Assembly (NCBI RefSeq): GCF_000020525.1
Contig: NC_011026.1
Span: forward strand, 2,586,001 to 2,650,000
Direction: 5' to 3'
Length of the DNA: 64,000 nucleotides
From: Chloroherpeton thalassium ATCC 35110
Lineage (GTDB): Bacteria; Bacteroidota; Chlorobiia; Chlorobiales; Chloroherpetonaceae
This document shows, piece after piece, positions 1 to 64,000 of the stretch. The notes under the pieces were generated by a model that worked only from the letters and a program-made list of their open reading frames with translations, did not search any database and was not told the origin of the DNA. How positions within the stretch are numbered: the first letter of the stretch is position 1; each line of letters opens with the position of its first letter. The position numbers and the translations under genes were made by a program.

Positions 1-1770
1 ATCATTCAAGAGCAAGGCGAGTTCGCTCCCCGAAGGGTTTTGCAAAATGCTGATGCCGCTTTGCTCTGAAAATTTGCCAGAAAGTTCAACTGGAAACCCT
101 TCGATCGCCTTGAGCAAGTTTTGGCTTCGAAGCACTTGCACGGTCATGATTGTGCCTTGTTCTGAGAAAGCGGTGAACTGAATGCCAGTTTCGGCGCCGT
201 TGTTTGCATTGGTGTTTGGGTAAGTCTCGGCGTCGATTTCATTTTTATAAATGGGAGAAAGGTTGCCTTCAAAAAAATAGTCCAGCGGGCTGCCTGATTG
301 TGTGCCGTAGCCGGCGTCGGTTAAGCTATAATCCTCCCCAATGTCGTTCGAGCCGTCGGCCTCTAAAAGCCGAACGCCGTGAACCTCGCCGGCATTGACT
401 TTATTTTCCGCTAATTGATTGTCTATAACGCTCTCATCGATGTGCCAAATGAGAATGCCACCGTCGACTTGGATTTGATTGCCATTGTCGTCTTCAACGA
501 GTCCGGCTGGAATGGTCCAATCGTAGTTGGAACTTGCGATCACATCGCCGTCGAGGGCGGCCGCGCTGTAGAACTCGAAATCATCTTCATCTTTTGTGAA
601 CGTGTCGGTCAGTTCTTGACCGTTGAAATAGCGCGTAATGGTAACGCCGTTTCCTTTGGCGTTGCGATGGCGATTTTCAATGAGAAAATATTCTGTGGAA
701 GAAATAGGTACTTTATAAATCACCGAATCGGGATTTTGGTGCAAGCCTTGCGCGGGCAAGGAAATGACCTCGTCTAAGCTTTGAACAAGAATCGGGTTTG
801 CCCAGCCTAAAAAAATGCGTTCCCACGCGGACGGCTCGGGGGGCAAAATGCCGCTATAATTGAAAATGCCTTCGCCATCGGCCAGGCCAAAACGGCCAAT
901 GCCGCTGCTGCCGTCTTCTGTGTTGAAAAGATCAGGCAGGCCAAGAATGCTCGCAAAACTTGCCGCAGCAAGGCCATTGATTGAAAGCTCCAAAAGCACA
1001 TCGCCGCCGATAGCCTCAATTTCGCGCGATTCCGTCTGAGGCAAAACCGCCGTGTTGGTGATTTTTACGGTGCCATTTTCAACGGAAATGCCGTCGAAGT
1101 CCTCGCCATAGACATTTTGAAGCGTAGCTAAATTGAAGGTAATTGACGGAATGTCGTAAGGCGTGGGATCGACGCCGGTGGATGCAACCATATCTACATC
1201 GCGGCCAATACCGGCATGAAAAATTACAAACGCCTGATATTTCGAAAAGTCGATGTCCGCGCTGCTGGTATCTACCATCTGCCAAACTTCTTTTACCATC
1301 TCAGCCAAGTTGGTCATATCGTCGCTGTCCTTCGGCGGTGCATAGTTGCTCATCGATTGGCTCAGCCGATAAACGGTGTCGGGCACGGTATATTCTATCA
1401 TCAAATTGCCATCGCTAACCGTTTTGAAATAGTGCTGGACAAACTGAAGTTTTCTTTCAAAATAAGAGCAGTTGTGAGGCAAAGGGTCTATGATGTTTTC
1501 GCCGTGTTGGGGTAAAAAATCCAGTCCGTCGAACTGGCCGTTGCCGGTGGTTTTCGAATCATCGTCTTCTTGAAAATCAACCATAACCGCCAAGATGTGA
1601 TAAGTGCCAACAGCCGGCGTGGCCAACGTGGAGCTGGAACTTTGGTTCAGGCGGTGTGAGAGTTTGTAGTTTGAGTCAGGATTTTTCGCATGTGCGTTGG
1701 CAAAAGAGAGGACAAAAATCACGCAAAAAAAGCTCCGAAGAAAGCGATAAAAGCAGGGTTGTTTCGGCAT
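1..1770 (-). CDS. Secreted M6-peptidase-like protein, catalytic motif lost; 3' end beyond the window
   Basis: An open frame runs on the minus strand from an ATG at 1770 off the left edge (590 codons visible, no stop). It starts with a signal peptide (hydrophobic core about residues 8-24, ending near ANAHA). The sequence then follows the M6 (immune inhibitor A-like) metalloprotease layout: a HILAVMVDFQE strand near residue 50, a YFKTVSDGNLMIEY block, then SILGLPDLFNTEDGSSGIG, which matches the family zinc-site region. The family HExxH is replaced by A270-S-F-A-S274, so both zinc histidines and the glutamate are missing and I expect no peptidase activity. A WERIFLGW block follows, as in M6 proteins. 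PorV is encoded directly upstream, so type IX secretion is possible, but the C-terminal sorting domain lies outside the window. Confidence 0.75.
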   Translation of the reverse strand, partial: MPKQPCFYRFLRSFFCVIFVLSFANAHAKNPDSNYKLSHRLNQSSSSTLATPAVGTYHILAVMVDFQEDDDSKTTGNGQFDGLDFLPQHGENIIDPLPHNCSYFERKLQFVQHYFKTVSDGNLMIEYTVPDTVYRLSQSMSNYAPPKDSDDMTNLAEMVKEVWQMVDTSSADIDFSKYQAFVIFHAGIGRDVDMVASTGVDPTPYDIPSITFNLATLQNVYGEDFDGISVENGTVKITNTAVLPQTESREIEAIGGDVLLELSINGLAAASFASILGLPDLFNTEDGSSGIGRFGLADGEGIFNYSGILPPEPSAWERIFLGWANPILVQSLDEVISLPAQGLHQNPDSVIYKVPISSTEYFLIENRHRNAKGNGVTITRYFNGQELTDTFTKDEDDFEFYSAAALDGDVIASSNYDWTIPAGLVEDDNGNQIQVDGGILIWHIDESVIDNQLAENKVNAGEVHGVRLLEADGSNDIGEDYSLTDAGYGTQSGSPLDYFFEGNLSPIYKNEIDAETYPNTNANNGAETGIQFTAFSEQGTIMTVQVLRSQNLLKAIEGFPVELSGKFSEQSGISILQNPSGSELALLLND

Positions 1771-1815
1771 ATTGATGAAAGATGAAAGAAATGGATTGAC
1801 AAGCCGTCACGCGTC

Positions 1816-1856
1816 AGCGTGCTTTCGCTCGTATGGGTGACGAACGGAAGCACGCT
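1816..1856. repeat. Hairpin between porV and the M6-like gene
   Basis: The arms AGCGTGCTTTCG (1816-1827) and CGGAAGCACGCT (1845-1856) pair over 12 positions with one G-T, around a 17-base loop. There is no convincing T tract on either side. It may be a processing or attenuating hairpin, or a small dispersed repeat. Confidence 0.4.
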
Positions 1857-1876
1857 TTCATGTAAAACATTTGCGG

Positions 1877-2980
1877 TTATATACCAGCTTTCGGGAAGTT
1901 AAGCAAGACTGAGAAGCGAACCGTGCCGTCAAGTGGATGGTTTTCTTCAATGGCGCTAAGGTAGCTGAAGTCAACCCCGAAGCTGGAGTAGCGAACGCCA
2001 GCACCGAAGGTCAGATATTTTCTGCCACCATAGTTTGGGTCTTCGTAGAAGTAGCCCGTGCGAAGTGCAAAAAGCGCGGGATGCCCATACCAATACTCAG
2101 CACCGACGCCAAAGGTGAAAGATTCAAGTCCATTGCTCCAAGAGGAAAACATGGCTTCGAAAACGCCATCGGTGGTGTTGTCGTCGTTGCGGGTAACAAG
2201 GAGTTTGTTGAAATCAGCAGCTATCGTCAATTTATTATAATCATCGTCGTAGGCGCGCAGGGCAAATCCAACTTTTAAGTTCGTTGGCAGCGGGTCGGCT
2301 TGGGCTTCGTCGATATAAGTCATTTTAGGGCCAATGTTGGAGATATTCAAGCCAAAGCTGAGGCGGTCGGCAAGATAGCCTGCAAAAACCGGTCGCCACA
2401 TGGTTGCTAAGTCGAAAGAGATGGTCGAGCCAACGCCCGAACCTTCTTCGCTTCCAACCGTGATGTTTTTTTGTGTAAGCGCACTATAAATATAGCGAAT
2501 GGACGCGCCAACCGAGAGATACGGATGAATTCTCACGCCGTAAGCCCCCGTGAGCGCAAACTCGTAACTTTTGAATATGCCTAAATCACGGTTGTCTTCA
2601 TCGCGATAATTAACCTCTCCCAGATCCAAATAGGTAATGCCAAGCCCGAATGTGCCGTAGCCGCGCATGTAGTATTTTGCGCTGAGATAATCATAAAACA
2701 AGTCAGCGTTGAAGGCGGGTAACCAATCGGCATGGGTAAAGTTAACATCTGCACCTTTTTGGAAGCCAAGTCCAGCCGGGTTCCAGTAAATTGCAGAAGC
2801 ATTGTCGGCGATCGCCACGTTAGCTTCTCCCATTCCGTTTGCGCGTGAGTCTGGGCTAATCAGAAGAAAAGGAACGGCTGTTGTAATGGTATTTTGAGCA
2901 TGGGCGCTATTAAATAATAAAAGGCTTGCTACAACAAGGAGAATTTTCTTAGGCGCTTTCAACAACTGCATTGGTCTCAT
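1877..2980 (-). CDS. porV: PorV/PorQ-like outer-membrane protein of type IX secretion
   Basis: This is a 367-residue protein with an N-terminal signal peptide (residues 10-29, ending SAHAQ). It is followed by the family hallmark AVPFLLISPDSRANGMGEA and then NASAIYWNPAGLGF. The rest alternates aromatic and glycine residues as in a FadL-like beta-barrel. In PorV-containing systems the protein receives sorting-domain substrates at the outer membrane and passes them to the attachment machinery. It lies 106 bases upstream of, and co-directional with, the secreted M6-like protein, which may be a client. The ATG at 2980 puts the signal peptide in the right place. Other T9SS components are not in the window, so it could be one of several UPF0164/PorV paralogues. 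Confidence 0.75.
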   Translation of the reverse strand: MRPMQLLKAPKKILLVVASLLLFNSAHAQNTITTAVPFLLISPDSRANGMGEANVAIADNASAIYWNPAGLGFQKGADVNFTHADWLPAFNADLFYDYLSAKYYMRGYGTFGLGITYLDLGEVNYRDEDNRDLGIFKSYEFALTGAYGVRIHPYLSVGASIRYIYSALTQKNITVGSEEGSGVGSTISFDLATMWRPVFAGYLADRLSFGLNISNIGPKMTYIDEAQADPLPTNLKVGFALRAYDDDYNKLTIAADFNKLLVTRNDDNTTDGVFEAMFSSWSNGLESFTFGVGAEYWYGHPALFALRTGYFYEDPNYGGRKYLTFGAGVRYSSFGVDFSYLSAIEENHPLDGTVRFSVLLNFPKAGI

Positions 2981-3626
2981 TGATTTTCGTTAAGTAATAG
3001 TTAGGTGGTGCTAATATATCTAACTTGCTTTTAGATTTTCAAGGTCTGTTTTTAAACCCTCAGAGAGCCTTCAAGCGCGAAAAAAATTGTGCTCAGCGGC
3101 CACCATTTCAACTTATCAGAGAAGCCGGAATATATAAATCAATTTGCCCGACAACCAAAAAATCTTGTAAGAATTATAATGCTTATGCGCATTGCAATTG
3201 GGGTTTTTTTGAAAATAACCGTACCTTTAAAGCCCCCAAAAAATATGCTGAGGTTTATCACCGATTTAGTTAAATGCAGTGAGTTTGGTTGAACATGAAA
3301 AGGTTGCTCTACACGTCTTCAAGAACGCACATCAAGGATGAAAAAAAATACCTGTTTGTATTTCTTTCAGGATAAAGCATGGATTCCAGCACCGGAATGT
3401 ATGTTTACTGTTTTTTTGAACAAAACGGATAAAATTTGCATCATGTTAAACTTAACTTTATTTTAAAATACCGTGTGTTCAACGATTTTTTTTAAAATGA
3501 AGAGAGAGATTTCTTTGGAAAGATAGGGTGTGAAAGAAAATTGCCTTAGTTTGTTAGAAATAAGATACATATTTGTAGAAAAAGCTTGTTGAATGAGTTT
3601 TGCAAGAACAAGACCTTAAAAGAGAT
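2981..3626. other. Divergent intergenic region, porV / gltB
   Basis: This is 646 bases of AT-rich DNA between the divergent starts of porV and gltB, and must hold promoters for both. I see no convincing gene, structured RNA or long repeat. The short frames on the plus strand (3025-3292) have no recognisable content. Confidence 0.5.
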
Positions 3627-6600
3627 ATGAAGATTAATCGCGCTCAAGGCTTATATGACCCCCAGTTTGAACATGATTCCTGCGGTGTCGGGTTTGTTGT
3701 TAATATGAAAGGCAAAAAATCCAACGACATCGTCAAAAAAGGATTGCAAATCCTTGTCCGGCTGAGCCATCGCGGCGCCTGTGGCTGTGAAGAAAATACC
3801 GGCGACGGCGCAGGAATGCTCATGCAAATTCCACATGAATTTTTTGCGGAAGTTTGCGCCCCAAAGTTTGAATTGCCAACCGCCGGCGAATATGCGGTTG
3901 GGATGGTCTTTTTGCCGCCAGAGAGAGTGAAACGACGGGAAATTGAGGATATTTGCTCCGAAATTATCCAAGCTGAAGGTCAGCGGCTGATTGGGTGGCG
4001 AACTGTTCCCACCAACAACGAGTCGCTTGGCGAAACCGCAAAACTGCAAGAACCTTTGGTTCGTCAAGTTTTTATCGGAAAAGGCGTAGGCGTGAAGTCT
4101 GCAGCGGACTTTGAGCGCAAGCTGTATATCATTCGCCGCCGAATTACCAAGAGCATTGTTTATTCGGGCATTTTGGGCAGCGACTTTTTTTACTTTTCCA
4201 GCCTTTCGTCAAAAACAGTTGCCTACAAAGGCATGTTGATGCCCGAGCAGCTTGAGGCGTATTTCCCGGAATTAACTCATCCAAGAATGGAGAGCGCACT
4301 TGCAATGGTGCACTCACGCTTCAGCACAAACACTTTCCCGAGCTGGGATCGTTCGCAGCCGTTCCGTTATGTGGCGCATAACGGCGAAATCAACACCTTG
4401 CGCGGCAATGTGAATTGGATGCGCGCGCGCGAAGCCGTTCTCAAGTCCAAGCTCTTCAAAAAAGATATAGAAAAAATTAAGCCGATTATTCTCACCGACG
4501 GCAGTGATTCTTCGATGTTCGATAACGCCTTTGAATTCTTGGTTCTTTCAGGGCGATCGATGGCTCATGCGGCCATGATGATGATTCCAGAGCCTTGGTC
4601 GAATCATGAGGGCATGTCGGAAGAGCGTAAGGCATTTTATGAATATCACAGTTGCTTGATGGAGCCGTGGGATGGCCCGGCAAGCATCGCCTTTACCGAT
4701 GGCGAACAAATCGGTGCGTTGCTCGATCGAAACGGTCTGCGTCCGTCGCGCTACTATGTCACCAAAGACGACATGGTGATTATGGCTTCCGAAGTCGGTG
4801 TTGTAGAAGTGGAACCGGAAAATGTCTTGCACAAAGGGCGTTTGCAGCCGGGGCGCATGTTCCTCATCGATACCAAACAAGGCCGAATTATTTCCGATGA
4901 GGAAATCAAAGATCAAATCGTCAAGGAGCATCCTTATAAGAAATGGCTTGACGAAAATCTTGTTAGAATTGAGAATTTGCCGGAGGTCCCTGTGGTTGAA
5001 CAACCGACACACCACACGGTATTGGTTCGCCAAAAAGCTTTTGGCTATACCCAAGAAGATTTAAACATCATGCTTGCCCCGATGGCCAAAAACGCCATCG
5101 AGCCAATTGGCGCAATGGGCAATGATACGCCGCTTGCGGTTCTTTCCGAAAAGCCGCAGCTCATGTATAATTATTTTAAGCAGCAATTTGCTCAGGTCAC
5201 CAACCCGCCGATTGATTCCATTCGCGAGGAAATCATCACATCGACCGAAACAACCATCGGCTCAGAAGGCAACTTGCTTGATCCGCAGCCCGAAAACAGC
5301 CGGATGATTAAACTCAAATCGCCGGTGCTTTCGAACGAGGATCTCGAGAAGCTTCGCCGGATCAACCGCCCGGGCTTCAAGTCCGAGACTTTGCCGATTG
5401 TTTATGATGTCAAAGGTGGCGGTGAAGCGTTGGAAAATGCGCTCGAAGAACTTTTTGAAAAAGCTGATAAAGCGATTGCGGACGGGGTGAATATTATCAT
5501 TCTTTCCGACAAATGGTTGCTAACACCAGAAAAAGCTGCGATTCCAGCAATGCTGGCGGTTTCCGGTTTGCACCATCATTTGATTCGTCAAGGCACGCGC
5601 ACCAAAGTTGGCATCGTGCTTGAATCCGGTGAGCCGCGCGAGGTGCATCATTTTGCGCTTTTGACCGGCTACGGCGTCGGCGCGGTCAATCCGTATCTTG
5701 TCTTTGAAACGCTCAAAGAGTTAATCAATACCGGACAACTGACCGATGTCGATTATGAACATGCCGTAAAAAATTACGGCAAAGCCATTGTGAAAGGCAT
5801 CGTCAAGACGATGGCGAAAATGGGTATTTCAACCATTCAAAGCTATCGCGGCGCACAAATTTTTGAAGCAGTTGGCTTGAACTCCGAAGTCATTGATAAA
5901 TATTTTGCTTGGACAGCTTCCCGCGTGGAGGGTATCGGCATGGAGGAAATTGCCAAGGAAGCTCAAATTCGCCATGAAAAGGCATTTCCGAGCCGCGAAG
6001 GCGCGGAGGAACTGCTCGAAGCCGGCGGCAATTTCAAATGGCGCAAAGACGGCGAACGGCATTTGTTCAACCCGATGACGATTCATTTGCTCCAAAAAGC
6101 TTGTCGCGTCGGCAGCTACGATGTGTTCAAAGAATATGCGGGACTGATCAATAACCAAGCAAAAAGTCTTTACACGCTGCGTGGTCTGCTCGAGATGAAA
6201 CCGGCAGCAGAGCCGATTCCGCTTGAGGAAGTCGAATCCGCCGAATCGATTATGAAGCGATTCAAAACCGGCGCCATGTCCTTCGGCTCCATCAGCAAAG
6301 AGGCACACGAGACGCTGGCCGTTGCGATGAACCGACTCGGCGGCAAAAGTAACACCGGCGAGGGCGGCGAAGATCCGTCGCGCTTCACACCTGAAGACAA
6401 TGGCGATTCGAAAAATAGCGCCATTAAGCAGGTCGCTTCCGGTCGATTCGGCGTCACGAGCCATTACTTGGTAAACGCGAAAGAAATTCAGATTAAAATG
6501 GCGCAGGGCGCAAAGCCCGGCGAAGGCGGCCAGCTTCCGGGACCGAAGGTGTATCCTTGGGTCGCCAAAGTGCGCCACTCAACGCCCGGCGTGGGGCTGA

Positions 6601-8216
6601 TTTCGCCGCCGCCGCACCACGATATTTATTCCATTGAAGACCTCGCGGAACTTATCCACGATTTGAAAAATGCCAACCGCGACGCGCGAATTTCCGTCAA
6701 GCTTGTTTCGGAAGTGGGCGTCGGAACGGTTGCGGCAGGCGTTGCCAAAGCGCACGCCGATGTGGTTCTCATCAGCGGCTACGACGGCGGCACGGGCGCG
6801 TCGCCGCTTTCGAGCATCAAAAATGCAGGCATGCCTTGGGAACTCGGCCTTGCCGAAACGCATCAAACACTTTTGATTAATAACCTCAGAAGCCGCATCA
6901 CGGTTGAAGCGGACGGCCAGATGAAAACCGGTCGGGATGTGGCGATTGCCGCGTTGCTCGGCGCGGAGGAATTCGGTTTTGCAACCGCCCCGCTCGTGGT
7001 GATGGGCTGCGTGATGATGCGCGTTTGCCACAACAACACGTGCCCCGTCGGTGTTGCCACGCAAGACCCTGAATTGAGAAAGAAATTCAAAGGTCAACCG
7101 GAGCATGTCGTCAATTTCATGCGCTATGTGGCCGAAGAAATGCGCGAATACATGGCGCAGATGGGCTTTAGAACCGTCACCGAGATGATCGGTCGCACCG
7201 ACCGGCTCGAGATGACGAAAGCCATCGAGCATTGGAAGGCCAAAGGGTTGGATTTAACCAGAATGCTCTATCAGCCGGAAGTTCCAGAAAACGTCGGCAA
7301 CTACTGCCAAATTTCGCAAAATCACGGCATTCAAGATTCGCTGGATGTGAAAATGTTGCTCAAGATTTGCGAAGGCGCACTGAAGCGCGGCGAAAAAGTC
7401 CACAGCACCTTGCCGATTGAAAATATCAATCGCGTGGTGGGCACGATTCTCGGCTCGGAGATTTCCAAGAAATACGGCGCGAAAGGTTTGCCGGAAGACA
7501 CCATTCATTTGCACTTCAAAGGTTCGGCAGGCCAAAGCTTCGGCGCGTTTGTCCCGAACGGCGTCACGCTGGAGCTTGAAGGCGACGCAAACGACTATAC
7601 CGGCAAAGGCTTGTCCGGCGGGAAAATGATTATTTATCCGCCAGCTGGATCGACATTTGTACCGGAAGAAAACATCATCGTGGGCAATGTGTCGTTCTAC
7701 GGCGCAACGAGCGGTGAGGCGTACATTCGCGGCATGGCGGGCGAGCGTTTCTGCGTGCGCAACAGCGGTGTTCATGCGGTGGTTGAGGCCGTCGGCGATC
7801 ATGGTTGCGAATATATGACCGGTGGAAAGGTCGTCATTTTGGGTGGCACCGGACGCAACTTCGCGGCGGGCATGTCGGGCGGTGTCGCCTACGTGCTTGA
7901 CATGGCCGGCGATTTCCATACCCGTTGCAACATGCAAATGGTCGATTTAGAAAAAATCGAGACTGCTGAAGAAAGCGAAGAAGTTCGTCAAATGGTCGAG
8001 CGCCATGCGAAATATACCAAGAGCGCGAAGGCGAAAAACTTGCTCTCGCTTTGGGAAGATATTGCGCCGAAATTTGTCAAGGTGATGCCGAGAGACTACA
8101 AACGGGCGCTTGAAGCGATGGAGCGTGTGAAAGCGCAAGGCGTGGAAGGCGATGAGGCCGTCATGATGGCGTTTGAAGAAAACGCCCGCGACGTCTCCAG
8201 AGTCTCCGGCAACTAA
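3627..8216 (+). CDS. gltB: Glutamate synthase large subunit
   Basis: The large subunit releases ammonia from glutamine and transfers it to 2-oxoglutarate to make glutamate. The protein has 1529 residues from the ATG at 3627; a TTG at 3600 would add nine residues with no homology support. The nucleophile cysteine of the class II amidotransferase follows a short propeptide ([10 protein letters not shown]19). The central domain precedes the FMN synthase domain, where [16 protein letters not shown] gives the 3Fe-4S cysteines near residues 1128, 1134 and 1139. The C-terminal GXGXG helix domain is present ([21 protein letters not shown]). Length and order match bacterial NADPH-GOGAT alpha subunits. 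gltD follows 166 bases downstream, making a gltBD unit. Confidence 0.97.
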
Positions 8217-8227
8217 TTGTTTAACTG

Positions 8228-8270
8228 CGTGTCGGATTTCGTCTCCGCTCAATCCGACACGTGATTTTTA
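8228..8270 (+). terminator. Hairpin with short T tract between gltB and gltD
   Basis: A perfect 11-base-pair stem (CGTGTCGGATT 8228-8238 with AATCCGACACG 8251-8261) is followed by ATTTTTA. It lies between co-directional gltB and gltD, so it probably acts as a partial terminator or as a 3' stability element for gltB mRNA. A second small palindrome (AGCCT...AAGGCT, about 8287-8311) follows. Confidence 0.55.
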
Positions 8271-8382
8271 CCTGCGAAATACTTTGTCAGCCTGAGCGGA
8301 GACGAAGGCTGGTAACGTAAGCATTTGCTTTTGTAGCAGAGACAAAAATTATAAGTTCCAAAAATCGCAAGAATTAAGAGAA

Positions 8383-9861
8383 ATGGGGAAACCAACCGGA
8401 TTTATGGAGTTCAAACGGGAGATACCCGTTGATAGAGAACCTTTGGAGCGCATAAAAGATTGGAATGAATTTCACGAGCACATGTCCACTGAAGACCGCC
8501 AGTCTCAAGGCGCTCGCTGCATGGATTGTGGCACACCGTTTTGCCACACCGGCATGTTGCTTTCGGGTATGGCAAGCGGCTGTCCGATAAATAATTTGAT
8601 TCCCGAGTGGAACGACTTGGTTTATAAAGGGCTTTGGCAAGACGCGCTCGAGCGTCTTTTGAAGACGAACAACTTCCCTGAATTTACGGGACGCGTTTGT
8701 CCTGCGCCATGTGAAGGTTCTTGTGTGTTGGGGCTGATCGAGCCGCCAGTGACAATTAAAAACAACGAATGTTCCATCATCGATCGCGCGTTTGAAGAAA
8801 ACCGCATGGTGCCCGCGCCGCCAAAAAATCGCACGGGCAAAAAAGTGGCCGTTGTGGGTTCAGGGCCTGCCGGGCTTTCTTGCGCTGCGCAGCTTAACAA
8901 GGCTGGCCACAGCGTCACCGTCTTTGAGCGTGCCGATAGAGTCGGCGGGCTTTTGATGTACGGCATTCCGAATATGAAGCTGGATAAAAAGGAAGTCGTT
9001 TTGCGCCGAATTAAGCTCATGGAAGCCGAAGGCGTGGAGTTTAAAACAAGTGTTGACGTCGGAAAAGATTTTCCGGCAGAAAACTTGCTAAAGGATTTTG
9101 ACGCGGCGGTTTTGTGCTGCGGTTCAACCAAGCCGCGCGATTTGGCCATCGACGGGCGTTCGCTCAACGGCGTTCACTTTGCGATGGAATATCTCACAGC
9201 AAGCACCAAAGCGTTGCTCGATGGCACTGAGCCGGAAATTTCAGCCGAAGGGAAAAATGTCATTGTCATCGGTGGCGGCGACACCGGAACGGACTGCGTC
9301 GGAACGGCTTTGCGCCAAAAATGCAAAAGCGTGGTTCAGCTTGAAATCATGCCGAAACCGCCGCTCGAACGAGCCAACGATAATCCTTGGCCGGAATGGC
9401 CGAAGGTCTATAAAATGGACTACGGTCAAGAGGAAGCCGCAGCGGTTCAGGGCGAAGACCCGCGCCAATATTGCACCATGACAAGTAAATTTTTGGGCGA
9501 TGACAATGGCAATGTCAAAGAAGCGCATACGGTGCAAGGTGAATGGATCACTTTTGAAGACGGACGCAAAACATTGAAGGTGATTCCAGGAACGGAAAAG
9601 ATTTACGAGGTCGATTTGGTGCTGCTTGCGATGGGCTTCATCGGGCCGGAAGATGTGTTGCTCGAATCGCTTGGTGTTGAACGCGATGGGCGAACCAATG
9701 CCAAAGCCGAGTATGGTAAGTTTGCTACAAGCGTGCCGGGCGTTTTTGCCGCCGGTGACATGCGTCGCGGACAAAGCCTCGTCGTTTGGGCGATTAACGA
9801 AGGTCGTGCTGCTGCCCGCGAATGCGACCGATACCTGATGGGCGAGACGGTTTTACCGTAA
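8383..9861 (+). CDS. gltD: Glutamate synthase small subunit
   Basis: This 492-residue NADPH-dependent beta subunit supplies electrons to GltB through FAD and iron-sulfur clusters. The N-terminal cysteines sit in [20 protein letters not shown] and [12 protein letters not shown] (residues about 45-110). They are followed by the FAD dinucleotide fold [13 protein letters not shown] and a second, NADPH-binding GxGxxG motif in [14 protein letters not shown] closing FAD motif, [19 protein letters not shown], is near the C terminus. The ATG at 8383 has a purine-rich AAGAGA upstream. It is the second gene of gltBD and is followed by a strong terminator. Confidence 0.97.
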
Positions 9862-9888
9862 GACAGTTTTTATTGGGAAATCAGAATG

Positions 9889-9914
9889 GGCAAGTTTTCG
9901 AACTTGCCTTTTTT
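9889..9914 (+). terminator. Rho-independent terminator of gltBD
   Basis: An eight-base-pair stem, GGCAAGTT/AACTTGCC, with a TTCG tetraloop is followed at once by a run of six T. It lies 28 bases after the gltD stop codon. Confidence 0.92.
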
Positions 9915-10011
9915 GTTTCGAGCGATTTTTCATCGTATGAAATAACGTTAGCCAGCAAGCTGTTATATTTGAAATCGTTCGCTTCTTTTGTCAAGTAAAA
10001 ACAGCAACAAG

Positions 10012-10926
10012 ATGAAAATCGTCAATCCGCTTTACGATAGAGCGTTTAAGTATTTGATGGAAAACGACAAGTTCGCCAAGCGAATATTGTCGGTGATATT
10101 GGACACGGAAGTCGAAGAAGTTGCCTTGGCGCAGCAAGAAACGTTATTTCCCGATGAAAAGCGCCGTTTGACGCTGTTCCGGTTGGATTTCAAAGCGGTG
10201 ATAAAAGAGCCGGATGGCAGCCGAAAAACGGTGTTGATAGAATTGCAAAAATCGAAGTTCTCAACGGATATACAGCGATTTAGAAACTATCTCGGAGCAA
10301 ATTACATTACGAGAGCGAGTCGCAAGGAAGATGGCGAGAATGAGGAGCGGCAAGCGGAATATCACGCGTCGTATCCGATCATCACGATATACTTGTTGGG
10401 ATATAATTTGCAGGACTTGCCGTATATGGCGGTGCGAGTGAATCGGGAAGTAATCAATTCGGTAAGCAAGGAGCGGTTGGAGGTAAAAAGCTTTTTCGTA
10501 GAGCATTTAACGCATGAGTCGCACATTATTCAGGTGAGGCGGTTGCCGGAGAAGCGGCGAACGAGATTGGAGAGATTTTTGACATTGTTTAACCAAAAAT
10601 GGGTAACGGAAGACGGCTACATACTGGACTTGCGCGAGACGCCGGAAGAATTTGCGGACATGGCGGAATATTTGCGAAGTCCGTTGATGGACGATGAGTT
10701 CAGGCGTAACCTGAGAGTGGAGGAAGAAATAGATTTCATATTTGACGAACAGGAAGCGAAGTATTTGAAAAAGATTGCCGAAGCGGAAAAGAAAGCGGAG
10801 GAAGAGCGCATGCAAAAAGAATCCCTTGCGAAAAAGTTAGCGCAACAAATGAAAAAGTTTGGGGCAAGTGAGGAAGAAATTCAAAAGGAAACCGGACTTT
10901 CACGCGAGGAAATTCGAAATTTGTAA
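10012..10926 (+). CDS. Rpn-family PD-(D/E)XK nuclease (transposase-like)
   Basis: This 304-residue protein begins MKIVNPLYDRAFKYLME, the typical start of the Rpn/YhgA-like family (PD-(D/E)XK nuclease family transposase). The ATG at 10012 is preferred over a TTG at 9988 for that reason. The nuclease core is visible as LDFKAVIKE followed by VLIELQKSK (the D and ExQ positions), and RFRNYLGANYITR follows. The C terminus is a charged coiled coil ending in a SEEEIQKETGLSREEIRNL segment seen in multicopy versions of the family. Rpn proteins are DNA endonucleases tied to RecA-independent recombination and are often mobile. I see no terminal inverted repeats or target-site duplication here, so mobility of this copy is unproven. 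Confidence 0.8.
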   Translation: MKIVNPLYDRAFKYLMENDKFAKRILSVILDTEVEEVALAQQETLFPDEKRRLTLFRLDFKAVIKEPDGSRKTVLIELQKSKFSTDIQRFRNYLGANYITRASRKEDGENEERQAEYHASYPIITIYLLGYNLQDLPYMAVRVNREVINSVSKERLEVKSFFVEHLTHESHIIQVRRLPEKRRTRLERFLTLFNQKWVTEDGYILDLRETPEEFADMAEYLRSPLMDDEFRRNLRVEEEIDFIFDEQEAKYLKKIAEAEKKAEEERMQKESLAKKLAQQMKKFGASEEEIQKETGLSREEIRNL

Positions 10927-11064
10927 ATATCAGTATTAATTTGAGAAAAATAGTGCTATTTGTGTGGTGACTTGCGCTGCTGGAAATTTCGTTCCAGCGA
11001 TGTGTTGAAATGATGATTGGTTGAATGATAACATAAGGATCGGCTAAGTTTAATTTTGGAATCC

Positions 11065-13056
11065 ATGAAAAAAAGAAAAGCTCTTCTTCTTGTAATTGCG
11101 GTGATGGTTGCCGTGATGGGCGTTGCCGCTGCTTCAGTGTACATTTTTCGACAAGAGATTAAATTGTTGGTTTTTCAGGCGCTCAGCGAACAAGTTCGGC
11201 TGCGCTATGGATACAAACTCGAGGTCAAAAATGTCGAGATACGCTTCCCCGATGAGGTTGAACTGACAGGTGTTAAACTATTTGATACAAGTCGGGTGAC
11301 TCATCAAGAAAATCAATCCCCGTTGCTGGTTTTTAAAAAAATTAATGTCAAAGTACTAAATCTTTTAAATCCAAAAGAAGCAAGCCGATTGAGTCGCGTT
11401 GTTTTGGATTCAGGATATGTTGATGTTTCTCAATTTGTTGAAAGTTTTGCCAGGCGCGATTCGGCTGCCCATCGTTCAACAGAACAGAATCGGTTTGCAA
11501 AGGTCGAGCATGAAAAGGCGAGCGCGTCAGGTTGGAATCATAAAGTTCGCTCTTTTTATGCCAAGCTCTTTGACTATTTGCCCGATGAAATATGGTTGAA
11601 CAATGTGCGTTGCCGCTATCAAAACCAGTTAAATGAGGTTCAAGCCAACTTGGTTTTTGAATACGCGTTTTTGGTGAGAGGACATTATGAAGTGCTGCTA
11701 AATTTGGAAGACGCATCTTGTGCTGATGAATCCAATTCGGTAGAGATCATTGCGGCGGGAAATCTTCAAAAGAATTCAAAGGAACTTTCAGTAGCCGCGT
11801 ATGTTGAAAAGCCTTTTGCCAGACTGCCATTTATAGAAAAGTTTACCGGTCGGAAAATTTCCTTTGATTCCGTGCGAATCGCGCTTTATCCCAAAATTCT
11901 TGGCGCAGAGCAATCGACGCTTGCAGGATCGATTGATGTAGCCAATTTTTCTATCGATGATAAACGAATGGCATCTCAGCCCATCGAGGTGAAATCGTTC
12001 AGCGCGAACTGCACCGTTTTCCTTGGTGAGCATAGCCTGCGCATTGACTCCAGCACGGTTTGCAAACTAAATCACTTGCCACTGAAGTTTGCCGCGTGGC
12101 TCGATAAGTCAGATTCTTTGAAAGCGGGTTTTCAATTGCAAACCGACACCCTGCCAGCCAATTTGTTTTTTGCTGCTTTACCCGGCGCCATGCTCTCAGA
12201 AATGGACGGATATGATTTTCGTGGGAAGATTGCCTATTCGCTTTTCATGGATATTGATTTCCAACATCTTGAAAATATTGTGTTGAGCCCGAAGGTCTAT
12301 CAATCCAATTTTCAAGTTGCTTCATTGGGTGGGCAAAATAGTTTGAGCAAGCTCCAAAGTGATTTTCTTTATACCGCAAAAAGTGGCGGAAAAGAGGTGC
12401 AAACCATCGATGTAAGTACAAGCAGTCCATTTTATAAGCGACTGGAATCCTTGCCTCCGCATTTAATTTGGGCTGTATTGACCAACGAAGATGGTGCTTT
12501 TTTCCGGCATCATGGTTTTAATACAGACGCTTTTTCCCAGTCCATCGCCGATAATATCCGAGAGCAACGCTTTGCGCGAGGCGGCAGCACAATCACGATG
12601 CAGCTTGTCAAAAATTTGTACTTAACAAAGGAAAAAACGCTCGCCCGTAAGTTTCAGGAAGTGTTGATAACATGGATTTTGGAGAACAGCGGGATTGTCT
12701 CCAAAGAACGAATGTTGGAAATTTATTTCAACATCATTGAGTGGGGGCCTAACGTGTATGGCATTGGCCAAGCATCGTTGTATTACTTCAATAAACTGCC
12801 GTATCAGCTCACGCCGGCGGAGTCGGTGTTTTTAACCAGCATTATTCCAATGCCGAAGTCATTTGCAAGGGCGTTTGATAAAAATGGCCAAGTGACAAAT
12901 GGTTGGAAAAGCAAGATGAAGTTTATCGCAAGTGAGATGTTTCGGCGTGGCTATTTGGAAACCGATGATTTGAACTACGATATCAATCTGTCTGGTCAAG
13001 CGCTCGAAGATTTAAAAAAGGTCAAACAAGGCTACGCAACCATGATGATTTTTTGA
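11065..13056 (+). CDS. AsmA-like / GT51 peptidoglycan transglycosylase
   Basis: This 663-residue protein has one N-terminal membrane anchor (residues 5-27). The ATG at 11065 is used because the in-frame TTG at 11056 only adds three residues. Residues 40-400 look AsmA-like (YKLEVKNVEIRFPDEVELTG and repeated beta segments). Residues about 455-640 are a GT51 transglycosylase with all main motifs: EDGAFFRHHG (E475), GGSTITMQLVKNLYLT, RKFQEVL and MLEIYFNIIEWGPNVYGIG. GT51 enzymes polymerise lipid II into glycan strands; no transpeptidase domain follows, so it is monofunctional. It heads a run of envelope genes leading into the Mla-type transport set. Confidence 0.85.
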   Translation: MKKRKALLLVIAVMVAVMGVAAASVYIFRQEIKLLVFQALSEQVRLRYGYKLEVKNVEIRFPDEVELTGVKLFDTSRVTHQENQSPLLVFKKINVKVLNLLNPKEASRLSRVVLDSGYVDVSQFVESFARRDSAAHRSTEQNRFAKVEHEKASASGWNHKVRSFYAKLFDYLPDEIWLNNVRCRYQNQLNEVQANLVFEYAFLVRGHYEVLLNLEDASCADESNSVEIIAAGNLQKNSKELSVAAYVEKPFARLPFIEKFTGRKISFDSVRIALYPKILGAEQSTLAGSIDVANFSIDDKRMASQPIEVKSFSANCTVFLGEHSLRIDSSTVCKLNHLPLKFAAWLDKSDSLKAGFQLQTDTLPANLFFAALPGAMLSEMDGYDFRGKIAYSLFMDIDFQHLENIVLSPKVYQSNFQVASLGGQNSLSKLQSDFLYTAKSGGKEVQTIDVSTSSPFYKRLESLPPHLIWAVLTNEDGAFFRHHGFNTDAFSQSIADNIREQRFARGGSTITMQLVKNLYLTKEKTLARKFQEVLITWILENSGIVSKERMLEIYFNIIEWGPNVYGIGQASLYYFNKLPYQLTPAESVFLTSIIPMPKSFARAFDKNGQVTNGWKSKMKFIASEMFRRGYLETDDLNYDINLSGQALEDLKKVKQGYATMMIF

Positions 13057-13133
13057 CCGCTGGGGTTGTTTTTCTTAGAATAGCTAAAAGTTTAAATTAG
13101 CAGTTAAAAAATTTAAAAGTCAAACGGTCTTTT

Positions 13134-13928
13134 GTGTTGGTGGCAGATTCATTTCTTGAGCAGCTCGGGCAAAATGTCCGGTCGTCGCTGCGAGCGTATA
13201 TTACTTTTCTTTCCTTTGCAGCAGCGGTGATTGCAAGCTTTCCAAAGTTTTTTAAGCAAACGCAAGTCGGGTATTTGGTGCTGCTTCGGCAGGTGCTTTT
13301 TACCGGCTATGAAGCGCTTTCGATTGTTGTGCTGATTTCGGTTTCCATCGGGGGGTTGATTATTTTAGAAGGCTATTCAATTCTTGCGAACTTTGGCCAA
13401 AGCGATTTGCTCTATGTCATTTTGGTTTCTGTGATCACGCGAGAACTATCAAATTTACTCACAGCCTTTATTATCGTAGCGCGTTCGGGAACAGCGATTG
13501 CAACCGAGTTGGGAAACATGGTTGTCAATCACGAAATCGATGCCCTGCTTTCCATCGGCATTTCACCTATTTCTTACTTGGTGGTGCCAAGAACCATTGG
13601 GGTGGTGGTCTCGCTTTTGGTTCTGAATGTGTATTTCAACATCACGGGAATTTTGGGTGGCTGGATGGTCTCCAACTGGTTTTATCCGATTGACTTCAAT
13701 GTTTTTTTCTCTAAGCTCTTGGCCAAATTAACTCTGGTCGATATTTCCGCGTCCATTTTGAAATCCATGCTATTTGGTTTTGCAATCGCCATTATTTCGA
13801 GCTTTCATGGACTGCAAGTCAATTTTGCCTCAACCGAAGTCCCGCAAAGAACCATACGGGCGGTTGTGTATTCATTGACCATGGTGGTGATCATTGATGT
13901 TGCGGTTGTGGTATTGATTTATTTATGA
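13134..13928 (+). CDS. mlaE: MlaE-like ABC transporter permease
   Basis: This 264-residue inner-membrane protein has about five hydrophobic segments. It carries the MlaE/YrbE signature (ELGNMVVNHEIDALLSIGIS, then PISYLVVPR). MlaE is the permease of the complex that moves phospholipids between inner and outer membranes. The start is a GTG at 13134; a TTG at 13137 and a GTG at 13140 are alternatives, and no clear ribosome-binding site separates them. An ATPase and an MCE protein follow, completing an MlaEFD-type set, although a terminator-like hairpin separates this gene from the ATPase. Confidence 0.88.
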   Translation: MLVADSFLEQLGQNVRSSLRAYITFLSFAAAVIASFPKFFKQTQVGYLVLLRQVLFTGYEALSIVVLISVSIGGLIILEGYSILANFGQSDLLYVILVSVITRELSNLLTAFIIVARSGTAIATELGNMVVNHEIDALLSIGISPISYLVVPRTIGVVVSLLVLNVYFNITGILGGWMVSNWFYPIDFNVFFSKLLAKLTLVDISASILKSMLFGFAIAIISSFHGLQVNFASTEVPQRTIRAVVYSLTMVVIIDVAVVVLIYL

Positions 13929-13986
13929 GGACGCTATTTTCGCGCAGGCGCTCGCGGTTTCACTGCAGACTAATCTTACACAACGC

Positions 13987-14017
13987 ATCCGGCTATCGCG
14001 CCGGATTTTCTATTTTT
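13987..14017 (+). terminator. Terminator-like hairpin inside the Mla gene set
   Basis: The arms ATCCGGC (13987-13993) and GCCGGAT (14000-14006) form a seven-base-pair stem with a six-base loop. It is followed by TTTTCTATTTTT, shaped as a Rho-independent terminator, between the permease and ATPase genes. Confidence 0.7.
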
Positions 14018-14055
14018 GATGAAATTGTGGAATTGAAGATTTTTAAAATAGGCAC

Positions 14056-14775
14056 ATGGCAATAATTCGATTTGACAATGTTACGTTTCGACAAAATGGC
14101 AAACCTATCATAGAGGATTTTTCTTTTACCTTCCCGGAAGGAGAGCTAACGCTTCTTTTGGGGCCGGCAGGTTCAGGAAAAGGGCTCATTTTGAAAATGA
14201 TTGCTGGGATTGTTGAGCCAGATGACGGGCAGGTGCTTTGCGACGGTGCCGATGTCTTCTCAGGATCGGATGACGAAATAAAACGCATTCGTGCAAAAAT
14301 ATCCTATCTGTTCAGGAGCGGCGGATTGATTTCAAACCTAACAATTAAAGAAAATTTATTGCTACCCCTTGATTTTCATTTTCCTGAAATCCTAAAACAG
14401 GAAAAAAGGCAAATGATCGATAACTACTTGAATGAATTTGGCATTTTATCTTCCAAAGAAAAGCGTCCTGCGGATGTGTCGCGATCGATTTGTAAACAAG
14501 TTGGATTGATCCGATCGCTCATTATTCAATCAAAAATTATGCTATTTGATGAACCTTTTTATGACTGTGATATTAGAGGAAAGCTTTTAATCCAGCATCA
14601 AATTGAGCGAAATAAGAAGAATAAAATTACGCAAATTATACTGACTCAGTCAACTGAAAATCTTATCGAATTTGCGGATTGGATTATGATTTTTGAGAAT
14701 GGAAAAGTGCAAGAAATGAATCGCCGAGATGAAATTTTAAACTCCGATAACTCGATAACTAAATTTTATTTGTAG
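14056..14775 (+). CDS. mlaF: MlaF-like ABC ATPase with degenerate motifs
   Basis: This 239-residue protein has the ABC ATPase fold and lies between an MlaE-like permease and an MCE protein, so it should be the ATPase of that transporter. Several catalytic motifs are altered. The Walker A is G36-PAGSGKG-43 with glycine where Ser/Thr binds magnesium. The Q-loop position holds R87 (YLFRSGG). The LSGGQ signature is replaced by VSRSICKQ (141-148). The H-loop histidine is Q198 (LTQST). Walker B (LFDEP, D165-E166) is intact. Either this lineage uses a weak or structural ATPase, or another ATPase energises the complex. The gene ends nine bases before mlaD. Confidence 0.85.
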   Translation: MAIIRFDNVTFRQNGKPIIEDFSFTFPEGELTLLLGPAGSGKGLILKMIAGIVEPDDGQVLCDGADVFSGSDDEIKRIRAKISYLFRSGGLISNLTIKENLLLPLDFHFPEILKQEKRQMIDNYLNEFGILSSKEKRPADVSRSICKQVGLIRSLIIQSKIMLFDEPFYDCDIRGKLLIQHQIERNKKNKITQIILTQSTENLIEFADWIMIFENGKVQEMNRRDEILNSDNSITKFYL

Positions 14776-14783
14776 AGGTCAAA

Positions 14784-15860
14784 ATGAAATTTAAGTTTAA
14801 ATACACGGATAAAATTGTTGGAGGGTTTGTTTTAACTGCGCTATTAACAGTTGTTTTTATCGCAATTATTGTAGCAATAAACAACAAAGTTTTCGTCAAA
14901 AAGTATGTGTTTAAAACCCAATTCACCGATGCAGTAGGTCTGACTACCACCACGCCAATTATCTTCAAAGGATTTGAAATAGGCCGAATTCGCAGTTATA
15001 AGTTGAATGAGCGTGACATGATCGATGCGGATTTTGAGATTTATGAAGAATATCGAGATCGGATTAAAACAAATACTGTGCTTCATAAAGCAAGGAATAT
15101 TTTAGGTGGTTCTACAACAATTAACTTGTTTCAAGGAGAGGTTCAGGGAAAGTTAACTGAGGAAAAAGGTTTTGTCCCATCTCTAAATACAATGGAAGGA
15201 AATGAACGAATAGAACAATATAAAATTAAGATGAGTGGTGATGCAATTGCATCCGTTTTGGCTAATTTTGATAACCTGCTTTACAAATTAACCAATGAAA
15301 ATAACTATGAAAAAAGCGCACTTTTTAAGACATTAGATAATTTTTCATTGGCATCTGAACAGCTTGTTTATTTATTAACAGATGTAGAAAAAATTGTTAA
15401 AAAATTAGAAGCTGATCCACAATTAAAAGGCGGTGGAACGTTGGTATCTGCAGTTCAAAATATAAGCAATTTGACCCAAGAGGCAGCCGTAACGATCAAC
15501 CAATTAAACCACACGCTTGCGCTAACGGATTCTCTTCTTTTGGCATATAAAAATCCTGATGGACTTGTTAGGAAAATGGTTGATCCAACCGGAGAAGAGA
15601 TTTTTAAACCGTTAGATAAATCTCTTCAGGAGATGGCAGGGAGCTTGGACAAATTGAATCGGCTGCTGTCATATATCGACGCAAAGACGCCGGAAACGCT
15701 GATTTTGGTTGATGAAGCCAAAGCCACCTTAAAGCAGACTCGCCGAACGATGGAAGGCATCAGCAATAATCCGTTCATTCGTGGCGGCATTACGCCTGAG
15801 CGCGTGGTTGAACCTGCGGGCGAAAAGGTGCGAATGAACATTAACGAAGTGATAGAGTGA
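14784..15860 (+). CDS. mlaD: MlaD/MCE-family lipid-binding protein
   Basis: This 358-residue protein is anchored by one N-terminal transmembrane helix (residues 13-35). It carries a single MCE domain (about 40-125; FTDAVGLTTTTPIIFKGFEI, then ARNILGGSTTINL). A long, mostly helical tail follows (about 150-330), as in MCE proteins that hexamerise into a periplasmic lipid channel. A short spacing after the ATPase and the overlap of its stop with the next start indicate one transcript. The length exceeds E. coli MlaD because of the extended tail. Confidence 0.88.
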   Translation: MKFKFKYTDKIVGGFVLTALLTVVFIAIIVAINNKVFVKKYVFKTQFTDAVGLTTTTPIIFKGFEIGRIRSYKLNERDMIDADFEIYEEYRDRIKTNTVLHKARNILGGSTTINLFQGEVQGKLTEEKGFVPSLNTMEGNERIEQYKIKMSGDAIASVLANFDNLLYKLTNENNYEKSALFKTLDNFSLASEQLVYLLTDVEKIVKKLEADPQLKGGGTLVSAVQNISNLTQEAAVTINQLNHTLALTDSLLLAYKNPDGLVRKMVDPTGEEIFKPLDKSLQEMAGSLDKLNRLLSYIDAKTPETLILVDEAKATLKQTRRTMEGISNNPFIRGGITPERVVEPAGEKVRMNINEVIE

Positions 15861-16738
15861 TGCGAATTTTTTTGACGTTGCTATTTCTCACGGTCTCACT
15901 ATTGGGTTGTTCCTCTTTGCCTAACAGAAACGCCGTGTTGCCAAAAGAAGTGGCGAGCGGCATGGAACTATTGCGTCAGGCAAGGCTCAACGCGCGAATG
16001 AATCAGCAAGAGATCGCATGCTTGAATGCTGAAAAAGCCTATCAATACTTTGTGCTCGCCGATGATTTGGAAGGGATTTTTTACGCCAATTTGGAATTGG
16101 CAAAACTCCGCCGTAAGTCCAATCCCGAAGAAAGCCTGGCCTATCTTCAAAGTGCAGGGAAAATCGCTGAAGTGTTTAAGCCTGCGCTCAGGCCGGTTTA
16201 TCAGTTGCGACTTGCGGAGCTCAAATTTTTGGAAAATGACTTTGCTCAAACGCTTTCGTTGATGAAAAATCTTGAGTTCGATGAAGAATCCGACATATTC
16301 GCATCGGAGGCGCTTGCTTATAAAATAATGGCCACGCTTAAGTTGAAAATGGGCGCAAATAAGGAATCGGTGCGCGAGGCGGCAAAAAATCTCCAAAGAC
16401 TTTATCAACGCCTCAAAGACCGCTACGACGATTATGAATTGAAAGATCCGGAGAGCATTAGTTTTTCGGCTTATGTTTTGGGGCTTGTGGCTGCGTCGGA
16501 GAAATCCTGGTCTGAAGCGGAGAAGTGGTTTTTGGCAGCGTGGGAAATCGATCGCCAAATTAGCAATTACAACGGCACAGCGGAAAATCTGTATAGCTTG
16601 GGCGTGGTGAATCGGTCGCTTGGAAACCATGCTGCCGCGTTAGGCTTTTTTGAGCGTGCGGCCAGGATTTTTGAGATTTTGAAAAACGCAGATCGTCTTG
16701 CGGCTTGCAAGGCGCAGCTGCAAGCATTGCCGGAATAA
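15860..16738 (+). CDS. TPR-like lipoprotein of the Mla cluster
   Basis: This 292-residue protein begins with a lipoprotein signal (FLTVSLLGC, lipobox cysteine at about residue 17). The body is entirely helical with repeated A/L/Y-rich pairs (NLELAKLRRKSNPEESLAYL, YSLGVVNRSLGNHAAALGFF) resembling tetratricopeptide repeats. The ATG at 15860 shares bases with the mlaD stop (TGATG); a GTG one codon earlier is possible. Its position suggests an outer-membrane lipoprotein that works with the MCE transporter. I do not recognise a named family. Confidence 0.75.
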   Translation: MRIFLTLLFLTVSLLGCSSLPNRNAVLPKEVASGMELLRQARLNARMNQQEIACLNAEKAYQYFVLADDLEGIFYANLELAKLRRKSNPEESLAYLQSAGKIAEVFKPALRPVYQLRLAELKFLENDFAQTLSLMKNLEFDEESDIFASEALAYKIMATLKLKMGANKESVREAAKNLQRLYQRLKDRYDDYELKDPESISFSAYVLGLVAASEKSWSEAEKWFLAAWEIDRQISNYNGTAENLYSLGVVNRSLGNHAAALGFFERAARIFEILKNADRLAACKAQLQALPE

Positions 16739-16893
16739 AAAAACGCAGTTGCCCTGCGCGCAATTGGCAAAAAAATTTTGAAAAGCATTTCCCAAAAAGA
16801 GGGCTTTGTTCAAGAGTTTTTTTATCCCTAAGTTTAACTGTAACTATTAATTATACACAGCATACTTTTATTCATTTCTTAAAAAGAAAAGCC

Positions 16894-18024
16894 ATGCGAA
16901 AGAATGCAAGGAATCAAAAGTGGCTTTGGTTTTATGTATTGGCCACGCTTTTTATCAGTGCGGGATGTCAGCCTGAGCATCGCATCAAGCTCGAGTCTAT
17001 GCCAAGCGGCATTGAATTTACAGGCGATCTCGAAGGAAAATTTCGATTTGACGCTGAGCAAAAAAATCTTATGGTGAAGGGTGAGGTTTCCGAAGCCCAG
17101 CGCGATGCACTTCTGAAGTTGTCCGATGATGCCGCCTATCAGCGTGCGGTTTGGTCGCTCTTTGAATGGAATCAAGAAGGGGAGACCGCAACAAAAGGTT
17201 ACATCTCGGTAGTGGCTGAAAAGAAAATAGCGGAGCTGATGGATTCGGTTGGCGTTGATTTTATGAAATACTATGAGAAAAATAAATCTCAGGTGAAAAC
17301 CCTCACAGCCGAAACAAACGAGGAGGCTGTGCAAAAGCTGCTGAATGAGGAAGTTCGCATCGCCTATATTTCGCGTCAGCTTACGCAAGAGGAACTCGAG
17401 CAGTTTAAAGCGAAGGGTTTCGACATGTCTCAAATATTGGTGGTTCGCGATGCTGTTTGTTTGATCACGAATCCAAAAAATGAGGTAACAACCATGAAAG
17501 TTTCGCAGCTCAAAGATGTGCTAAGTGGCAAAATTACCAATTGGAAAGAGCTGGGCGGAAAAGATATGCCTATCAAGTTTTACACCAATAAAGAAAGCGA
17601 AATGCTGCGTGAGGTCATTACTGATTCTTTGATGGACGGAACGGATTTTTCATTGCAGCCGGAAAGCTTGCCATCGTATCGGGAGCTTTGGCAAAAAATA
17701 AAAACCGAAGAAGGCGCGCTGGCTTATACAAGCCGCCGCTACGCTTATCGTGCCTTGCACAATAAAAAGGCCTTCCGCGACACGACCAGCTACAAAGTGA
17801 TGGGACTCATGGCCGACACCACCGACGCCGAAAGCATTGCGCCCTACATGTACTTTGTGTATAAAGATTTATATCCACTGAATTATGATATTTACAGCGT
17901 TTTTGAACGCTATGAAGATTTGGCGATGGGCTATTCGGCCTTCTCAACTGGGCCGGAAGGCAATCCTGTTTTTCGGCGCAATGGATTAATGCCGATGCAA
18001 GTCAAAGTGTATCTAAATTATTAA
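16894..18024 (+). CDS. PstS-like substrate-binding lipoprotein (first of two)
   Basis: From the ATG at 16894 this encodes 376 residues. The frame is open farther upstream, but the lipoprotein signal (LATLFISAGC) fixes the start. A roughly 80-residue N-terminal insert precedes a PBP-like domain with PstS hallmarks: RDAVCLITNPKNEVTTMK and LKDVLSGKITNWKELGGKD. Such proteins bind phosphate or related oxyanions at the membrane. No pst permease or ATPase is adjacent, and a terminator follows. It is a paralogue of the next gene, with similar spacing of the NWxxxGGK block and the C-terminal RNG motif. Confidence 0.78.
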   Translation: MRKNARNQKWLWFYVLATLFISAGCQPEHRIKLESMPSGIEFTGDLEGKFRFDAEQKNLMVKGEVSEAQRDALLKLSDDAAYQRAVWSLFEWNQEGETATKGYISVVAEKKIAELMDSVGVDFMKYYEKNKSQVKTLTAETNEEAVQKLLNEEVRIAYISRQLTQEELEQFKAKGFDMSQILVVRDAVCLITNPKNEVTTMKVSQLKDVLSGKITNWKELGGKDMPIKFYTNKESEMLREVITDSLMDGTDFSLQPESLPSYRELWQKIKTEEGALAYTSRRYAYRALHNKKAFRDTTSYKVMGLMADTTDAESIAPYMYFVYKDLYPLNYDIYSVFERYEDLAMGYSAFSTGPEGNPVFRRNGLMPMQVKVYLNY

Positions 18025-18089
18025 ACTTTTCGCATCTATTTGCCAGAAAAGGCTTCCAATCAAATAAGTAGAGAAAAGTTTTTATATTC

Positions 18090-18117
18090 AGGCCGGTTTT
18101 TCCGGCCTAATTTTTTT
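18090..18117 (+). terminator. Rho-independent terminator between the two PstS-like genes
   Basis: A seven-base-pair G+C-rich stem, AGGCCGG/CCGGCCT, with a five-T loop is followed by AA and seven T. It lies inside the longest open frame of the next gene, which argues that that gene starts downstream at 18145. Confidence 0.92.
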
Positions 18118-18144
18118 GAAGATTTAAAACGACTTCCGGTTAAG

Positions 18145-19104
18145 ATGAAAAGAAATAAACTTGTTTTTTGGCTCGTTCTGCTCGGATTTTCAGCCACAGC
18201 CATGATGACAAAAGGGTGCAGCTGTTTGAACCAGGCAAACAAGGACGTGCTGACAGAGGAAAGTGAAACGCCGACAAGTGGGCATCTGAAAGTCGCCACA
18301 GATGATGCGCTGGCGCCCGTGATCCAAAAGCAAATAGATGAGTTTTCAAGGATTTATCCCAAAGCCAAATTCGATTTAGTGGAAAACTCAACGCGCAAAG
18401 TGGTGGAAATGCTGCTCAATAAAGATGTTCGCGCTGTGGTGTTCAGTTATAAGCTTTCTGCGAAGGAGGATTCCGTTATAAATGCGCTGGGGTTGCATGT
18501 GAAAAAAGATTTGGTCGCGCGCGATGCACTTTGCCTGATTGTAAATGCAAAGAATCCTGTCAAATCGCTGAGCATGAATCAATTGAAATTGATTTTGAGC
18601 GGTGAGGCTGAAAATTGGTCGCTTTTTGGCGGAAAGAATCAGCCGATTCAGGTTTTTTATACCTCGCCTAACGATGCCAGAAATATGTATTTAAGGGATA
18701 CCTTGCGCATTAGCCAATTTGCGGCGAAGGCGTATCCTTGCACGAGTGCGGCGCAAATGCGCGAGTTTGTCACGAAATATGAGAGCGCAATTGGCTACGA
18801 GAGCATTTCGAATTTGCGCGATTTAACCGACCCAGATAGAGCGGGCGAGCAGACAGAAATAAAGTTACTTTCGGTTTCCGCCGATAGCGTTGGCGCAAAA
18901 GCGTACTTGCCGCTTCAATCGCATGTCTATGAAGGCTACTATCCTTTGACCTACGGGGTTTACCATTTGTATTACGAGTTTGAGCGATTGCCGCAGGGCT
19001 TTGCCGCGTTCCTCTCGCGTGAAGGTCAGAAGATGTTCCTGCGAAACGGCGTCGCCCCGATTGAAAATCCCGTTAGAATTATCTATTTCAAACAGGATGA
19101 GTAA
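18145..19104 (+). CDS. PstS-like substrate-binding lipoprotein (second of two)
   Basis: This 319-residue lipoprotein has a signal with TMMTKGC. The ATG at 18145 is chosen because the longer frame from 18040 would span a terminator and place residues before the signal peptide. The body matches PstS-type binding proteins: GHLKVATDDALAPVIQKQI, RDALCLIVNAKNPVKSLSM, LKLILSGEAENWSLFGGKN. It ends with an FLRNGVAP motif. It is more compact than the preceding paralogue and lacks its N-terminal insert. Ligand and partner transporter cannot be told from sequence. Confidence 0.8.
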   Translation: MKRNKLVFWLVLLGFSATAMMTKGCSCLNQANKDVLTEESETPTSGHLKVATDDALAPVIQKQIDEFSRIYPKAKFDLVENSTRKVVEMLLNKDVRAVVFSYKLSAKEDSVINALGLHVKKDLVARDALCLIVNAKNPVKSLSMNQLKLILSGEAENWSLFGGKNQPIQVFYTSPNDARNMYLRDTLRISQFAAKAYPCTSAAQMREFVTKYESAIGYESISNLRDLTDPDRAGEQTEIKLLSVSADSVGAKAYLPLQSHVYEGYYPLTYGVYHLYYEFERLPQGFAAFLSREGQKMFLRNGVAPIENPVRIIYFKQDE

Positions 19105-19276
19105 CGCATTTCGTTAGTTTCTCAAATCATAAGTGTAAGGAAAAGCGAGCCAGATTTCGGTTCGCTTAAGTCTGCTATTAAAAAATATCAACATGTTTTG
19201 ATGCTCAACAAACCGCAGCCAGCAATCTCTTGGAGAGGCATCCGAAGTTAAAAAAACTTCTATTATGAAGATCTGA

Positions 19277-19298
19277 GAGACGCAATGCTTTGCGTCTC
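19277..19298. terminator. Hairpin between convergent lipoprotein and pyrB genes
   Basis: A nine-base-pair perfect stem (GAGACGCAA/TTGCGTCTC) with a four-base loop sits between genes that converge. A T run occurs about 20 bases farther along in the minus direction. A weaker hairpin (AAGCGAGCC/GGTTCGCTT) lies near 19143-19167. Together they may separate the two transcripts. Confidence 0.5.
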
Positions 19299-19328
19299 CA
19301 ACAAATCAGTTGCAAGATGAATCGCGAG

Positions 19329-20249
19329 TTAAAGAAGATGTTTCAAAACGGACATTCGCACTGCGATGCCGTTTGTCACTTGGTTTAAGATTTTGCTTTG
19401 TGATGGCGCTTTTTCGCAGGTTTCGTCGGCGATGATCCCGGAAAGTTCAATTTCTCTGTTGATGGGGCCCGGATGCAAAACGACAAGCTTGCCATTTCGC
19501 TCCGAGAGTTTTTCCTCCGTTAAGGCATAAAAAGAGGAATATTCATTGATGGATGGAATGTAGCCGCCGGATTCTCGCTCGAGCTGAATTCTCAGTACAA
19601 TTACCGCATCCACTTCAGAAACGGCTCGATTTAAATCATGATAAACCTTCACGCCAAACGCATTGATGGCCGTCGGCAACAGCGTTGTTGGGGCACAAAC
19701 CGAAACTTCCGCACCCATTTTTTGTAGCCCAAAAATATTTGATCGTGCAACACGGCTGTGAAGAATATCGCCGAGAATCAAGATTTTCAGGCCGTTAAGT
19801 TTTCCGAAAGTTTCTTGCAGGGTGAGCATGTCGAGCAAGGCTTGGGTGGGATGTTCATGCGTGCCGTCGCCGGCATTGATGATGGTTTTGCGACTGTGCT
19901 TCGCGATGGTATGCGGCGCACCGGAATCTTTATGCCGAACGATAAACGCATCGACTTGCATGGCTTCAAGCGTGGCAATCGTATCGAGCATGGTTTCGCC
20001 TTTTTGAATGCTGCTGGCAGAAGCGGTAAAATTCACTGTAGATGCGCCTAATTTTCGCGCGGCCAAATCGAAAGAGGTGCGTGTGCGGGTGGAATTTTCA
20101 AAAAAAGCGAGGACAATGATTTTTCCCATTAAATCAGAAAAATGTTCCGATGGCGTTTCCATAATGGATTTTTTGTAGAAGCTTGCCAAGTCCAAAATGG
20201 AAGAAATGTCGTGATGCGATGTGTGGTATAACCCAAGTAAGTGTTTCAC
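19329..20249 (-). CDS. pyrB: Aspartate carbamoyltransferase
   Basis: This enzyme condenses carbamoyl phosphate with aspartate, the committed step of pyrimidine synthesis. It has 306 residues from a GTG at 20249, giving the usual VKHLLGLYHTS beginning. An ATG at 20288 would add thirteen non-homologous residues, and neither start has a strong ribosome-binding site. The carbamoyl-phosphate loop FFENSTRTRTSF, the HEHPTQALLD block and the C-terminal LHPGPINREIE are all present. It looks like other Chlorobiota PyrB proteins. It is monocistronic here, with no pyrI nearby. Confidence 0.95.
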   Translation of the reverse strand: MKHLLGLYHTSHHDISSILDLASFYKKSIMETPSEHFSDLMGKIIVLAFFENSTRTRTSFDLAARKLGASTVNFTASASSIQKGETMLDTIATLEAMQVDAFIVRHKDSGAPHTIAKHSRKTIINAGDGTHEHPTQALLDMLTLQETFGKLNGLKILILGDILHSRVARSNIFGLQKMGAEVSVCAPTTLLPTAINAFGVKVYHDLNRAVSEVDAVIVLRIQLERESGGYIPSINEYSSFYALTEEKLSERNGKLVVLHPGPINREIELSGIIADETCEKAPSQSKILNQVTNGIAVRMSVLKHLL

Positions 20250-20320
20250 AGCAATAAACAGGATGGATTTACTAAAAAACACACGCATTATAGCGCAAAA
20301 GAAATTCTTTGCAAAGCCGA

Positions 20321-20367
20321 AAATAAAAGAAGGCCGCTTGCTTCTCAGTCGGAAGAATAGCGGCCTT
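20321..20367 (-). terminator. Terminator of the small secreted-protein gene
   Basis: On the minus strand the stem AAGGCCGC/GCGGCCTT (20330-20337 with 20360-20367) also contains an inner CTTC/GAAG pairing. It is followed by CTTTTATTTT. It lies 40 bases past the stop codon of the gene at 20407-20865. Confidence 0.85.
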
Positions 20368-20406
20368 TAAAACACAAACGTGCGAGGATCAATAAAATAA
20401 GTGGAA

Positions 20407-20865
20407 TTACTTGAACAAATTTGCGAATCTTTGCCAAGTTAAATCGATGGCTGGTGCTGCGGATATCGTAGCAGCTGTGTATTCTAAAACATCGGATTTC
20501 GTGTAAAGCTTCAAGGTGTAGCTCAGTTTGTGTGGAGCTTGTTCTGGCGAGTGATGTCCCAACACGAATCCAAGGAGGCCTGTTGTTGCATTGGTTTCAT
20601 CACCATAGGCATCCACGTATTCATAAGCATGGTCATTTTCAGAGGGTTGTACAACGGCAACAACTTCAGGCGCTTGATTTTCGCGAGCACGAACAATCTC
20701 AAATCGCTCGATGCTTTGATTGCCGAAAGTTTCCCATCTTAGATGAACGTGGTTTCCGGTAGGAATCGCTTCAAAAAAAGTATAATCAAGGTTTAAGTGA
20801 AGCGTTGTTAAAAAGAAGCTGATTCCACTAATTAACATCATGATTACACTTGCAATGCGTATCAT
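20407..20865 (-). CDS. Small exported protein with a fibronectin-III-like strand pattern
   Basis: This 152-residue protein has an N-terminal hydrophobic segment (residues 3-24) that looks like a signal peptide or anchor. The stretch HVHLRWETFGNQSIERFEIV resembles the start of fibronectin-III-like modules in secreted Bacteroidota/Chlorobiota proteins. YTLKLYTKSDVLEYTAATIS could be a later strand pair. The C terminus does not look like a full sorting signal. A terminator follows. I cannot assign a function. Confidence 0.6.
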   Translation of the reverse strand: MIRIASVIMMLISGISFFLTTLHLNLDYTFFEAIPTGNHVHLRWETFGNQSIERFEIVRARENQAPEVVAVVQPSENDHAYEYVDAYGDETNATTGLLGFVLGHHSPEQAPHKLSYTLKLYTKSDVLEYTAATISAAPAIDLTWQRFANLFK

Positions 20866-21019
20866 ATAAGTACTGTATTTAAAGTTATTTGGAGGGCAAC
20901 GGAAGATAAGGAATTTTTTGGCTGAGATAAAGGATAAATGCTGGTATTTCGATTAGTTTTCCTCAGTTTTTAAGTTTGGTGTTTTACAACACAGCATTTT
21001 GATTGTGGAGGCTGACGGA

Positions 21020-22288
21020 TCAGTACCCTATCTTCACAGTGAAAAGATACGATGATTTATCGAAAGATTCAACAAGATATTGTAAGGTTTCCATGTGATT
21101 CCAAGAATAGTTGAATGAAAGCAAGAGCATCTCGTTGTTGATGCCAATACTTGCCCCCACTAAATAGCCAATAGTCGTATTTCCAGATGCTCCAAAACGC
21201 GGAAGGCGAGGATCGCTATAAAGCGAGAGATCGAAGGATAACGATAAACTGCTATTGCTGAGCCTAATATGCTCGAAAATGGACTGATAGACAATTCCCA
21301 AATTGCCATAGCTAAAATATGTGCCTGTTTCTTTTTTCAAGGCGGGAGAAAAGAGGCCAATTTTTCCTGAGAGTGTCACTTTATCGTGTGCAGAGTATGC
21401 GTGAGGGCCGGCTTTCGCGCGTAGTTCCAAAACGAATTTTTCGAAATCAAAGTCCTGAATTCCAGCCGAGAGAAAAGGATAATAGCGCCAGTCCAAGCCG
21501 AGCATCAGCGAGAGCATTTCAAGAAAAGATCCAAATTCATTTTCCACATAATCAGGCGTGTTGGTGCCGAGTCCTGCGCGAAGATAGGGGACAGCGCGCT
21601 CATCTGAACCTGTGGAAACAAGGCTTTCGAAATAAACCCAGCCGATATACGGCAAGTTAAAATTTCCATTTAGCCCAAATCTAACACGCGTTTCTTCCGG
21701 TGAAAAGCCCGATGCAAATCCACCATCGGGATCGACGGTGCGATTGACAAGAAGATCAAAATCGAGGTTGCCAAGTTCGGTGTGTTGGAGCGAGAGTTTC
21801 AGCAAATCATCGAAAGACTGCGTCCCGATGAAATCATCTACGCCCGACGAGCCTGAATAGGGATCTTGAGCTGGGCGGTGAAGTTTTGTGTCGGTAATAA
21901 ACACGCCGTATCGAAACCCGGCCAACCCAAACCCAACGGCCATGTTTTCGCCAACAGGAAACAAAAACATCGCATCGCTATAAAGCCGTGCCAAATTTCC
22001 GTTTGATTCTCCGTAGCTGGTTGCAATATCAAATCCTGTGTAGTAAGTGCCCGATAGCGAAAGCGAGTAAATCAACTCTCGCGAGCGATTTTCAGCGCGT
22101 GCGTTGAGGGCTTCGCGCCGCATGTCGCTGAGCAACGGATACCAGCGCTGCAAGTAAAGGTTTTGAATCGACATCGCCCGCGTGATGGCGTTGCTAAGGT
22201 CTTCCGCCTCAAAATCTACGGCACGGCACGGCATGGCCGAAAGCATCAAACTAAGCGTAAGAAAACAAGCCAGTATGTTTTTTTTCAT
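21020..22288 (-). CDS. Probable outer-membrane beta-barrel protein
   Basis: This protein has 422 residues from the ATG at 22288 (a TTG at 22309 adds seven). The signal peptide ends near MPCRA. A helical stretch (residues 30-75) is followed by alternating strands rich in Y, G and F (YSLSLSGTYYTGFDI, FGLAGFRYGVFIT). It ends in a strand with a terminal aromatic, FTVKIGY, as needed for barrel insertion. It lies immediately downstream of a lipoprotein gene in the same transcript, suggesting an outer-membrane pair. I do not recognise the family. Confidence 0.65.
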   Translation of the reverse strand: MKKNILACFLTLSLMLSAMPCRAVDFEAEDLSNAITRAMSIQNLYLQRWYPLLSDMRREALNARAENRSRELIYSLSLSGTYYTGFDIATSYGESNGNLARLYSDAMFLFPVGENMAVGFGLAGFRYGVFITDTKLHRPAQDPYSGSSGVDDFIGTQSFDDLLKLSLQHTELGNLDFDLLVNRTVDPDGGFASGFSPEETRVRFGLNGNFNLPYIGWVYFESLVSTGSDERAVPYLRAGLGTNTPDYVENEFGSFLEMLSLMLGLDWRYYPFLSAGIQDFDFEKFVLELRAKAGPHAYSAHDKVTLSGKIGLFSPALKKETGTYFSYGNLGIVYQSIFEHIRLSNSSLSLSFDLSLYSDPRLPRFGASGNTTIGYLVGASIGINNEMLLLSFNYSWNHMETLQYLVESFDKSSYLFTVKIGY

Positions 22289-22315
22289 GAATAAAAGCGG
22301 CTTCGGCAAATGATT

Positions 22316-22978
22316 TTAGTTAAATGTGACTTCAACCCAGGCGCTAATGCTGTTTGAGTCTAACCGATTTGAGATGTTTTGTTTAATGATGGTCTTTTCA
22401 TTTATCGTAAATTCCACATTCTCCTTGCGGTATTCGTATTGGACAACTTCCACGCGATAAAAATAGGTTTTTCCAGCTTCAACCGTTTCATCTATGGTGG
22501 TGCTATATCCCTGAAAAACTTCATTGATGGCGCCGTGACTAAAGCCAGCATAAAGCGTGAAGTTTTGCACCTCGTAAGTCACATCAATGTAGTAGCGCGA
22601 GCTGCTTCCTTTCAGTTCGTGTGTTACATCTAAGTAGCTTTTTGCTGCTTCAGAATTGAAGACTCGCTTAACGAGTTCATAATCTCCGTAGGGCGAGCTT
22701 TCCGCGCGATAGATGTAAATCCCGTAGAGAATGTCGTATTTATTTGAAGAGCCCACATTGTCGAAGCTTGCGGTTGGGAGCGGCGCGTTTTGGAAATTAA
22801 TTTCAACGCCCCCAGCTACGGGCTGTGCTTCCAAAGTGAAATCGGGGCCAAAGGGTGTGATAATTTGATTGAGCGCGTCCGAGCACCCAAATAGGAAAAG
22901 AAGCAATGAAAGATGGATAAATTGCGCAATTTTGCTAAATCGTGTGCGCGGTTTGGATAGAGGTATTTGTATTTCCAT
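22316..22978 (-). CDS. Lipoprotein upstream of the beta-barrel gene
   Basis: This 220-residue protein has a lipoprotein signal with a long basic n-region (KPRTRFSK) and a LLFLFGC lipobox. The mature part is beta-rich (GVEINFQNAP, YYIDVTYEVQNFTLY, TYFYRVEVVQYEYRKENVEF), compatible with a fibronectin-III-like fold. The stop lies 27 bases ahead of the next gene's ATG, so the two are probably co-transcribed. Its function is unknown. Confidence 0.62.
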   Translation of the reverse strand: MEIQIPLSKPRTRFSKIAQFIHLSLLLFLFGCSDALNQIITPFGPDFTLEAQPVAGGVEINFQNAPLPTASFDNVGSSNKYDILYGIYIYRAESSPYGDYELVKRVFNSEAAKSYLDVTHELKGSSSRYYIDVTYEVQNFTLYAGFSHGAINEVFQGYSTTIDETVEAGKTYFYRVEVVQYEYRKENVEFTINEKTIIKQNISNRLDSNSISAWVEVTFN

Positions 22979-23222
22979 GCGTTAAAATTAAGTGTGCAAC
23001 AACGCAAGTATAATCAATACGGAAGATTTTCCTGAATTCATTGTGCGAATACTGCAAAATGGGGATTGGTGACGCTTGAAAATCAGATTATATTTTACAA
23101 CGGAAAAGTCATCGAAATAAAGAAAACGGTTAAAAATATTTGTTTTGCCAACTATCCTTAAGTTATCATCATCCCTACAAGAAGCGTTTTGCTATCACAA
23201 TAACCCAAACCGAGAGTAAATC

Positions 23223-24656
23223 ATGTCTAAAGAGTCTGCAAACAAAACCCCCCATGAATTTGATTTTGACATTGCCGTAATTGGTTCTGGTCCAGGCGGT
23301 TATGAATGTGCTATTCGCGCCTCGCAGTTGGGCTACAAAACTTGCATCATTGAAAAAGAACAAACGCTGGGTGGCGTGTGTCTAAATTGGGGCTGCATTC
23401 CAACAAAGTCGCTCCTGAAAAATGCGGAGGTGATTCACACGCTAAAAGATGCAGAGGAGTTTGGAATAAAGTTAAATGGCTTTGAAATTGATTTTACGAA
23501 GGTCATTCGCCGCAGCCGCAAGGTAGCCACAAAGATGGCCAAAGGCGTTGAGTTTTTGATGAAGAAAAACAAGATCGAAGTTAAAAAGGGCTACGGAAAA
23601 TTGAAGTCGGCGCACGAAATCGAAATTTCTTACGAGAAAGACGGCTCGTCGGAAGTCGTTAGCTCGCAGCACATCATTTTGGCGACGGGCACGAAAGCGC
23701 GATCCATTCCGAGCGTTCCGGTCGATAGGGAACGCATTATCACGAGCTACGAGGCGATGGTTTTGAAGGAAAAGCCGGAAAGCTTAACCGTGATTGGCGC
23801 GGGCGCAATCGGGATGGAGTTTGCTTATTTTTATAACGCCGTTGGCACGAAGGTTACGGTTGTGGAATTGATGCCGCAAATTTTGCCGAACGAGGACGAA
23901 GAAATCGCTACAACGCTCGCAAAGGAACTCAAAAAACAAGGCATCGAGATTTTGACCGATGCGCAAGTCCAAAAAGCCGAAGCGGTGGAAAACGGTGTGA
24001 AGACGACCGTCAAATTGAAGGACGGTTCAGAAAAAGAGCTTCAGTCGGATTATGCGCTTGTGGCTATTGGCCTCACCGGAAATGTGGAAAATCTGGGTTT
24101 GGAGGAAGTCGGCGTAGAAACCGAGCGTGGTTTCATCAAGGTAGATGAATTCGGCAGAACGAATGTCGAAGGCGTTTATGCAATTGGTGATGTGGCGGGC
24201 GGCATTTTGCTCGCGCATAAAGCATCGGTGGAAGGCATCAACTGCGTTGAAAAAATTGCTGGCCTTTCGCCCGAGCCGCTCGACCCGATGAGCATTCCAG
24301 CCTGCACGTATTGTCAGCCGTCCGTCGCTCATTTGGGCATGACGGAAAAGCAAGCCCTTGAAAAAGGCTATGAGATTAAAGTTGGCAAATTTCCATTTAT
24401 GGCGTCTGGCAAAGCGACGGCATCAGGCCATAATGAGGGGATGGTAAAGCTGATTTTTGATAAAAAATACGGCGAACTGCTCGGGGCGCACATCATTGGG
24501 TATGAAGCAACAGAAATGATTGCCGAACTGGGCATGGCCAAGAAGCTGGAAGCAACCTCGGAGTGGATTCACAAAACCGTTCATGCGCATCCAACTTTCT
24601 CTGAAGCGGTTAAAGAAGCTGCCGCTGCAGCTGATGGCGAGGCGATTAATATTTGA
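23223..24656 (+). CDS. lpdA: Dihydrolipoyl dehydrogenase
   Basis: This E3 flavoenzyme (477 residues) reoxidises dihydrolipoyl groups of 2-oxoacid dehydrogenase complexes using NAD. The sequence shows the FAD fold IAVIGSGPGGYECA, the redox-active pair GGVCLNWGCIPTKS (C53, C58), the NAD fold VIGAGAIGMEFAYF, the second FAD motif VYAIGDVAGG, and the C-terminal interface HAHPTFSEAVKEA carrying the catalytic histidine. Its likely partners in the window are the E2 acyltransferase and lipA near 50 kb. It is divergent from the lipoprotein gene at 22978. Confidence 0.96.
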   Translation: MSKESANKTPHEFDFDIAVIGSGPGGYECAIRASQLGYKTCIIEKEQTLGGVCLNWGCIPTKSLLKNAEVIHTLKDAEEFGIKLNGFEIDFTKVIRRSRKVATKMAKGVEFLMKKNKIEVKKGYGKLKSAHEIEISYEKDGSSEVVSSQHIILATGTKARSIPSVPVDRERIITSYEAMVLKEKPESLTVIGAGAIGMEFAYFYNAVGTKVTVVELMPQILPNEDEEIATTLAKELKKQGIEILTDAQVQKAEAVENGVKTTVKLKDGSEKELQSDYALVAIGLTGNVENLGLEEVGVETERGFIKVDEFGRTNVEGVYAIGDVAGGILLAHKASVEGINCVEKIAGLSPEPLDPMSIPACTYCQPSVAHLGMTEKQALEKGYEIKVGKFPFMASGKATASGHNEGMVKLIFDKKYGELLGAHIIGYEATEMIAELGMAKKLEATSEWIHKTVHAHPTFSEAVKEAAAAADGEAINI

Positions 24657-24686
24657 TGTTGGGTTTATAACCTAAGTTCTAATCGT

Positions 24687-24717
24687 GTAGAGGCGATCAA
24701 GCACAGGTTGCCTCTAC
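24687..24717. terminator. Hairpin between convergent lpdA and MBL genes
   Basis: A GTAGAGGC/GCCTCTAC eight-base-pair stem with a 15-base loop separates the convergent genes. There is no clear T tract on either side, so termination is inferred from position only. Confidence 0.4.
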
Positions 24718-24732
24718 TGCGTTTCCAGCCGC

Positions 24733-25611
24733 TTAAGGGGCTTTTTTCATCCAATCAATACATTTCTCCAGTTGACATTTCATTTCTTCTTTTGTAGCAT
24801 GAAAGCGCCGACCGTGTCCTGGCAAAACCCATTCAAACGAATAATTAAAAAGCAGTTTTTCCATAGATTCGATTTGCGCTGGCCAAAAATACCAGCAAAC
24901 GCTTTTGAATGCGTACAGATGTTCAAGCTTGGGCGAATAAGCGAGATGATCGCCCGAAAAAAGGAATTTCTCTCGGTAAAGGAGAACTGTATGTCCTTTG
25001 GTGTGGCCAGGAACGGGAATAATCAGCAAATCGGAATCCAGTTCGTAGGGAATCGTTTCTTTGATAACGATTTCCGCCGCACCAACGTGTGCGGTGAGAT
25101 CAGCTTCGTGGATAATGCGTTTTGCGCCAAAGTGTTTGTGGAATTTCTCATGATCGGCCACATCGTCTTGGTGGGTAAAATACAGATAGCGAATGCCGCC
25201 AAGTTCTTCAAATTTTTTCACAAGAGGCAGGGCAAAGCGCGGTGAATCGATCAAAATGTTGCCTTCAGGGCGATGGATAAAATAGCTGGCAGCGCCATAG
25301 GATTTTTCCGAATGAAAGCCACAATGCAAAACGTTATCGTCAATCAAAATCGGGAAGCTTGCGAGCACATCTGTTACGGGAGCAGATTTTTGTGTGGTGC
25401 CAATGGATGAAGTTGGGCAGGAAAAAAGGGCTTGGAGCGCATGTGTTTCTTCGATGTCGTTGGTGGGTTGATGAAAAATAGCTGATTGCCCAGCATTTCG
25501 ATGAAAGATTTCTGGCGCCATCCAGCGGCAAGTGTCGCAATCAATACAAGTACAATCGACAAAAAAGCTTCCGGCAACATTTTTCGCTCTACGATATTCT
25601 TTGTTTGCCAC
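24733..25611 (-). CDS. Ferredoxin-like / metallo-beta-lactamase fold protein
   Basis: This 292-residue protein starts at a GTG with a good GGAG six bases upstream. The N terminus has a 4Fe-4S ferredoxin pattern, C22-x2-C25-x2-C28 with a distant C65-P (CIDCDTCRW ... FSCPTS). Residues 90-285 are a metallo-beta-lactamase hydrolase with THQDDVADH in the metal-binding loop, VPGHTKGHT, FSGDHLAY and LPGHGRRFH. The fused family is known in phototrophs and plants, but the substrate is unclear. An electron-transfer or redox-sensing role for the cluster is inference. Confidence 0.82.
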   Translation of the reverse strand: MANKEYRRAKNVAGSFFVDCTCIDCDTCRWMAPEIFHRNAGQSAIFHQPTNDIEETHALQALFSCPTSSIGTTQKSAPVTDVLASFPILIDDNVLHCGFHSEKSYGAASYFIHRPEGNILIDSPRFALPLVKKFEELGGIRYLYFTHQDDVADHEKFHKHFGAKRIIHEADLTAHVGAAEIVIKETIPYELDSDLLIIPVPGHTKGHTVLLYREKFLFSGDHLAYSPKLEHLYAFKSVCWYFWPAQIESMEKLLFNYSFEWVLPGHGRRFHATKEEMKCQLEKCIDWMKKAP

Positions 25612-25760
25612 AATTTCTCCTTACTTTTAAGGTTTCCTAACCGTCTTTTTTGGAATGCCACGCATTAAAATGTTCTGATAAAGCATCTGAAAGATTATCT
25701 TCAAAAAAGCCCATGCGTCAAAACATTGATGGATTTGCTAAGCTCTAAAGCGCGCCTTTT

Positions 25761-26222
25761 ATGAACAGACGTATTCTGCTGGTTTTTGAAAAAGAGCCGC
25801 AACATATATCTGCGTTTCGAGAATGGCTTCAACTCGGCCAAGAAGATTATGATGTTGAACACATTTCTATGGAGGAAGCGTTTCTTCAGCGCGTAAATGA
25901 CTTTTTTCCGGCGTCTTGCTTTGTGCTGCTTTCGTTAGATTCAATTTCGCCTGCGCATCGTCAGTCATTTCTGCAGCGTGTTCGTGCAAGCGGATCGGTT
26001 GCCAAACTGGTGTTGTTGGTGGCGCCGGAACTCGAAGATGAGGCTATTGATATGGTGGGCGCATTTGCTGATGATTATGTGCTAACCGACTCGCCAAAGC
26101 GCCTGCGATTGCTGTTAAAACAGGTTCAGGAAAAAATCCCTTCTTGCAAAATGCGCTGCCAAAGCTTCAACCTGTTGAAAATGGGCTTGGCTCCATTTTT
26201 GATGGCGCAGATGAGGCGCTAA
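25761..26222 (+). CDS. Pseudo-receiver domain, probably fused to the PAS kinase by a frameshift
   Basis: This 153-residue frame looks like a response-regulator receiver (RRILLVFEKEPQHISAFREW, AKLVLLVAPELEDEAID, DDYVLTDSPKRLRLLLKQV). The usual phospho-acceptor position reads VLLSLDS, with no clear aspartate, and the lysine loop is also altered. After codon GAA at 26130 the frame runs through six A (26131-26136) into a tail that looks like out-of-frame sequence. Reading -1 at that run would join it to the next frame as ...[17 protein letters not shown]..., a natural linker into the first PAS domain. Treat 25761-31519 as probably one gene, interrupted or programmed. Confidence 0.65.
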   Translation: MNRRILLVFEKEPQHISAFREWLQLGQEDYDVEHISMEEAFLQRVNDFFPASCFVLLSLDSISPAHRQSFLQRVRASGSVAKLVLLVAPELEDEAIDMVGAFADDYVLTDSPKRLRLLLKQVQEKIPSCKMRCQSFNLLKMGLAPFLMAQMRR

Positions 26223-29200
26223 TCCTTCACGATTTTAATGGGAAAATTATAGATGGAAATCGGTCGGCCTGTGAGCAGCTGGGTTATACAAAGGCTGAGT
26301 TGCGCCAGCTTTCAATTAAGGACGTTGCTTCCTCAAGGTTTTATCAGTTTTTCCACGAGCGGGTAAGCCTCGTTCGCCAAAAAGGCTTTGCATTTTTTGA
26401 AGCATCTCATATTACAAAAGAGGGCAAGGAAATCCCGATTGAAGTGAGCTGCTTGCTTATGGCGAACAATGGCGAGCCGGCTATATTGGTTAGCGCTCGA
26501 GATATTTCTGATAGGAAAGATGCCGAGCGGGTGCGCACGGAAAGCGCGTTCATTCAAAGTACGATTTCCGAGTTGGTCTCCGATTTTATCTTTAAAAATG
26601 TCATGCACGAGGACGGGACCATTGAGCCCATCTGGACGGTTGGCGCAATGAAAAAGTGCACCGGTTTTTCATTAGAAGAACTCAAAGCGCTTCCGAATGG
26701 ATGGCATTCTATCTTGCACCCTGACGATGTGGCTAAGGTTGAATCGGTTTTGAAAAAGATCCTTTCGAATGAAAAAATTTATCATGAGTATCGCATTTTT
26801 TACGCAGCCACAGAAGAAGTTCGGTGGGTGGGAGAGCACATTCACCCGGTTTGGGACGACGAGAAGCAGCGGGTAACCGCTTTTTACGGCGCTGTGCAAA
26901 ACATCACGGAAAAGAAACAAGCAGAGTCTGCTTTTCGTGAGGCCACATTGTGGCTAAAAAGCACCTTCAATGCGCTCGACGCGGCTATCTTTATTGCGAC
27001 AGCGGATCGCAAGCTGGTTGATATGAACAAATCCGCAGAGCGCATGTTTGGGTATTCACGCCAAGAGCTGCTCGGGCTTTCTTCTGAACACCTTCATGTG
27101 GATAGAGCGCATTTCATTGCATTTGGGAAACGGTTGCAGCGATCATTCAAGCGCGGGGAAACGGCTCGTTTCGAGTTTGAATGGAAGCGCAAAAACGGCG
27201 AGATTTTTCCAACTGAGCATGTGGTCACTTCGCTGGTTCAAGATGATGGAAAGCTATTGGGCATTTTGAGCGTTGTCCGAGATATTTCGGAACGGCGGCG
27301 AGCAGAAATTGCCATTCGAGAAAGTGAACGAAAGTATCGGTTGCTGGCTGAAAATTCCAGCGACATTATTGTGATGTTTGATAAGAATTTCCGCATCACT
27401 TACGCCAGTCCTTCTGCCGAGCGCCTCACCGGTTTTTCAATGGCTGAGGCATTAGCGATGCAGTTTAAAGACGTGCTCACCCCCGAATCATTTCAAAAAT
27501 CCATGCAGATTTTTCACGCCAGGCGAACAATGTTTAGCAATTCGCGCGGGATGAATTATGAGGTTCGCATGGAACTTCAGCATGTGCGCAAAGATGGCTC
27601 CACATTTTGGGCGGAAGATATTTTGATGCCCATTTGGAACGAGCACCATTTGCTCGATGGCTTCCTTGTTACGGTGCGAGATATTTCGGATCGGAAAAAA
27701 GCCGAAGACTCGCTCAGGGAAAGTGAAGCTAATTTAAGTGCGCTGATTAGCAACTCTGAAGATCAAGTTTGGTCGGTTGATCAAAATTACAATCTGATTG
27801 TCGCCAATGTCATATTTCATGAGAAATTTAAAAGTCAATTTGGCGTTGATTTAAAAATCGGTGAAAGTGTCTTGCCCATAGAAGTGCCAGAGCGCTTGCG
27901 CAAAAAATGGCGTTCGATTTATAACAAAGCGCTTCGTGGCGATCGATTTCGCATTCAAAGAAAGCAAGGTAAAGAAGCGCAAGAATACATCGATTACCTG
28001 TTTAATCCGATAAAAACGGCCACAGGCGAGGTGGTTGGAACTACCATTTCAGGGCGCGATGTCACTGAACTGATTCAAGCAAGGCAATTGCTTGAAGCTG
28101 AGAGCTCGTTCCGCCACAGTATCATTACCAGTCTTTCGGAAGGTTTGAGCGTTTGCCACGACATCGATGATGCACCTTTTATGAAATTTACCATCTGGAA
28201 TGATCAGATGGGTAAAATCACCGGTTACACGAAGGATGAAATCAACCGAACCGGATGGCTTTTCTCCTTGTATCCTGAAAAAGCCTTGCAGGAAAAAGTG
28301 CAGCAACGCATTCAGCAAATGCGTAACGGCCAAGATGTGTTGCACGAGGAATGGGAAATTACACACGCCAGTGGGCAGAAACGCACGGTTTTAATTTCCA
28401 TGTCGCTGTTGCATACCAATGATGGCAAGCAACATTTTCTCTCGTTAATGCTGGACATCACCGAGCGCAAGCAAACAGAACGAGCGCTTTTCGAAAGTCA
28501 AAATCGCTATCGAGTGGCGACGTTTGCGGGAAAAGTGGGCGTGTGGGATTGGAATGTGCAAACCGGCGAAATATTTGTCGATCCGCATCTTAAAATCTTG
28601 CTGGGTTATGAAGAACAAGATCTTTCCAATCACATCGATGCGTGGCGAGTGATTATTCCGTCGGAAGACCTCGCCTTAATTGAAAAAAGTATAGAACAGC
28701 ACATAGAGAATAGAACCCCGCATTTTGAGATTGCGCATCGGATGTTTAATAAAGATGGAACGGTTCGTTGGTTTTTGCGGCGCGGTTATGCCGTCAGAAA
28801 AAAAGGTGAAGTGGTTCGAATTGTCGGCACAGATACAGACATTACCGAGCGCAAAAGAGTTGAGGAATCGCTTACGGTGCGAGAAGCGACTTTGCAAGGT
28901 ATTTTCAAAGCGGCGCAGGTGGGTATCGGCTTTTCGAGGCGGCAGATTTTGCAAGAAGCCAACGATATGCTCTGCCAGATTTTAGGCTATCAAAAAGAAG
29001 AAATGATAGGCCAACATGTGAAGTGTTTTTATAGCACCGAAGAAGAGTTTGTGCGTGTTGAAAAGAAAAAACGCGAGCAGATCGAAAAATATGGCGCAAG
29101 CAATGTTGAAATGAAAGGTCGCTGCAAAGACGGGACGATCATAGATCTGATGCTTAGCATTGCGCCAATTCGGCCAAAAAGCATCGCGGACGGCGTCATT

Positions 29201-31519
29201 TTTACAGCGTTGGATATTACGCAGCGCAAAATTTCAGAAACAGCGCTCAGAGAAAGCGAAGCGCGTTATCGCACCGTGTCGGAACTGATGTCCGATTACA
29301 TCTATTCCGTGTTGATTACCAATGAGGGAAAAATGGTGCTGGAATGGATGACCAGCGGATATGCAAAAATCACAGGCAGTTCGCCCGGAGAAAGTGGATG
29401 GCGCGAGAAGCTCTTGAACATGATCTTTCCTGCAGATCAGGCCTTATTTACCCAACATTTGCAAAAAGCGCGATCCGGTCAAAAAAGCAAGGTGGAAGTG
29501 CGCATTCTCTCCAAAAATAGAGAGCAGCGCTGGCTTCGCGATTACATTAAACCCATTTTTGAGCCTGGCACGGGCAAGCTGATCCGACTTGTGGGTGCTA
29601 TGCAAGATATCACCGAAAGAAAATGGGCAGAAGCAGCCATGAAGGAAAGCAGCAAGAAATATCGTCTCCTGGCTGAAAACTCAAGTGATGTCATCGCCAC
29701 GTTGGATAAAAACTTGAATTTTACCTACATCAGTCCGGCGGTTCGTCGGTTGCTTGGATATGAGCCGGAAGAAGTGCTTCGCATGACACCAGAAGATCTT
29801 TTAACGGAGGATTCTTATCGCATGGCGATGAAAGAATATGCGAGTCGCATGGAAAAAATGCGTTACGGGCAAATGTGGCTGTATGATTTTCGCGAGGAAA
29901 TTGAGTTGAAAAGAAAAGACGGCTTAACTGTTTTCGCTGAGTACATTTCAACGCCGCTATTGGATTCTGATGGTCAATTGATCGGGTTTTTGACCACTGC
30001 CCGCAACATCACAAAGCGAAAGCATGCCGAAGCTGCTTTGCGTCTTTCGGAAGAAAAGTTTTCGAAAGCATTTCGCTCCAGCCCCGATGCAATGATGATC
30101 ATGCGCCTTTCTGATGGTGTGTATATCGATGCAAATGACGCCTTTCTTGAAATAACCGGTTATAGCAGAGACGAGGTGATGGGTCGCACGGCTTTCGAGC
30201 TCGGAATTTGGCTTTCTTCAAAGGAAAGGGAGCGATTGATTAGCCTGCTAAAACAGTATAAGTTTGTTCGCAATTTTGAAGCGCCGTATGTGATAAAATC
30301 CGGTGAGCCGCGTTTCTGTCAGCTTTCAGCCGAGATTATTGACATCAAAGGCGAGCCCCATATCATTACCATCGCACGAGATGTGACCCAGAAAAAGCGC
30401 ATCGAAGAGAAAATTTACTTTCAGGCGTCGCTGCTCGAGCAAGTTCGAAATATCGTGTTTGTAACCGACATGGAAGGACGGGTGACTTATTGGAATCACT
30501 TTGCGGAAATTGTCTATCAATGGACCAGCAGCGAAGTGGTGGGCAAAAATGCGATCGACCTGCTTGTGCCGAAAGCTGAGCAGCCACTTGCAACCAAACT
30601 ATATTTTCACGCGCTTGAAAAAGGTTATTGGGAAGGTGAGCAGCAACTCATGCGCAAAGATGGCCGCGCCTTTCCCTGTTTTTGCGCCGTGACGCTTCTC
30701 AAAGATCCAGAAGGGAAAAACATCGGCGTGATTCGCGTGGGGACGGATGTCAGTGAGCGTAGAGAATTGGAAGAGCAATTGCGCCAGGCTCAAAAGATGG
30801 AAGCCGTTGGCCGATTAACCGGCGGGGTGGCTCACGATTTCAATAATTTGCTAACAGCCGTTCTTGGAAATGCTGAGATATTGGAGAAAAAGCTCACGGG
30901 AAACGAATTTGTTTTGAAAAACATCGAGCGAATTAAAGCATCGGCCACGCGCGGATCGGAGCTCACACGCAAACTTTTAACTTTTTCTCGTCAAAAGAAA
31001 GGCTTCAGTAAACCTGTTCAGATAAATAAGTGTATTGAAAATGTCATTGGTTTAATGGAGCACACAATCGATAAGCGTATTGACGTTTTAACTTCGCTTT
31101 GTTCAGAAAATCTGGTGGTGATGGGGGACGAAAATCAGCTGGAGATGGTGCTGCTAAACCTGGCTGTCAATGCCTCCGATGCCATGTCGCCAGTGCTGGA
31201 CATGAAAAAGGAAGGCAAACTCTGTTTTGAAACACGCATCGAAAAAATAAGCAAAACATTTGCAGAGCAACATCAGCTCGAGTTGGCGCAATCCTACGTG
31301 CGCATTTCTGTTTCCGATACCGGCACGGGCATTCCCGATGAGATTCGGCAAAAGATTTTTGAGCCGTTTTTCACAACAAAGGATATAGAATCGGGAACGG
31401 GGCTGGGGTTGGCCATCACCTACGGTGCGGTGAAAAGCCATCGCGGCGCGATTTTGCTGGAAAGTGAAGTTGGTGTTGGCAGCACGTTTCATATATATCT
31501 GCCCCGTTATAAAAGCTAA
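26144..31519 (+). CDS. Soluble sensor histidine kinase with twelve PAS domains
   Basis: This 1791-residue frame has no membrane segment. I count twelve PAS/PAC units of about 125 residues, ending near residues 125, 254, 380, 515, 638, 772, 900, 1025, 1156, 1289, 1413 and 1536. Each closes with a DITERK-like motif and coiled linker. Units 4 and 10 begin with the same [11 protein letters not shown], suggesting internal duplication. The kinase core follows: [16 protein letters not shown] (H1564), [31 protein letters not shown], and [17 protein letters not shown]. No output receiver is attached. The only available start is TTG 26144, which overlaps the upstream frame by 79 bases; a frameshift from that frame is the likelier route. 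Confidence 0.85.
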
Positions 31520-31588
31520 AGGCGGCTCGTGCGTGGCCGAAAAAAGCGGTTTGATTTCCCATTTTAATAACCAAACGAAATTCTATTT

Positions 31589-32374
31589 ATGAAAATGAAA
31601 ATGGTCTTGCTCCTGCTGACTTTTTTTATCACGCAGGTTGCAACTGGTCAGGTTTTGAAAGATCGAAAGTTGAAAGACGATGCCATGGATGCTTTCACCG
31701 AATTGGATGAAGAGGCATTAACGCTCAGGTTTTTTGATGCCGTTACCGGCAAGTCCATCGCGGATGCCCGGGTGGAAATTCAAGACATTGGAGATTTTGT
31801 CACGGATTTTGAAGGGCGAGCCACGTTTCCCATTCCTGAAGAGGATGGCTATCACGAAGTGCAGTTTTCGAGAAGCGGATATGTGGAAACGAAGTTTAGA
31901 ATAGAAATTACGGCAGGCACGCTTTTTTTTAACCGGTTTTCCATTTCGCCGGCGATGCCAATCGGCTACTTGCGCGTGGTTCTGGATTGGGACGCCGAAC
32001 CAGGCGATTTGGATGCGCATTTTATCAAGAGAGGGGCTTACCATATTTCATTTCGCAACATGAGAGTTGCAGATGATGGCATTGCCCGCCTTGACCGTGA
32101 TGATAGAAATGGCTACGGCCCGGAAACCATTACAGCAAAGACAATCGATGAGTACGGCGACTATGTTTTTGCCGTCCATGATTATACCAACCGAAACGAA
32201 TCGCGCTCAAATGCGCTGTCGCAATCGAAAGCTTGCGTGAAGGTATTTAGCCGCGATCGCTTGATGGGGATTTTCTACGTGCCTCAAAATGAACAGGGGA
32301 ATTATTGGGAAGTTTTTAAAATCGTAAATGGACAGATCATTCCTTTAGCGCAGTCAATAACGACAATGGACTGA
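31589..32374 (+). CDS. Exported DUF2135/YfaP-like protein
   Basis: This 261-residue protein has a signal peptide (residues 1-20, ending VATGQ). Residues 45-120 form a carboxypeptidase-regulatory-like beta sandwich (GKSIADARVEIQDIGDFVTD ... GYVETKF). Residues 125-235 match YfaP/DUF2135: LRVVLDWDAEPGDLDAHFI, DRDDRNGYGPETI, YGDYVFAVHDYTN. Such domains occur with surface or von Willebrand-type proteins. It follows the kinase gene by 69 bases, but I see no functional link. Confidence 0.75.
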   Translation: MKMKMVLLLLTFFITQVATGQVLKDRKLKDDAMDAFTELDEEALTLRFFDAVTGKSIADARVEIQDIGDFVTDFEGRATFPIPEEDGYHEVQFSRSGYVETKFRIEITAGTLFFNRFSISPAMPIGYLRVVLDWDAEPGDLDAHFIKRGAYHISFRNMRVADDGIARLDRDDRNGYGPETITAKTIDEYGDYVFAVHDYTNRNESRSNALSQSKACVKVFSRDRLMGIFYVPQNEQGNYWEVFKIVNGQIIPLAQSITTMD

Positions 32375-32541
32375 TTGTGTATTCGGATTTTTTTGAAACA
32401 CAAGTTGCTAAACGTTAAAAGTAAAAAAAAATTCTGTTATTGCAATAAGCGTTCGCAATTCAAAAAAACAAAAACCGTGAGAACGGGCTAAGCAAAAGCT
32501 GGTCGGCTTAAGATCTAACAATCAAAGCAAATGGTGAATTA

Positions 32542-33099
32542 ATGAAACCGATTTTCACGATACACGCAGGCGAATATCTTGTGGCATCTCATCTTGAAGA
32601 AAAATTCAAAGGTCTGCAAATTTGGTTGCCTTCAAGCGATACGGGCATTGATTTACTTGTTACCAATCCAAAGGCGAGTTCCCAAAATTCAGTTCGTGCG
32701 GTTTCTTTACAAGTAAAGTTTTCAAAAGATTTTTTGGGCAACAAAGGCGTCAGTTCTAAAATTAAGGCAGGCGGCTGGTGGACATTCAAGTATGACAAGA
32801 TTGAGAAATCCCCAGCCGACTTATGGGTTTTAGTTTTGTATCGTTTCAGCCATCGAGATTACGACTTTGTAATTATTGAGCCACACGAATTGCTTGAACG
32901 ATATAAAAATTTAGGTAAAACTTCTGGCACAATCCAAAGTTATGTTTGGGTTACTGAAACTGGTAAATGTTGGGAAACTCGTGATTTACGAAACGCAGAA
33001 AAAGACCAGATTGCAAACGGCGCTTTCAAAGACTCGATTCGAGATTTGAGTCAATTTCTAAATAATTGGCAACCTTTACAGAAAAGGGTTGAACTATAA
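32542..33099 (+). CDS. Orphan protein with a PD-(D/E)XK-like core
   Basis: This 185-residue protein starts at ATG 32542 with GGTGA upstream. The order HAGEYLVASHLEEKF, then DTGIDLLVT, then AVSLQVKFS gives the E...D...QxK spacing of PD-(D/E)XK endonuclease-like folds. WWTFKYDKIEKSPADLWVLV and DYDFVIIEPHELL are in keeping with such a core. There is no methyltransferase or specificity subunit nearby. It is more AT-rich than its neighbours and has no operon partner, so it may be acquired. The assignment is by motif only. Confidence 0.6.
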   Translation: MKPIFTIHAGEYLVASHLEEKFKGLQIWLPSSDTGIDLLVTNPKASSQNSVRAVSLQVKFSKDFLGNKGVSSKIKAGGWWTFKYDKIEKSPADLWVLVLYRFSHRDYDFVIIEPHELLERYKNLGKTSGTIQSYVWVTETGKCWETRDLRNAEKDQIANGAFKDSIRDLSQFLNNWQPLQKRVEL

Positions 33100-33126
33100 A
33101 TGGTAACTGTGTATTTGAAAGAGAAG

Positions 33127-34719
33127 TCAATTCACCTCTGAAAACGAAGTGATTTTTTCCGGCACATCGTCCTCGCTTGCCTCGTTGTTGTTTAATTGTT
33201 TTTGATAGTCGCGATTTAACCCTTTGTAGAGGCTATATGCCATTAAGAGAATGACGACGGCAAAGGGTAGGCCGGTTGTGATGGTGGCCGTTTGTAGCGC
33301 TTTGAGGCCGCCGCCGAGCAACAGCACTGCCGCCACCAGGCCTTCCATGGTTGCCCAAAAAATCCGCTGCGGAATGGGCGGATCGGGATGGCCGCCAGCC
33401 GTGATAATGTCGACCACAAGTGAAGCCGAATCCGACGACGTCACAAAAAAAACGATCACTACAATGACACCGAGAAATGAACTAATCGAAGTCAGTGGGT
33501 ATTTTTCCAAAAGCACAAACAACGCTACCGCAATGTTTTCTCGAACAGCTTCCACAATTCCGCCCGCACCAAACATCTCTGTATAAAGCGCCGTATTGCC
33601 GAAGACCGTTAGCCAAAGAAAGGTAAGCGTCGTCGGCACGAAAAGTACGCCGAGCATGAATTCGCGGATCGTGCGCCCGTAAGAAACCCGCGCGATGAAC
33701 ATCCCAACAAACGGCGCCCATGAAATCCACCAAGCCCAATAAAAAATCGTCCAGTCGTCTTGCCAATGCGATTGCGTATAAGCTTCCGTCCAAAACCCCA
33801 TTGAAATCAGATTGGAAAGGTACATTCCGTAATTTTGAATGAACGCATCGAGCAGATAAATGGTCGGCCCAATGGCCAGAAGAAAAATTAGCATCAGCGT
33901 GGCCAGCACGAGGTTCAGTTCGCTTAAGCGTCGAATGCCTTTGTCGATGCCAAGCACAACGGAAAGCGTGGCAAGGAAGGTAATTGCCGCAATTAAAATG
34001 ATTTGAACCGTCACCGTTTGTGGCAAATTAAAAAGATGGTGAAGGCCAGAATTGACTTGCTTCACGCCCAGCCCCAAAGATGTCGCCAGGCCGAAAAGCG
34101 TGGAAATGGCAGCCAAGATGTCAATCGTGTTGCCTAATGCGCCATGCACGCGCTCCCCGAAAATGGGATAGAAAATCGAACGAATGGTCAGTGGCAACCC
34201 GCGATTAAATGAGAAATAAGCAAGTGCCAGAGCGACCAGCGCGTAAATTGACCAGGTGTGAAATCCCCAATGGAAAAAGGTGAACTTCATCGCGGTTTTG
34301 GCTGCGGCCATTGTTTGGCCTTCGCCAACGGGCGGGGAAGTGTAGTGGTAAATCGGTTCGGCGACGCTATAAAAAAGCAGCCCGATGCCCATGCCCGCGC
34401 TGAAAAGCATCGCAAACCAGCCCCAATAGGTAAACTCAGGCTTGGCTTTTGCGCCACCCAGTCGAAATTCTCCAAACTTACTGAACAGCAAGTAAATGGA
34501 AAAGGCTAAGGTGATATTGACGGTTAAAACGAAAAACCAGCCCGTTGTGTCGGTGATGAAATGTTTAACCGCTGAAAACGTGTCGCTGATTTGGTGCAAA
34601 TTGATGAGCGAGTAAGCGACAAAAAAGATGGTGAGCCCTGCGGAAACCCAAAAAACAACCGGATGAATTTCCAGATTAGCAAATATCCCGTTTTTATTTG
34701 ACTCTGATTTTTCTTTCAA
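33127..34719 (-). CDS. BCCT-family betaine/choline/carnitine transporter
   Basis: This 530-residue membrane protein has about twelve transmembrane helices. The glycine-rich segment FSAGMGIGLLFYSVAEPIYHY resembles the GMGIG segment of Na+-coupled BetP. The family signature is WWISWAPFVGMFIARVSYGR. The start is a TTG at 34719 with GAGGG/AGAGG upstream; there is no ATG before the second helix. It sits downstream of the two methyltransferases that make glycine betaine, so import of betaine or a relative is the likely role. A terminator and dispersed repeats separate the units. Confidence 0.9.
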   Translation of the reverse strand: MKEKSESNKNGIFANLEIHPVVFWVSAGLTIFFVAYSLINLHQISDTFSAVKHFITDTTGWFFVLTVNITLAFSIYLLFSKFGEFRLGGAKAKPEFTYWGWFAMLFSAGMGIGLLFYSVAEPIYHYTSPPVGEGQTMAAAKTAMKFTFFHWGFHTWSIYALVALALAYFSFNRGLPLTIRSIFYPIFGERVHGALGNTIDILAAISTLFGLATSLGLGVKQVNSGLHHLFNLPQTVTVQIILIAAITFLATLSVVLGIDKGIRRLSELNLVLATLMLIFLLAIGPTIYLLDAFIQNYGMYLSNLISMGFWTEAYTQSHWQDDWTIFYWAWWISWAPFVGMFIARVSYGRTIREFMLGVLFVPTTLTFLWLTVFGNTALYTEMFGAGGIVEAVRENIAVALFVLLEKYPLTSISSFLGVIVVIVFFVTSSDSASLVVDIITAGGHPDPPIPQRIFWATMEGLVAAVLLLGGGLKALQTATITTGLPFAVVILLMAYSLYKGLNRDYQKQLNNNEASEDDVPEKITSFSEVN

Positions 34720-34755
34720 TCCTCTAACCCTCTACGTTTTTGAGTGTAACATTAG

Positions 34756-34870
34756 TTATGTCAACCTGAGAATAGATAGAACATAGATGCGTCACTTTGT
34801 TTCGAATGGATGCTTCACTCTGTGCTCAGCATGACAAAAAGGTCATTCTGAGCTGATAAGCGAAGAATCC
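34756..34870. repeat. Dispersed repeat, copy 1 (GTCATTCTGAG / GAAGCATCC family)
   Basis: Two back-to-back units lie in the spacer. The minus-strand unit is GTCATGCTGAGC...GAAGCATCC (34808-34836). The plus-strand unit is GTCATTCTGAG...GAAGAATCC (34842-34870). A degenerate unit occurs near 34756. The same family recurs at 59611-59810, 60982-61138 and 61787-61865. Confidence 0.75.
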
Positions 34871-34880
34871 ACGCATCGCC

Positions 34881-34916
34881 AAAAATAAAAAGGCAGACCT
34901 CTTCCGGCCTGCCCTT
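34881..34916 (-). terminator. Terminator of the betaine-synthesis methyltransferase genes
   Basis: On the minus strand a stem with arms AAAGGGCAGGCC and GGTCTGCCTTT (one or two mismatches) is followed by TTTTTATTTTT. It lies just past the stop codon at 34934. Confidence 0.85.
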
Positions 34917-34933
34917 TAACGAATATGCTAGCG

Positions 34934-35773
34934 TTATGCTTTTTTGAAGCGAAAAATGCCCCAAGCTAGATGGCCGTTTTTTCCACCGTCCACCCAGTGC
35001 TGAAGTCCTTTTTTCATGTTTTGAATGTATGCAGCGCTGACGGTTTCCTTCAGCTCACTTTCGCGTGCTTCGGTTTCTTGTAGAATTCGATCATAGTGAA
35101 TGATCAGATTCTGAACCATGTCTTCATAGCCAACTTCTTCAAGGCCGGCCTTTTTGGCAGCCTCTCTATAAAACTTCGGAGAGGCGAGTGTTTCAAGGTG
35201 AATCCGGTCTAAAATCGGCTGCAAGACGCCTTCTGGGCAAGTGTCGGATTGCATCGGGTCGGTGAAGATGAACAGGCCACCTTTTTTGAGTACCCGCGCA
35301 ACTTCCGAGACAACTTGTTCACGCTTGCCACTATGAAGAATGGCATCCTGAGACCAAACGGCGTCGAACGAGTTATCTGGAAATGGAATGCTTTCAAAAC
35401 TTCCTTCAACTACCTCGATAAGATTTCCCAAGCCTTGATCGTTGCTCATTTCACGATTTCGCTTGTTTTCAATCTCGCTAAGGTTCAAATCCGTTACACG
35501 ACAGCCGAATTTTTTGGCAAGAAAGCGTGTGGCGCCGCCAAATCCCGAACCAATATCGAGGATGTGGCTTGCTTGATCGATGTTTGGGAGCAGCGACGCC
35601 ATTCTTGCTACCGTGCGGCGACTGGCATCAAAAATCGGCTCGTGTTCCGACTCATACAGGCCGATGTGAATATCTTCACCGCCCCAAATGGTGAAATAAA
35701 AATTATCAGCATCGCTGCTGTTGTAGTAATTTCTTGCGGTACTTACGGTTTCTGAATATTCAAGACTGCTCAA
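34934..35773 (-). CDS. Sarcosine/dimethylglycine N-methyltransferase
   Basis: This 279-residue SAM-dependent enzyme matches the SDMT family, which methylates sarcosine and dimethylglycine to glycine betaine. Visible features are an N-terminal ARNYYNSSDADNFYFTIWGG block, SAM motif I HILDIGSGFGGATRFLA, and the DAVWSQDAILHSG and FIFTDPMQSDTCPEG segments. The start is a TTG at 35773 inside the TTGA overlap with the upstream stop, with GGAGGAAC seven bases ahead: classic translational coupling. With the upstream glycine/sarcosine methyltransferase it completes betaine synthesis from glycine. Confidence 0.9.
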   Translation of the reverse strand: MSSLEYSETVSTARNYYNSSDADNFYFTIWGGEDIHIGLYESEHEPIFDASRRTVARMASLLPNIDQASHILDIGSGFGGATRFLAKKFGCRVTDLNLSEIENKRNREMSNDQGLGNLIEVVEGSFESIPFPDNSFDAVWSQDAILHSGKREQVVSEVARVLKKGGLFIFTDPMQSDTCPEGVLQPILDRIHLETLASPKFYREAAKKAGLEEVGYEDMVQNLIIHYDRILQETEARESELKETVSAAYIQNMKKGLQHWVDGGKNGHLAWGIFRFKKA

Positions 35774-36591
35774 TTTTGTTCCTCCTCTAAATCAGGTACA
35801 TAGCGTTTTTCGGCCACGTGTGTAAAGAAGTCCGGTTCGGCCTCGTGGTAAGTTTCTTGGAAGTCGCCGTAAGTTTCAATTTTTTGGAAACCAACTTCTT
35901 TCATGAGTCGGCGCAGATAGTTTTTTCTTAGCGGAAACATGTTTAAATGGAATTCTGAGCCGTCAGGAAAACTATATTTGAAGCGGGTCAGCCCTTCGTC
36001 GACATGCTCCGGTTCGGCAGTCACATTTTCGCCGCAGTAGTGGTAAATGTGCTTGCTGGAGTAGCCGTGATCTAAAATGGTATCGTAATTGCGCTGATCA
36101 AGAACTAAAAGGCCGTCGTGCTTGAGCATGGCGTAGTATTCTGCTAAGGCTTTGCGTCGGTCGCGCTCTTTGAAAAGGTGGGTGAAAGAGTTGCCAAGAC
36201 AGATGATGGCGTCATATTCGCCATGAACGTCTCGGTTTAAAAATCGCCAATCAGCAAGTACGGTTCTAAGGATATAACCATGTTTGCGGGCATTTTCAAA
36301 AGCTTTGGCAAGCATATCCGCGCTGCCATCCACGCTGACAACTTCAAAGCCTGCCTTCAGCAAACGAACAGAATGAAAACCCGTGCCTGTCGAAACATCC
36401 AGCACTTTTTTGACGCCTCTTTCTTTTAGGGCGCTGATAAAAAAGTCTCCTTCATTTTTGGCGCGGGTGTCCCAATCAATGAGTTCATCCCATTTGTCTG
36501 CAATGCCTTCAATATACTCGTGTTTGTAATGGTCTGTCTCGCGAACTTCAATGGGATTATCCCCAAATGACTGTGCGTGAGTGCTATCCAT
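35770..36591 (-). CDS. Glycine/sarcosine N-methyltransferase
   Basis: This 273-residue SAM-dependent enzyme of the GSMT family converts glycine to sarcosine and dimethylglycine. It has the YIEGIADKWDELIDW start region, SAM motif VLDVSTGTGFHSVRLL, acidic loop VVSVDGSADML, and the NSFTHLFKERDRRKAL and RNYDTILDHGYSS segments. AGAGGAAC lies well placed before the ATG. It is the first gene of a two-gene operon, overlapping the next by four bases. The pathway is a three-step osmoprotectant route known from halophilic phototrophs. Confidence 0.9.
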   Translation of the reverse strand: MDSTHAQSFGDNPIEVRETDHYKHEYIEGIADKWDELIDWDTRAKNEGDFFISALKERGVKKVLDVSTGTGFHSVRLLKAGFEVVSVDGSADMLAKAFENARKHGYILRTVLADWRFLNRDVHGEYDAIICLGNSFTHLFKERDRRKALAEYYAMLKHDGLLVLDQRNYDTILDHGYSSKHIYHYCGENVTAEPEHVDEGLTRFKYSFPDGSEFHLNMFPLRKNYLRRLMKEVGFQKIETYGDFQETYHEAEPDFFTHVAEKRYVPDLEEEQN

Positions 36592-37291
36592 AGCTTGTTC
36601 CTCTCGGTTTGGTGTTATGAAAAAAAGTATGGCTACTTGAGAAAAGTGTGAGGCCAGAATCGAGCAGCAAGGCTAAAGTGTGAATCCCGCAGAAAAAAAG
36701 ATGCAAAACAAAGGTCGCAAAATTTGAAATGGCAGAGCCGTTTTATACCGTGCGTTGTCTGTCGTGACAAAACCAATATCTCCGCTTTTTTTGCGGTGCA
36801 GAACCTTTTTTGCACAAAACATAAACTCGATATAAAAACCAGATGGCCTCACAAAAAGCAGTATTCTCGCAATGGGGCGAAAAAAGAGACTTTACTTTTT
36901 TACCAACTTGCTCAAACGAATACCTAACGCCGCTATTATTCCTTGCAATTCAAATAATTTTCATGTAACGATAAAATAATTAGTTACGTCGAAAAAAAAC
37001 AAATTGCTGAATTTTAGGCAGCAAGCCATACTAAACTTTAATTACAAATCGTAATGACGCATAGAAGGTAGGGAATACATCAACAAATACAAAATTATAA
37101 TTGAAAAGCTAACAGTTTTATGACAAACAATGGTTTTGCATTAGAATGGATTTGCTATTTTAGGGCTGATTTTTAGTCAACCCCATGCGCTGTGGTGGTG
37201 TGGTTTTGATGCTTGCCACACACTTCCTTTGGGGATTATCATAAAAAACATATCCTTTTATCTGGGAAAGATTTGAGGGGAGTAAGGTAAA
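36592..37291. other. Long divergent intergenic region before the diguanylate cyclase
   Basis: These 700 bases separate divergent gsmt and cyclase genes. I see no credible protein; the small frames lack recognisable content. The last 110 bases hold possible leader structure: GTGTGG (37198-37203) pairs with CCACAC (37216-37221), inside an outer CCCC (about 37181) and GGGG (37231). A small palindrome, GTAAC...GTTAC, is near 36966-36986. No known riboswitch class fits. Confidence 0.45.
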
Positions 37292-38614
37292 ATGAGTTTT
37301 AAGTTAAAAATCCTGCTGATTTTGGTCCTGTCAATTTTTGTATCAGCCGCTTTTCCCACCGTCACGCTCTATGTGCTCTACAATTTGGAAGTCGATCTGC
37401 GCCAGCAAGTGCATAAAAATGTAAATAATTTCACGGCGATTAGTTCATTTAGAACCGACTTGCTTCGCTACGATAACCTAGTTTCTCGCTATGTGATCAC
37501 CAGAAATCCAAGTTGGGCTCGTGAAGCCACGCGTATTCGAGAAGATGCGCAAAACTATCTCGATGCGTTGGTTGATGCCAATCGTGATAACCCAAATCTC
37601 AGCGGCGATATTGAAAAAATCAAAGATAGCTTGGACAAATACTTTGATAAAGTGAAAATGATTATTCGAACAAAAGCGGATAATAAGCAGAAACTTAGCG
37701 ATGATTTGGTGAGCGCAAATAATTACGCCGCAAGTATTAACGACGAGCTGGTAAATCCACTTTTCCTGAAAATTGCCGATGAGCTTCTGGTTTCTATCAC
37801 GAAATTAAAAGAACAACAGGCTGAACTGGGCATGTTCGCTTTAATTCTCGGTGGTGTTTTTATTCCACTGCTTTCCGTTATTGCAATAGTTATTTATCGT
37901 TCAACTGTGACCCCAATCAACGACATAAACAAGACAATAAAAGAAGTGCGTGCAGACATTCCCGATACGCTTAACACAATGGTTGGCGAGTTGGATGACT
38001 TTGTGAAAAAGCGTCATCACGACGATGAAATTAGCAAGTTGGCGCGCACGCTTCGGCATCTTGGAAAAGAAGTTGAGGAGAAAACGAATGAGCTGAATCA
38101 GATGGTGATTACCGATGAGAAAACCAAGCTGTTTAATTTCCGTCATTTTAAACAGGAGTTTTTGATAGAAGTGGCGCGAGCCAAACGCTTTAATGAGCCG
38201 CTTTCGCTCATCATGATCGATGTGGATAAATTCAAGCATTATAATGACACAAACGGCCACATGCTTGGCGATCAAGTGTTGATCAAGGTTTCCGCACTTT
38301 TGAAAAAAGAGTGTCGCGAGACGGATGTTCCAGCGCGTTTTGGCGGAGAAGAATTTGCAGCATTGCTTCCCAGAACGGATGCTAAGGAAGCCTTTCAGGT
38401 GGCAGAACGCATCAGAAGTAGCATCGAAACCAGCGAGTTTGAAAATCAAAAAGCCCAGCCCGGTGGCAATTTAACCGCAAGTTTAGGGGTTGCAACATTT
38501 CCATTCGATGCGTATGATGCAGAGGCTTTGATTATTGCCGCCGACGAAGCCCTTTATCGTGCAAAAGAAAATGGAAGAAATAGAGTAGAGGTCTACTCGA
38601 AGCGAGGTGTTTGA
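37292..38614 (+). CDS. Membrane diguanylate cyclase
   Basis: This 440-residue protein has a periplasmic sensor region (about 30-180, helical, four-helix-bundle-like) between transmembrane helices at residues 7-28 and 185-207. A HAMP-like linker (to 270) and a GGDEF domain follow. The active site is G351-GEEF-355, compatible with c-di-GMP synthesis. An inhibitory I-site RETD stands at the usual spacing before it, so product inhibition is expected. The ATG at 37292 has GGGGAGTAAGG upstream. A hairpin follows the stop codon. Confidence 0.92.
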   Translation: MSFKLKILLILVLSIFVSAAFPTVTLYVLYNLEVDLRQQVHKNVNNFTAISSFRTDLLRYDNLVSRYVITRNPSWAREATRIREDAQNYLDALVDANRDNPNLSGDIEKIKDSLDKYFDKVKMIIRTKADNKQKLSDDLVSANNYAASINDELVNPLFLKIADELLVSITKLKEQQAELGMFALILGGVFIPLLSVIAIVIYRSTVTPINDINKTIKEVRADIPDTLNTMVGELDDFVKKRHHDDEISKLARTLRHLGKEVEEKTNELNQMVITDEKTKLFNFRHFKQEFLIEVARAKRFNEPLSLIMIDVDKFKHYNDTNGHMLGDQVLIKVSALLKKECRETDVPARFGGEEFAALLPRTDAKEAFQVAERIRSSIETSEFENQKAQPGGNLTASLGVATFPFDAYDAEALIIAADEALYRAKENGRNRVEVYSKRGV

Positions 38615-38619
38615 TTTTT

Positions 38620-38676
38620 TTGAACTGAAAGCGGAGATCTGTCCATCAAGGGTGAATGCTTCGCTTGTCAGTTCAA
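38620..38676. terminator. Long imperfect hairpin after the cyclase gene
   Basis: The arms TTGAACTGAAAGCGGAG (38620-38636) and CTTCGCTTGTCAGTTCAA (38659-38676) pair with one bulge and one mismatch. There is no T tract after the right arm. It may be a 3' stability element; the right arm loosely resembles the dispersed GAAGCATCC repeat. Confidence 0.45.
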
Positions 38677-38774
38677 TAGATAGTTCTCTTTTGTTCAGGA
38701 TGGCGCGAGATTTCGTCATGGAGCGAAGCCTCATGGTTTGTAGAATTTTCTAAAAAGTTTTTGAATGCAATTTC

Positions 38775-40064
38775 GTGAAGTTTGAGTTAACCATCGCCCA
38801 CCGTTTCACCTTCCCGCCTTCGCGAAGTGGCGTTAAGCGACCTGCTTTTATTGTGACGATTGCGATGCTTGGCATCATGCTCGGCACAACCGCTTTGATT
38901 TTAACGCTTTCAATTGTGCAGGGGTTTAGCGATGAAATCAAAAAGAAAATCGTCGGTTTCGGTTCGCATATTCAAGTAACGCAGGTCGGCGGTCGGGTGT
39001 TTGATTTGGCAAGCAGTCCATTCGACGACTTGGCGCACGTTTCCAACGTCGATGCGCTCTCGCCTTTTTATCAAACCGATGTAATTTTGAAAGGAAGTCG
39101 TGAGGATGGGAAAGAAATATTTATAGAGCCTGCTGTTTTGAAAGGAATTATTCCTTCGGAGGACGTTTCATTTATTAGAGATAAAATTACAGAAGGCGTT
39201 TATTTTACAGAAGTTACAGGGGCTCACGTTGCAGCGAACGAGCTTTATGTGATTTTGGGAAAAAAACTTGCGCAACGGATAGGCGCAAAAGTCGGTAGCT
39301 CTGTCCTGCTGATGTCATCTAATGAATTGGAAAGCGCGAATTTGTTTAATAAAAATTTGCGATTGGAAGATGCGCTTTCCATGCTCCGCCTCATGAACGG
39401 GCGCGTGGTGGGCATCTACGAAACTGGTCTTGCACAAGGCTTTGACGAGACAATGGTCTTTGCGCCGTACTTTCAGTTAGAAACAAATTTTGTCAAAAAG
39501 GGAAGCGTTTCGGGAATCGATATTCGTACTGCGAATATCGATAGAATTGGGGAAACGCTCGAAAGTATTTCAAATGAAATGAGTTACCCTTTTATCGCGC
39601 GTTCCATTTACGATATTTATTACAACATTTTCGCTTGGTTGCGACTTCAGGAAAATATCATCCCGATGCTCTTGGTAACGATTACGGTGGTGGCAGGCTT
39701 TAATATTGTTTCGACCTTGCTCATCATGGTACTGGACAAAAAGCAGGAAATTGGCTTGCTCATGTCGATGGGCGTTTCAGAAAGGAACGTGCGCACGGTT
39801 TTTGTCTCGCAAGCCATGATTTTGTCGGGAGCGGGAATTTTACTGGGCAATTTATTGGCTTTTGGATTGTCTATGTTAGAGCAGCTAAATCATTTCATTC
39901 CATTATCTGAAGAGGTTTACTTCATAAACGCCGTACCTATTGTGATTAAGATTGAAAATTATGTTTTTGTTTCCGTTATTGCAATATTGATTACCCTCAC
40001 AACATCATACATACCATCACACATCGGATCAAAAATCAAGCCAATAGAGTCAATCATTGAATAA
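38775..40064 (+). CDS. LolC/LolE-like ABC permease (first of a pair)
   Basis: This 429-residue FtsX/MacB-type permease has one N-terminal transmembrane helix (residues 23-48), a large periplasmic domain (MacB_PCD-like, 50-270) and three C-terminal helices with LLIMVLDKKQEIGLLMSMGV, the usual coupling segment. The start is a GTG at 38775. The next gene is a paralogue, as in LolC/LolE pairs that extract lipoproteins from the inner membrane. No LolD-type ATPase is adjacent, so it may be encoded elsewhere. Confidence 0.82.
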   Translation: MKFELTIAHRFTFPPSRSGVKRPAFIVTIAMLGIMLGTTALILTLSIVQGFSDEIKKKIVGFGSHIQVTQVGGRVFDLASSPFDDLAHVSNVDALSPFYQTDVILKGSREDGKEIFIEPAVLKGIIPSEDVSFIRDKITEGVYFTEVTGAHVAANELYVILGKKLAQRIGAKVGSSVLLMSSNELESANLFNKNLRLEDALSMLRLMNGRVVGIYETGLAQGFDETMVFAPYFQLETNFVKKGSVSGIDIRTANIDRIGETLESISNEMSYPFIARSIYDIYYNIFAWLRLQENIIPMLLVTITVVAGFNIVSTLLIMVLDKKQEIGLLMSMGVSERNVRTVFVSQAMILSGAGILLGNLLAFGLSMLEQLNHFIPLSEEVYFINAVPIVIKIENYVFVSVIAILITLTTSYIPSHIGSKIKPIESIIE

Positions 40065-40068
40065 GAGC

Positions 40069-41325
40069 ATGTTTACTCAAAGTCGTTTAATATCTAAGAA
40101 AGCTGGCTGGCTGCTTGCGGGGAGATTTGTATTTTCTGAAAAGCAGATGAAGGTGATTAACATTATCACAGGAATTAGCATTCTTGGCGTCATTGTTGGC
40201 GTAACGACCATTGCGGTGGTAATGAGCGTGCTAAACGGATTTCAAGATTTAGCCAGAGCGCTTTTTTTAACTATCGATAGCGATGTGCAGATAACGGCTA
40301 AAATCGGAAATAACTTTCGCGTTTCTGATTCGCTTTTGAGCAAAATTCAAAGTTTGCCAGAGGTTCGTTCAGCAAACCGATTTGTGGAAGGAAAAGCAGT
40401 GATTATCTCCGAACGAAAAAGTGGCGTCATCATGGTGAAGGGATTTGAAAAAAACGCATTAACCGAATTGGGTAAAATCTATGAGATAGGTGGACGATTT
40501 CCGGGAAACCGAAGCATTTGCGTAGGGAAAACGGTTGCGTATCACTATCAGCTATTTATGGATTCGCCCGTTCGGATTTTTGGCCCGAAATTTATTGACG
40601 AAGGACTGCTTGCGCTTGAAAATCCCTTGATGGCAGATTTTCCCGAACCACCCGTTTTTCAAGTAAAAAACTACTTTGCCGCACATCGCAGTTTTGACGA
40701 ATCCTACGTTTTACTTTCGCTCTCGGATGCACAAGAAGTTTTTCAATTCCAAAAAGATCGTGTTAGCGGAATTGATATCTATGCGGCAAAAGGTTTGACA
40801 GATAACAAGTTAAAGGATGCGATTGAAGCTTTGCTAAAGCACGAGGGCATAAGCGAACAACTTCAAGTGTCGTCTTTATCCGATAAATACGAGGAACTTT
40901 TCCGCGTCATGGAGTTGGAAAAATGGGGCAGTTACGCCGTGTTGATGCTGATTATCATTGTTGCTTCATTAAGCTTGATCGGCTCTTTAACCATGACGGC
41001 GATCGAAAAAAAGCGGGACCTATATTTTCTACGCTGCATCGGCTTGCCCAAAAACAGTATTTACCAGGTCTTTCTGTTTGAAGGACTCATTATTGCGATC
41101 GTCGGAACGTTTTTAGGTGCACTTTTGGGTTTCGTGATTTGCACGCTTCAGCAATCATACGGGTTTGTGAAGCTACCTTCTGCTGAAGCCTTTATCATCG
41201 ATTCGTATCCAGTCAAAATGAAATGGCAGGATTTTCTTGCGGTCATTATCGGCACACTTTCGGTTTGTTTCGCCGCGAGCCAATATCCGGCCAAAAAAGC
41301 GTTGGAACTTTCTGAGCAACGATGA
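40069..41325 (+). CDS. LolC/LolE-like ABC permease (second of a pair)
   Basis: This protein has 418 residues from the ATG at 40069, four bases after the preceding stop; a TTG at 40057 would overlap that gene. The topology is as in its neighbour: helix near residues 25-52 (INIITGISILGVIVGVTTIA), a periplasmic domain, and three C-terminal helices with LTMTAIEKKRDLYFLRCIGL at the ATPase-coupling position. Together the two permeases probably form a heterodimer for lipoprotein release; substrate identity is inference. Confidence 0.82.
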   Translation: MFTQSRLISKKAGWLLAGRFVFSEKQMKVINIITGISILGVIVGVTTIAVVMSVLNGFQDLARALFLTIDSDVQITAKIGNNFRVSDSLLSKIQSLPEVRSANRFVEGKAVIISERKSGVIMVKGFEKNALTELGKIYEIGGRFPGNRSICVGKTVAYHYQLFMDSPVRIFGPKFIDEGLLALENPLMADFPEPPVFQVKNYFAAHRSFDESYVLLSLSDAQEVFQFQKDRVSGIDIYAAKGLTDNKLKDAIEALLKHEGISEQLQVSSLSDKYEELFRVMELEKWGSYAVLMLIIIVASLSLIGSLTMTAIEKKRDLYFLRCIGLPKNSIYQVFLFEGLIIAIVGTFLGALLGFVICTLQQSYGFVKLPSAEAFIIDSYPVKMKWQDFLAVIIGTLSVCFAASQYPAKKALELSEQR

Positions 41326-41431
41326 TATATCCTCAGATTCGCTTTTTTTATCTTGTATTTTTCAGCTTAGATTTTATGCTTTTTCATTATCCGCGAATGG
41401 TCAAAAACGCGATTCAATTGCATGATCTGAA

Positions 41432-42379
41432 ATGGAACATAATTATAGAATTCATCTCGAAAAACTCAAGAGAAATCGCAAGGCGAGAAAAGGCTTAGGA
41501 TTTGCCTCCATTTTAACCATTACCATTTTTTTCGCAGAAGTCATTGGCGGTTGGTTAAGTGGCAGCCTTGCGCTTATGGCCGACGCCGGCCACATGGCAA
41601 CGGACATCCTTTCACTTGCAATTAGTTATGCCGCAGCCGTAATCGCGCAAAAGCCCGCCACGCCAAATCGAAGCTATGGGCATTACCGAGTCGAAATATT
41701 AGCCGCTCTTGTGAACGGCCTTTTGCTGGTATTGATAGCCACCTACATCTGTTTTGAAGCTTATGAGCGGCTGCATATCGTGCGTGAGATCAACGCGGCT
41801 GAAATGTTTGGATTCGGGATCGTTGGACTTTTAGCAAACATTATTAGCGCCTTTTTTCTATACAAGAGTCAAGGAGAAAGCGTGAATATAAAAGCCGCCT
41901 ACATCCACGTTTTAAGTGATTTATTAGGTTCGGTTGCTGTTATTTTGGGCGCAATTGGTATTTTTTTCACTGGATTTACCATACTTGACCCAATCCTAAG
42001 CTTTATCATATCGCTCTTAATTTTGAAAAGCGCGTGGGAAATTATTGTTGAATCGGTGGATATTTTGTTGGAAGGGGTTCCCAGAAACATTGATATTAGC
42101 AGAATTGAAAGCAGCCTGCGTAGTTTATCTCATATTAAGGATTTACACGATTTACACGTATGGGCAATTACATCAGGCGTCAATGCGTTAAGCTGCCATG
42201 TTTTGATTGATGATTACACAAACAGCAGAGAAATCTTGCTTGGGATCAATAAAATGTTGAAAGAAAAGTATGATATTGACCATATTACCATCCAGCTTGA
42301 AGACTCGCACGTCAACGAGTTTGTCGTAAGCAAACGAGGTGCAAGCGAGAATCAATATCATAAACATTGGTATCATTAA
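41432..42379 (+). CDS. Cation diffusion facilitator (zinc exporter type)
   Basis: This 315-residue CDF protein has six transmembrane helices. The metal site is seen as ADAGHMATD in helix 2 (H-x3-D) and IHVLSDLLGS in helix 5 (H-x3-D), the HD-HD arrangement associated with Zn(II) export. The C-terminal cytoplasmic domain (residues 205-295) has the usual ferredoxin-like pattern with LHDLHVWAITSG. A histidine-containing C-terminal tail follows. No metal regulator is adjacent. Confidence 0.88.
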   Translation: MEHNYRIHLEKLKRNRKARKGLGFASILTITIFFAEVIGGWLSGSLALMADAGHMATDILSLAISYAAAVIAQKPATPNRSYGHYRVEILAALVNGLLLVLIATYICFEAYERLHIVREINAAEMFGFGIVGLLANIISAFFLYKSQGESVNIKAAYIHVLSDLLGSVAVILGAIGIFFTGFTILDPILSFIISLLILKSAWEIIVESVDILLEGVPRNIDISRIESSLRSLSHIKDLHDLHVWAITSGVNALSCHVLIDDYTNSREILLGINKMLKEKYDIDHITIQLEDSHVNEFVVSKRGASENQYHKHWYH

Positions 42380-42475
42380 TATCTGAAGTTAGGGTAGGGC
42401 TTGTTTTCGTCTACAAAAAAGCTATATTACTAAGCGGCAACGCCCTTTTTGTTTGTTAAAACCTTCTTGTGCCTT

Positions 42476-43336
42476 ATGCCAAAAATCGATCCGTCAAATA
42501 TTCCGATTTTTGCCGGCATCTCTCCTGAAGAGATGGACCAGATCATTAAATACGCATTCGTAAAAAACTTTGACCCCGGCTATATTCTTTTTCGAGAGAA
42601 CCTGATAGTGGGCCAAATCATGTATGTTATTTTATCCGGCAAGGTTGAACTTTCTAAGAAAAACCCTAATGGGGAAGACGTTGCCTTTTTAACTTTAGGG
42701 CCAGGCGCATTATTGGGCGAAATGTCCCTTTTTGAGCAGCAAAAACGCTCCGCAACTGCTATCGTAAAGGAGTATTCGGAATTGCTGGTCTTACCGAAAT
42801 ATAATTTTGATCGAATGCTTCAAAGCCGTCCGAATGAAGCGATCAAAATTCTCTTGAATTTTATTACGATCCTTTCTCAGCGCCTGCGTGACACCACGAA
42901 CAAAATGATTCAGGCACAGGATCAGGCTCTGGATGAGTCCGATGCTGCAATGATGAGCGCCGACACTGCGCCGCATCCGGTTGGTTTTTCTGGAAAACAA
43001 CGGCACACACAAAATCATATCCCTGATCCCGAAGAAAAAATTCATGATCAGGAAATTCAGAAACAAGCTGAACAAGTCTCCGATATTCCTCAAATAAACG
43101 AGGCGGACAAGTCTAAAAAGAACAACGAATTGTATATCCTTTCAATTGATGAAATTAAAAGTGGCAACCTGGTTTCTATTTTGGAAGACAAACGCCGAAA
43201 GGGATTTACAATTGACAATAACACAAGGCTTTTGATGATAAGAGATATTCTGAACTATTATCTTCAACTGCCAATGGAAGAGCTGCAATTGAAAGTCAGA
43301 GAAATGGAGTTACGTTTCAGAAACCGCCCTAAGTAG
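42476..43336 (+). CDS. Cyclic-nucleotide-binding domain protein
   Basis: This 286-residue protein starts at ATG 42476; a TTG at 42449 adds nine residues. Residues 8-125 form a cNMP-binding domain (FAGISPEEMDQIIKYAFVKN, GALLGEMSLFEQQKRSATAI), with GEMSLF and the following RSA matching the phosphate-binding cassette. A charged, poorly ordered linker (150-215) leads to a helical C-terminal segment (220-286) without a helix-turn-helix. It is therefore not a Crp-type activator. Its role is unknown. Confidence 0.75.
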   Translation: MPKIDPSNIPIFAGISPEEMDQIIKYAFVKNFDPGYILFRENLIVGQIMYVILSGKVELSKKNPNGEDVAFLTLGPGALLGEMSLFEQQKRSATAIVKEYSELLVLPKYNFDRMLQSRPNEAIKILLNFITILSQRLRDTTNKMIQAQDQALDESDAAMMSADTAPHPVGFSGKQRHTQNHIPDPEEKIHDQEIQKQAEQVSDIPQINEADKSKKNNELYILSIDEIKSGNLVSILEDKRRKGFTIDNNTRLLMIRDILNYYLQLPMEELQLKVREMELRFRNRPK

Positions 43337-43400
43337 CTAGGTTTCTACGGCCTTTTCCTGAGAAAAATCTCATCAAAATCAATCTCTAACTTTGTTCATT

Positions 43401-43760
43401 ATGACGGTATCTACAAAAAAAAAAGATTCCGAGAAGACCTTCCAGGTAAAAGTGATAGAGCACCAAAACCCCAATAATCCTAAAGTGCTCTCAGTATTAG
43501 AAGGAACAACGATTCTGGAAGCCATGCAAGAAAATGCTATTCATCTACAACATAATTGCGGAGGCGTTTGCGCTTGTTCAACCTGCCACGTCATTATCAA
43601 AGAAGGCATGGAAAACCTACCTGAAATGACAGACGAGGAGGAAGAGCAGCTTGATGAAGCAGTTGGGCTGACCTTAACTTCGCGCCTTGGCTGTCAATGC
43701 AAAATATACGGCGACATCACTGTGGTTATTCCCGACCAATCCATTTATTTAGGGCATTAA
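43401..43760 (+). CDS. 2Fe-2S ferredoxin (adrenodoxin type)
   Basis: This 119-residue protein starts at ATG 43401 (a TTG three codons upstream is less likely). The cluster ligands lie in HNCGGVCACSTCHVII, with the last in GCQC (C-x5-C-x2-C ... C). This is the vertebrate-type/ISC ferredoxin pattern also used in Fe-S assembly and monooxygenase electron transfer. No isc genes are adjacent. It lies between the cNMP-binding protein and pta, all on the same strand. Confidence 0.88.
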   Translation: MTVSTKKKDSEKTFQVKVIEHQNPNNPKVLSVLEGTTILEAMQENAIHLQHNCGGVCACSTCHVIIKEGMENLPEMTDEEEEQLDEAVGLTLTSRLGCQCKIYGDITVVIPDQSIYLGH

Positions 43761-43908
43761 AAACATTAAAGAATCCTTCTTCTAAAGGGCGTGTTTTTTT
43801 CTGGATTTCCCCCATGTTTTTTTGATAAAAATCATCCGCGCAAAAGGCTATCTCACGCATTTTTAACATTTTACCTTTTTTATCTGCAAACAAGAGGGCA
43901 AAAAAATC

Positions 43909-44916
43909 ATGGAAGTTATTCGCAAAATTCGAGAAAGAGCTAAGTCCAAAAAGGCAACAATTGTATTACCTGAAGCCGATGACGATCGTACGCTTATAGC
44001 CGCGTCAGAACTTGCAGAAATGGAACTGGTCAAGCCGGTGCTCATCGGAAACTCTGATGACATTATTGAGCGATTTTCTGCATTGGGGCTCACTTACAAC
44101 TCAACCAAAATTAGGATCGTCGATATACAGAAGTCTGGAAAACTTTCGGATTTCACCAATGAGTACTTTAACTTTCGGAAGCACAAAGGCATTTCGTATG
44201 AAGAAGCCAAATCAGTGATGAGCTCACCATTATTTTTTGGCGCCATGATGGTACATCATCAAGAAGCTGACGGGTGTGTTGCCGGAGCAGTTTCAACAAC
44301 AGCGGATGTGCTCCGTGCCGGAATTCAAATTATTGGAATAGAAAAAGAAAAAGCAAGACTTATTTCCAGCTTCTTTTTAATGGTTTTTCCAGATGATCAC
44401 CGAGCTGCTCCCGGACGAGCTCTCACCTATGCGGACTGCGCCGTTCTGCCTGACCCAGACGCCGAAGCACTTGCCGATATTGCCATTTTAACAGCGGAGT
44501 CCCATCAACAATTGACGGGCGAAGAGCCAAAGGTGGCAATGCTATCCTTTTCAACAAAGGGGAGCGCAGCACATGAAAACGTCACTAAAGTTCAAAAAGC
44601 AACTGAAATTGCGAAGCAGAAACAGCCTGATTTAAAAATTGACGGAGAAATGCAATTTGATGCAGCATTTATAGAGGCGATTGGAAAGCGCAAAGCCCCT
44701 CAAAGCGATGTGGCAGGAAAGGCAAATGTATTCATTTTCCCAAACCTCGACGCTGGAAACATCGGATACAAATTAACAGAACGTCTTGCCAGCGCAACCG
44801 CCATCGGGCCAATTATTCAAGGACTTGTAAAACCAATGAATGATCTTTCCCGCGGCGCAAAACCTTCCGACATTGTTGATGTTTGCTGCATCTGTGCACT
44901 GAAAAAGCAAAGTTAG
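43909..44916 (+). CDS. pta: Phosphate acetyltransferase
   Basis: This 335-residue PTA/PTB enzyme interconverts acetyl-CoA and acetyl phosphate. Visible are the N-terminal KKATIVLPEADDDRTLIAA, DGCVAGAVSTTADVLRAG, and the C-terminal NVFIFPNLDAGNIGYKL with GPIIQGLVKPMNDLSRG. The length is that of the short single-domain class, without the BioD-like domain. No ackA is visible. Its stop overlaps by four bases with the stop of the convergent ogg gene. Confidence 0.93.
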   Translation: MEVIRKIRERAKSKKATIVLPEADDDRTLIAASELAEMELVKPVLIGNSDDIIERFSALGLTYNSTKIRIVDIQKSGKLSDFTNEYFNFRKHKGISYEEAKSVMSSPLFFGAMMVHHQEADGCVAGAVSTTADVLRAGIQIIGIEKEKARLISSFFLMVFPDDHRAAPGRALTYADCAVLPDPDAEALADIAILTAESHQQLTGEEPKVAMLSFSTKGSAAHENVTKVQKATEIAKQKQPDLKIDGEMQFDAAFIEAIGKRKAPQSDVAGKANVFIFPNLDAGNIGYKLTERLASATAIGPIIQGLVKPMNDLSRGAKPSDIVDVCCICALKKQS

Positions 44917-45884
44917 ACTGTACGCAATCCTTTCACGTGCAATCTCCAAAAGTGAAACAATATTTGACTTAAAAGGCCAGGGCAAGATGAACCGAAAAGT
45001 TCTCTTGCCTCTGATGCAAGCTGTTCATAATTTTTGGAGTTTAACGCAGCTGTTACGGTTTTTAGACCAAACCACTCATAAAGATACATACGAACGTGGC
45101 GATCAATCGGAATTGCCTCACCATGCTCCAAACCAAACAAACAAATACAGTCCGCAATTTTATCACCAATTCCAGGGAATCTTAAGAGAGCAGCTTTAGC
45201 TTTTTTGTAGGAGCATTTGGAGCACAATCCCAAGTTCTCGTTATGGATGGCGTGGATATGCTCCAACACCAATTCTCCGTTTACAACTGCTTCAGATATA
45301 TGTTTAATATTTTTGGCACGAACCAAATTATTGTTTGTGCATTTTTTGAGTAGTTCAATATCAGCATTTGCTAATGCCTGAGGAGATGGAAAGGAATAAC
45401 AATGCTCCGAGTCAAATGGAGGTGAATCATTAATTTTCTCGCCAAATTGGCGGGCGAGCTGCTCAATTTGGCGTCTTATAATTTGAATCCCCATTCCTTG
45501 AGCGCACATGAACGAAATAAGTGCTTCAAATGGCTCTTGACGGAGCAGCTTCAGTCCTCCATAAAGAGCCCGTGCTTGATTCATAAAAGGGTATTTTTCC
45601 AGCAACGGCGTATTATCAAAAAGACCCTTACAGGAATCAGAAAGCCCTAAATACGTTATAACAGCATCTCGAAGTGCCTTATTCCCAATATAGGGATCAT
45701 TCTTGCTTGTAATAAGTAGTTCATGAGCATTTCGTTGTGTAATTGTAATAGCATGCCCATAAATAATTCCGTTATAAATCTTGTTATGTAAAGTATTGGC
45801 TTTTCTCCAACGAAAAGCTTGACCACAAAAAAGAGTGGCCTCTAAATTTAGAGAAGTGCTGAAGGAAATATGTTCTTGATACAT
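44913..45884 (-). CDS. ogg: 8-oxoguanine DNA glycosylase, OGG1/AlkA type
   Basis: This 323-residue protein (ATG at 45884; TTG at 45896 also possible) has an OGG N-terminal region (FCGQAFRWRK) and an HhH-GPD domain. That domain shows LISFMCAQGMGIQIIRRQIE and FPGIGDKIADCICLFGL, with the lysine of GDKIAD at the position of the OGG1 catalytic lysine, and IPIDRHVRMYL with the catalytic aspartate. It removes 8-oxoguanine opposite C and has lyase activity in characterised homologues. It follows mutY by about 20 bases, giving a GO-repair operon. Confidence 0.88.
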   Translation of the reverse strand: MYQEHISFSTSLNLEATLFCGQAFRWRKANTLHNKIYNGIIYGHAITITQRNAHELLITSKNDPYIGNKALRDAVITYLGLSDSCKGLFDNTPLLEKYPFMNQARALYGGLKLLRQEPFEALISFMCAQGMGIQIIRRQIEQLARQFGEKINDSPPFDSEHCYSFPSPQALANADIELLKKCTNNNLVRAKNIKHISEAVVNGELVLEHIHAIHNENLGLCSKCSYKKAKAALLRFPGIGDKIADCICLFGLEHGEAIPIDRHVRMYLYEWFGLKTVTAALNSKNYEQLASEARELFGSSCPGLLSQILFHFWRLHVKGLRTV

Positions 45885-45906
45885 GTGTAATTGCAAGCAG
45901 TAAATC

Positions 45907-46989
45907 TTAAAAGAGTGTTAAAGTAGTGGGGAATTGCGCCAATTGTAGTTTTTCGATAATCTTCTTATTGGCTTTAGGAAAGGCGTAGCTGGTCAAGTCT
46001 TCAATCCGCACCCATTTCAATGCTTGACTGGCACGGGGCTCAGGACTTCCTGAAATATAATTACAACGGTAAGCGTGCAATGTGATTTTAAAGTGCGTGT
46101 AGGCATGCTTCACAGAAATCAATTTTTCTAAAACATTAACATGCAGCCCTGTTTCTTCAAATATTTCCCGCTTACAACAATCTTCCAAGGATTCTCCTTG
46201 CTGTTGCTTTCCTCCAGGAAACTCCCATAAATTTCCCAAAAGCCCATTTGCAGGTCTTAGAGCAATAAGCACAAAATCATCTTTATATATAACACCAGCA
46301 GCAATGTGGTAATGAGGAATTTCTGCGCGCTTCAACTTCACAGGCAATTTATGCTCCAATCCTTTTTTATATGCTTGGCAGTGGAGCGATATAGGACATA
46401 TATCGCAGGTTGGATTTTTGGGTTTACAAATCAATGCTCCCACCTCCATCATTGCTTCATTGAATTCTCCAGGATGCTCCAAAGATAGCAGCTCTTGTGC
46501 TACAATTCTAATTGTTTGTTTTGTTGTATTTAGTTGTATTGGAGCATTAATAGCGTTTAATCTCGATATAACACGGAGCACATTTCCATCAACTGCGGCG
46601 CAGTGCTCTTTAAATGCAATACTTGCTATGATTGCCGCTGTGTAATCGCCAATTCCTTTTAGTTGGAGCAGCTCTGTTTTTTTTGAAGGAAATACTCCAT
46701 TATGCTTTTGCAAAATTGTTTTAGCTGCTTCTTGCATATTTTTTACTCGTGTGTAATACCCAAGTCCTTCCCAGATTTTCATCAGCTTATTTATGTCCGC
46801 ATTTGCAAGCGATTCTAAGTTTGGAAACGCATTTAAAAACCGTTCATAATAGGGAATCACTGTGGCTACTTGCGTTTGTTGAAGCATTATTTCTGATACC
46901 CATATTTTGTACGGTGTTCGTTTTTTTCTCCATGGCAAATCCCGTTTATTTAATAAAAACCAGGAAAGTAAATCTTTTTCTATGGACAT
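45907..46989 (-). CDS. mutY: A/G-specific adenine DNA glycosylase
   Basis: This 360-residue MutY removes adenine mispaired with 8-oxoguanine. The catalytic glutamate lies in WVSEIMLQQTQVATV, the HhH in LKGIGDYTAA, and the aspartate in VDGNVLRVISRL. The 4Fe-4S cluster is C-x6-C-x2-C-x5-C in CKPKNPTCDICPISLHC. The C-terminal MutT-like domain keeps a Nudix-type GGKQQQGESLEDCC...EEETGLH-like pattern (FEETGLHV). It is the first gene of a two-gene unit with ogg downstream. Many GGAGCA/TGCTCC words fall inside it. Confidence 0.95.
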   Translation of the reverse strand: MSIEKDLLSWFLLNKRDLPWRKKRTPYKIWVSEIMLQQTQVATVIPYYERFLNAFPNLESLANADINKLMKIWEGLGYYTRVKNMQEAAKTILQKHNGVFPSKKTELLQLKGIGDYTAAIIASIAFKEHCAAVDGNVLRVISRLNAINAPIQLNTTKQTIRIVAQELLSLEHPGEFNEAMMEVGALICKPKNPTCDICPISLHCQAYKKGLEHKLPVKLKRAEIPHYHIAAGVIYKDDFVLIALRPANGLLGNLWEFPGGKQQQGESLEDCCKREIFEETGLHVNVLEKLISVKHAYTHFKITLHAYRCNYISGSPEPRASQALKWVRIEDLTSYAFPKANKKIIEKLQLAQFPTTLTLF

Positions 46990-47132
46990 TATTTTGATAA
47001 ATAAATGCTTTATGTTTTTTTGAATATATGTTCAAGTATAAGTTAATTTCTTAATTATTTATAGACTTTTAAGTTTTTTAAATCAAATAGTTAAGTTTTT
47101 TGGTTTAAAATTTTTCTAAAATGGATTATTCA

Positions 47133-47807
47133 CTATAATAAAGAATGAATATCTGATAATTTTGATATCGATAAACAATCATAATGATGGTTATCTGCTT
47201 TATTTAAAAGAACTGGAGTTATTCCAGATGCCCGTGCCCCAACGACGTCAATTGAATAAATATCGCCAATATAAAAGCATTCTGATGGCTTTAATTGTAG
47301 TTGATTTAGCGCTATTTCGAATATTTTTTTATTCGGTTTTTCCACCCCAACAAATTGAGAATCGATAACAAATTCCAAATATTCACGAAGGTTGTATTGA
47401 ATTGTTTTTTCCTCGGCTCTACCGTCCGAGTTTGATATCATTGCAAGGCGATATTGCTTTTTAAGCTCTTTTAATAATTCAGTAGTGCCTGGTAAAACAT
47501 AGTTCCACAAATTATGGGATTGATGTCTTGGCCGGAGCACATCATTTATAAAAGACTCGTAATTAAATGGAGCATGAAATTCTTCTAAAAGATATTGAAA
47601 GTATATGCTCCATCGCGAAGCATCGGTTGACGTTGGCTGGGATTTGAGGACATGCTCCAATTTATAATTGACGCATGAGACGGATCTGAAAAAGCTTTCT
47701 TCTGAGACTTCAATCCCGTGCTCCAAAAGATGCTTCGCGATAAACGGATAATCTAAATGGAGGAGCGTGCCTCCTAAATCAAAAATAATTGCTTTTTTAT
47801 CAGTCAT
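47133..47807 (-). CDS. HAD-superfamily hydrolase
   Basis: This 224-residue HAD hydrolase has motif I FDLGGTLL (nucleophile Asp kept, the usual second Asp is Gly), motif II ISNSDGR, motif III lysine in VEKPNKKIFE and motif IV YIGDIYSIDVVGA. The helical cap (residues 20-95) makes it subclass I. Loss of the second Asp occurs in several HAD subfamilies and may alter chemistry. Its ATG overlaps the stop of the SDR gene (ATGA), so the two are translationally coupled. Confidence 0.85.
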   Translation of the reverse strand: MTDKKAIIFDLGGTLLHLDYPFIAKHLLEHGIEVSEESFFRSVSCVNYKLEHVLKSQPTSTDASRWSIYFQYLLEEFHAPFNYESFINDVLRPRHQSHNLWNYVLPGTTELLKELKKQYRLAMISNSDGRAEEKTIQYNLREYLEFVIDSQFVGVEKPNKKIFEIALNQLQLKPSECFYIGDIYSIDVVGARASGITPVLLNKADNHHYDCLSISKLSDIHSLL

Positions 47808-48529
47808 TCGACTAAGGTTTCAAGGTGTTCGAAATATGGTTCTAAAGAATCTTGTGCCTCTTCACCGATACTCACCATTTCGAAGGTTTCATTTCTTGCT
47901 GAATGCATCCAAAGCGAAAGAACTGCGACCTCAGCGACATCGCTTCGATTAATGAACCCGCTGTCCAGTCTATCGCCTTTATCAAACATGAGCTTATGCT
48001 CAAATGGCTCGCCATCTTTCAAGCCGCCGGGACGAATTATCGTATAAGAACGGCCTTCTTGCGAGAAAACCTTGCGAAGATGCTCCTCGCCCGCGTATTT
48101 CATGGAGAGTACTCCTCCGAAAAGATTCATAGGATGAAGTGTTCTTGTGACACAAAGCGAACTTACTAAAATAAATTTCTTTATGCCAGTGTTTGCGGCG
48201 GCATCAACAAGACGTATAACGCCGTCGCGATCTACCTCAGATGGGGAGGCGTCGCCGAAAATAGAACTCGCACCAAGTGCAGAAATAACCGCATCGCAGC
48301 CATCAACTGCATTTGTCAAATCCTTAGCACTTTGGACTCGGCCAACCACGTAGTCAACCCCCAACGCATTTCCTTTAGCTTCGGAACGAACCAGTGCACG
48401 AACAGGGATGCCATAAGCCTGTAAGCGCTGAATCACCCATTGGCCGGTTTTGCCAGTTGCTCCAGCAACAAGAACTTTTCCTTGGAAAGCTGTTTTGGAC
48501 GCAGATGTGTTCTTCTTTTCGGTATTCAT
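47804..48529 (-). CDS. Atypical SDR (NAD(P)H-binding) protein
   Basis: This 241-residue protein has the Rossmann motif VLVAGATGKTGQWVI and VDGCDAVISALGAS. It also has FILVSSLCVTRTLHP and YTIIRPGGLKDGEP, typical of atypical SDRs in cyanobacteria and plants. The usual YxxxK of classical SDRs is not obvious (YAGEEHLRK is at that position). Its substrate is unknown. It is the first gene of a pair with the HAD protein. Upstream lie an inverted repeat (48544-48568) and the GACTTTACATAA element (48611-48622). Confidence 0.78.
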   Translation of the reverse strand: MNTEKKNTSASKTAFQGKVLVAGATGKTGQWVIQRLQAYGIPVRALVRSEAKGNALGVDYVVGRVQSAKDLTNAVDGCDAVISALGASSIFGDASPSEVDRDGVIRLVDAAANTGIKKFILVSSLCVTRTLHPMNLFGGVLSMKYAGEEHLRKVFSQEGRSYTIIRPGGLKDGEPFEHKLMFDKGDRLDSGFINRSDVAEVAVLSLWMHSARNETFEMVSIGEEAQDSLEPYFEHLETLVE

Positions 48530-48543
48530 AGTTAGGAATATTT

Positions 48544-48568
48544 ACTGTTTTTGAAATTTAAAAACAGT
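48544..48568. promoter_or_regulatory. Inverted repeat in the SDR gene leader
   Basis: Nine-base perfect arms ACTGTTTTT (48544-48552) and AAAAACAGT (48560-48568) are separated by seven bases. The repeat lies 15 bases before the SDR start codon, where an operator or leader hairpin could act. Confidence 0.45.
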
Positions 48569-48610
48569 AACGATCGGCTCGTTGATTAAGTTTCAGGGAG
48601 ATTTAGCGTG

Positions 48611-48626
48611 TTATGTAAAGTCAATA
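48611..48626 (-). promoter_or_regulatory. GACTTTACATAA upstream element, copy A
   Basis: On the minus strand TTGACTTTACATAA lies about 82 bases upstream of the SDR start. The same twelve bases recur upstream of the RHH gene (52381-52392) and the DUF4404 gene (53154-53165). TTGACT could be a -35 box. Confidence 0.5.
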
Positions 48627-48699
48627 GCCGATAAATAGCAGGGGAGTATGAACGAATCTCGGTTATTGTGGGGGATTGAGCGCCGAGCGTTTAGAATAG

Positions 48700-49305
48700 T
48701 TAGTGGCCAGTCATCGCGATTTGATGTGAGAAAAGCGAAAAGCGAACACTAAAAACCATCACAGCATCAACTATGGCGTGAAAGAAAATGATGGAATAAA
48801 GATCACGATATAGAAAGTAGCTTAACGACCAGCTTGCCGCTATCATTAATTGAAATGGCATAAAAAGGCTTCTGTAGAATGCTTTGTCGGGAGTGTGAAT
48901 AGTGTGATCTGGTAAAATATTTAGCCAAAAAAGTCCATGAATCAAGCCCGAGTAGATCATAAACATAAAAAAACCAGCAAGGAAAAGCATGACCTTGTTG
49001 GTTGAGATTTTTCCGGCAGCTTTTTCACCAAATTTGAAAAGCGTAAAGAAAATAAACGTCTCACAAATCCCGTTTCCGATCGCGAAAATAACAACTGTTA
49101 AAACATCTAATTGCCTATCTCCAAAGTAAGTTGAATTACTATAAACAATTGAATTTCCGATAATTATAATAGCTGTGCTAATAATCAACGCAACTCTTTT
49201 TAAGTCAAAATTTTTGTTAAAATTAGTCAATTCATCACGCAAAAAAATCAATCCTGTTATCAAGCCAATCAGCCAGTAAATATAAATCTGAATATCAGCA
49301 CTCAT
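48700..49305 (-). CDS. Multi-spanning membrane protein, CPBP-like
   Basis: This 201-residue protein has about six hydrophobic segments. The stretch GNGICETFIFFTLFKFGEK, then SGLIHGLFWLN and IIFFHAIVDAVM place a glutamate, a histidine and an HxxxD in an order that resembles CPBP (CAAX-protease-like) membrane proteins. The canonical EExxxR is not present. Protease activity is therefore doubtful. The upstream spacer holds TTGACTTGCAT, a weaker relative of the element seen at the SDR gene. Function is unknown. Confidence 0.6.
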   Translation of the reverse strand: MSADIQIYIYWLIGLITGLIFLRDELTNFNKNFDLKRVALIISTAIIIIGNSIVYSNSTYFGDRQLDVLTVVIFAIGNGICETFIFFTLFKFGEKAAGKISTNKVMLFLAGFFMFMIYSGLIHGLFWLNILPDHTIHTPDKAFYRSLFMPFQLMIAASWSLSYFLYRDLYSIIFFHAIVDAVMVFSVRFSLFSHQIAMTGH

Positions 49306-49421
49306 CTTGTGTTATTCTGTTTTATGATTTGTTTCTAATGGAATTTAAAGCGCTTTAAGATAATGCAAGTCAAGAAGATAATCAATTAGAAATCCAACCA
49401 AAATGGGCTCAAATAGAGCCC

Positions 49422-50297
49422 TTATTTGGCGATTTGCAGTTCAGCGTGATATGAACTTCTTACAAGTGGCGCTGATTGGATATGCTTAAAACCCAATGAT
49501 TCGGCAGTGCGCTTGAAGCTCTCAAATTCATCAGGAGAAACATAGCGATCTACCGAAAGGTGTATTTTAGTTGGTTGTAAATATTGTCCAATGGTTACAA
49601 TATCGCAATCAATGCTCCTTAAATCTTTGAGAACTTCACGAACTTCATCATTTGATTCCCCAAATCCAACCATCAAGCCAGACTTTGTCGTAAGGCCGTA
49701 AGTCTTTTTTGCATAATCAAGTAACTTTAGTGATCTGTGATACTTTGCCTGCGGCCGAACAGTGGGATAGAGGCGGGGAGCAGTTTCAATATTGTGATTT
49801 AGAATTTCAGGCTTGGTTTCTAAAACAAGATCAATCGCCTCATTATCTCCTTGAAAATCAGGAATAAGTGCTTCAATGGTTGCCGTCGGATTTGCTTTTC
49901 TAATTTCGGTAATTGTCTCAGCCCAGATCCTTGCGCCGCCATCTTTTAGCTCATCTCTGTTCACGCTCGTAATAACAACATGCTTTAAGCGCATAAGACG
50001 AACGCTTTCCGCCACACGTTTTGGTTCGTCTTTATCTAAAACAGGAGGACGACCGGTTTTGATAGCGCAAAAGCCACAGGAACGCGTGCATGTATCACCT
50101 AAAATCATAATTGTTCCAGTGCCTGCTGCCCAACACTCTGAGATGTTTGGGCAGCGAGCTTCTTCGCATACGGTATGGAGCTGATTCGTGTGGATAATGT
50201 CTTTTAATTCGCGATACTTTTTGCCTGATGGGAGGCCGACTTTTAGCCAGGATGGTCTTTGGTATTCTCTTTTATTTTTCACGGATTTTCTTTCCAT
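49422..50297 (-). CDS. lipA: Lipoyl synthase
   Basis: This 291-residue radical-SAM enzyme inserts two sulfurs into octanoyl groups of lipoyl domains. The auxiliary cluster cysteines lie in [13 protein letters not shown] and the radical-SAM cluster in [10 protein letters not shown]. The C-terminal VRSSYHAE supplies the conserved serine ligand. The start is ATG 50297; a TTG precedes it by one codon. It lies downstream of the E2 gene, whose lipoyl domain is a direct substrate. Confidence 0.96.
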
Positions 50298-50352
50298 CAA
50301 ACTTATTTTAAGTCATTTAAAAACAAATATATAAACGGTGTATCTCATGCGT

Positions 50353-51696
50353 TTAAATCTGGGAATTTTCACTATAACCTTCAAGATGTTTGACGAGTGT
50401 TTGAAGAAAAGTTCCGGCCAGTGCGCCGTCAATGATTCGGTGGTCATATGAAAGCGATAAATACATGATTGAGCGAACAACAATTGCATCAGTTCCATCA
50501 TCCAAAGTGCGCACAACAGGGCGCTTAACAATCGCACCTGTTCCCAGAATGGCCACTTGTGGCTGGTTGATGATTGGAGAGCCAAAAAGATTTCCTGTCG
50601 TTCCGTAATTTGTTAAGGTAAATGTTCCGCCTTGAATATCGTCTGGGTGCAATTTTCTTTGTCGCGCCTTCGTTGCGAGTTCGTAAATAAACCTTGCAAG
50701 ACCAACCAAATTCATCTCATCGGCATTTTTAATCACAGGGACAATTAATCCCGCATCGCCACTTTCTCCAAGCGCGACGGCGATACCAAAATTGATATAC
50801 TTTTTAAGAATAATCTTGTCACCATCAACCGATGCATTTACAGTTGGGAATTGCTTTAGTGTTTTGATGCACGCATCAACAAAAAACGGGGTGAAGGTAA
50901 GTTTTACGCCATTTGCTTTTAAAAATGATTCTTTTCTGGATTCTACTAACTGAACCAAACCTGTTACATCTGCCTCAGAAACCGAAGTGACGTGCGCAGA
51001 AGTGCGTTTCGAATGGACCATATGCTCCGAGATCAATTTTCGGATATTGTCCATTTGTATAATCTCCGTTCGCTCTGAAGCATGATGCGAAATTGTAGCA
51101 TGCTTCAGAGACTCTGCTTGTGGAGCATTTTCTTTTATTGGTCGCTTTTCTGTGGAAGCATAGCTCTGTGCTGATGCTTTTTTGTTAGCCAGATAAGAAA
51201 GAATATCTGTTTTTGATAGCCGATTTCCTGCTCCGGTTCCAGGAATCACCTCTAATTCATCTATTGAGACGCCTTCTTTTTGAGCTATACTCATAACAAC
51301 AGGGGAGTAGAATCTCGTTTTTTCTTGTGCTCCCGAGCCTGATTTTTTTTCTAATGAGGCACTTGTCGGCATTTCTGGTTCTGGAGCAGTTACTTCTTTT
51401 ACTTGGGCTTCTTTTGGTTTCGGAGCATTTTCTAGTGATTCAGAAGCCTCGCCAACTGCTGTTTCAATTTTGGCAATCACTTCGCCAACCGGAACAACCT
51501 CATTTTCTGCGAAAAGAATTTCAACTAATACGCCGCTCTCGCTTGCAGGAACTTCAGCATCTACTTTATCTGTGGCTATATCTAAAATATTCTCATCTTT
51601 CTCAACTTTGTCGCCGGCTTTCTTGTGCCATTTTAAGATCGTGCCTTCCATAATGCTTTCGCCCATTTTGGGCATAACCATTTCGATTATTGACAT
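50353..51696 (-). CDS. 2-oxoacid dehydrogenase E2 (dihydrolipoamide acyltransferase)
   Basis: This 447-residue E2 core has one lipoyl domain (residues 1-78, lipoyl lysine K44 in ATDKVDAEV) and an A/P/E-rich linker. The peripheral subunit-binding domain is near 132-172 (VVMSIAQKEGVSIDEL ... NRLSKTDILSYL). The catalytic domain ends with SYDHRIIDGALAGTF, containing the HxxxDG active site. It is probably pyruvate or branched-chain specific; sequence alone does not tell. lipA follows 55 bases downstream, and lpdA (E3) is at 23 kb. Confidence 0.93.
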   Translation of the reverse strand: MSIIEMVMPKMGESIMEGTILKWHKKAGDKVEKDENILDIATDKVDAEVPASESGVLVEILFAENEVVPVGEVIAKIETAVGEASESLENAPKPKEAQVKEVTAPEPEMPTSASLEKKSGSGAQEKTRFYSPVVMSIAQKEGVSIDELEVIPGTGAGNRLSKTDILSYLANKKASAQSYASTEKRPIKENAPQAESLKHATISHHASERTEIIQMDNIRKLISEHMVHSKRTSAHVTSVSEADVTGLVQLVESRKESFLKANGVKLTFTPFFVDACIKTLKQFPTVNASVDGDKIILKKYINFGIAVALGESGDAGLIVPVIKNADEMNLVGLARFIYELATKARQRKLHPDDIQGGTFTLTNYGTTGNLFGSPIINQPQVAILGTGAIVKRPVVRTLDDGTDAIVVRSIMYLSLSYDHRIIDGALAGTFLQTLVKHLEGYSENSQI

Positions 51697-51762
51697 TCGT
51701 TTATATTTTTTGTGGTTTAAAAAACATTTTCTGCTTCTAAAAACAATAGAGAATATAACCCA

Positions 51763-51891
51763 ATGAAATTCACATATAAAACCCCCAAAGCAGAGAAGCC
51801 TTACGGGTTTTTGTATATGGTGGTTAGTGCTTTGCTGCTTTATGTTTATTTCATGGCGCTATTTTTTATGCCCATGATATTTATGGGGTAA
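51763..51891 (+). CDS. Possible 42-residue single-span membrane protein
   Basis: This short plus-strand frame starts at an ATG and ends in TAA. It has a basic N terminus (MKFTYKTPKAEKPYG) and a hydrophobic helix of about 25 residues (FLYMVVSALLLYVYFMALFF). The spacer would otherwise be empty. Its end overlaps the 3' end of the convergent RHH gene by 33 bases. There is a purine-rich AGAG about 12 bases upstream. It has the form of a real small membrane protein, but there is no homology evidence. Confidence 0.45.
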   Translation: MKFTYKTPKAEKPYGFLYMVVSALLLYVYFMALFFMPMIFMG

Positions 51892-52245
51892 TCCATTTTT
51901 AGTTTCGTTTTGACTACGAGAGTCTGCCTGTTCGGAAGAAAAATGCTCCGAGATTGTTTTATGTAGATTTAATATTTTTTCTAACTCTTGATAAGAGATT
52001 TTTTGTTCTGATAGCAGTCGAAGTTTGTTTTTGTCTTCATTAGATAGGTAAGTGGCGTTGGTACTTTTTCCATAAAGTAAAGCTGCTCCCATATCTGGTT
52101 TGGTTGCAATCTCTTTATAGGTTCTCAGAGCATTTCTGAGTAACACAGCCTTCGGTTGACCTTCCAGTTCGGCCTGAGCTTCGTACCAATTTGCTATATC
52201 CTCAGATACCATAACAGGAAGGTATTTTGTTAATTTTTTTGCCAT
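51859..52245 (-). CDS. Small protein with a ribbon-helix-helix-like N terminus
   Basis: This 128-residue protein begins MAKKLTKYLPVMVSEDIANW, followed by helix-rich AELEGQPKAVLLRNALRTYK. That is the layout of a ribbon-helix-helix DNA-binding or CopG-like domain. The rest is charged and probably helical, with a histidine-rich tail (HKYHGHKK). It is AT-rich. The GACTTTACATAA element is 136 bases upstream. No toxin partner is visible. Confidence 0.5.
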   Translation of the reverse strand: MAKKLTKYLPVMVSEDIANWYEAQAELEGQPKAVLLRNALRTYKEIATKPDMGAALLYGKSTNATYLSNEDKNKLRLLSEQKISYQELEKILNLHKTISEHFSSEQADSRSQNETKNGLPHKYHGHKK

Positions 52246-52380
52246 TTTTATTAGCTTGTTTAATTCTGTTATTTATTAACAATGTCGCGAGCGTGATAAA
52301 ATATGATAAATACAAACAAGACGAACAAAAGGGAAAATTCTTTTAATTTCATCTTATAGATTTAAGTTTTATAATATAAA

Positions 52381-52396
52381 TTATGTAAAGTCAAAG
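52381..52396 (-). promoter_or_regulatory. GACTTTACATAA upstream element, copy B (promoter-like)
   Basis: Read on the minus strand, TTGACTTTACATAA is followed by TTTATATTATAAAAC. This gives a TTGACT -35 and a TATAAA-like -10 at about 15-17 bases. It faces the RHH gene. Confidence 0.55.
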
Positions 52397-52406
52397 ATAG
52401 GAGAAA

Positions 52407-52760
52407 TCATCTTTTTTCAAGTTCTTCACGTAGCTTCTTTGGGATGTTCTGTACAACAAGATGATATGAATTTTGAATCAATTCCTTTAGGAGGTTGTTG
52501 GGGATATTTGTTTTTGTTGCGACGGTGATCCAATGTTTTTTGTTCATGTGGTGGCCGGGCGAGATAGCATCGAACCTTTCGCGAAGTTCGATACAATCTT
52601 CAGGCTTGCACTTTAAGTTGATTGACTCAAATCGATCGATGTTCGTTAAGGCGAACATCTTCCCTTTTACCTTGAACACGAGCGTGCTTTCGTCAAACGG
52701 AAAGTCTTCGGTAGCACCGTTGAAGCTCAAGCAATATTGGCGAAATGTCTCGAGGTTCAT
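52407..52760 (-). CDS. YjbR/MmcQ-family protein
   Basis: This 117-residue protein matches the DUF419 (YjbR/MmcQ) fold: MNLETFRQYCLSFNGATEDF, PFDESTLVFKVKGKMFALT, and GHHMNKKHWITVAT near the C terminus. These small proteins have a double-wing DNA-binding-like fold, but no biochemical role is settled. It starts 17 bases after the DUF4404 stop and is probably co-transcribed with that gene. Confidence 0.85.
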   Translation of the reverse strand: MNLETFRQYCLSFNGATEDFPFDESTLVFKVKGKMFALTNIDRFESINLKCKPEDCIELRERFDAISPGHHMNKKHWITVATKTNIPNNLLKELIQNSYHLVVQNIPKKLREELEKR

Positions 52761-52777
52761 TGCGATACAAGTGTGTT

Positions 52778-53062
52778 TTAGAACCCCATATTTGCTAAAC
52801 TGTCTAACACGTGCTTCATAACGATAACCAAGTCAGGATGAGAGTCTTCAAACGCCTCAATTGCGTCAGTGAGTTTCTCAGTCAAGCTTTCATGATGCTC
52901 CTCTGACGAGGCACTGCCCGCCGAATCAAGTATGTTTTCAATATCCTCTTGAACACTGCTAAGTAGTGCCTTTGAGGCATCATCAATCGAGTTTTTTTCA
53001 GTACCGCTGGAGAGTTCTTTATGAAGCTTTTCCAACATGTCGCGAATTTCTTGCTTTTCCAT
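52778..53062 (-). CDS. DUF4404-family small protein
   Basis: This 94-residue acidic, fully helical protein has the DUF4404 features: IRDMLEKLHKELSSG at the N terminus, and LTDAIEAFEDSHPDLVIVMK with a hydrophobic end (LDSLANMGF). Its function is unknown. It heads a two-gene unit with the YjbR protein. The GACTTTACATAA element lies about 92 bases upstream. Confidence 0.75.
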   Translation of the reverse strand: MEKQEIRDMLEKLHKELSSGTEKNSIDDASKALLSSVQEDIENILDSAGSASSEEHHESLTEKLTDAIEAFEDSHPDLVIVMKHVLDSLANMGF

Positions 53063-53401
53063 GAGTAAAGTTTGATTAAGGTTGTTTAAGTCTCAGGCTT
53101 ATTAAAATACGAAGAGAATTTATGTAAAAATTAAAAAAAACGAATACCAGTTTATTATGTAAAGTCTTTGTTTTATAATTATAAATAACGGAAAATTATT
53201 AAAAAATATCGGAATTTTTATTCCCCGAAAAGACGGGCTTTTCGAAATTGCTCCAGGACTAAAAACCAATAAAGATATGTTTTTACTTATGCTCCCTATA
53301 CTTATCGGCAAATTTGCATTTATGCACTTTTTAGATATTGCTTATCTTTAAAAGACGATAACAGATCCTTTCTCACTTATAGAAAATAAGCCTCATTAAA
53401 T
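53063..53401. other. Divergent AT-rich spacer with element copy C
   Basis: These 339 bases lie between the divergent DUF4404 and methyltransferase genes. On the minus strand GACTTTACATAA occurs at 53154-53165. A CGAAAAG/CTTTTCG hairpin lies at 53226-53244. Two TGCTCC words are at 53249 and 53290. No gene is apparent. Confidence 0.5.
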
Positions 53402-54016
53402 ATGGAAAATAAATTTGATCGATCAGCCAAAGATTGGGACAACAATCCGGTTCGTGTGAAAATTGCAGAAAAGGCAATCCAAGAATTGCGCCACAGGGTC
53501 TCCCCTGCTCCAGATATACAAGTTTTGGATTACGGTACGGGCACGGGGTTGATGCTTTTAGGCATTCAGCCATATGCGGCGCATGTGACAGGAATGGATA
53601 GCTCGCTTGGAATGCTTGATGTGCTGCGTGGAAAAATAAAAGCGGCAGAAATTACGAATGTGGATGTCTTGCATCACAATATAGAAACGGAGGAATTGCC
53701 AAAAGAGGCATTTCATCTTGTACTTAGCAATATGACGCTCCATCACATTGCAGACACAGAAATGTTTCTGAGAAAGGTGTATCACGCACTGAAATCAGGT
53801 GGCAGCTGCTGTATCACCGATTTGGAAACTGAAGATGGCTCTTTTCATCATGAGCCGGATAATTCCATCAAGCATTTAGGCTTTGATAAAAACGAACTGG
53901 CCAAGCATTTTGAGGCAACTGGCTTTGAGGTGCTCCATCTTGACACTTTCCACGAGGTCGTTCGCGAAACCGGTCGACGCTACCCGCTCTTTATGGCGAT
54001 CGCAAAAAAGAATTAG
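53402..54016 (+). CDS. Class I SAM-dependent methyltransferase
   Basis: This 204-residue protein has SAM motif I VLDYGTGTGLMLLGIQ, acidic end of beta-2 VTGMDSSLGML, and motif IV LVLSNMTLHHIADTE with post-motif GGSCCITDLETEDG. It is of the Methyltransf_11/25 type. The substrate is not evident. The start region FDRSAKDWDNNPVRVKIA is typical of small-molecule methyltransferases in anaerobes. The stop codon's G begins a palindrome, GGAGCATGCTCC. Confidence 0.85.
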   Translation: MENKFDRSAKDWDNNPVRVKIAEKAIQELRHRVSPAPDIQVLDYGTGTGLMLLGIQPYAAHVTGMDSSLGMLDVLRGKIKAAEITNVDVLHHNIETEELPKEAFHLVLSNMTLHHIADTEMFLRKVYHALKSGGSCCITDLETEDGSFHHEPDNSIKHLGFDKNELAKHFEATGFEVLHLDTFHEVVRETGRRYPLFMAIAKKN

Positions 54017-54027
54017 GAGCATGCTCC
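54016..54027. repeat. Palindrome GGAGCATGCTCC
   Basis: A perfect 12-base palindrome made of two head-to-head copies of the local GGAGCAT word lies at the methyltransferase stop codon. It is the right-hand limit of the region where that word is common. Confidence 0.7.
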
Positions 54028-54041
54028 TTATAAATAAAAAA

Positions 54042-54073
54042 GCAAACCGGAGTTCTCAGAACTCTCGGTTTGC
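54042..54073. terminator. Terminator between convergent genes at 54 kb
   Basis: The arms GCAAACCG and CGGTTTGC are extended by a GAGT/ACTC inner pairing, and in the minus direction they are followed by TTTTTTATTTA. This fits termination of the 52-residue gene. On the plus side it follows the methyltransferase gene by 25 bases. Confidence 0.75.
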
Positions 54074-54104
54074 ACATATATTGAATACCGTAAAGCGTTA
54101 AGGT

Positions 54105-54263
54105 TTACTTCGCTTCTTTCGGTGAAAACATGTTGCATCCGCCTTCAGCTTTGACATCTTTGCCAAAGCATTTTCCGTTTTCATCATCTACGCGCTGAAA
54201 CCCTCTGCAATCCTGGCACTGCTTTCCTTTTTCCGCAGGAAAGGTATATTTAACTTCTTCCAT
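54105..54263 (-). CDS. 52-residue four-cysteine protein
   Basis: This short frame has an ATG at 54263 and a TAA at 54105. It begins MEEVKYTFPAEKGKQC and contains four cysteines in the order C-x2-C-x11-C-x10-C (CQDCRGFQR ... GKCFGKD ... GGCNMF). The spacing suggests a single metal site, either zinc or a HiPIP-like Fe-S cluster as in small subunits of some glycyl-radical enzymes. A terminator follows and a thioredoxin-like gene is upstream. No function is assigned. Confidence 0.7.
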   Translation of the reverse strand: MEEVKYTFPAEKGKQCQDCRGFQRVDDENGKCFGKDVKAEGGCNMFSPKEAK

Positions 54264-54398
54264 TGTATAATTGACGTTTTATATTTGACAGTGATTTTTC
54301 TCCTGAGTGCTACCCTTCCGACAGGTAGCTGGCCAAATATAAAATGTTTCAAGCGATACACAAGCCTAAGCCGAAAAATTGCAGAAGACGAAACAGCC

Positions 54399-54785
54399 TT
54401 AAAGAAACGCAGAAATTTTCTCTTCAGGTTGAGGGCCGACGAGAAACTCCGCAATGACACCGTCTTTTACCAACACGGTGGACGGCGTTCCCATCACACC
54501 GAACTTCTGCGCAACACTGAACTCTTTGCGAGCATCAATCTTGAATACGTTTCTACTCTTCTTTTTGTATTTGTCGATGATGGGTGTCATGGGTTTGCAG
54601 GCAGCGCAGTTGTCAGAGTAAAAGTAAAACACCGTTGGCTTCCCCGTTTCTACGGCTTTGGCGTACTTCGATGGCAATTCAGGAACAGGCTTTCCTTTTT
54701 TGAAGCTCGTTTTCAAACGGATAAAAATCGGGGTGACGATAAAAAAAGCTAAAACACCGCCAAGAATGTACAAAATCACTTCCAT
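54399..54785 (-). CDS. Membrane-anchored thioredoxin-like protein
   Basis: This 128-residue protein has one N-terminal transmembrane helix (residues 3-22) and a thioredoxin fold. FYFYSDNCAACKPMTPIID carries the CAAC redox motif, and GVMGTPSTVLVKDG carries the cis-proline. A short basic linker joins the two. The domain orientation (probably cytoplasmic, since the linker KTSFKKGK is positive) is inferred. It is upstream of the four-cysteine protein gene. Confidence 0.85.
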   Translation of the reverse strand: MEVILYILGGVLAFFIVTPIFIRLKTSFKKGKPVPELPSKYAKAVETGKPTVFYFYSDNCAACKPMTPIIDKYKKKSRNVFKIDARKEFSVAQKFGVMGTPSTVLVKDGVIAEFLVGPQPEEKISAFL

Positions 54786-54945
54786 ATCAATATGAATCTA
54801 ATTAGGTTTCAAAGATGCTGTTCGCTTGGTTAAGACCACAAGATAACGATTGCCCTGAAATAAATTAAACATGCCGTTAGCGCTGGAAACACATCCCTCA
54901 TAATAGCTTTATTTTAAACCGTTACTTAAATACGATTTCCGCAAG

Positions 54946-55980
54946 TTATTCAGCGCTTTTCGCTGGTAGCATATCCTGATAGATTTTCGTGACTCCAATA
55001 GTTTTATGCCCTAAAAACTTTGAAAGTGTGTAAAGATCCATTTCGTTACTTAGTGAACGAATAGCATACGTATGTCGAGAAACTTGAAAACTAATACGCT
55101 TTTCCAAAGACGCTTCTTTTGCCCACGAGTTCAAGCAATTTTGGATTTCCGTACGCGACGGCAATAAAAATATCGGCTCATCAGAGCGTGACAGCGCTTC
55201 TACAATGCCGTTAGCCTTGCTTACTTGATTCAGAACTTGCTCGGCTTCGAGCGTTACCGGCAATGAATCTATACCACTGGGAATTTTTTGACCGAGTTCA
55301 ATAAAGCAATAATCGTGACTGCTCTTTTTGATGTTTTTCCAAGTGAGTGTTTCGAGCGATTGAAGGTTAAGTCCTGTGAAGCAAGCGAATAAAAAAGCAA
55401 GGCGAACGTTTTCGTTTTTACAAGGCGTCCGCTGTAAGCGCGCTAGCTCATCTTCCGAAAGAAAAACTCGCTCAGGCTGATTCTTTTTAATGTTTGGAAC
55501 ATGCGCAGCGGGATCTAAAGAAAGAATGCCTTCCTTCACGGCTTTTCTGAGTGCAGCTTTGATTTTGGAGAAATAGGTGTGCGCCGTGTTCGGAGAGACG
55601 CGCTCAAGCAAAAATGCTTTGAATTTCTCAAGCCATTCTTCATCAATGCCCGCAAAAGAAATTTGGCTCGAAAACTGCTTTAAATACTTCAACGTGTTGC
55701 GCCACGCTTTCTCTGTTTTCGGTTTTTCCTGCGCATGTTTTTCAAAATAAGCGACAAAATTTGATCGGCGCTTAAATGTTTGGGCAAAATTTTCGGGGTA
55801 TTCTTCAAGTTCTGTCAAGCGCTTCCTCATCATATCCTCAGCTTGGGCGCGCGCTTCTGCGTCGTCGGCATCGGCTTGGATGTCAAGAAACTCGTAGAAT
55901 CGCTTGCCGTTTGCATGAACATCCAAATAATATGAAATCTTGCCGGATGTTAAGTTTTTGGTTCTTAAAACGATAGACAT
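54946..55980 (-). CDS. Tyrosine recombinase with degenerate active site
   Basis: This 344-residue integrase-like protein has an N-terminal arm-binding region (1-75), a SAM-like core-binding domain (85-175) and a catalytic domain (185-340). The nucleophile tyrosine Y334 (VTKIYQDM), H325 (FLGHKT) and R302 (QVSRHTYA) are present. The first arginine is replaced by N205 (FTGLNLQSL), and the histidine of HxxR is Q299. Arg I is also missing in IntDOT-type recombinases, so activity cannot be excluded. No tRNA, cargo or matching att site was found. Two direct repeats lie upstream. Confidence 0.85.
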   Translation of the reverse strand: MSIVLRTKNLTSGKISYYLDVHANGKRFYEFLDIQADADDAEARAQAEDMMRKRLTELEEYPENFAQTFKRRSNFVAYFEKHAQEKPKTEKAWRNTLKYLKQFSSQISFAGIDEEWLEKFKAFLLERVSPNTAHTYFSKIKAALRKAVKEGILSLDPAAHVPNIKKNQPERVFLSEDELARLQRTPCKNENVRLAFLFACFTGLNLQSLETLTWKNIKKSSHDYCFIELGQKIPSGIDSLPVTLEAEQVLNQVSKANGIVEALSRSDEPIFLLPSRTEIQNCLNSWAKEASLEKRISFQVSRHTYAIRSLSNEMDLYTLSKFLGHKTIGVTKIYQDMLPAKSAE

Positions 55981-56352
55981 AAATACAGTTCCTTATTTCG
56001 TTACCTAAATCGGTTTTAAAATTCAGGTATCGGTTTGATAATCAACACCTTTATCTACCTAAACATTTTAAAATACAGGTATTTTCTAACTTATAGAAAG
56101 TGATGTTAATCGTTAAAAAAATTGAAAATCAATTCTTTTTTAGAAAAATCAATTGCAGTTGGTGGCGTTTTCAGTTTAAGTCGATGCGCAAGAAAATCAA
56201 TTCTACATTTGATCGCATTTGCCGATATGTAAGGCAAAAGAATGTCTTCATCTTTTAAGCAAAAAAACAAACAGTTTTTTGAAAAATCGGACAACTTTGC
56301 TATTCTCAGCAGGTCTTTTCAAGACATCGTTCTTTTTAATTTTGAGTTTTAT
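55981..56352. other. Intergenic region, integrase / cobalamin riboswitch
   Basis: These 372 bases hold the integrase promoter, the direct-repeat pair at 56002-56082 and the promoter for the riboswitch transcript. The minus-strand frame at 56106-56294 is low-complexity and not convincing. Confidence 0.45.
56002..56082. repeat. Pair of direct repeats upstream of the integrase
   Basis: Unit 1 (56002-56030) and unit 2 (56056-56082) both read TACCTAAA, a spacer, TTTTAAAAT, one variable base, CAGGTAT. They start 54 bases apart. The ACCT and AGGT ends make each unit weakly palindromic. Unit 2 is two bases shorter in the spacer. They begin 22 bases before the integrase start codon, so they may be operator or arm-type sites. 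Confidence 0.7.
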
Positions 56353-56562
56353 CTGGTGCCTGTTTTCACAGGGTAAAAGGGAATTGCGTGAAAATCGCAA
56401 GCTGTACCCGCAACTGTAAAATACATCTGTTTTTGAGTGAAAATTGCTGCTAAGCATTTTTCCTCATCAACCGCTAACCGCGCCACTGCGCTCGCCCACT
56501 CAAGGCTGCGTGGGAAGGCCGGCAAAGCATTTCCGGTAATAAGTCAGGAAACCTGCCAGATA
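56353..56562 (+). promoter_or_regulatory. Cobalamin riboswitch
   Basis: The sequence carries the class hallmarks in order: GGTGCC (56355), AAAAGGGAA (56375), GTGAAAATCGC, CCCGCAACTGTAA (56407), CCACTG, GGGAAGGC, and the B12 box AAGTCAGGAAACCTGCC (56541). It precedes the BtuB-like receptor, so adenosylcobalamin should repress receptor synthesis. Confidence 0.95.
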
Positions 56563-56801
56563 AATTTCATTGCACGAGACAACTCATTGGCTACGGGAAA
56601 ATGGCCTTGCAATAAGCACGACAATTTTTGACTTACAATTTCTTTCAAAACATAGTTGATCAGCACGAATAGCCTTAAACAGGATTGCTAATCTCCGCTT
56701 TGGCTCCACATGCAAATCATTTTCTTTTTGAAAGACTCGCGCTTTTGCTCGCTAATTCTTCCTGCCAACATTTTCAAACACAAACGGAGAATTACATCAT
56801 C

Positions 56802-58940
56802 ATGAAATTAGGGTCTTGTAGAAAACGCAATTGGTTTAAACCCGCTGTTTTGTCGGCGTTGGTTCTTGCCACAAACTTTGGCTCAACAGGAACATTACGC
56901 GCCGAGGAAAAAGAACTTGATCCAATCCCCGAAAAAGATGGGGACGAAATTGTGGTTACCGCCACAAGAATGGCCGATAGCTCTTTCAACGTCCCTGTAA
57001 GCATTGAACAAATTTCGCAGAAGCAATTGCAAAGCAGCGCACCGGAAAGCATTGGCGAAGTGCTCAGAGACGTGCCGGGTGTCTCAATGGCTGGAAGCGG
57101 TCTTTGGGACGTTAGTCCGATTATTCGTGGTTTTAGCGGAAATAGAGTTCTGGTTCTTATCGATGGAAATCGCGAGAATAACCTTTGGGCCGGGCGCGAC
57201 CCGTTAACGCCGTTTTTAGACGTGAGCCAAATCGAGCGAATTGAAGTTCTGAAAGGCGCGTCTTCGGTGCTCTATGGAACGGATGCACTTGGCGGTGTTA
57301 TCAATATCATCACGAAGAAAAACTTTCCAAACTTGAGCGAAGGCTGGGTTTTTAAACCGTCTGCGCAAGTCGGATATAGCTCCGTAGATGAGGGAAAATT
57401 CGGAAAGCTTTCGGTCCAAGGCGGCGGACATGGTTTCGATTTTCAAATTGCGGCATCTCGGCGCGAAACGGATAGCTACACGGACGGCGATGGAAACACG
57501 GTTGCAAATAGCCAATTTGAAGCGGGAAACTACACTGTGCAAGCGGGCTACATGATAAGCAATCAGCATCAGCTTAGTTTCTCTTATCGCCGAAGCGACA
57601 TCGACGACAAAGGTATTCCACAAAAGGAAAATGCCAGCTACTCGCACTTTACAAAGTTTGACACTGACGCTTATAATTTCTCTTATCAAGGTTGTGACCT
57701 CGGATTTGTCAAAGAGTTGCAAGTCAAAAGTTGGGTGATTTCGCAGGAAAGAGCTTACGATGGAAATATTGCAAGCACCACGCAACCGATGTACACGCTT
57801 AAAACAAACCAGATTGAAACTGGCGCAGTTGGTTCGTCCATGCAAGTTCAGTTCGTTTCTTGGAATCAGCACACGCTGGTTGCCGGAATAGAGTTTGTTC
57901 ATGAAGATGCAGAGTCTGACGAATTGCAAATCAAAAAGAAGACGGCGAACAACTTAACGGCAAAAACAATCACCTTCCCACCCGTTTCCGACGCCATCCG
58001 AAACCATTTTAGTTTATATGCTCAAGATAAATACCAATTTGAATCGGGAGCGTTACTTTTAGCAGGCGCTCGCTACGATTTCTTTAGTTCTGATGCGGAA
58101 GCGGCGGCATTCAAAACCGTTACTTATGGAAGCGACGGCGAAACCGTTACCAAAACCACAGAGACAGAAAGCAACTTCCATGAGACACAAGACCATGCCG
58201 TTACTTTCAATCTCGGATACTTGCATCCGTTGAGCAAACAGTTGCATTTCACCGCGAACTTTGCTTCGGGATTTAGAGCACCTGATATTTTTGAACGCTT
58301 CTCGACAAGAGGCGGCAGCTACATCATTCTCGGCGACCCTGATTTGGACGCTGAATACAGCTACAACATTGATTTAGGATTGAAACTAAAATCCCAGCAT
58401 TTCAACGGAGCTGTGTCCGTTTTTTATTCTTGGGTGAAGAACTACATCGACTTGGTGGACACCGGCGAACAGCTCGATGGATTTGATACCAAAACCTATG
58501 TTAATGTCGACGCGACGAATCTTTACGGCGCAGACGCTTCCATTGCATATCGCCTAAACGAGCAACTTTCCTTCTTTGCTAACGCCGCTTATGTGCTGGG
58601 AAAAAATACCGAAAGCGACGACCATTTGAACGACATTCCTCCACTCAATGGAATGCTTGGCACGCGCTGGGAAAATCAGCTAAACGAGACTTGGCGTTAT
58701 TGGTTCGAGTTCAACACGGAACTCTATGCACAGCAAAACGATCCCGCCCCAGGTGAGGCTTCTACACCGGGCTATGTTTTGCTGAATCTGAGAAGCGGCA
58801 TTCGATTTTCGGAGAATGCAACGCTTTCACTTGCGGTTGATAATTTGTTGGACAAAGCGTATAGAAGTCATCTCAACGAGGCTGATTTTCTTTACGAGCC
58901 GGGGATCAATTTTAAAACCACTCTGAGCGTAGGGTTATAA
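56802..58940 (+). CDS. btuB: TonB-dependent cobalamin receptor (BtuB-like)
   Basis: This protein has 712 residues from the ATG at 56802; the frame is open upstream, but a GGAGA and the signal peptide (RAEEK end) fix this start. The TonB box is DEIVVTATRM, followed by the plug domain (VPVSIEQIS ... VLYGTDALGGVINIIT) and a 22-strand barrel. The receptor binds cobalamin at the outer membrane and imports it with TonB energy. The upstream cobalamin riboswitch supports the substrate assignment. A final LSVGL strand is normal for the family. Confidence 0.93.
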   Translation: MKLGSCRKRNWFKPAVLSALVLATNFGSTGTLRAEEKELDPIPEKDGDEIVVTATRMADSSFNVPVSIEQISQKQLQSSAPESIGEVLRDVPGVSMAGSGLWDVSPIIRGFSGNRVLVLIDGNRENNLWAGRDPLTPFLDVSQIERIEVLKGASSVLYGTDALGGVINIITKKNFPNLSEGWVFKPSAQVGYSSVDEGKFGKLSVQGGGHGFDFQIAASRRETDSYTDGDGNTVANSQFEAGNYTVQAGYMISNQHQLSFSYRRSDIDDKGIPQKENASYSHFTKFDTDAYNFSYQGCDLGFVKELQVKSWVISQERAYDGNIASTTQPMYTLKTNQIETGAVGSSMQVQFVSWNQHTLVAGIEFVHEDAESDELQIKKKTANNLTAKTITFPPVSDAIRNHFSLYAQDKYQFESGALLLAGARYDFFSSDAEAAAFKTVTYGSDGETVTKTTETESNFHETQDHAVTFNLGYLHPLSKQLHFTANFASGFRAPDIFERFSTRGGSYIILGDPDLDAEYSYNIDLGLKLKSQHFNGAVSVFYSWVKNYIDLVDTGEQLDGFDTKTYVNVDATNLYGADASIAYRLNEQLSFFANAAYVLGKNTESDDHLNDIPPLNGMLGTRWENQLNETWRYWFEFNTELYAQQNDPAPGEASTPGYVLLNLRSGIRFSENATLSLAVDNLLDKAYRSHLNEADFLYEPGINFKTTLSVGL

Positions 58941-58953
58941 TCAATGCGATGTA

Positions 58954-58984
58954 GGGGCAGACGACCTAAGTGTCTGCCCTTTGC
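58954..58984. terminator. Terminator between convergent btuB and pduO
   Basis: The GGGCAGAC/GTCTGCCC eight-base-pair stem (58955-58962 with 58972-58979) is followed by CTTTGC on the plus side. It lies 14 bases after the btuB stop. Confidence 0.65.
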
Positions 58985-58986
58985 AT

Positions 58987-59562
58987 CTAAGCTTTTTTCT
59001 TTCGCTTATAGATAAACAAATTCCAGCGTTCTTCTTCCATACCTGCGGTGGCCATCTCCGCGCGAGCCAGTACGAAAAACAAATCCGAAAGTCGATTTAC
59101 ATATTCGGGAATCGAGGGATGTACCTCATCGGTTCTCATCAGCGTGACCAAACGCCGTTCGCCACGCCGGAATTGTGTGCGAATGACTTGGCAAAGTGCG
59201 GAAATTTCATTGCCGCCTGGCAGCAAAAAGTAATCGGACGGCGCAGCGACGGTTGCTTCCAGTTCATCAATCCATTGTTCGCAAAACGCCGCGCCATCGA
59301 GCGGAAGCGGATTCGGATTTTCCTTCGCAGTGTCCGACGGACGAGCTAAATGCGACATGACGTTCATCATGTCCTTTTGAATGCGATGCAAGTTCGCTTG
59401 CCACACATGGTCGATGGGAAGCTTCGCGCGAAGCAACCCGACGGTAGCATTAACTTCGTCAAACGTACCGTAGCATTCGACGCGCACATCATCTTTCGGC
59501 ACGCGCTTGCCGCCGAAAAGTCCGGTTTCGCCGGTGTCTCCTTTTCTCGTGTATATTTTCAT
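58987..59562 (-). CDS. PduO-type cob(I)alamin adenosyltransferase
   Basis: This 191-residue protein makes adenosylcobalamin from cob(I)alamin and ATP. The N-terminal ATP motif YTRKGDTGETGLFGG, YGTFDEVNATVGLLRA, and the C-terminal YVNRLSDLFFVLAR match the PduO/MMAB family. It is convergent with btuB, so imported corrinoid can be adenosylated. A cluster of dispersed repeats lies between it and cbiD. Confidence 0.95.
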   Translation of the reverse strand: MKIYTRKGDTGETGLFGGKRVPKDDVRVECYGTFDEVNATVGLLRAKLPIDHVWQANLHRIQKDMMNVMSHLARPSDTAKENPNPLPLDGAAFCEQWIDELEATVAAPSDYFLLPGGNEISALCQVIRTQFRRGERRLVTLMRTDEVHPSIPEYVNRLSDLFFVLARAEMATAGMEEERWNLFIYKRKKKA

Positions 59563-59610
59563 AGGTGAAATGAAATTGATTTTTTAGTTAGAAATTAATT
59601 TTCAAGTCTT

Positions 59611-59810
59611 GTTATGCTGAGATTCGCTAGCGAAGCATCCCCATGTGTCTTGTCTCGTTGGATTTTCGGCTCAGAAGCCTCAGAATGACATGATGGTTCT
59701 TGTCAAAACTTTGCTGAAAATGGTAGTTATTTTTGTCATGCTGAACGCAGTGAAGCATCCTTTCCATCCGGGTTAAGTTGGATTCTCCAGCTCGGAAACC
59801 CCTGAATGAC
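59611..59810. repeat. Dispersed repeat cluster, copy 2 (downstream of cbiD)
   Basis: Four units are visible: GTTATGCTGAG...GAAGCATCC (59611-59640), an inverted unit CGGCTCAGAAGCCTCAG ending AATGAC (about 59661-59690), GTCATGCTGAAC...GAAGCATCC (59735-59760), and inverted GGATTCTCCAGCTCGG (about 59780-59810). Positions 59658-59743 are nearly identical to the reverse complement of 61053-61140. Confidence 0.85.
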
Positions 59811-60920
59811 TTAAGCGTGTTTCTCCTCATATTTGACCAACTCGCCCGACATGCTAATCAGATAAAACACCAGCGGCTTTTCCCCTACAACTTTTTTGCA
59901 AACCTCATAGCAGGTTTCGGCAAGCACCTGATAAAACGGTTCGTCTTTGCCGAACGGAATTAGCTCCGTGATGCCGCGCACCAATTTCAATTCCGCAATT
60001 TGCTCGCATAAGCCCGACGCGTAACCCGCCCTTTTGGCCAAGTCCGCAATGAAGCGACGGTCTACCGAAACTTGACGGCTCGATGTTTCCAAGTTTCCAG
60101 CCGCCAATTTCGTGGCTTTGGCCAGCATCACACCGACGGAAATTTGTTTACATAACAATTCTTCTTTGGCAAATTCGAGCGCGCGGCCAATCCAATTTCC
60201 GTAATGCACAAATGCGAGTTCCGGCAGATCTGCTCGCTCCGTTTTCAAAAATGTCTCGCTTTTCGAGCCAGAATTTAAGACGATTTCCGAGCAGCCGTTT
60301 TTCATCGCGATTTGAATCGATTGGCGAATGCTATCCAGATACGCTTCTTCGGAGTACGGGACCACAATTCCGCTTGTGCCCAAAATGGAGATGCCGCCCT
60401 CGATGCCCAAGCGCGGATTTAGCGTGCGCCGCGCGATGTCCTCCCCGCCCGGCACGGAAATCGTGACGCTGACGCCACAACGCGTTTCAGACTCAGTTAG
60501 CACTTCGATGACTGCGTGGCGAATCATTTGGCGCGGCACGGGGTTGATGGCCGCTTCGCCGAGCGGAAGTTCGTGGCCGCGAATCGCAATTCGCCCAACG
60601 CCTTGGCCCGCCATAAATTGCACGTCGCCGAACGGCGCTTGCGCGTCAAGTGAGACACGACTCAAAATGTCCAAGCCGTTCGTGATATCGGGGTCGTCTC
60701 CGGCGTCCTTCGTGACAGCACAAATCGCCGATGTGTTCGTGCACGAAATGAATTTAACCGGAAACGAAACGCGCCGTCCACTCGGCAATGCAATTTCAAC
60801 CTCGCTTGGCGATTTGGCCGTGAGAAGCGTTTGCAAAGCGGCTTTCGTTGCCGCCGCCGCACAAGCCCCCGTCGTGAAGCCTGAGCGAAGGGGTTTATTT
60901 TCGTGATCTGAAACTGTCAT
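59811..60920 (-). CDS. cbiD: Cobalt-precorrin-5B C1-methyltransferase
   Basis: This protein has 369 residues from the ATG at 60920. The frame is open for 75 codons upstream, but that part is repeat sequence. CbiD methylates C-1 during the anaerobic cobalamin route. Visible motifs are RSGFTTGACAAAATKAAL at the N terminus, ISVPGGEDIARRTLNPRLG, GGISILGTSGIVVPYSEEA and FVHYGNWIG. It belongs to the B12 set with cobK and cbiG-cbiF but is transcribed apart, between inverted repeat copies. Confidence 0.94.
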   Translation of the reverse strand: MTVSDHENKPLRSGFTTGACAAAATKAALQTLLTAKSPSEVEIALPSGRRVSFPVKFISCTNTSAICAVTKDAGDDPDITNGLDILSRVSLDAQAPFGDVQFMAGQGVGRIAIRGHELPLGEAAINPVPRQMIRHAVIEVLTESETRCGVSVTISVPGGEDIARRTLNPRLGIEGGISILGTSGIVVPYSEEAYLDSIRQSIQIAMKNGCSEIVLNSGSKSETFLKTERADLPELAFVHYGNWIGRALEFAKEELLCKQISVGVMLAKATKLAAGNLETSSRQVSVDRRFIADLAKRAGYASGLCEQIAELKLVRGITELIPFGKDEPFYQVLAETCYEVCKKVVGEKPLVFYLISMSGELVKYEEKHA

Positions 60921-60981
60921 GTTATAAAGCAATGTCGGCCTTTTTTTTAATGAATACAACCGACCGGTTTTGATTCCTTTC

Positions 60982-61138
60982 ATAGGATGCTGAGGCTTCC
61001 GAGCCGAAGCATCAAACGTGGCCGGACGCATGGATGCTTCGCTAAGAATCTCAGCATGACAAAAAATAACTACCATTTTCAGCAAAGTTTTGACAAGAAT
61101 CATCATGTCATTCTGAGGCTTCCGAGCCGAAGAATCCA
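60982..61138. repeat. Dispersed repeat cluster, copy 3 (upstream of cbiD)
   Basis: Units are GGATGCTGAGGC...GAAGCATC (about 60985-61012), inverted GGATGCTTCGC...CAGCATGAC (about 61032-61060), and GTCATTCTGAGG...GAAGAATCC (about 61107-61137). The centre matches the copy at 59658-59743 in reverse complement, with one substitution and one T-run length difference. Confidence 0.85.
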
Positions 61139-61211
61139 ATGGCACTGGAAAAGTTACCGGCTCAGCTCAACACAGATTTTAGTGTGCAAATAAACTTTAT
61201 TGTAAAAATTA

Positions 61212-61676
61212 ATGGTATTTGCCCTGCTTGTTTTATGCGGGCAAAGCAGCGCTGCGTATGCGCAAGATTGGAACGAAATTATCAAAGTTGTAGCAAGCGA
61301 CGCCGTTGCTGCTGACTATTTTGGTTTTGCGGTCTCGGTCTCAGGAGACGTCGCCATTGTCGGCGCTTATGGAAATGACGACGACGGAGACAATTCCGGT
61401 TCGGCCTACATCTTTGAGAAGAGCGGCGCGGCTTGGCCACAGACAGCAAAACTCACCGCTTCCGACGCCGTCAGTGGCGATAAGGACGGCGACAATCCGC
61501 TTCCGGTTGAGCTTTCTTCCTTCTCAGGCGTTTCCACCGAAACCGGCATTCAGCTCAATTGGAAAACCGCTTCGGAGACGGACAACGCCGGATTTGTGCT
61601 TTATCGGAACGGTTCAAAAACCGCAATTTCCTCCGGTAGTTTCACTGAAACGAAAAAGATGATGCTTTTGAAATAG
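61212..61676 (+). pseudogene. Remnant of a secreted FG-GAP / sorting-type protein
   Basis: This 154-residue frame has a signal peptide (ending SAAYAQ) and one FG-GAP-like repeat (ASDAVAADYFGFAVSVSGDV, AIVGAYGNDDDGDNSGSAYI). At a second repeat start (ASDAVSGDKDGDN) it jumps straight into a PLPVELSSFSGV... NWKTASETDNAGFVLYRNG module, normally near the C terminus of secreted proteins. The usual FG-GAP series and a complete sorting tail are missing. An internal deletion between GD-repeats is the simplest reading. It is bracketed by dispersed repeat copies. Confidence 0.65.
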
Positions 61677-61702
61677 AATTGGAAGTAAAATTTCATCGTG
61701 AA

Positions 61703-61732
61703 GGGCGAGCACCCGGTGTTCGCCCTTTCTTT
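61703..61732 (+). terminator. Terminator after the FG-GAP remnant
   Basis: An arm GGGCGAGCACC pairs with GGTGTTCGCCC (one G-T) and is followed by TTTCTTTCT. It lies 27 bases after the stop codon. Confidence 0.8.
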
Positions 61733-61786
61733 CTCGAACAAGATTTCCAAAAATCATATAAACGGTTGAATGCCAAACTGCGCGTT

Positions 61787-61865
61787 GTCATGCTGAGCCT
61801 TCTTAGGTGAAGCATCCATGTTGTCCGGTTACGTTGAATTCTTCGGCTCAGAAGCCTCAGAATGA
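61787..61865. repeat. Dispersed repeat, copy 4
   Basis: GTCATGCTGAGCC...GAAGCATCC (61787-61817) is followed by an inverted unit CTTCGGCTCAGAAGCCTCAG with AATGAC (about 61840-61865). The paired layout matches the other copies. Confidence 0.8.
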
Positions 61866-61950
61866 CATTCTTCTTTTTTTGTTACCGGTAACGGAGATGA
61901 ACAAAATGAAATCCGAAAATGCCGCCCGCCTTTTATCCTGCCAATCCTTT

Positions 61951-62730
61951 TCAAGACTCTTGGTAAAGTTGTTCAAAAAAGTCGATGAAATCTTGTTTGT
62001 GGCGCACAATTTTGAATGACGGCGGCACACTTGGGCGCTTCAAAATGACAATCGGAATTTCGGCCTGAAGCGCGGCTTCTATTTTTTCCGGCAAAAATCC
62101 GCTTGCCCCGCTTTCCTTACTGAGCAAGCAATCCACACCGTAAGTCGCAATAAGTTGAAGTTCATCTGCGATGCTTCTGCCTGGCGACATGGATAGTGTT
62201 TGTTCGGACGGGAAGCCTTGTGCACGCGCTTTTTCAATCGAGGTTGTCTGAGGCAAGATTCGAACGAGCATTTTGTGCTTTGACCAATACGGCTTTAGCG
62301 GCGTAATGGTTTGCACACCCGTTGTTGCCAGCACAAGCTTTGGCGATAGCTCGCACAAGCAACGAATCGCTTTTTCAAATCCATCTACAAAATGGACAAG
62401 CGGATGCGATTCAGGGCGCGAGGATTTGGCTTGTTTAAAATCGCGCTCGAAGTGCAAGATAGGAATTTGAAGTTCATGGCCAGTTCGCGCAATGGTTTCG
62501 CGAAGTACCGAGGCGAATGGGTGCGCTGCATCTACAATGAGCCGAATTCTATGTTCGTGGCAAAAGGCTTTCATGTCGCGCTCGTTCAACGCGCCGAAAC
62601 GATGCGCTGCAAGTGCATATCCTAACGAATTTGTTTGGGTTTTTGTCGAGTAAATAAACCGTTTGCCGAGTCCGTTCAAAATACCGGCCACGCGCCGCCC
62701 TTCGGTTGTGCCGCCGAAAACTAAAATCAT
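61951..62730 (-). CDS. cobK: Precorrin-6A reductase
   Basis: This 259-residue CobK/CbiJ enzyme reduces (cobalt-)precorrin-6A with NADPH. The glycine-rich [15 protein letters not shown] opens the protein; [22 protein letters not shown] and [20 protein letters not shown] are family blocks. Its ATG overlaps the stop of the CbiG-CbiF gene (ATGA), so the pair is translationally coupled. It is the last gene of a B12 operon that enters from beyond the right edge. Confidence 0.93.
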
Positions 62731-64000
62731 GTGGCAGCCTCGCTCGGCTTAGTGGCTTCACGAAATCCGTGCGCAAAGGTCGGGTCGTAGAGCTTCGAGC
62801 GCTCGCTGCGTGCCAAAATCGCTTCACCAACGACGAGCAGCACCGTGCGCGTTTTTCCGCTCTCCTGCACCAGTTCGGCCAAATTTTTCAGCTTGCCGTT
62901 CCAAATTCGTTGGTCTTTCCAAGTGAGTTTGTAGCAAACCGCAACGGGCGTTTCGGGCGGGTAATGCTCGAGCAATTCCGATTGCACCTTGTGTGCCAGC
63001 GTCGCGCTCAAATAAATGCACAGGGTGCTTTGCGAGCGCGCCAGTTCCGAAAGTCGCTCTTTTTCCGGCACAGGTGTGCGCCCTTCGCCACGCGTGAGAA
63101 TGATGGTTTGAACCCGCTCGGGAATCGTAAATTCGGACTTGAGCGCGGCGGCGGCGGCCTGAAACGACGAGACGCCAGGCACGATTTCATAGCTCATGCC
63201 ATGCGCATCGAAATACTGCATTTGCTCCTGAATCGCGCCGTAAATGGACGGGTCGCCCGTGTGCAGCCGAACGACGAATTCGCCTCTGTCATAAAATTCT
63301 TTCATCAACGAAAATTGCGCCTCCAACGAAAGGTCGGCGGAGCTTTTGACCAACGCGCCACTTCGCGCATAATAGGTAAGTTCTTCGGGAACAAGGCTGC
63401 CGGCATAAAGCACCAAATCGGCCTCCTGCAAATACGACTTCCCTTTCAGCGTAATGAGTTCCGGGTCGCCCGGCCCCGCGCCCACAATGGCGATGTGGCC
63501 TGTTCGCGCCGTGTTTGCTCGCTGGCTTACGGCAAAGGTGTAATGCTTCGGCTGACCGTTTTCCACGCCTGCGAGCGAACATTTTTGCTTTTCTACAAGC
63601 CACGCTTCATTTTCCGAAAGCAACGCTGCCGCCGCTTCCGAGACGCTATACAGGCCGACTTTTTCAAACACGCGCTCCGACGGGTTCGGCACGGACGCCA
63701 CTTTGTTCAGTGCTTCCGCCGAAAACGTCCGAAACGGGACGCCCAGCGTTTCGGCAAGCTTCAAAAACGCAGGCTCGGCGGATTTCAAACTCGCCGAACC
63801 GATCGAATGAATCGAAGCGGCGGCATAGCCCGTCTCGGCAAAATGCTCAAAAAATGAAGCGACAAAGCGCGAGGCGTCAATATTTTTCTCGCAGCCAAGT
63901 CCGACACTCAGGACTTTCGGACGGTAAAACAAGGCCGGAATCGGTGCGGCATGACGCTTCGGCGTGACGGCCAAAAGCAGATGATAGGCTGAAAAATGAA
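62727..64000 (-). CDS. CbiG-CbiF fusion (cobalt-precorrin-5A hydrolase / precorrin-4 C11-methyltransferase), 5' end beyond the window
   Basis: The frame continues past position 64000 without a start; a TTG at 63974 is internal. The visible N-terminal part (415 residues counted from that TTG) has CbiG C-terminal sequence ([38 protein letters not shown]). From residue 159 it is a complete CbiF/CobM methyltransferase: [66 protein letters not shown]. The residues before TTG ([10 protein letters not shown]) look like the CbiG core, so a whole CbiG is probably fused. Each half catalyses a step of ring contraction in the anaerobic pathway. Confidence 0.9.

Follow-up and report, generated by a model that had tools for sequence, protein, structure and literature searches.

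The window, a stretch of 64,000 nucleotides from the complete, 3,293,456-base genome of Chloroherpeton thalassium ATCC 35110, contained four genes that, with a somewhat better than even chance, form an MCE lipid-transport cassette whose nucleotide-binding domain (NBD) is a pseudo-ATPase scaffold without hydrolysis of its own. Open-reading-frame calls and Pfam searches identified, all in one direction, genes for an MlaE-type permease (MlaE*), an ATPase-like subunit (MlaF*), an MCE protein (MCE*) and a TPR protein. A cassette with the same worn-out motor was found to be conserved across five or more phyla of bacteria, and it probably moves lipids without its own use of ATP.

MlaE* (13134-13928, + strand; 264 amino acids) was assigned to a divergent subfamily of MlaE-type permeases (PF02405, 3.5e-59, 200 bits), and its conserved polar residues were present. 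MlaF* (14056-14775, + strand), a degenerate ABC ATPase subunit of 239 amino acids, was encoded by one open frame with an ATG start (PF00005, 6.3e-25, 88.8 bits against a cut-off of 25). The preliminary description had placed this subunit at 14161-14652, an interval that spans Walker A to the H-loop, whereas the gene is longer. MCE* (14784-15860, + strand), an MlaD-like protein of 358 amino acids, combined one MCE domain (PF02470, 4.9e-10, 40 bits against 25.1) with a long C-terminal part. The fourth gene (15857-16738, + strand) encoded the TPR protein (PF13424, 3.3e-11), with a lipobox-like N-terminus (LLGCSS). The ATPase-like, MCE and TPR genes were no more than 8 bases apart or overlapped. 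Inside the 127-base gap between the MlaE* and MlaF* genes, a terminator-like hairpin with a T-rich tail (13987-14006, + strand) possibly sets the relative expression of these two genes. Their reading frames overlap in G001, a genome from another genus of the same family.

Further genes surrounded the cassette. Immediately upstream of MlaE*, the gene at 11056-13056 (+ strand) encoded a C-terminal transglycosylase domain (PF00912) and a long N-terminal part that appeared AsmA-like by eye; it did not occupy this position in G001 or in G009, a genome from another family of the order. A 312-amino-acid open reading frame at 9988-10926 (+ strand), for which no Pfam match was obtained, resembled by eye Rpn-family or transposase-related nucleases. 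Downstream, 16705-18024 and 18040-19104 (both + strand) encoded two consecutive PBP_like_2 (phosphate-binding-like) proteins, and a gene related to these also follows the cassette in G001 (L040 9394-10512).

Both fold and profile identified MlaF* as an ABC transporter NBD (ABC_tran). In an alignment with the canonical MlaF of the same genome, read by eye, MlaF* retained 5 of 10 diagnostic residues. Its Walker A motif (GPAGSGKGL, 14161-14187, + strand) kept Lys42 and carried Gly43 instead of Ser/Thr, the Gln of the Q-loop was replaced by Arg87 (LFRSGG; 14314-14316, + strand), VSRSI (residues 141-145; 14476-14490, + strand) stood in place of the LSGGQ signature, and the His of the H-loop was replaced by Gln198 (ILTQS; 14647-14649, + strand). 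Walker B (FDEP; 14536-14556, + strand) was kept at D165-E166-P167, including the catalytic Glu. The alignment thus bore out each item of the preliminary description, which had listed four altered motifs (GKG, R87, VSRSI, Q198) beside an intact Walker B. Since MlaF* lacked the Walker A, Q-loop, signature and H-loop residues that mark an active ABC ATPase, it was not classed as one; with the Walker A Lys and Walker B Glu still in place, some nucleotide binding is possible. In E. coli, complementation is lost in the MlaF variants Lys47Ala and Glu170Gln, mutants of Walker A and Walker B (PMC7367683), which indicates that canonical Mla should not work with an MlaF*-like subunit. The motif loss is not a matter of chance, because all 14 NBDs that adjoin canonical MlaE proteins in the same phylum kept 9-10 of the 10 key residues.

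The MlaF* orthologue of G001 (L002) showed 43% identity in an unchanged gene order, and GSGKI, IFR, LTRSE and SQS stood at the positions of the altered motifs. That of G009 (L003) showed 36% identity and carried DADGDSETE, LPRRL and SSS; no recognisable Walker A was found in its alignment. MCE* orthologues showed 44-50% identity. Occurrence in the class was sparse, with the MCE protein of the cassette in 3 of 98 genomes and the cassette in 3 of 9 genera. The preliminary description had held that canonical motifs in close homologues would speak for decay in this genome. Such homologues were looked for and did not turn up: the motifs were altered in the close cassette homologues too, and distant ones varied in the extent of loss. 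Its proposal that the NBD of this MCE transporter does not hydrolyse ATP, while the partner proteins are intact, is, at the level of sequence, well supported. The overall interpretation held in part, and did not yet include the permease subfamily, the fourth gene or the phylogenetic breadth. A local pseudogene or a sequencing error was rejected in view of conservation in relatives, purifying selection and a high-confidence fold.

Relatives of the permease were collected by a search that took one genome for each species, and from a phylum sample; the nearest relative found was a metagenome-assembled genome (MAG) of the Chloroherpetonaceae. In the phylum sample, E-values rose abruptly from about 3e-79 for the MlaE* subfamily to 4e-42 for ordinary MlaE. 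The subfamily comprised 92 sequences from Spirochaetota, Cloacimonadota, Nitrospirota, Chlorobiota/Ignavibacteriota and Myxococcota. In a tree of 111 permeases it was monophyletic, on one side of a branch with an SH-aLRT of 99, and the value was again 99 once E. coli MlaE was added; this clade test is limited by a canonical sample drawn mostly from Bacteroidota. E104 and K210 occurred in 100% of the rows compared. The cytoplasmic loop of MlaE* reads EVP, against a conserved GVG in canonical MlaE: Pro237 of its TEVP sequence corresponds to Gly in all 40 canonical sequences compared. Treponema species (L091, L107) carry the MlaE*/MlaF* cassette; a published survey lists Treponema among the lineages without Mla (PMC10665443).

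A residue-by-residue count covered 87 distinct NBDs encoded beside permeases of the subfamily, and only 2 of these retained the first Gly of LSGGQ. The other residues were lost to different extents. Of the 46 Spirochaetota NBDs, 43 retained the Walker A Lys, all 46 the Ser/Thr, 26 the catalytic Glu and 25 the His. Many spirochaetal members still held Walker A, the Q-loop and sometimes Glu and His, and nucleotide binding or slow hydrolysis may therefore persist there. Among Nitrospirota, the catalytic Glu, the signature Ser and the His were each retained in 0 of 12 NBDs; among Cloacimonadota, Walker A Lys and His in 0 of 13 each; and of 15 Chlorobiota/Ignavibacteriota NBDs, 6 retained the Lys and 1 the His. 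Cloacimonadota and most Chlorobiota/Ignavibacteriota had lost the greater part of the ATP site; Cloacimonadota and several Ignavibacteriota members had no Walker A at all, with the rest of the cassette the same. Parsimony on the permease tree required minima of 11 changes for the catalytic Glu, 7 for the His, 4 for the Lys and 3 for the first signature Gly. This pattern suggests that the signature was altered early and that the ATP site was then eroded repeatedly, probably starting from a spirochaetal-like state.

These counts bear on two readings in which MlaF* still handles nucleotide. As a nucleotide-dependent switch on the conduit, MlaF* would bind without hydrolysing, a role consistent with the Walker A Lys and Walker B Asp-Glu of the window protein and with the spirochaetal Walker A counts; we regard it as quite unlikely, since an otherwise identical cassette occurs in the lineages that lack any Walker A. 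Slow ATP hydrolysis via an unusual site could draw on the catalytic Glu and Lys of the window protein and on the spirochaetal Glu and His, but MlaF* has lost Ser/Thr, Gln, signature and His jointly, and sister lineages have lost the site altogether, which makes this reading very improbable.

Structure prediction for the window MlaF* yielded a model with a mean pLDDT of 96.2, whose best fold matches were Mce1 ATPase and MlaF structures, with a TM-score of about 0.9 to the latter. Among solved structures, the best sequence match was Acinetobacter MlaF (6.4e-30). A 215-residue Cloacimonadota member without Walker A was modelled with a mean pLDDT of 95.0. The models suggest that the degenerate NBDs still fold. 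For the origin of MlaF*, MlaF and FtsE/LolD-like NBDs were compared. The NBD tree contained an MlaF clade (97/91) without MlaF*, and a grouping of MlaF* with MlaF was not rejected (AU p 0.56). The NCBIfam MlaF model gave MlaF* 105 bits against a cut-off of 441 and the canonical MlaF of the genome only 185 bits; the best NCBIfam match of one spirochaetal member was FtsE.

MlaF* was under purifying selection. Among pairs with dS < 1, NBD dN/dS was 0.04-0.23, mostly above that of the adjoining permease; pairs with dS above about 1 were unreliable and were left out of this range. In two pairs of close genomes, dN/dS was 0.04-0.05 for MlaF* and 0.017-0.022 for canonical MlaF, with canonical dS > 1 in one of them. 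Relaxed decay of a redundant system on its way to loss would fit the faster divergence of MlaF* (43% identity between this genome and G001, versus 78% for canonical MlaF) and the restriction of the cassette to a minority of genera in the class. This explanation was scarcely credible, since the frames are open, dN/dS stays far below 1 in all lineages compared, the permease, MCE and TPR genes are intact, and the cassette is retained across phyla.

Conservation was below 50% at the Walker A residues of 19 strongly degenerate NBDs. In the same NBDs, G89, S93, N94, L95, E99, N100, L103 and P104 were kept at 84-100%, as were R137, P138, K147 and R153. The best-conserved part was the segment of residues 89-104 (GGLISNLTIKENLLLP; 14320-14367, + strand), just past the Q-loop. 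In ABC architecture, the segment past the Q-loop contacts the coupling helix of the permease. By analogy, residues 89-104 would form the docking surface, and MlaF* keeps this putative permease-docking segment.

A second MlaF-like gene, which the preliminary description had proposed to look for, was present in the genome. In all, C. thalassium encoded three MlaE, three MlaF-like (two canonical MlaF and MlaF*) and three MCE proteins. One canonical MlaEFD locus lay near 1855 kb, and the remaining set appeared dispersed, with MlaE near 1144 kb, MCE near 1733 kb (L038 4383-5270) and an unlinked canonical MlaF near 359 kb (358781-359512; L185 3722-4510). Genomes of Chlorobiota/Ignavibacteriota repeatedly encode a further MlaE that has no ATPase gene next to it (L032, L155-L164); in this genome, the unlinked canonical MlaF and the unlinked MCE gene may complete it. 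Three or four MlaE, one of them without an adjacent ATPase gene, were encoded in the related genomes G001, G009, G098, G102, G106, G110, G148, G324, G236 and G377.

These genes raise the alternative, already suggested in the preliminary description as pairing with a second ATPase, that MlaE* is powered in trans by a canonical MlaF encoded at another locus. That subunit would act by itself or in a heterodimer with MlaF*, whose role would be that of a regulator or placeholder. Mycobacterial Mce systems, which share an ATPase, provide a precedent. In this genome the MlaEFD locus and the unlinked gene could each supply such a subunit; three MlaE occurred in 8 of 8 Cloacimonadota genomes examined, and at least one further MlaE accompanied the strongly degenerate cassette in every genome counted. 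Four spirochaetal genomes encoded only an MlaE of the subfamily, with milder motif changes. This comparison of MlaE number with degeneracy is confounded by phylogeny, and several of the genomes are MAGs. Against supply in trans, NBDs are as many as permeases in C. thalassium, so that each permease may have a partner of its own, and the MlaE* loop carries EVP instead of the canonical GVG. A heterodimer, unlike known asymmetric ABC pairs, would moreover be damaged at both composite sites, because MlaF* lacks the Walker A Ser/Thr and the H-loop His for one and LSGGQ for the other. Supply in trans was therefore considered rather unlikely. When the flanks were searched with profiles for a further NBD belonging to the cassette, additional NBD genes turned up in only a few loci and were not conserved, and this candidate was rejected.

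In 64 loci from the different phyla, the TPR gene followed the MCE gene and in no case preceded it, and a lipobox-like motif was found in 51 of 65 TPR proteins. Pfam TPR repeats were detected in members of several phyla, with a Cloacimonadota member below the curated cut-off. TPR repeats can be alike by chance, and shared position is thus the stronger evidence. The TPR protein appears to be a conserved fourth component of the cassette and is often a predicted lipoprotein. In 19 loci, of which those inspected were spirochaetal, a further conserved, secreted-looking protein was encoded downstream of the TPR gene (L051 9002-9907, L054 8486-9823, L056 4071-5021), and in 14 loci a second further protein came after it. 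Upstream of the cassette, eight loci encoded a conserved small protein (e.g. L046 3565-4197, L060 1850-2488, L100 1211-1849), which we take to resemble a cobalamin-binding regulatory domain.

A pseudo-ATPase as the structural base of a non-cycling lipid conduit is the most economical reading of these sequences. In the proposed mechanism, two MlaF* subunits would sit under an MlaE* dimer as this base, and in strongly degenerate lineages, including C. thalassium, the complex would run no hydrolysis cycle. The MCE hexamer would form the tunnel of a conduit between inner and outer membrane, with the TPR lipoprotein probably as its outer-membrane or periplasmic partner. Lipid would move passively down its gradient or draw on some other source of energy; passive flow was arrived at by elimination. 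In canonical Mla, transfer from MlaD to MlaC is reported to be ATP-independent and to be prevented by hydrolysis (PMC10212509), and PqiA and LetA have no ATPase domain (PMC12436622).

The cassette shares with MlaFEDB of E. coli, Pseudomonas and Acinetobacter an MlaE-family permease, an MCE protein and an NBD fold nearest to MlaF/Mce1 ATPase. It differs in an NBD without the catalytic motifs that Mla needs, a permease in a separate clade, the gene order E-F-D, the lack of MlaB and MlaC, and the TPR protein as fourth gene. Veillonella and most diderms have a minimal MlaEFD system (PMC10665443), with the same three-gene E-F-D core and a long MCE protein; there, however, MlaF is described as close to that of model diderms, and the available text does not mention a TPR protein. 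Brucella Mpc (MpcEFDA, PMC12436622) likewise combines permease, ATPase, MCE protein and outer-membrane lipoprotein, but its ABC part is described as well conserved and its lipoprotein is PqiC-like rather than TPR. PqiABC and LetAB also form MCE lipid conduits and contain no ATPase domain themselves, with PqiC as lipoprotein partner; their inner-membrane proteins, in contrast, are not of the ABC permease type and come without an NBD. Asymmetric ABC proteins such as CFTR, TAP and PatAB have lost NBD catalytic residues and retained function, but they keep one canonical site. Degenerate MlaF* is the only NBD of the cassette, and its homodimer would therefore have no canonical site.

Judged by its sequences, the cassette would work within the Mla/MCE kind, as a new variation on it. 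A literature search, which was incomplete, found no description of an MlaE*/MlaF* family. Within the same limits and to our knowledge, this may be the first ABC system of wide conservation in which the sole NBD encoded is a pseudo-ATPase. We give an even chance to the wider proposal that five or more phyla share a transporter family with ABC architecture whose paired NBDs form a pseudo-ATPase, whose MCE lipid flow is hydrolysis-free and whose ATP site was eroded repeatedly from an ATP-binding ancestor. The role of ATP hydrolysis and the direction of lipid movement in Mla-type transport are disputed, and a dead MlaF abolishes function in E. coli. Stepwise loss of the ATP site, with permease, MCE protein and putative docking segment kept, offers a direct test of an ATP-free MCE conduit.
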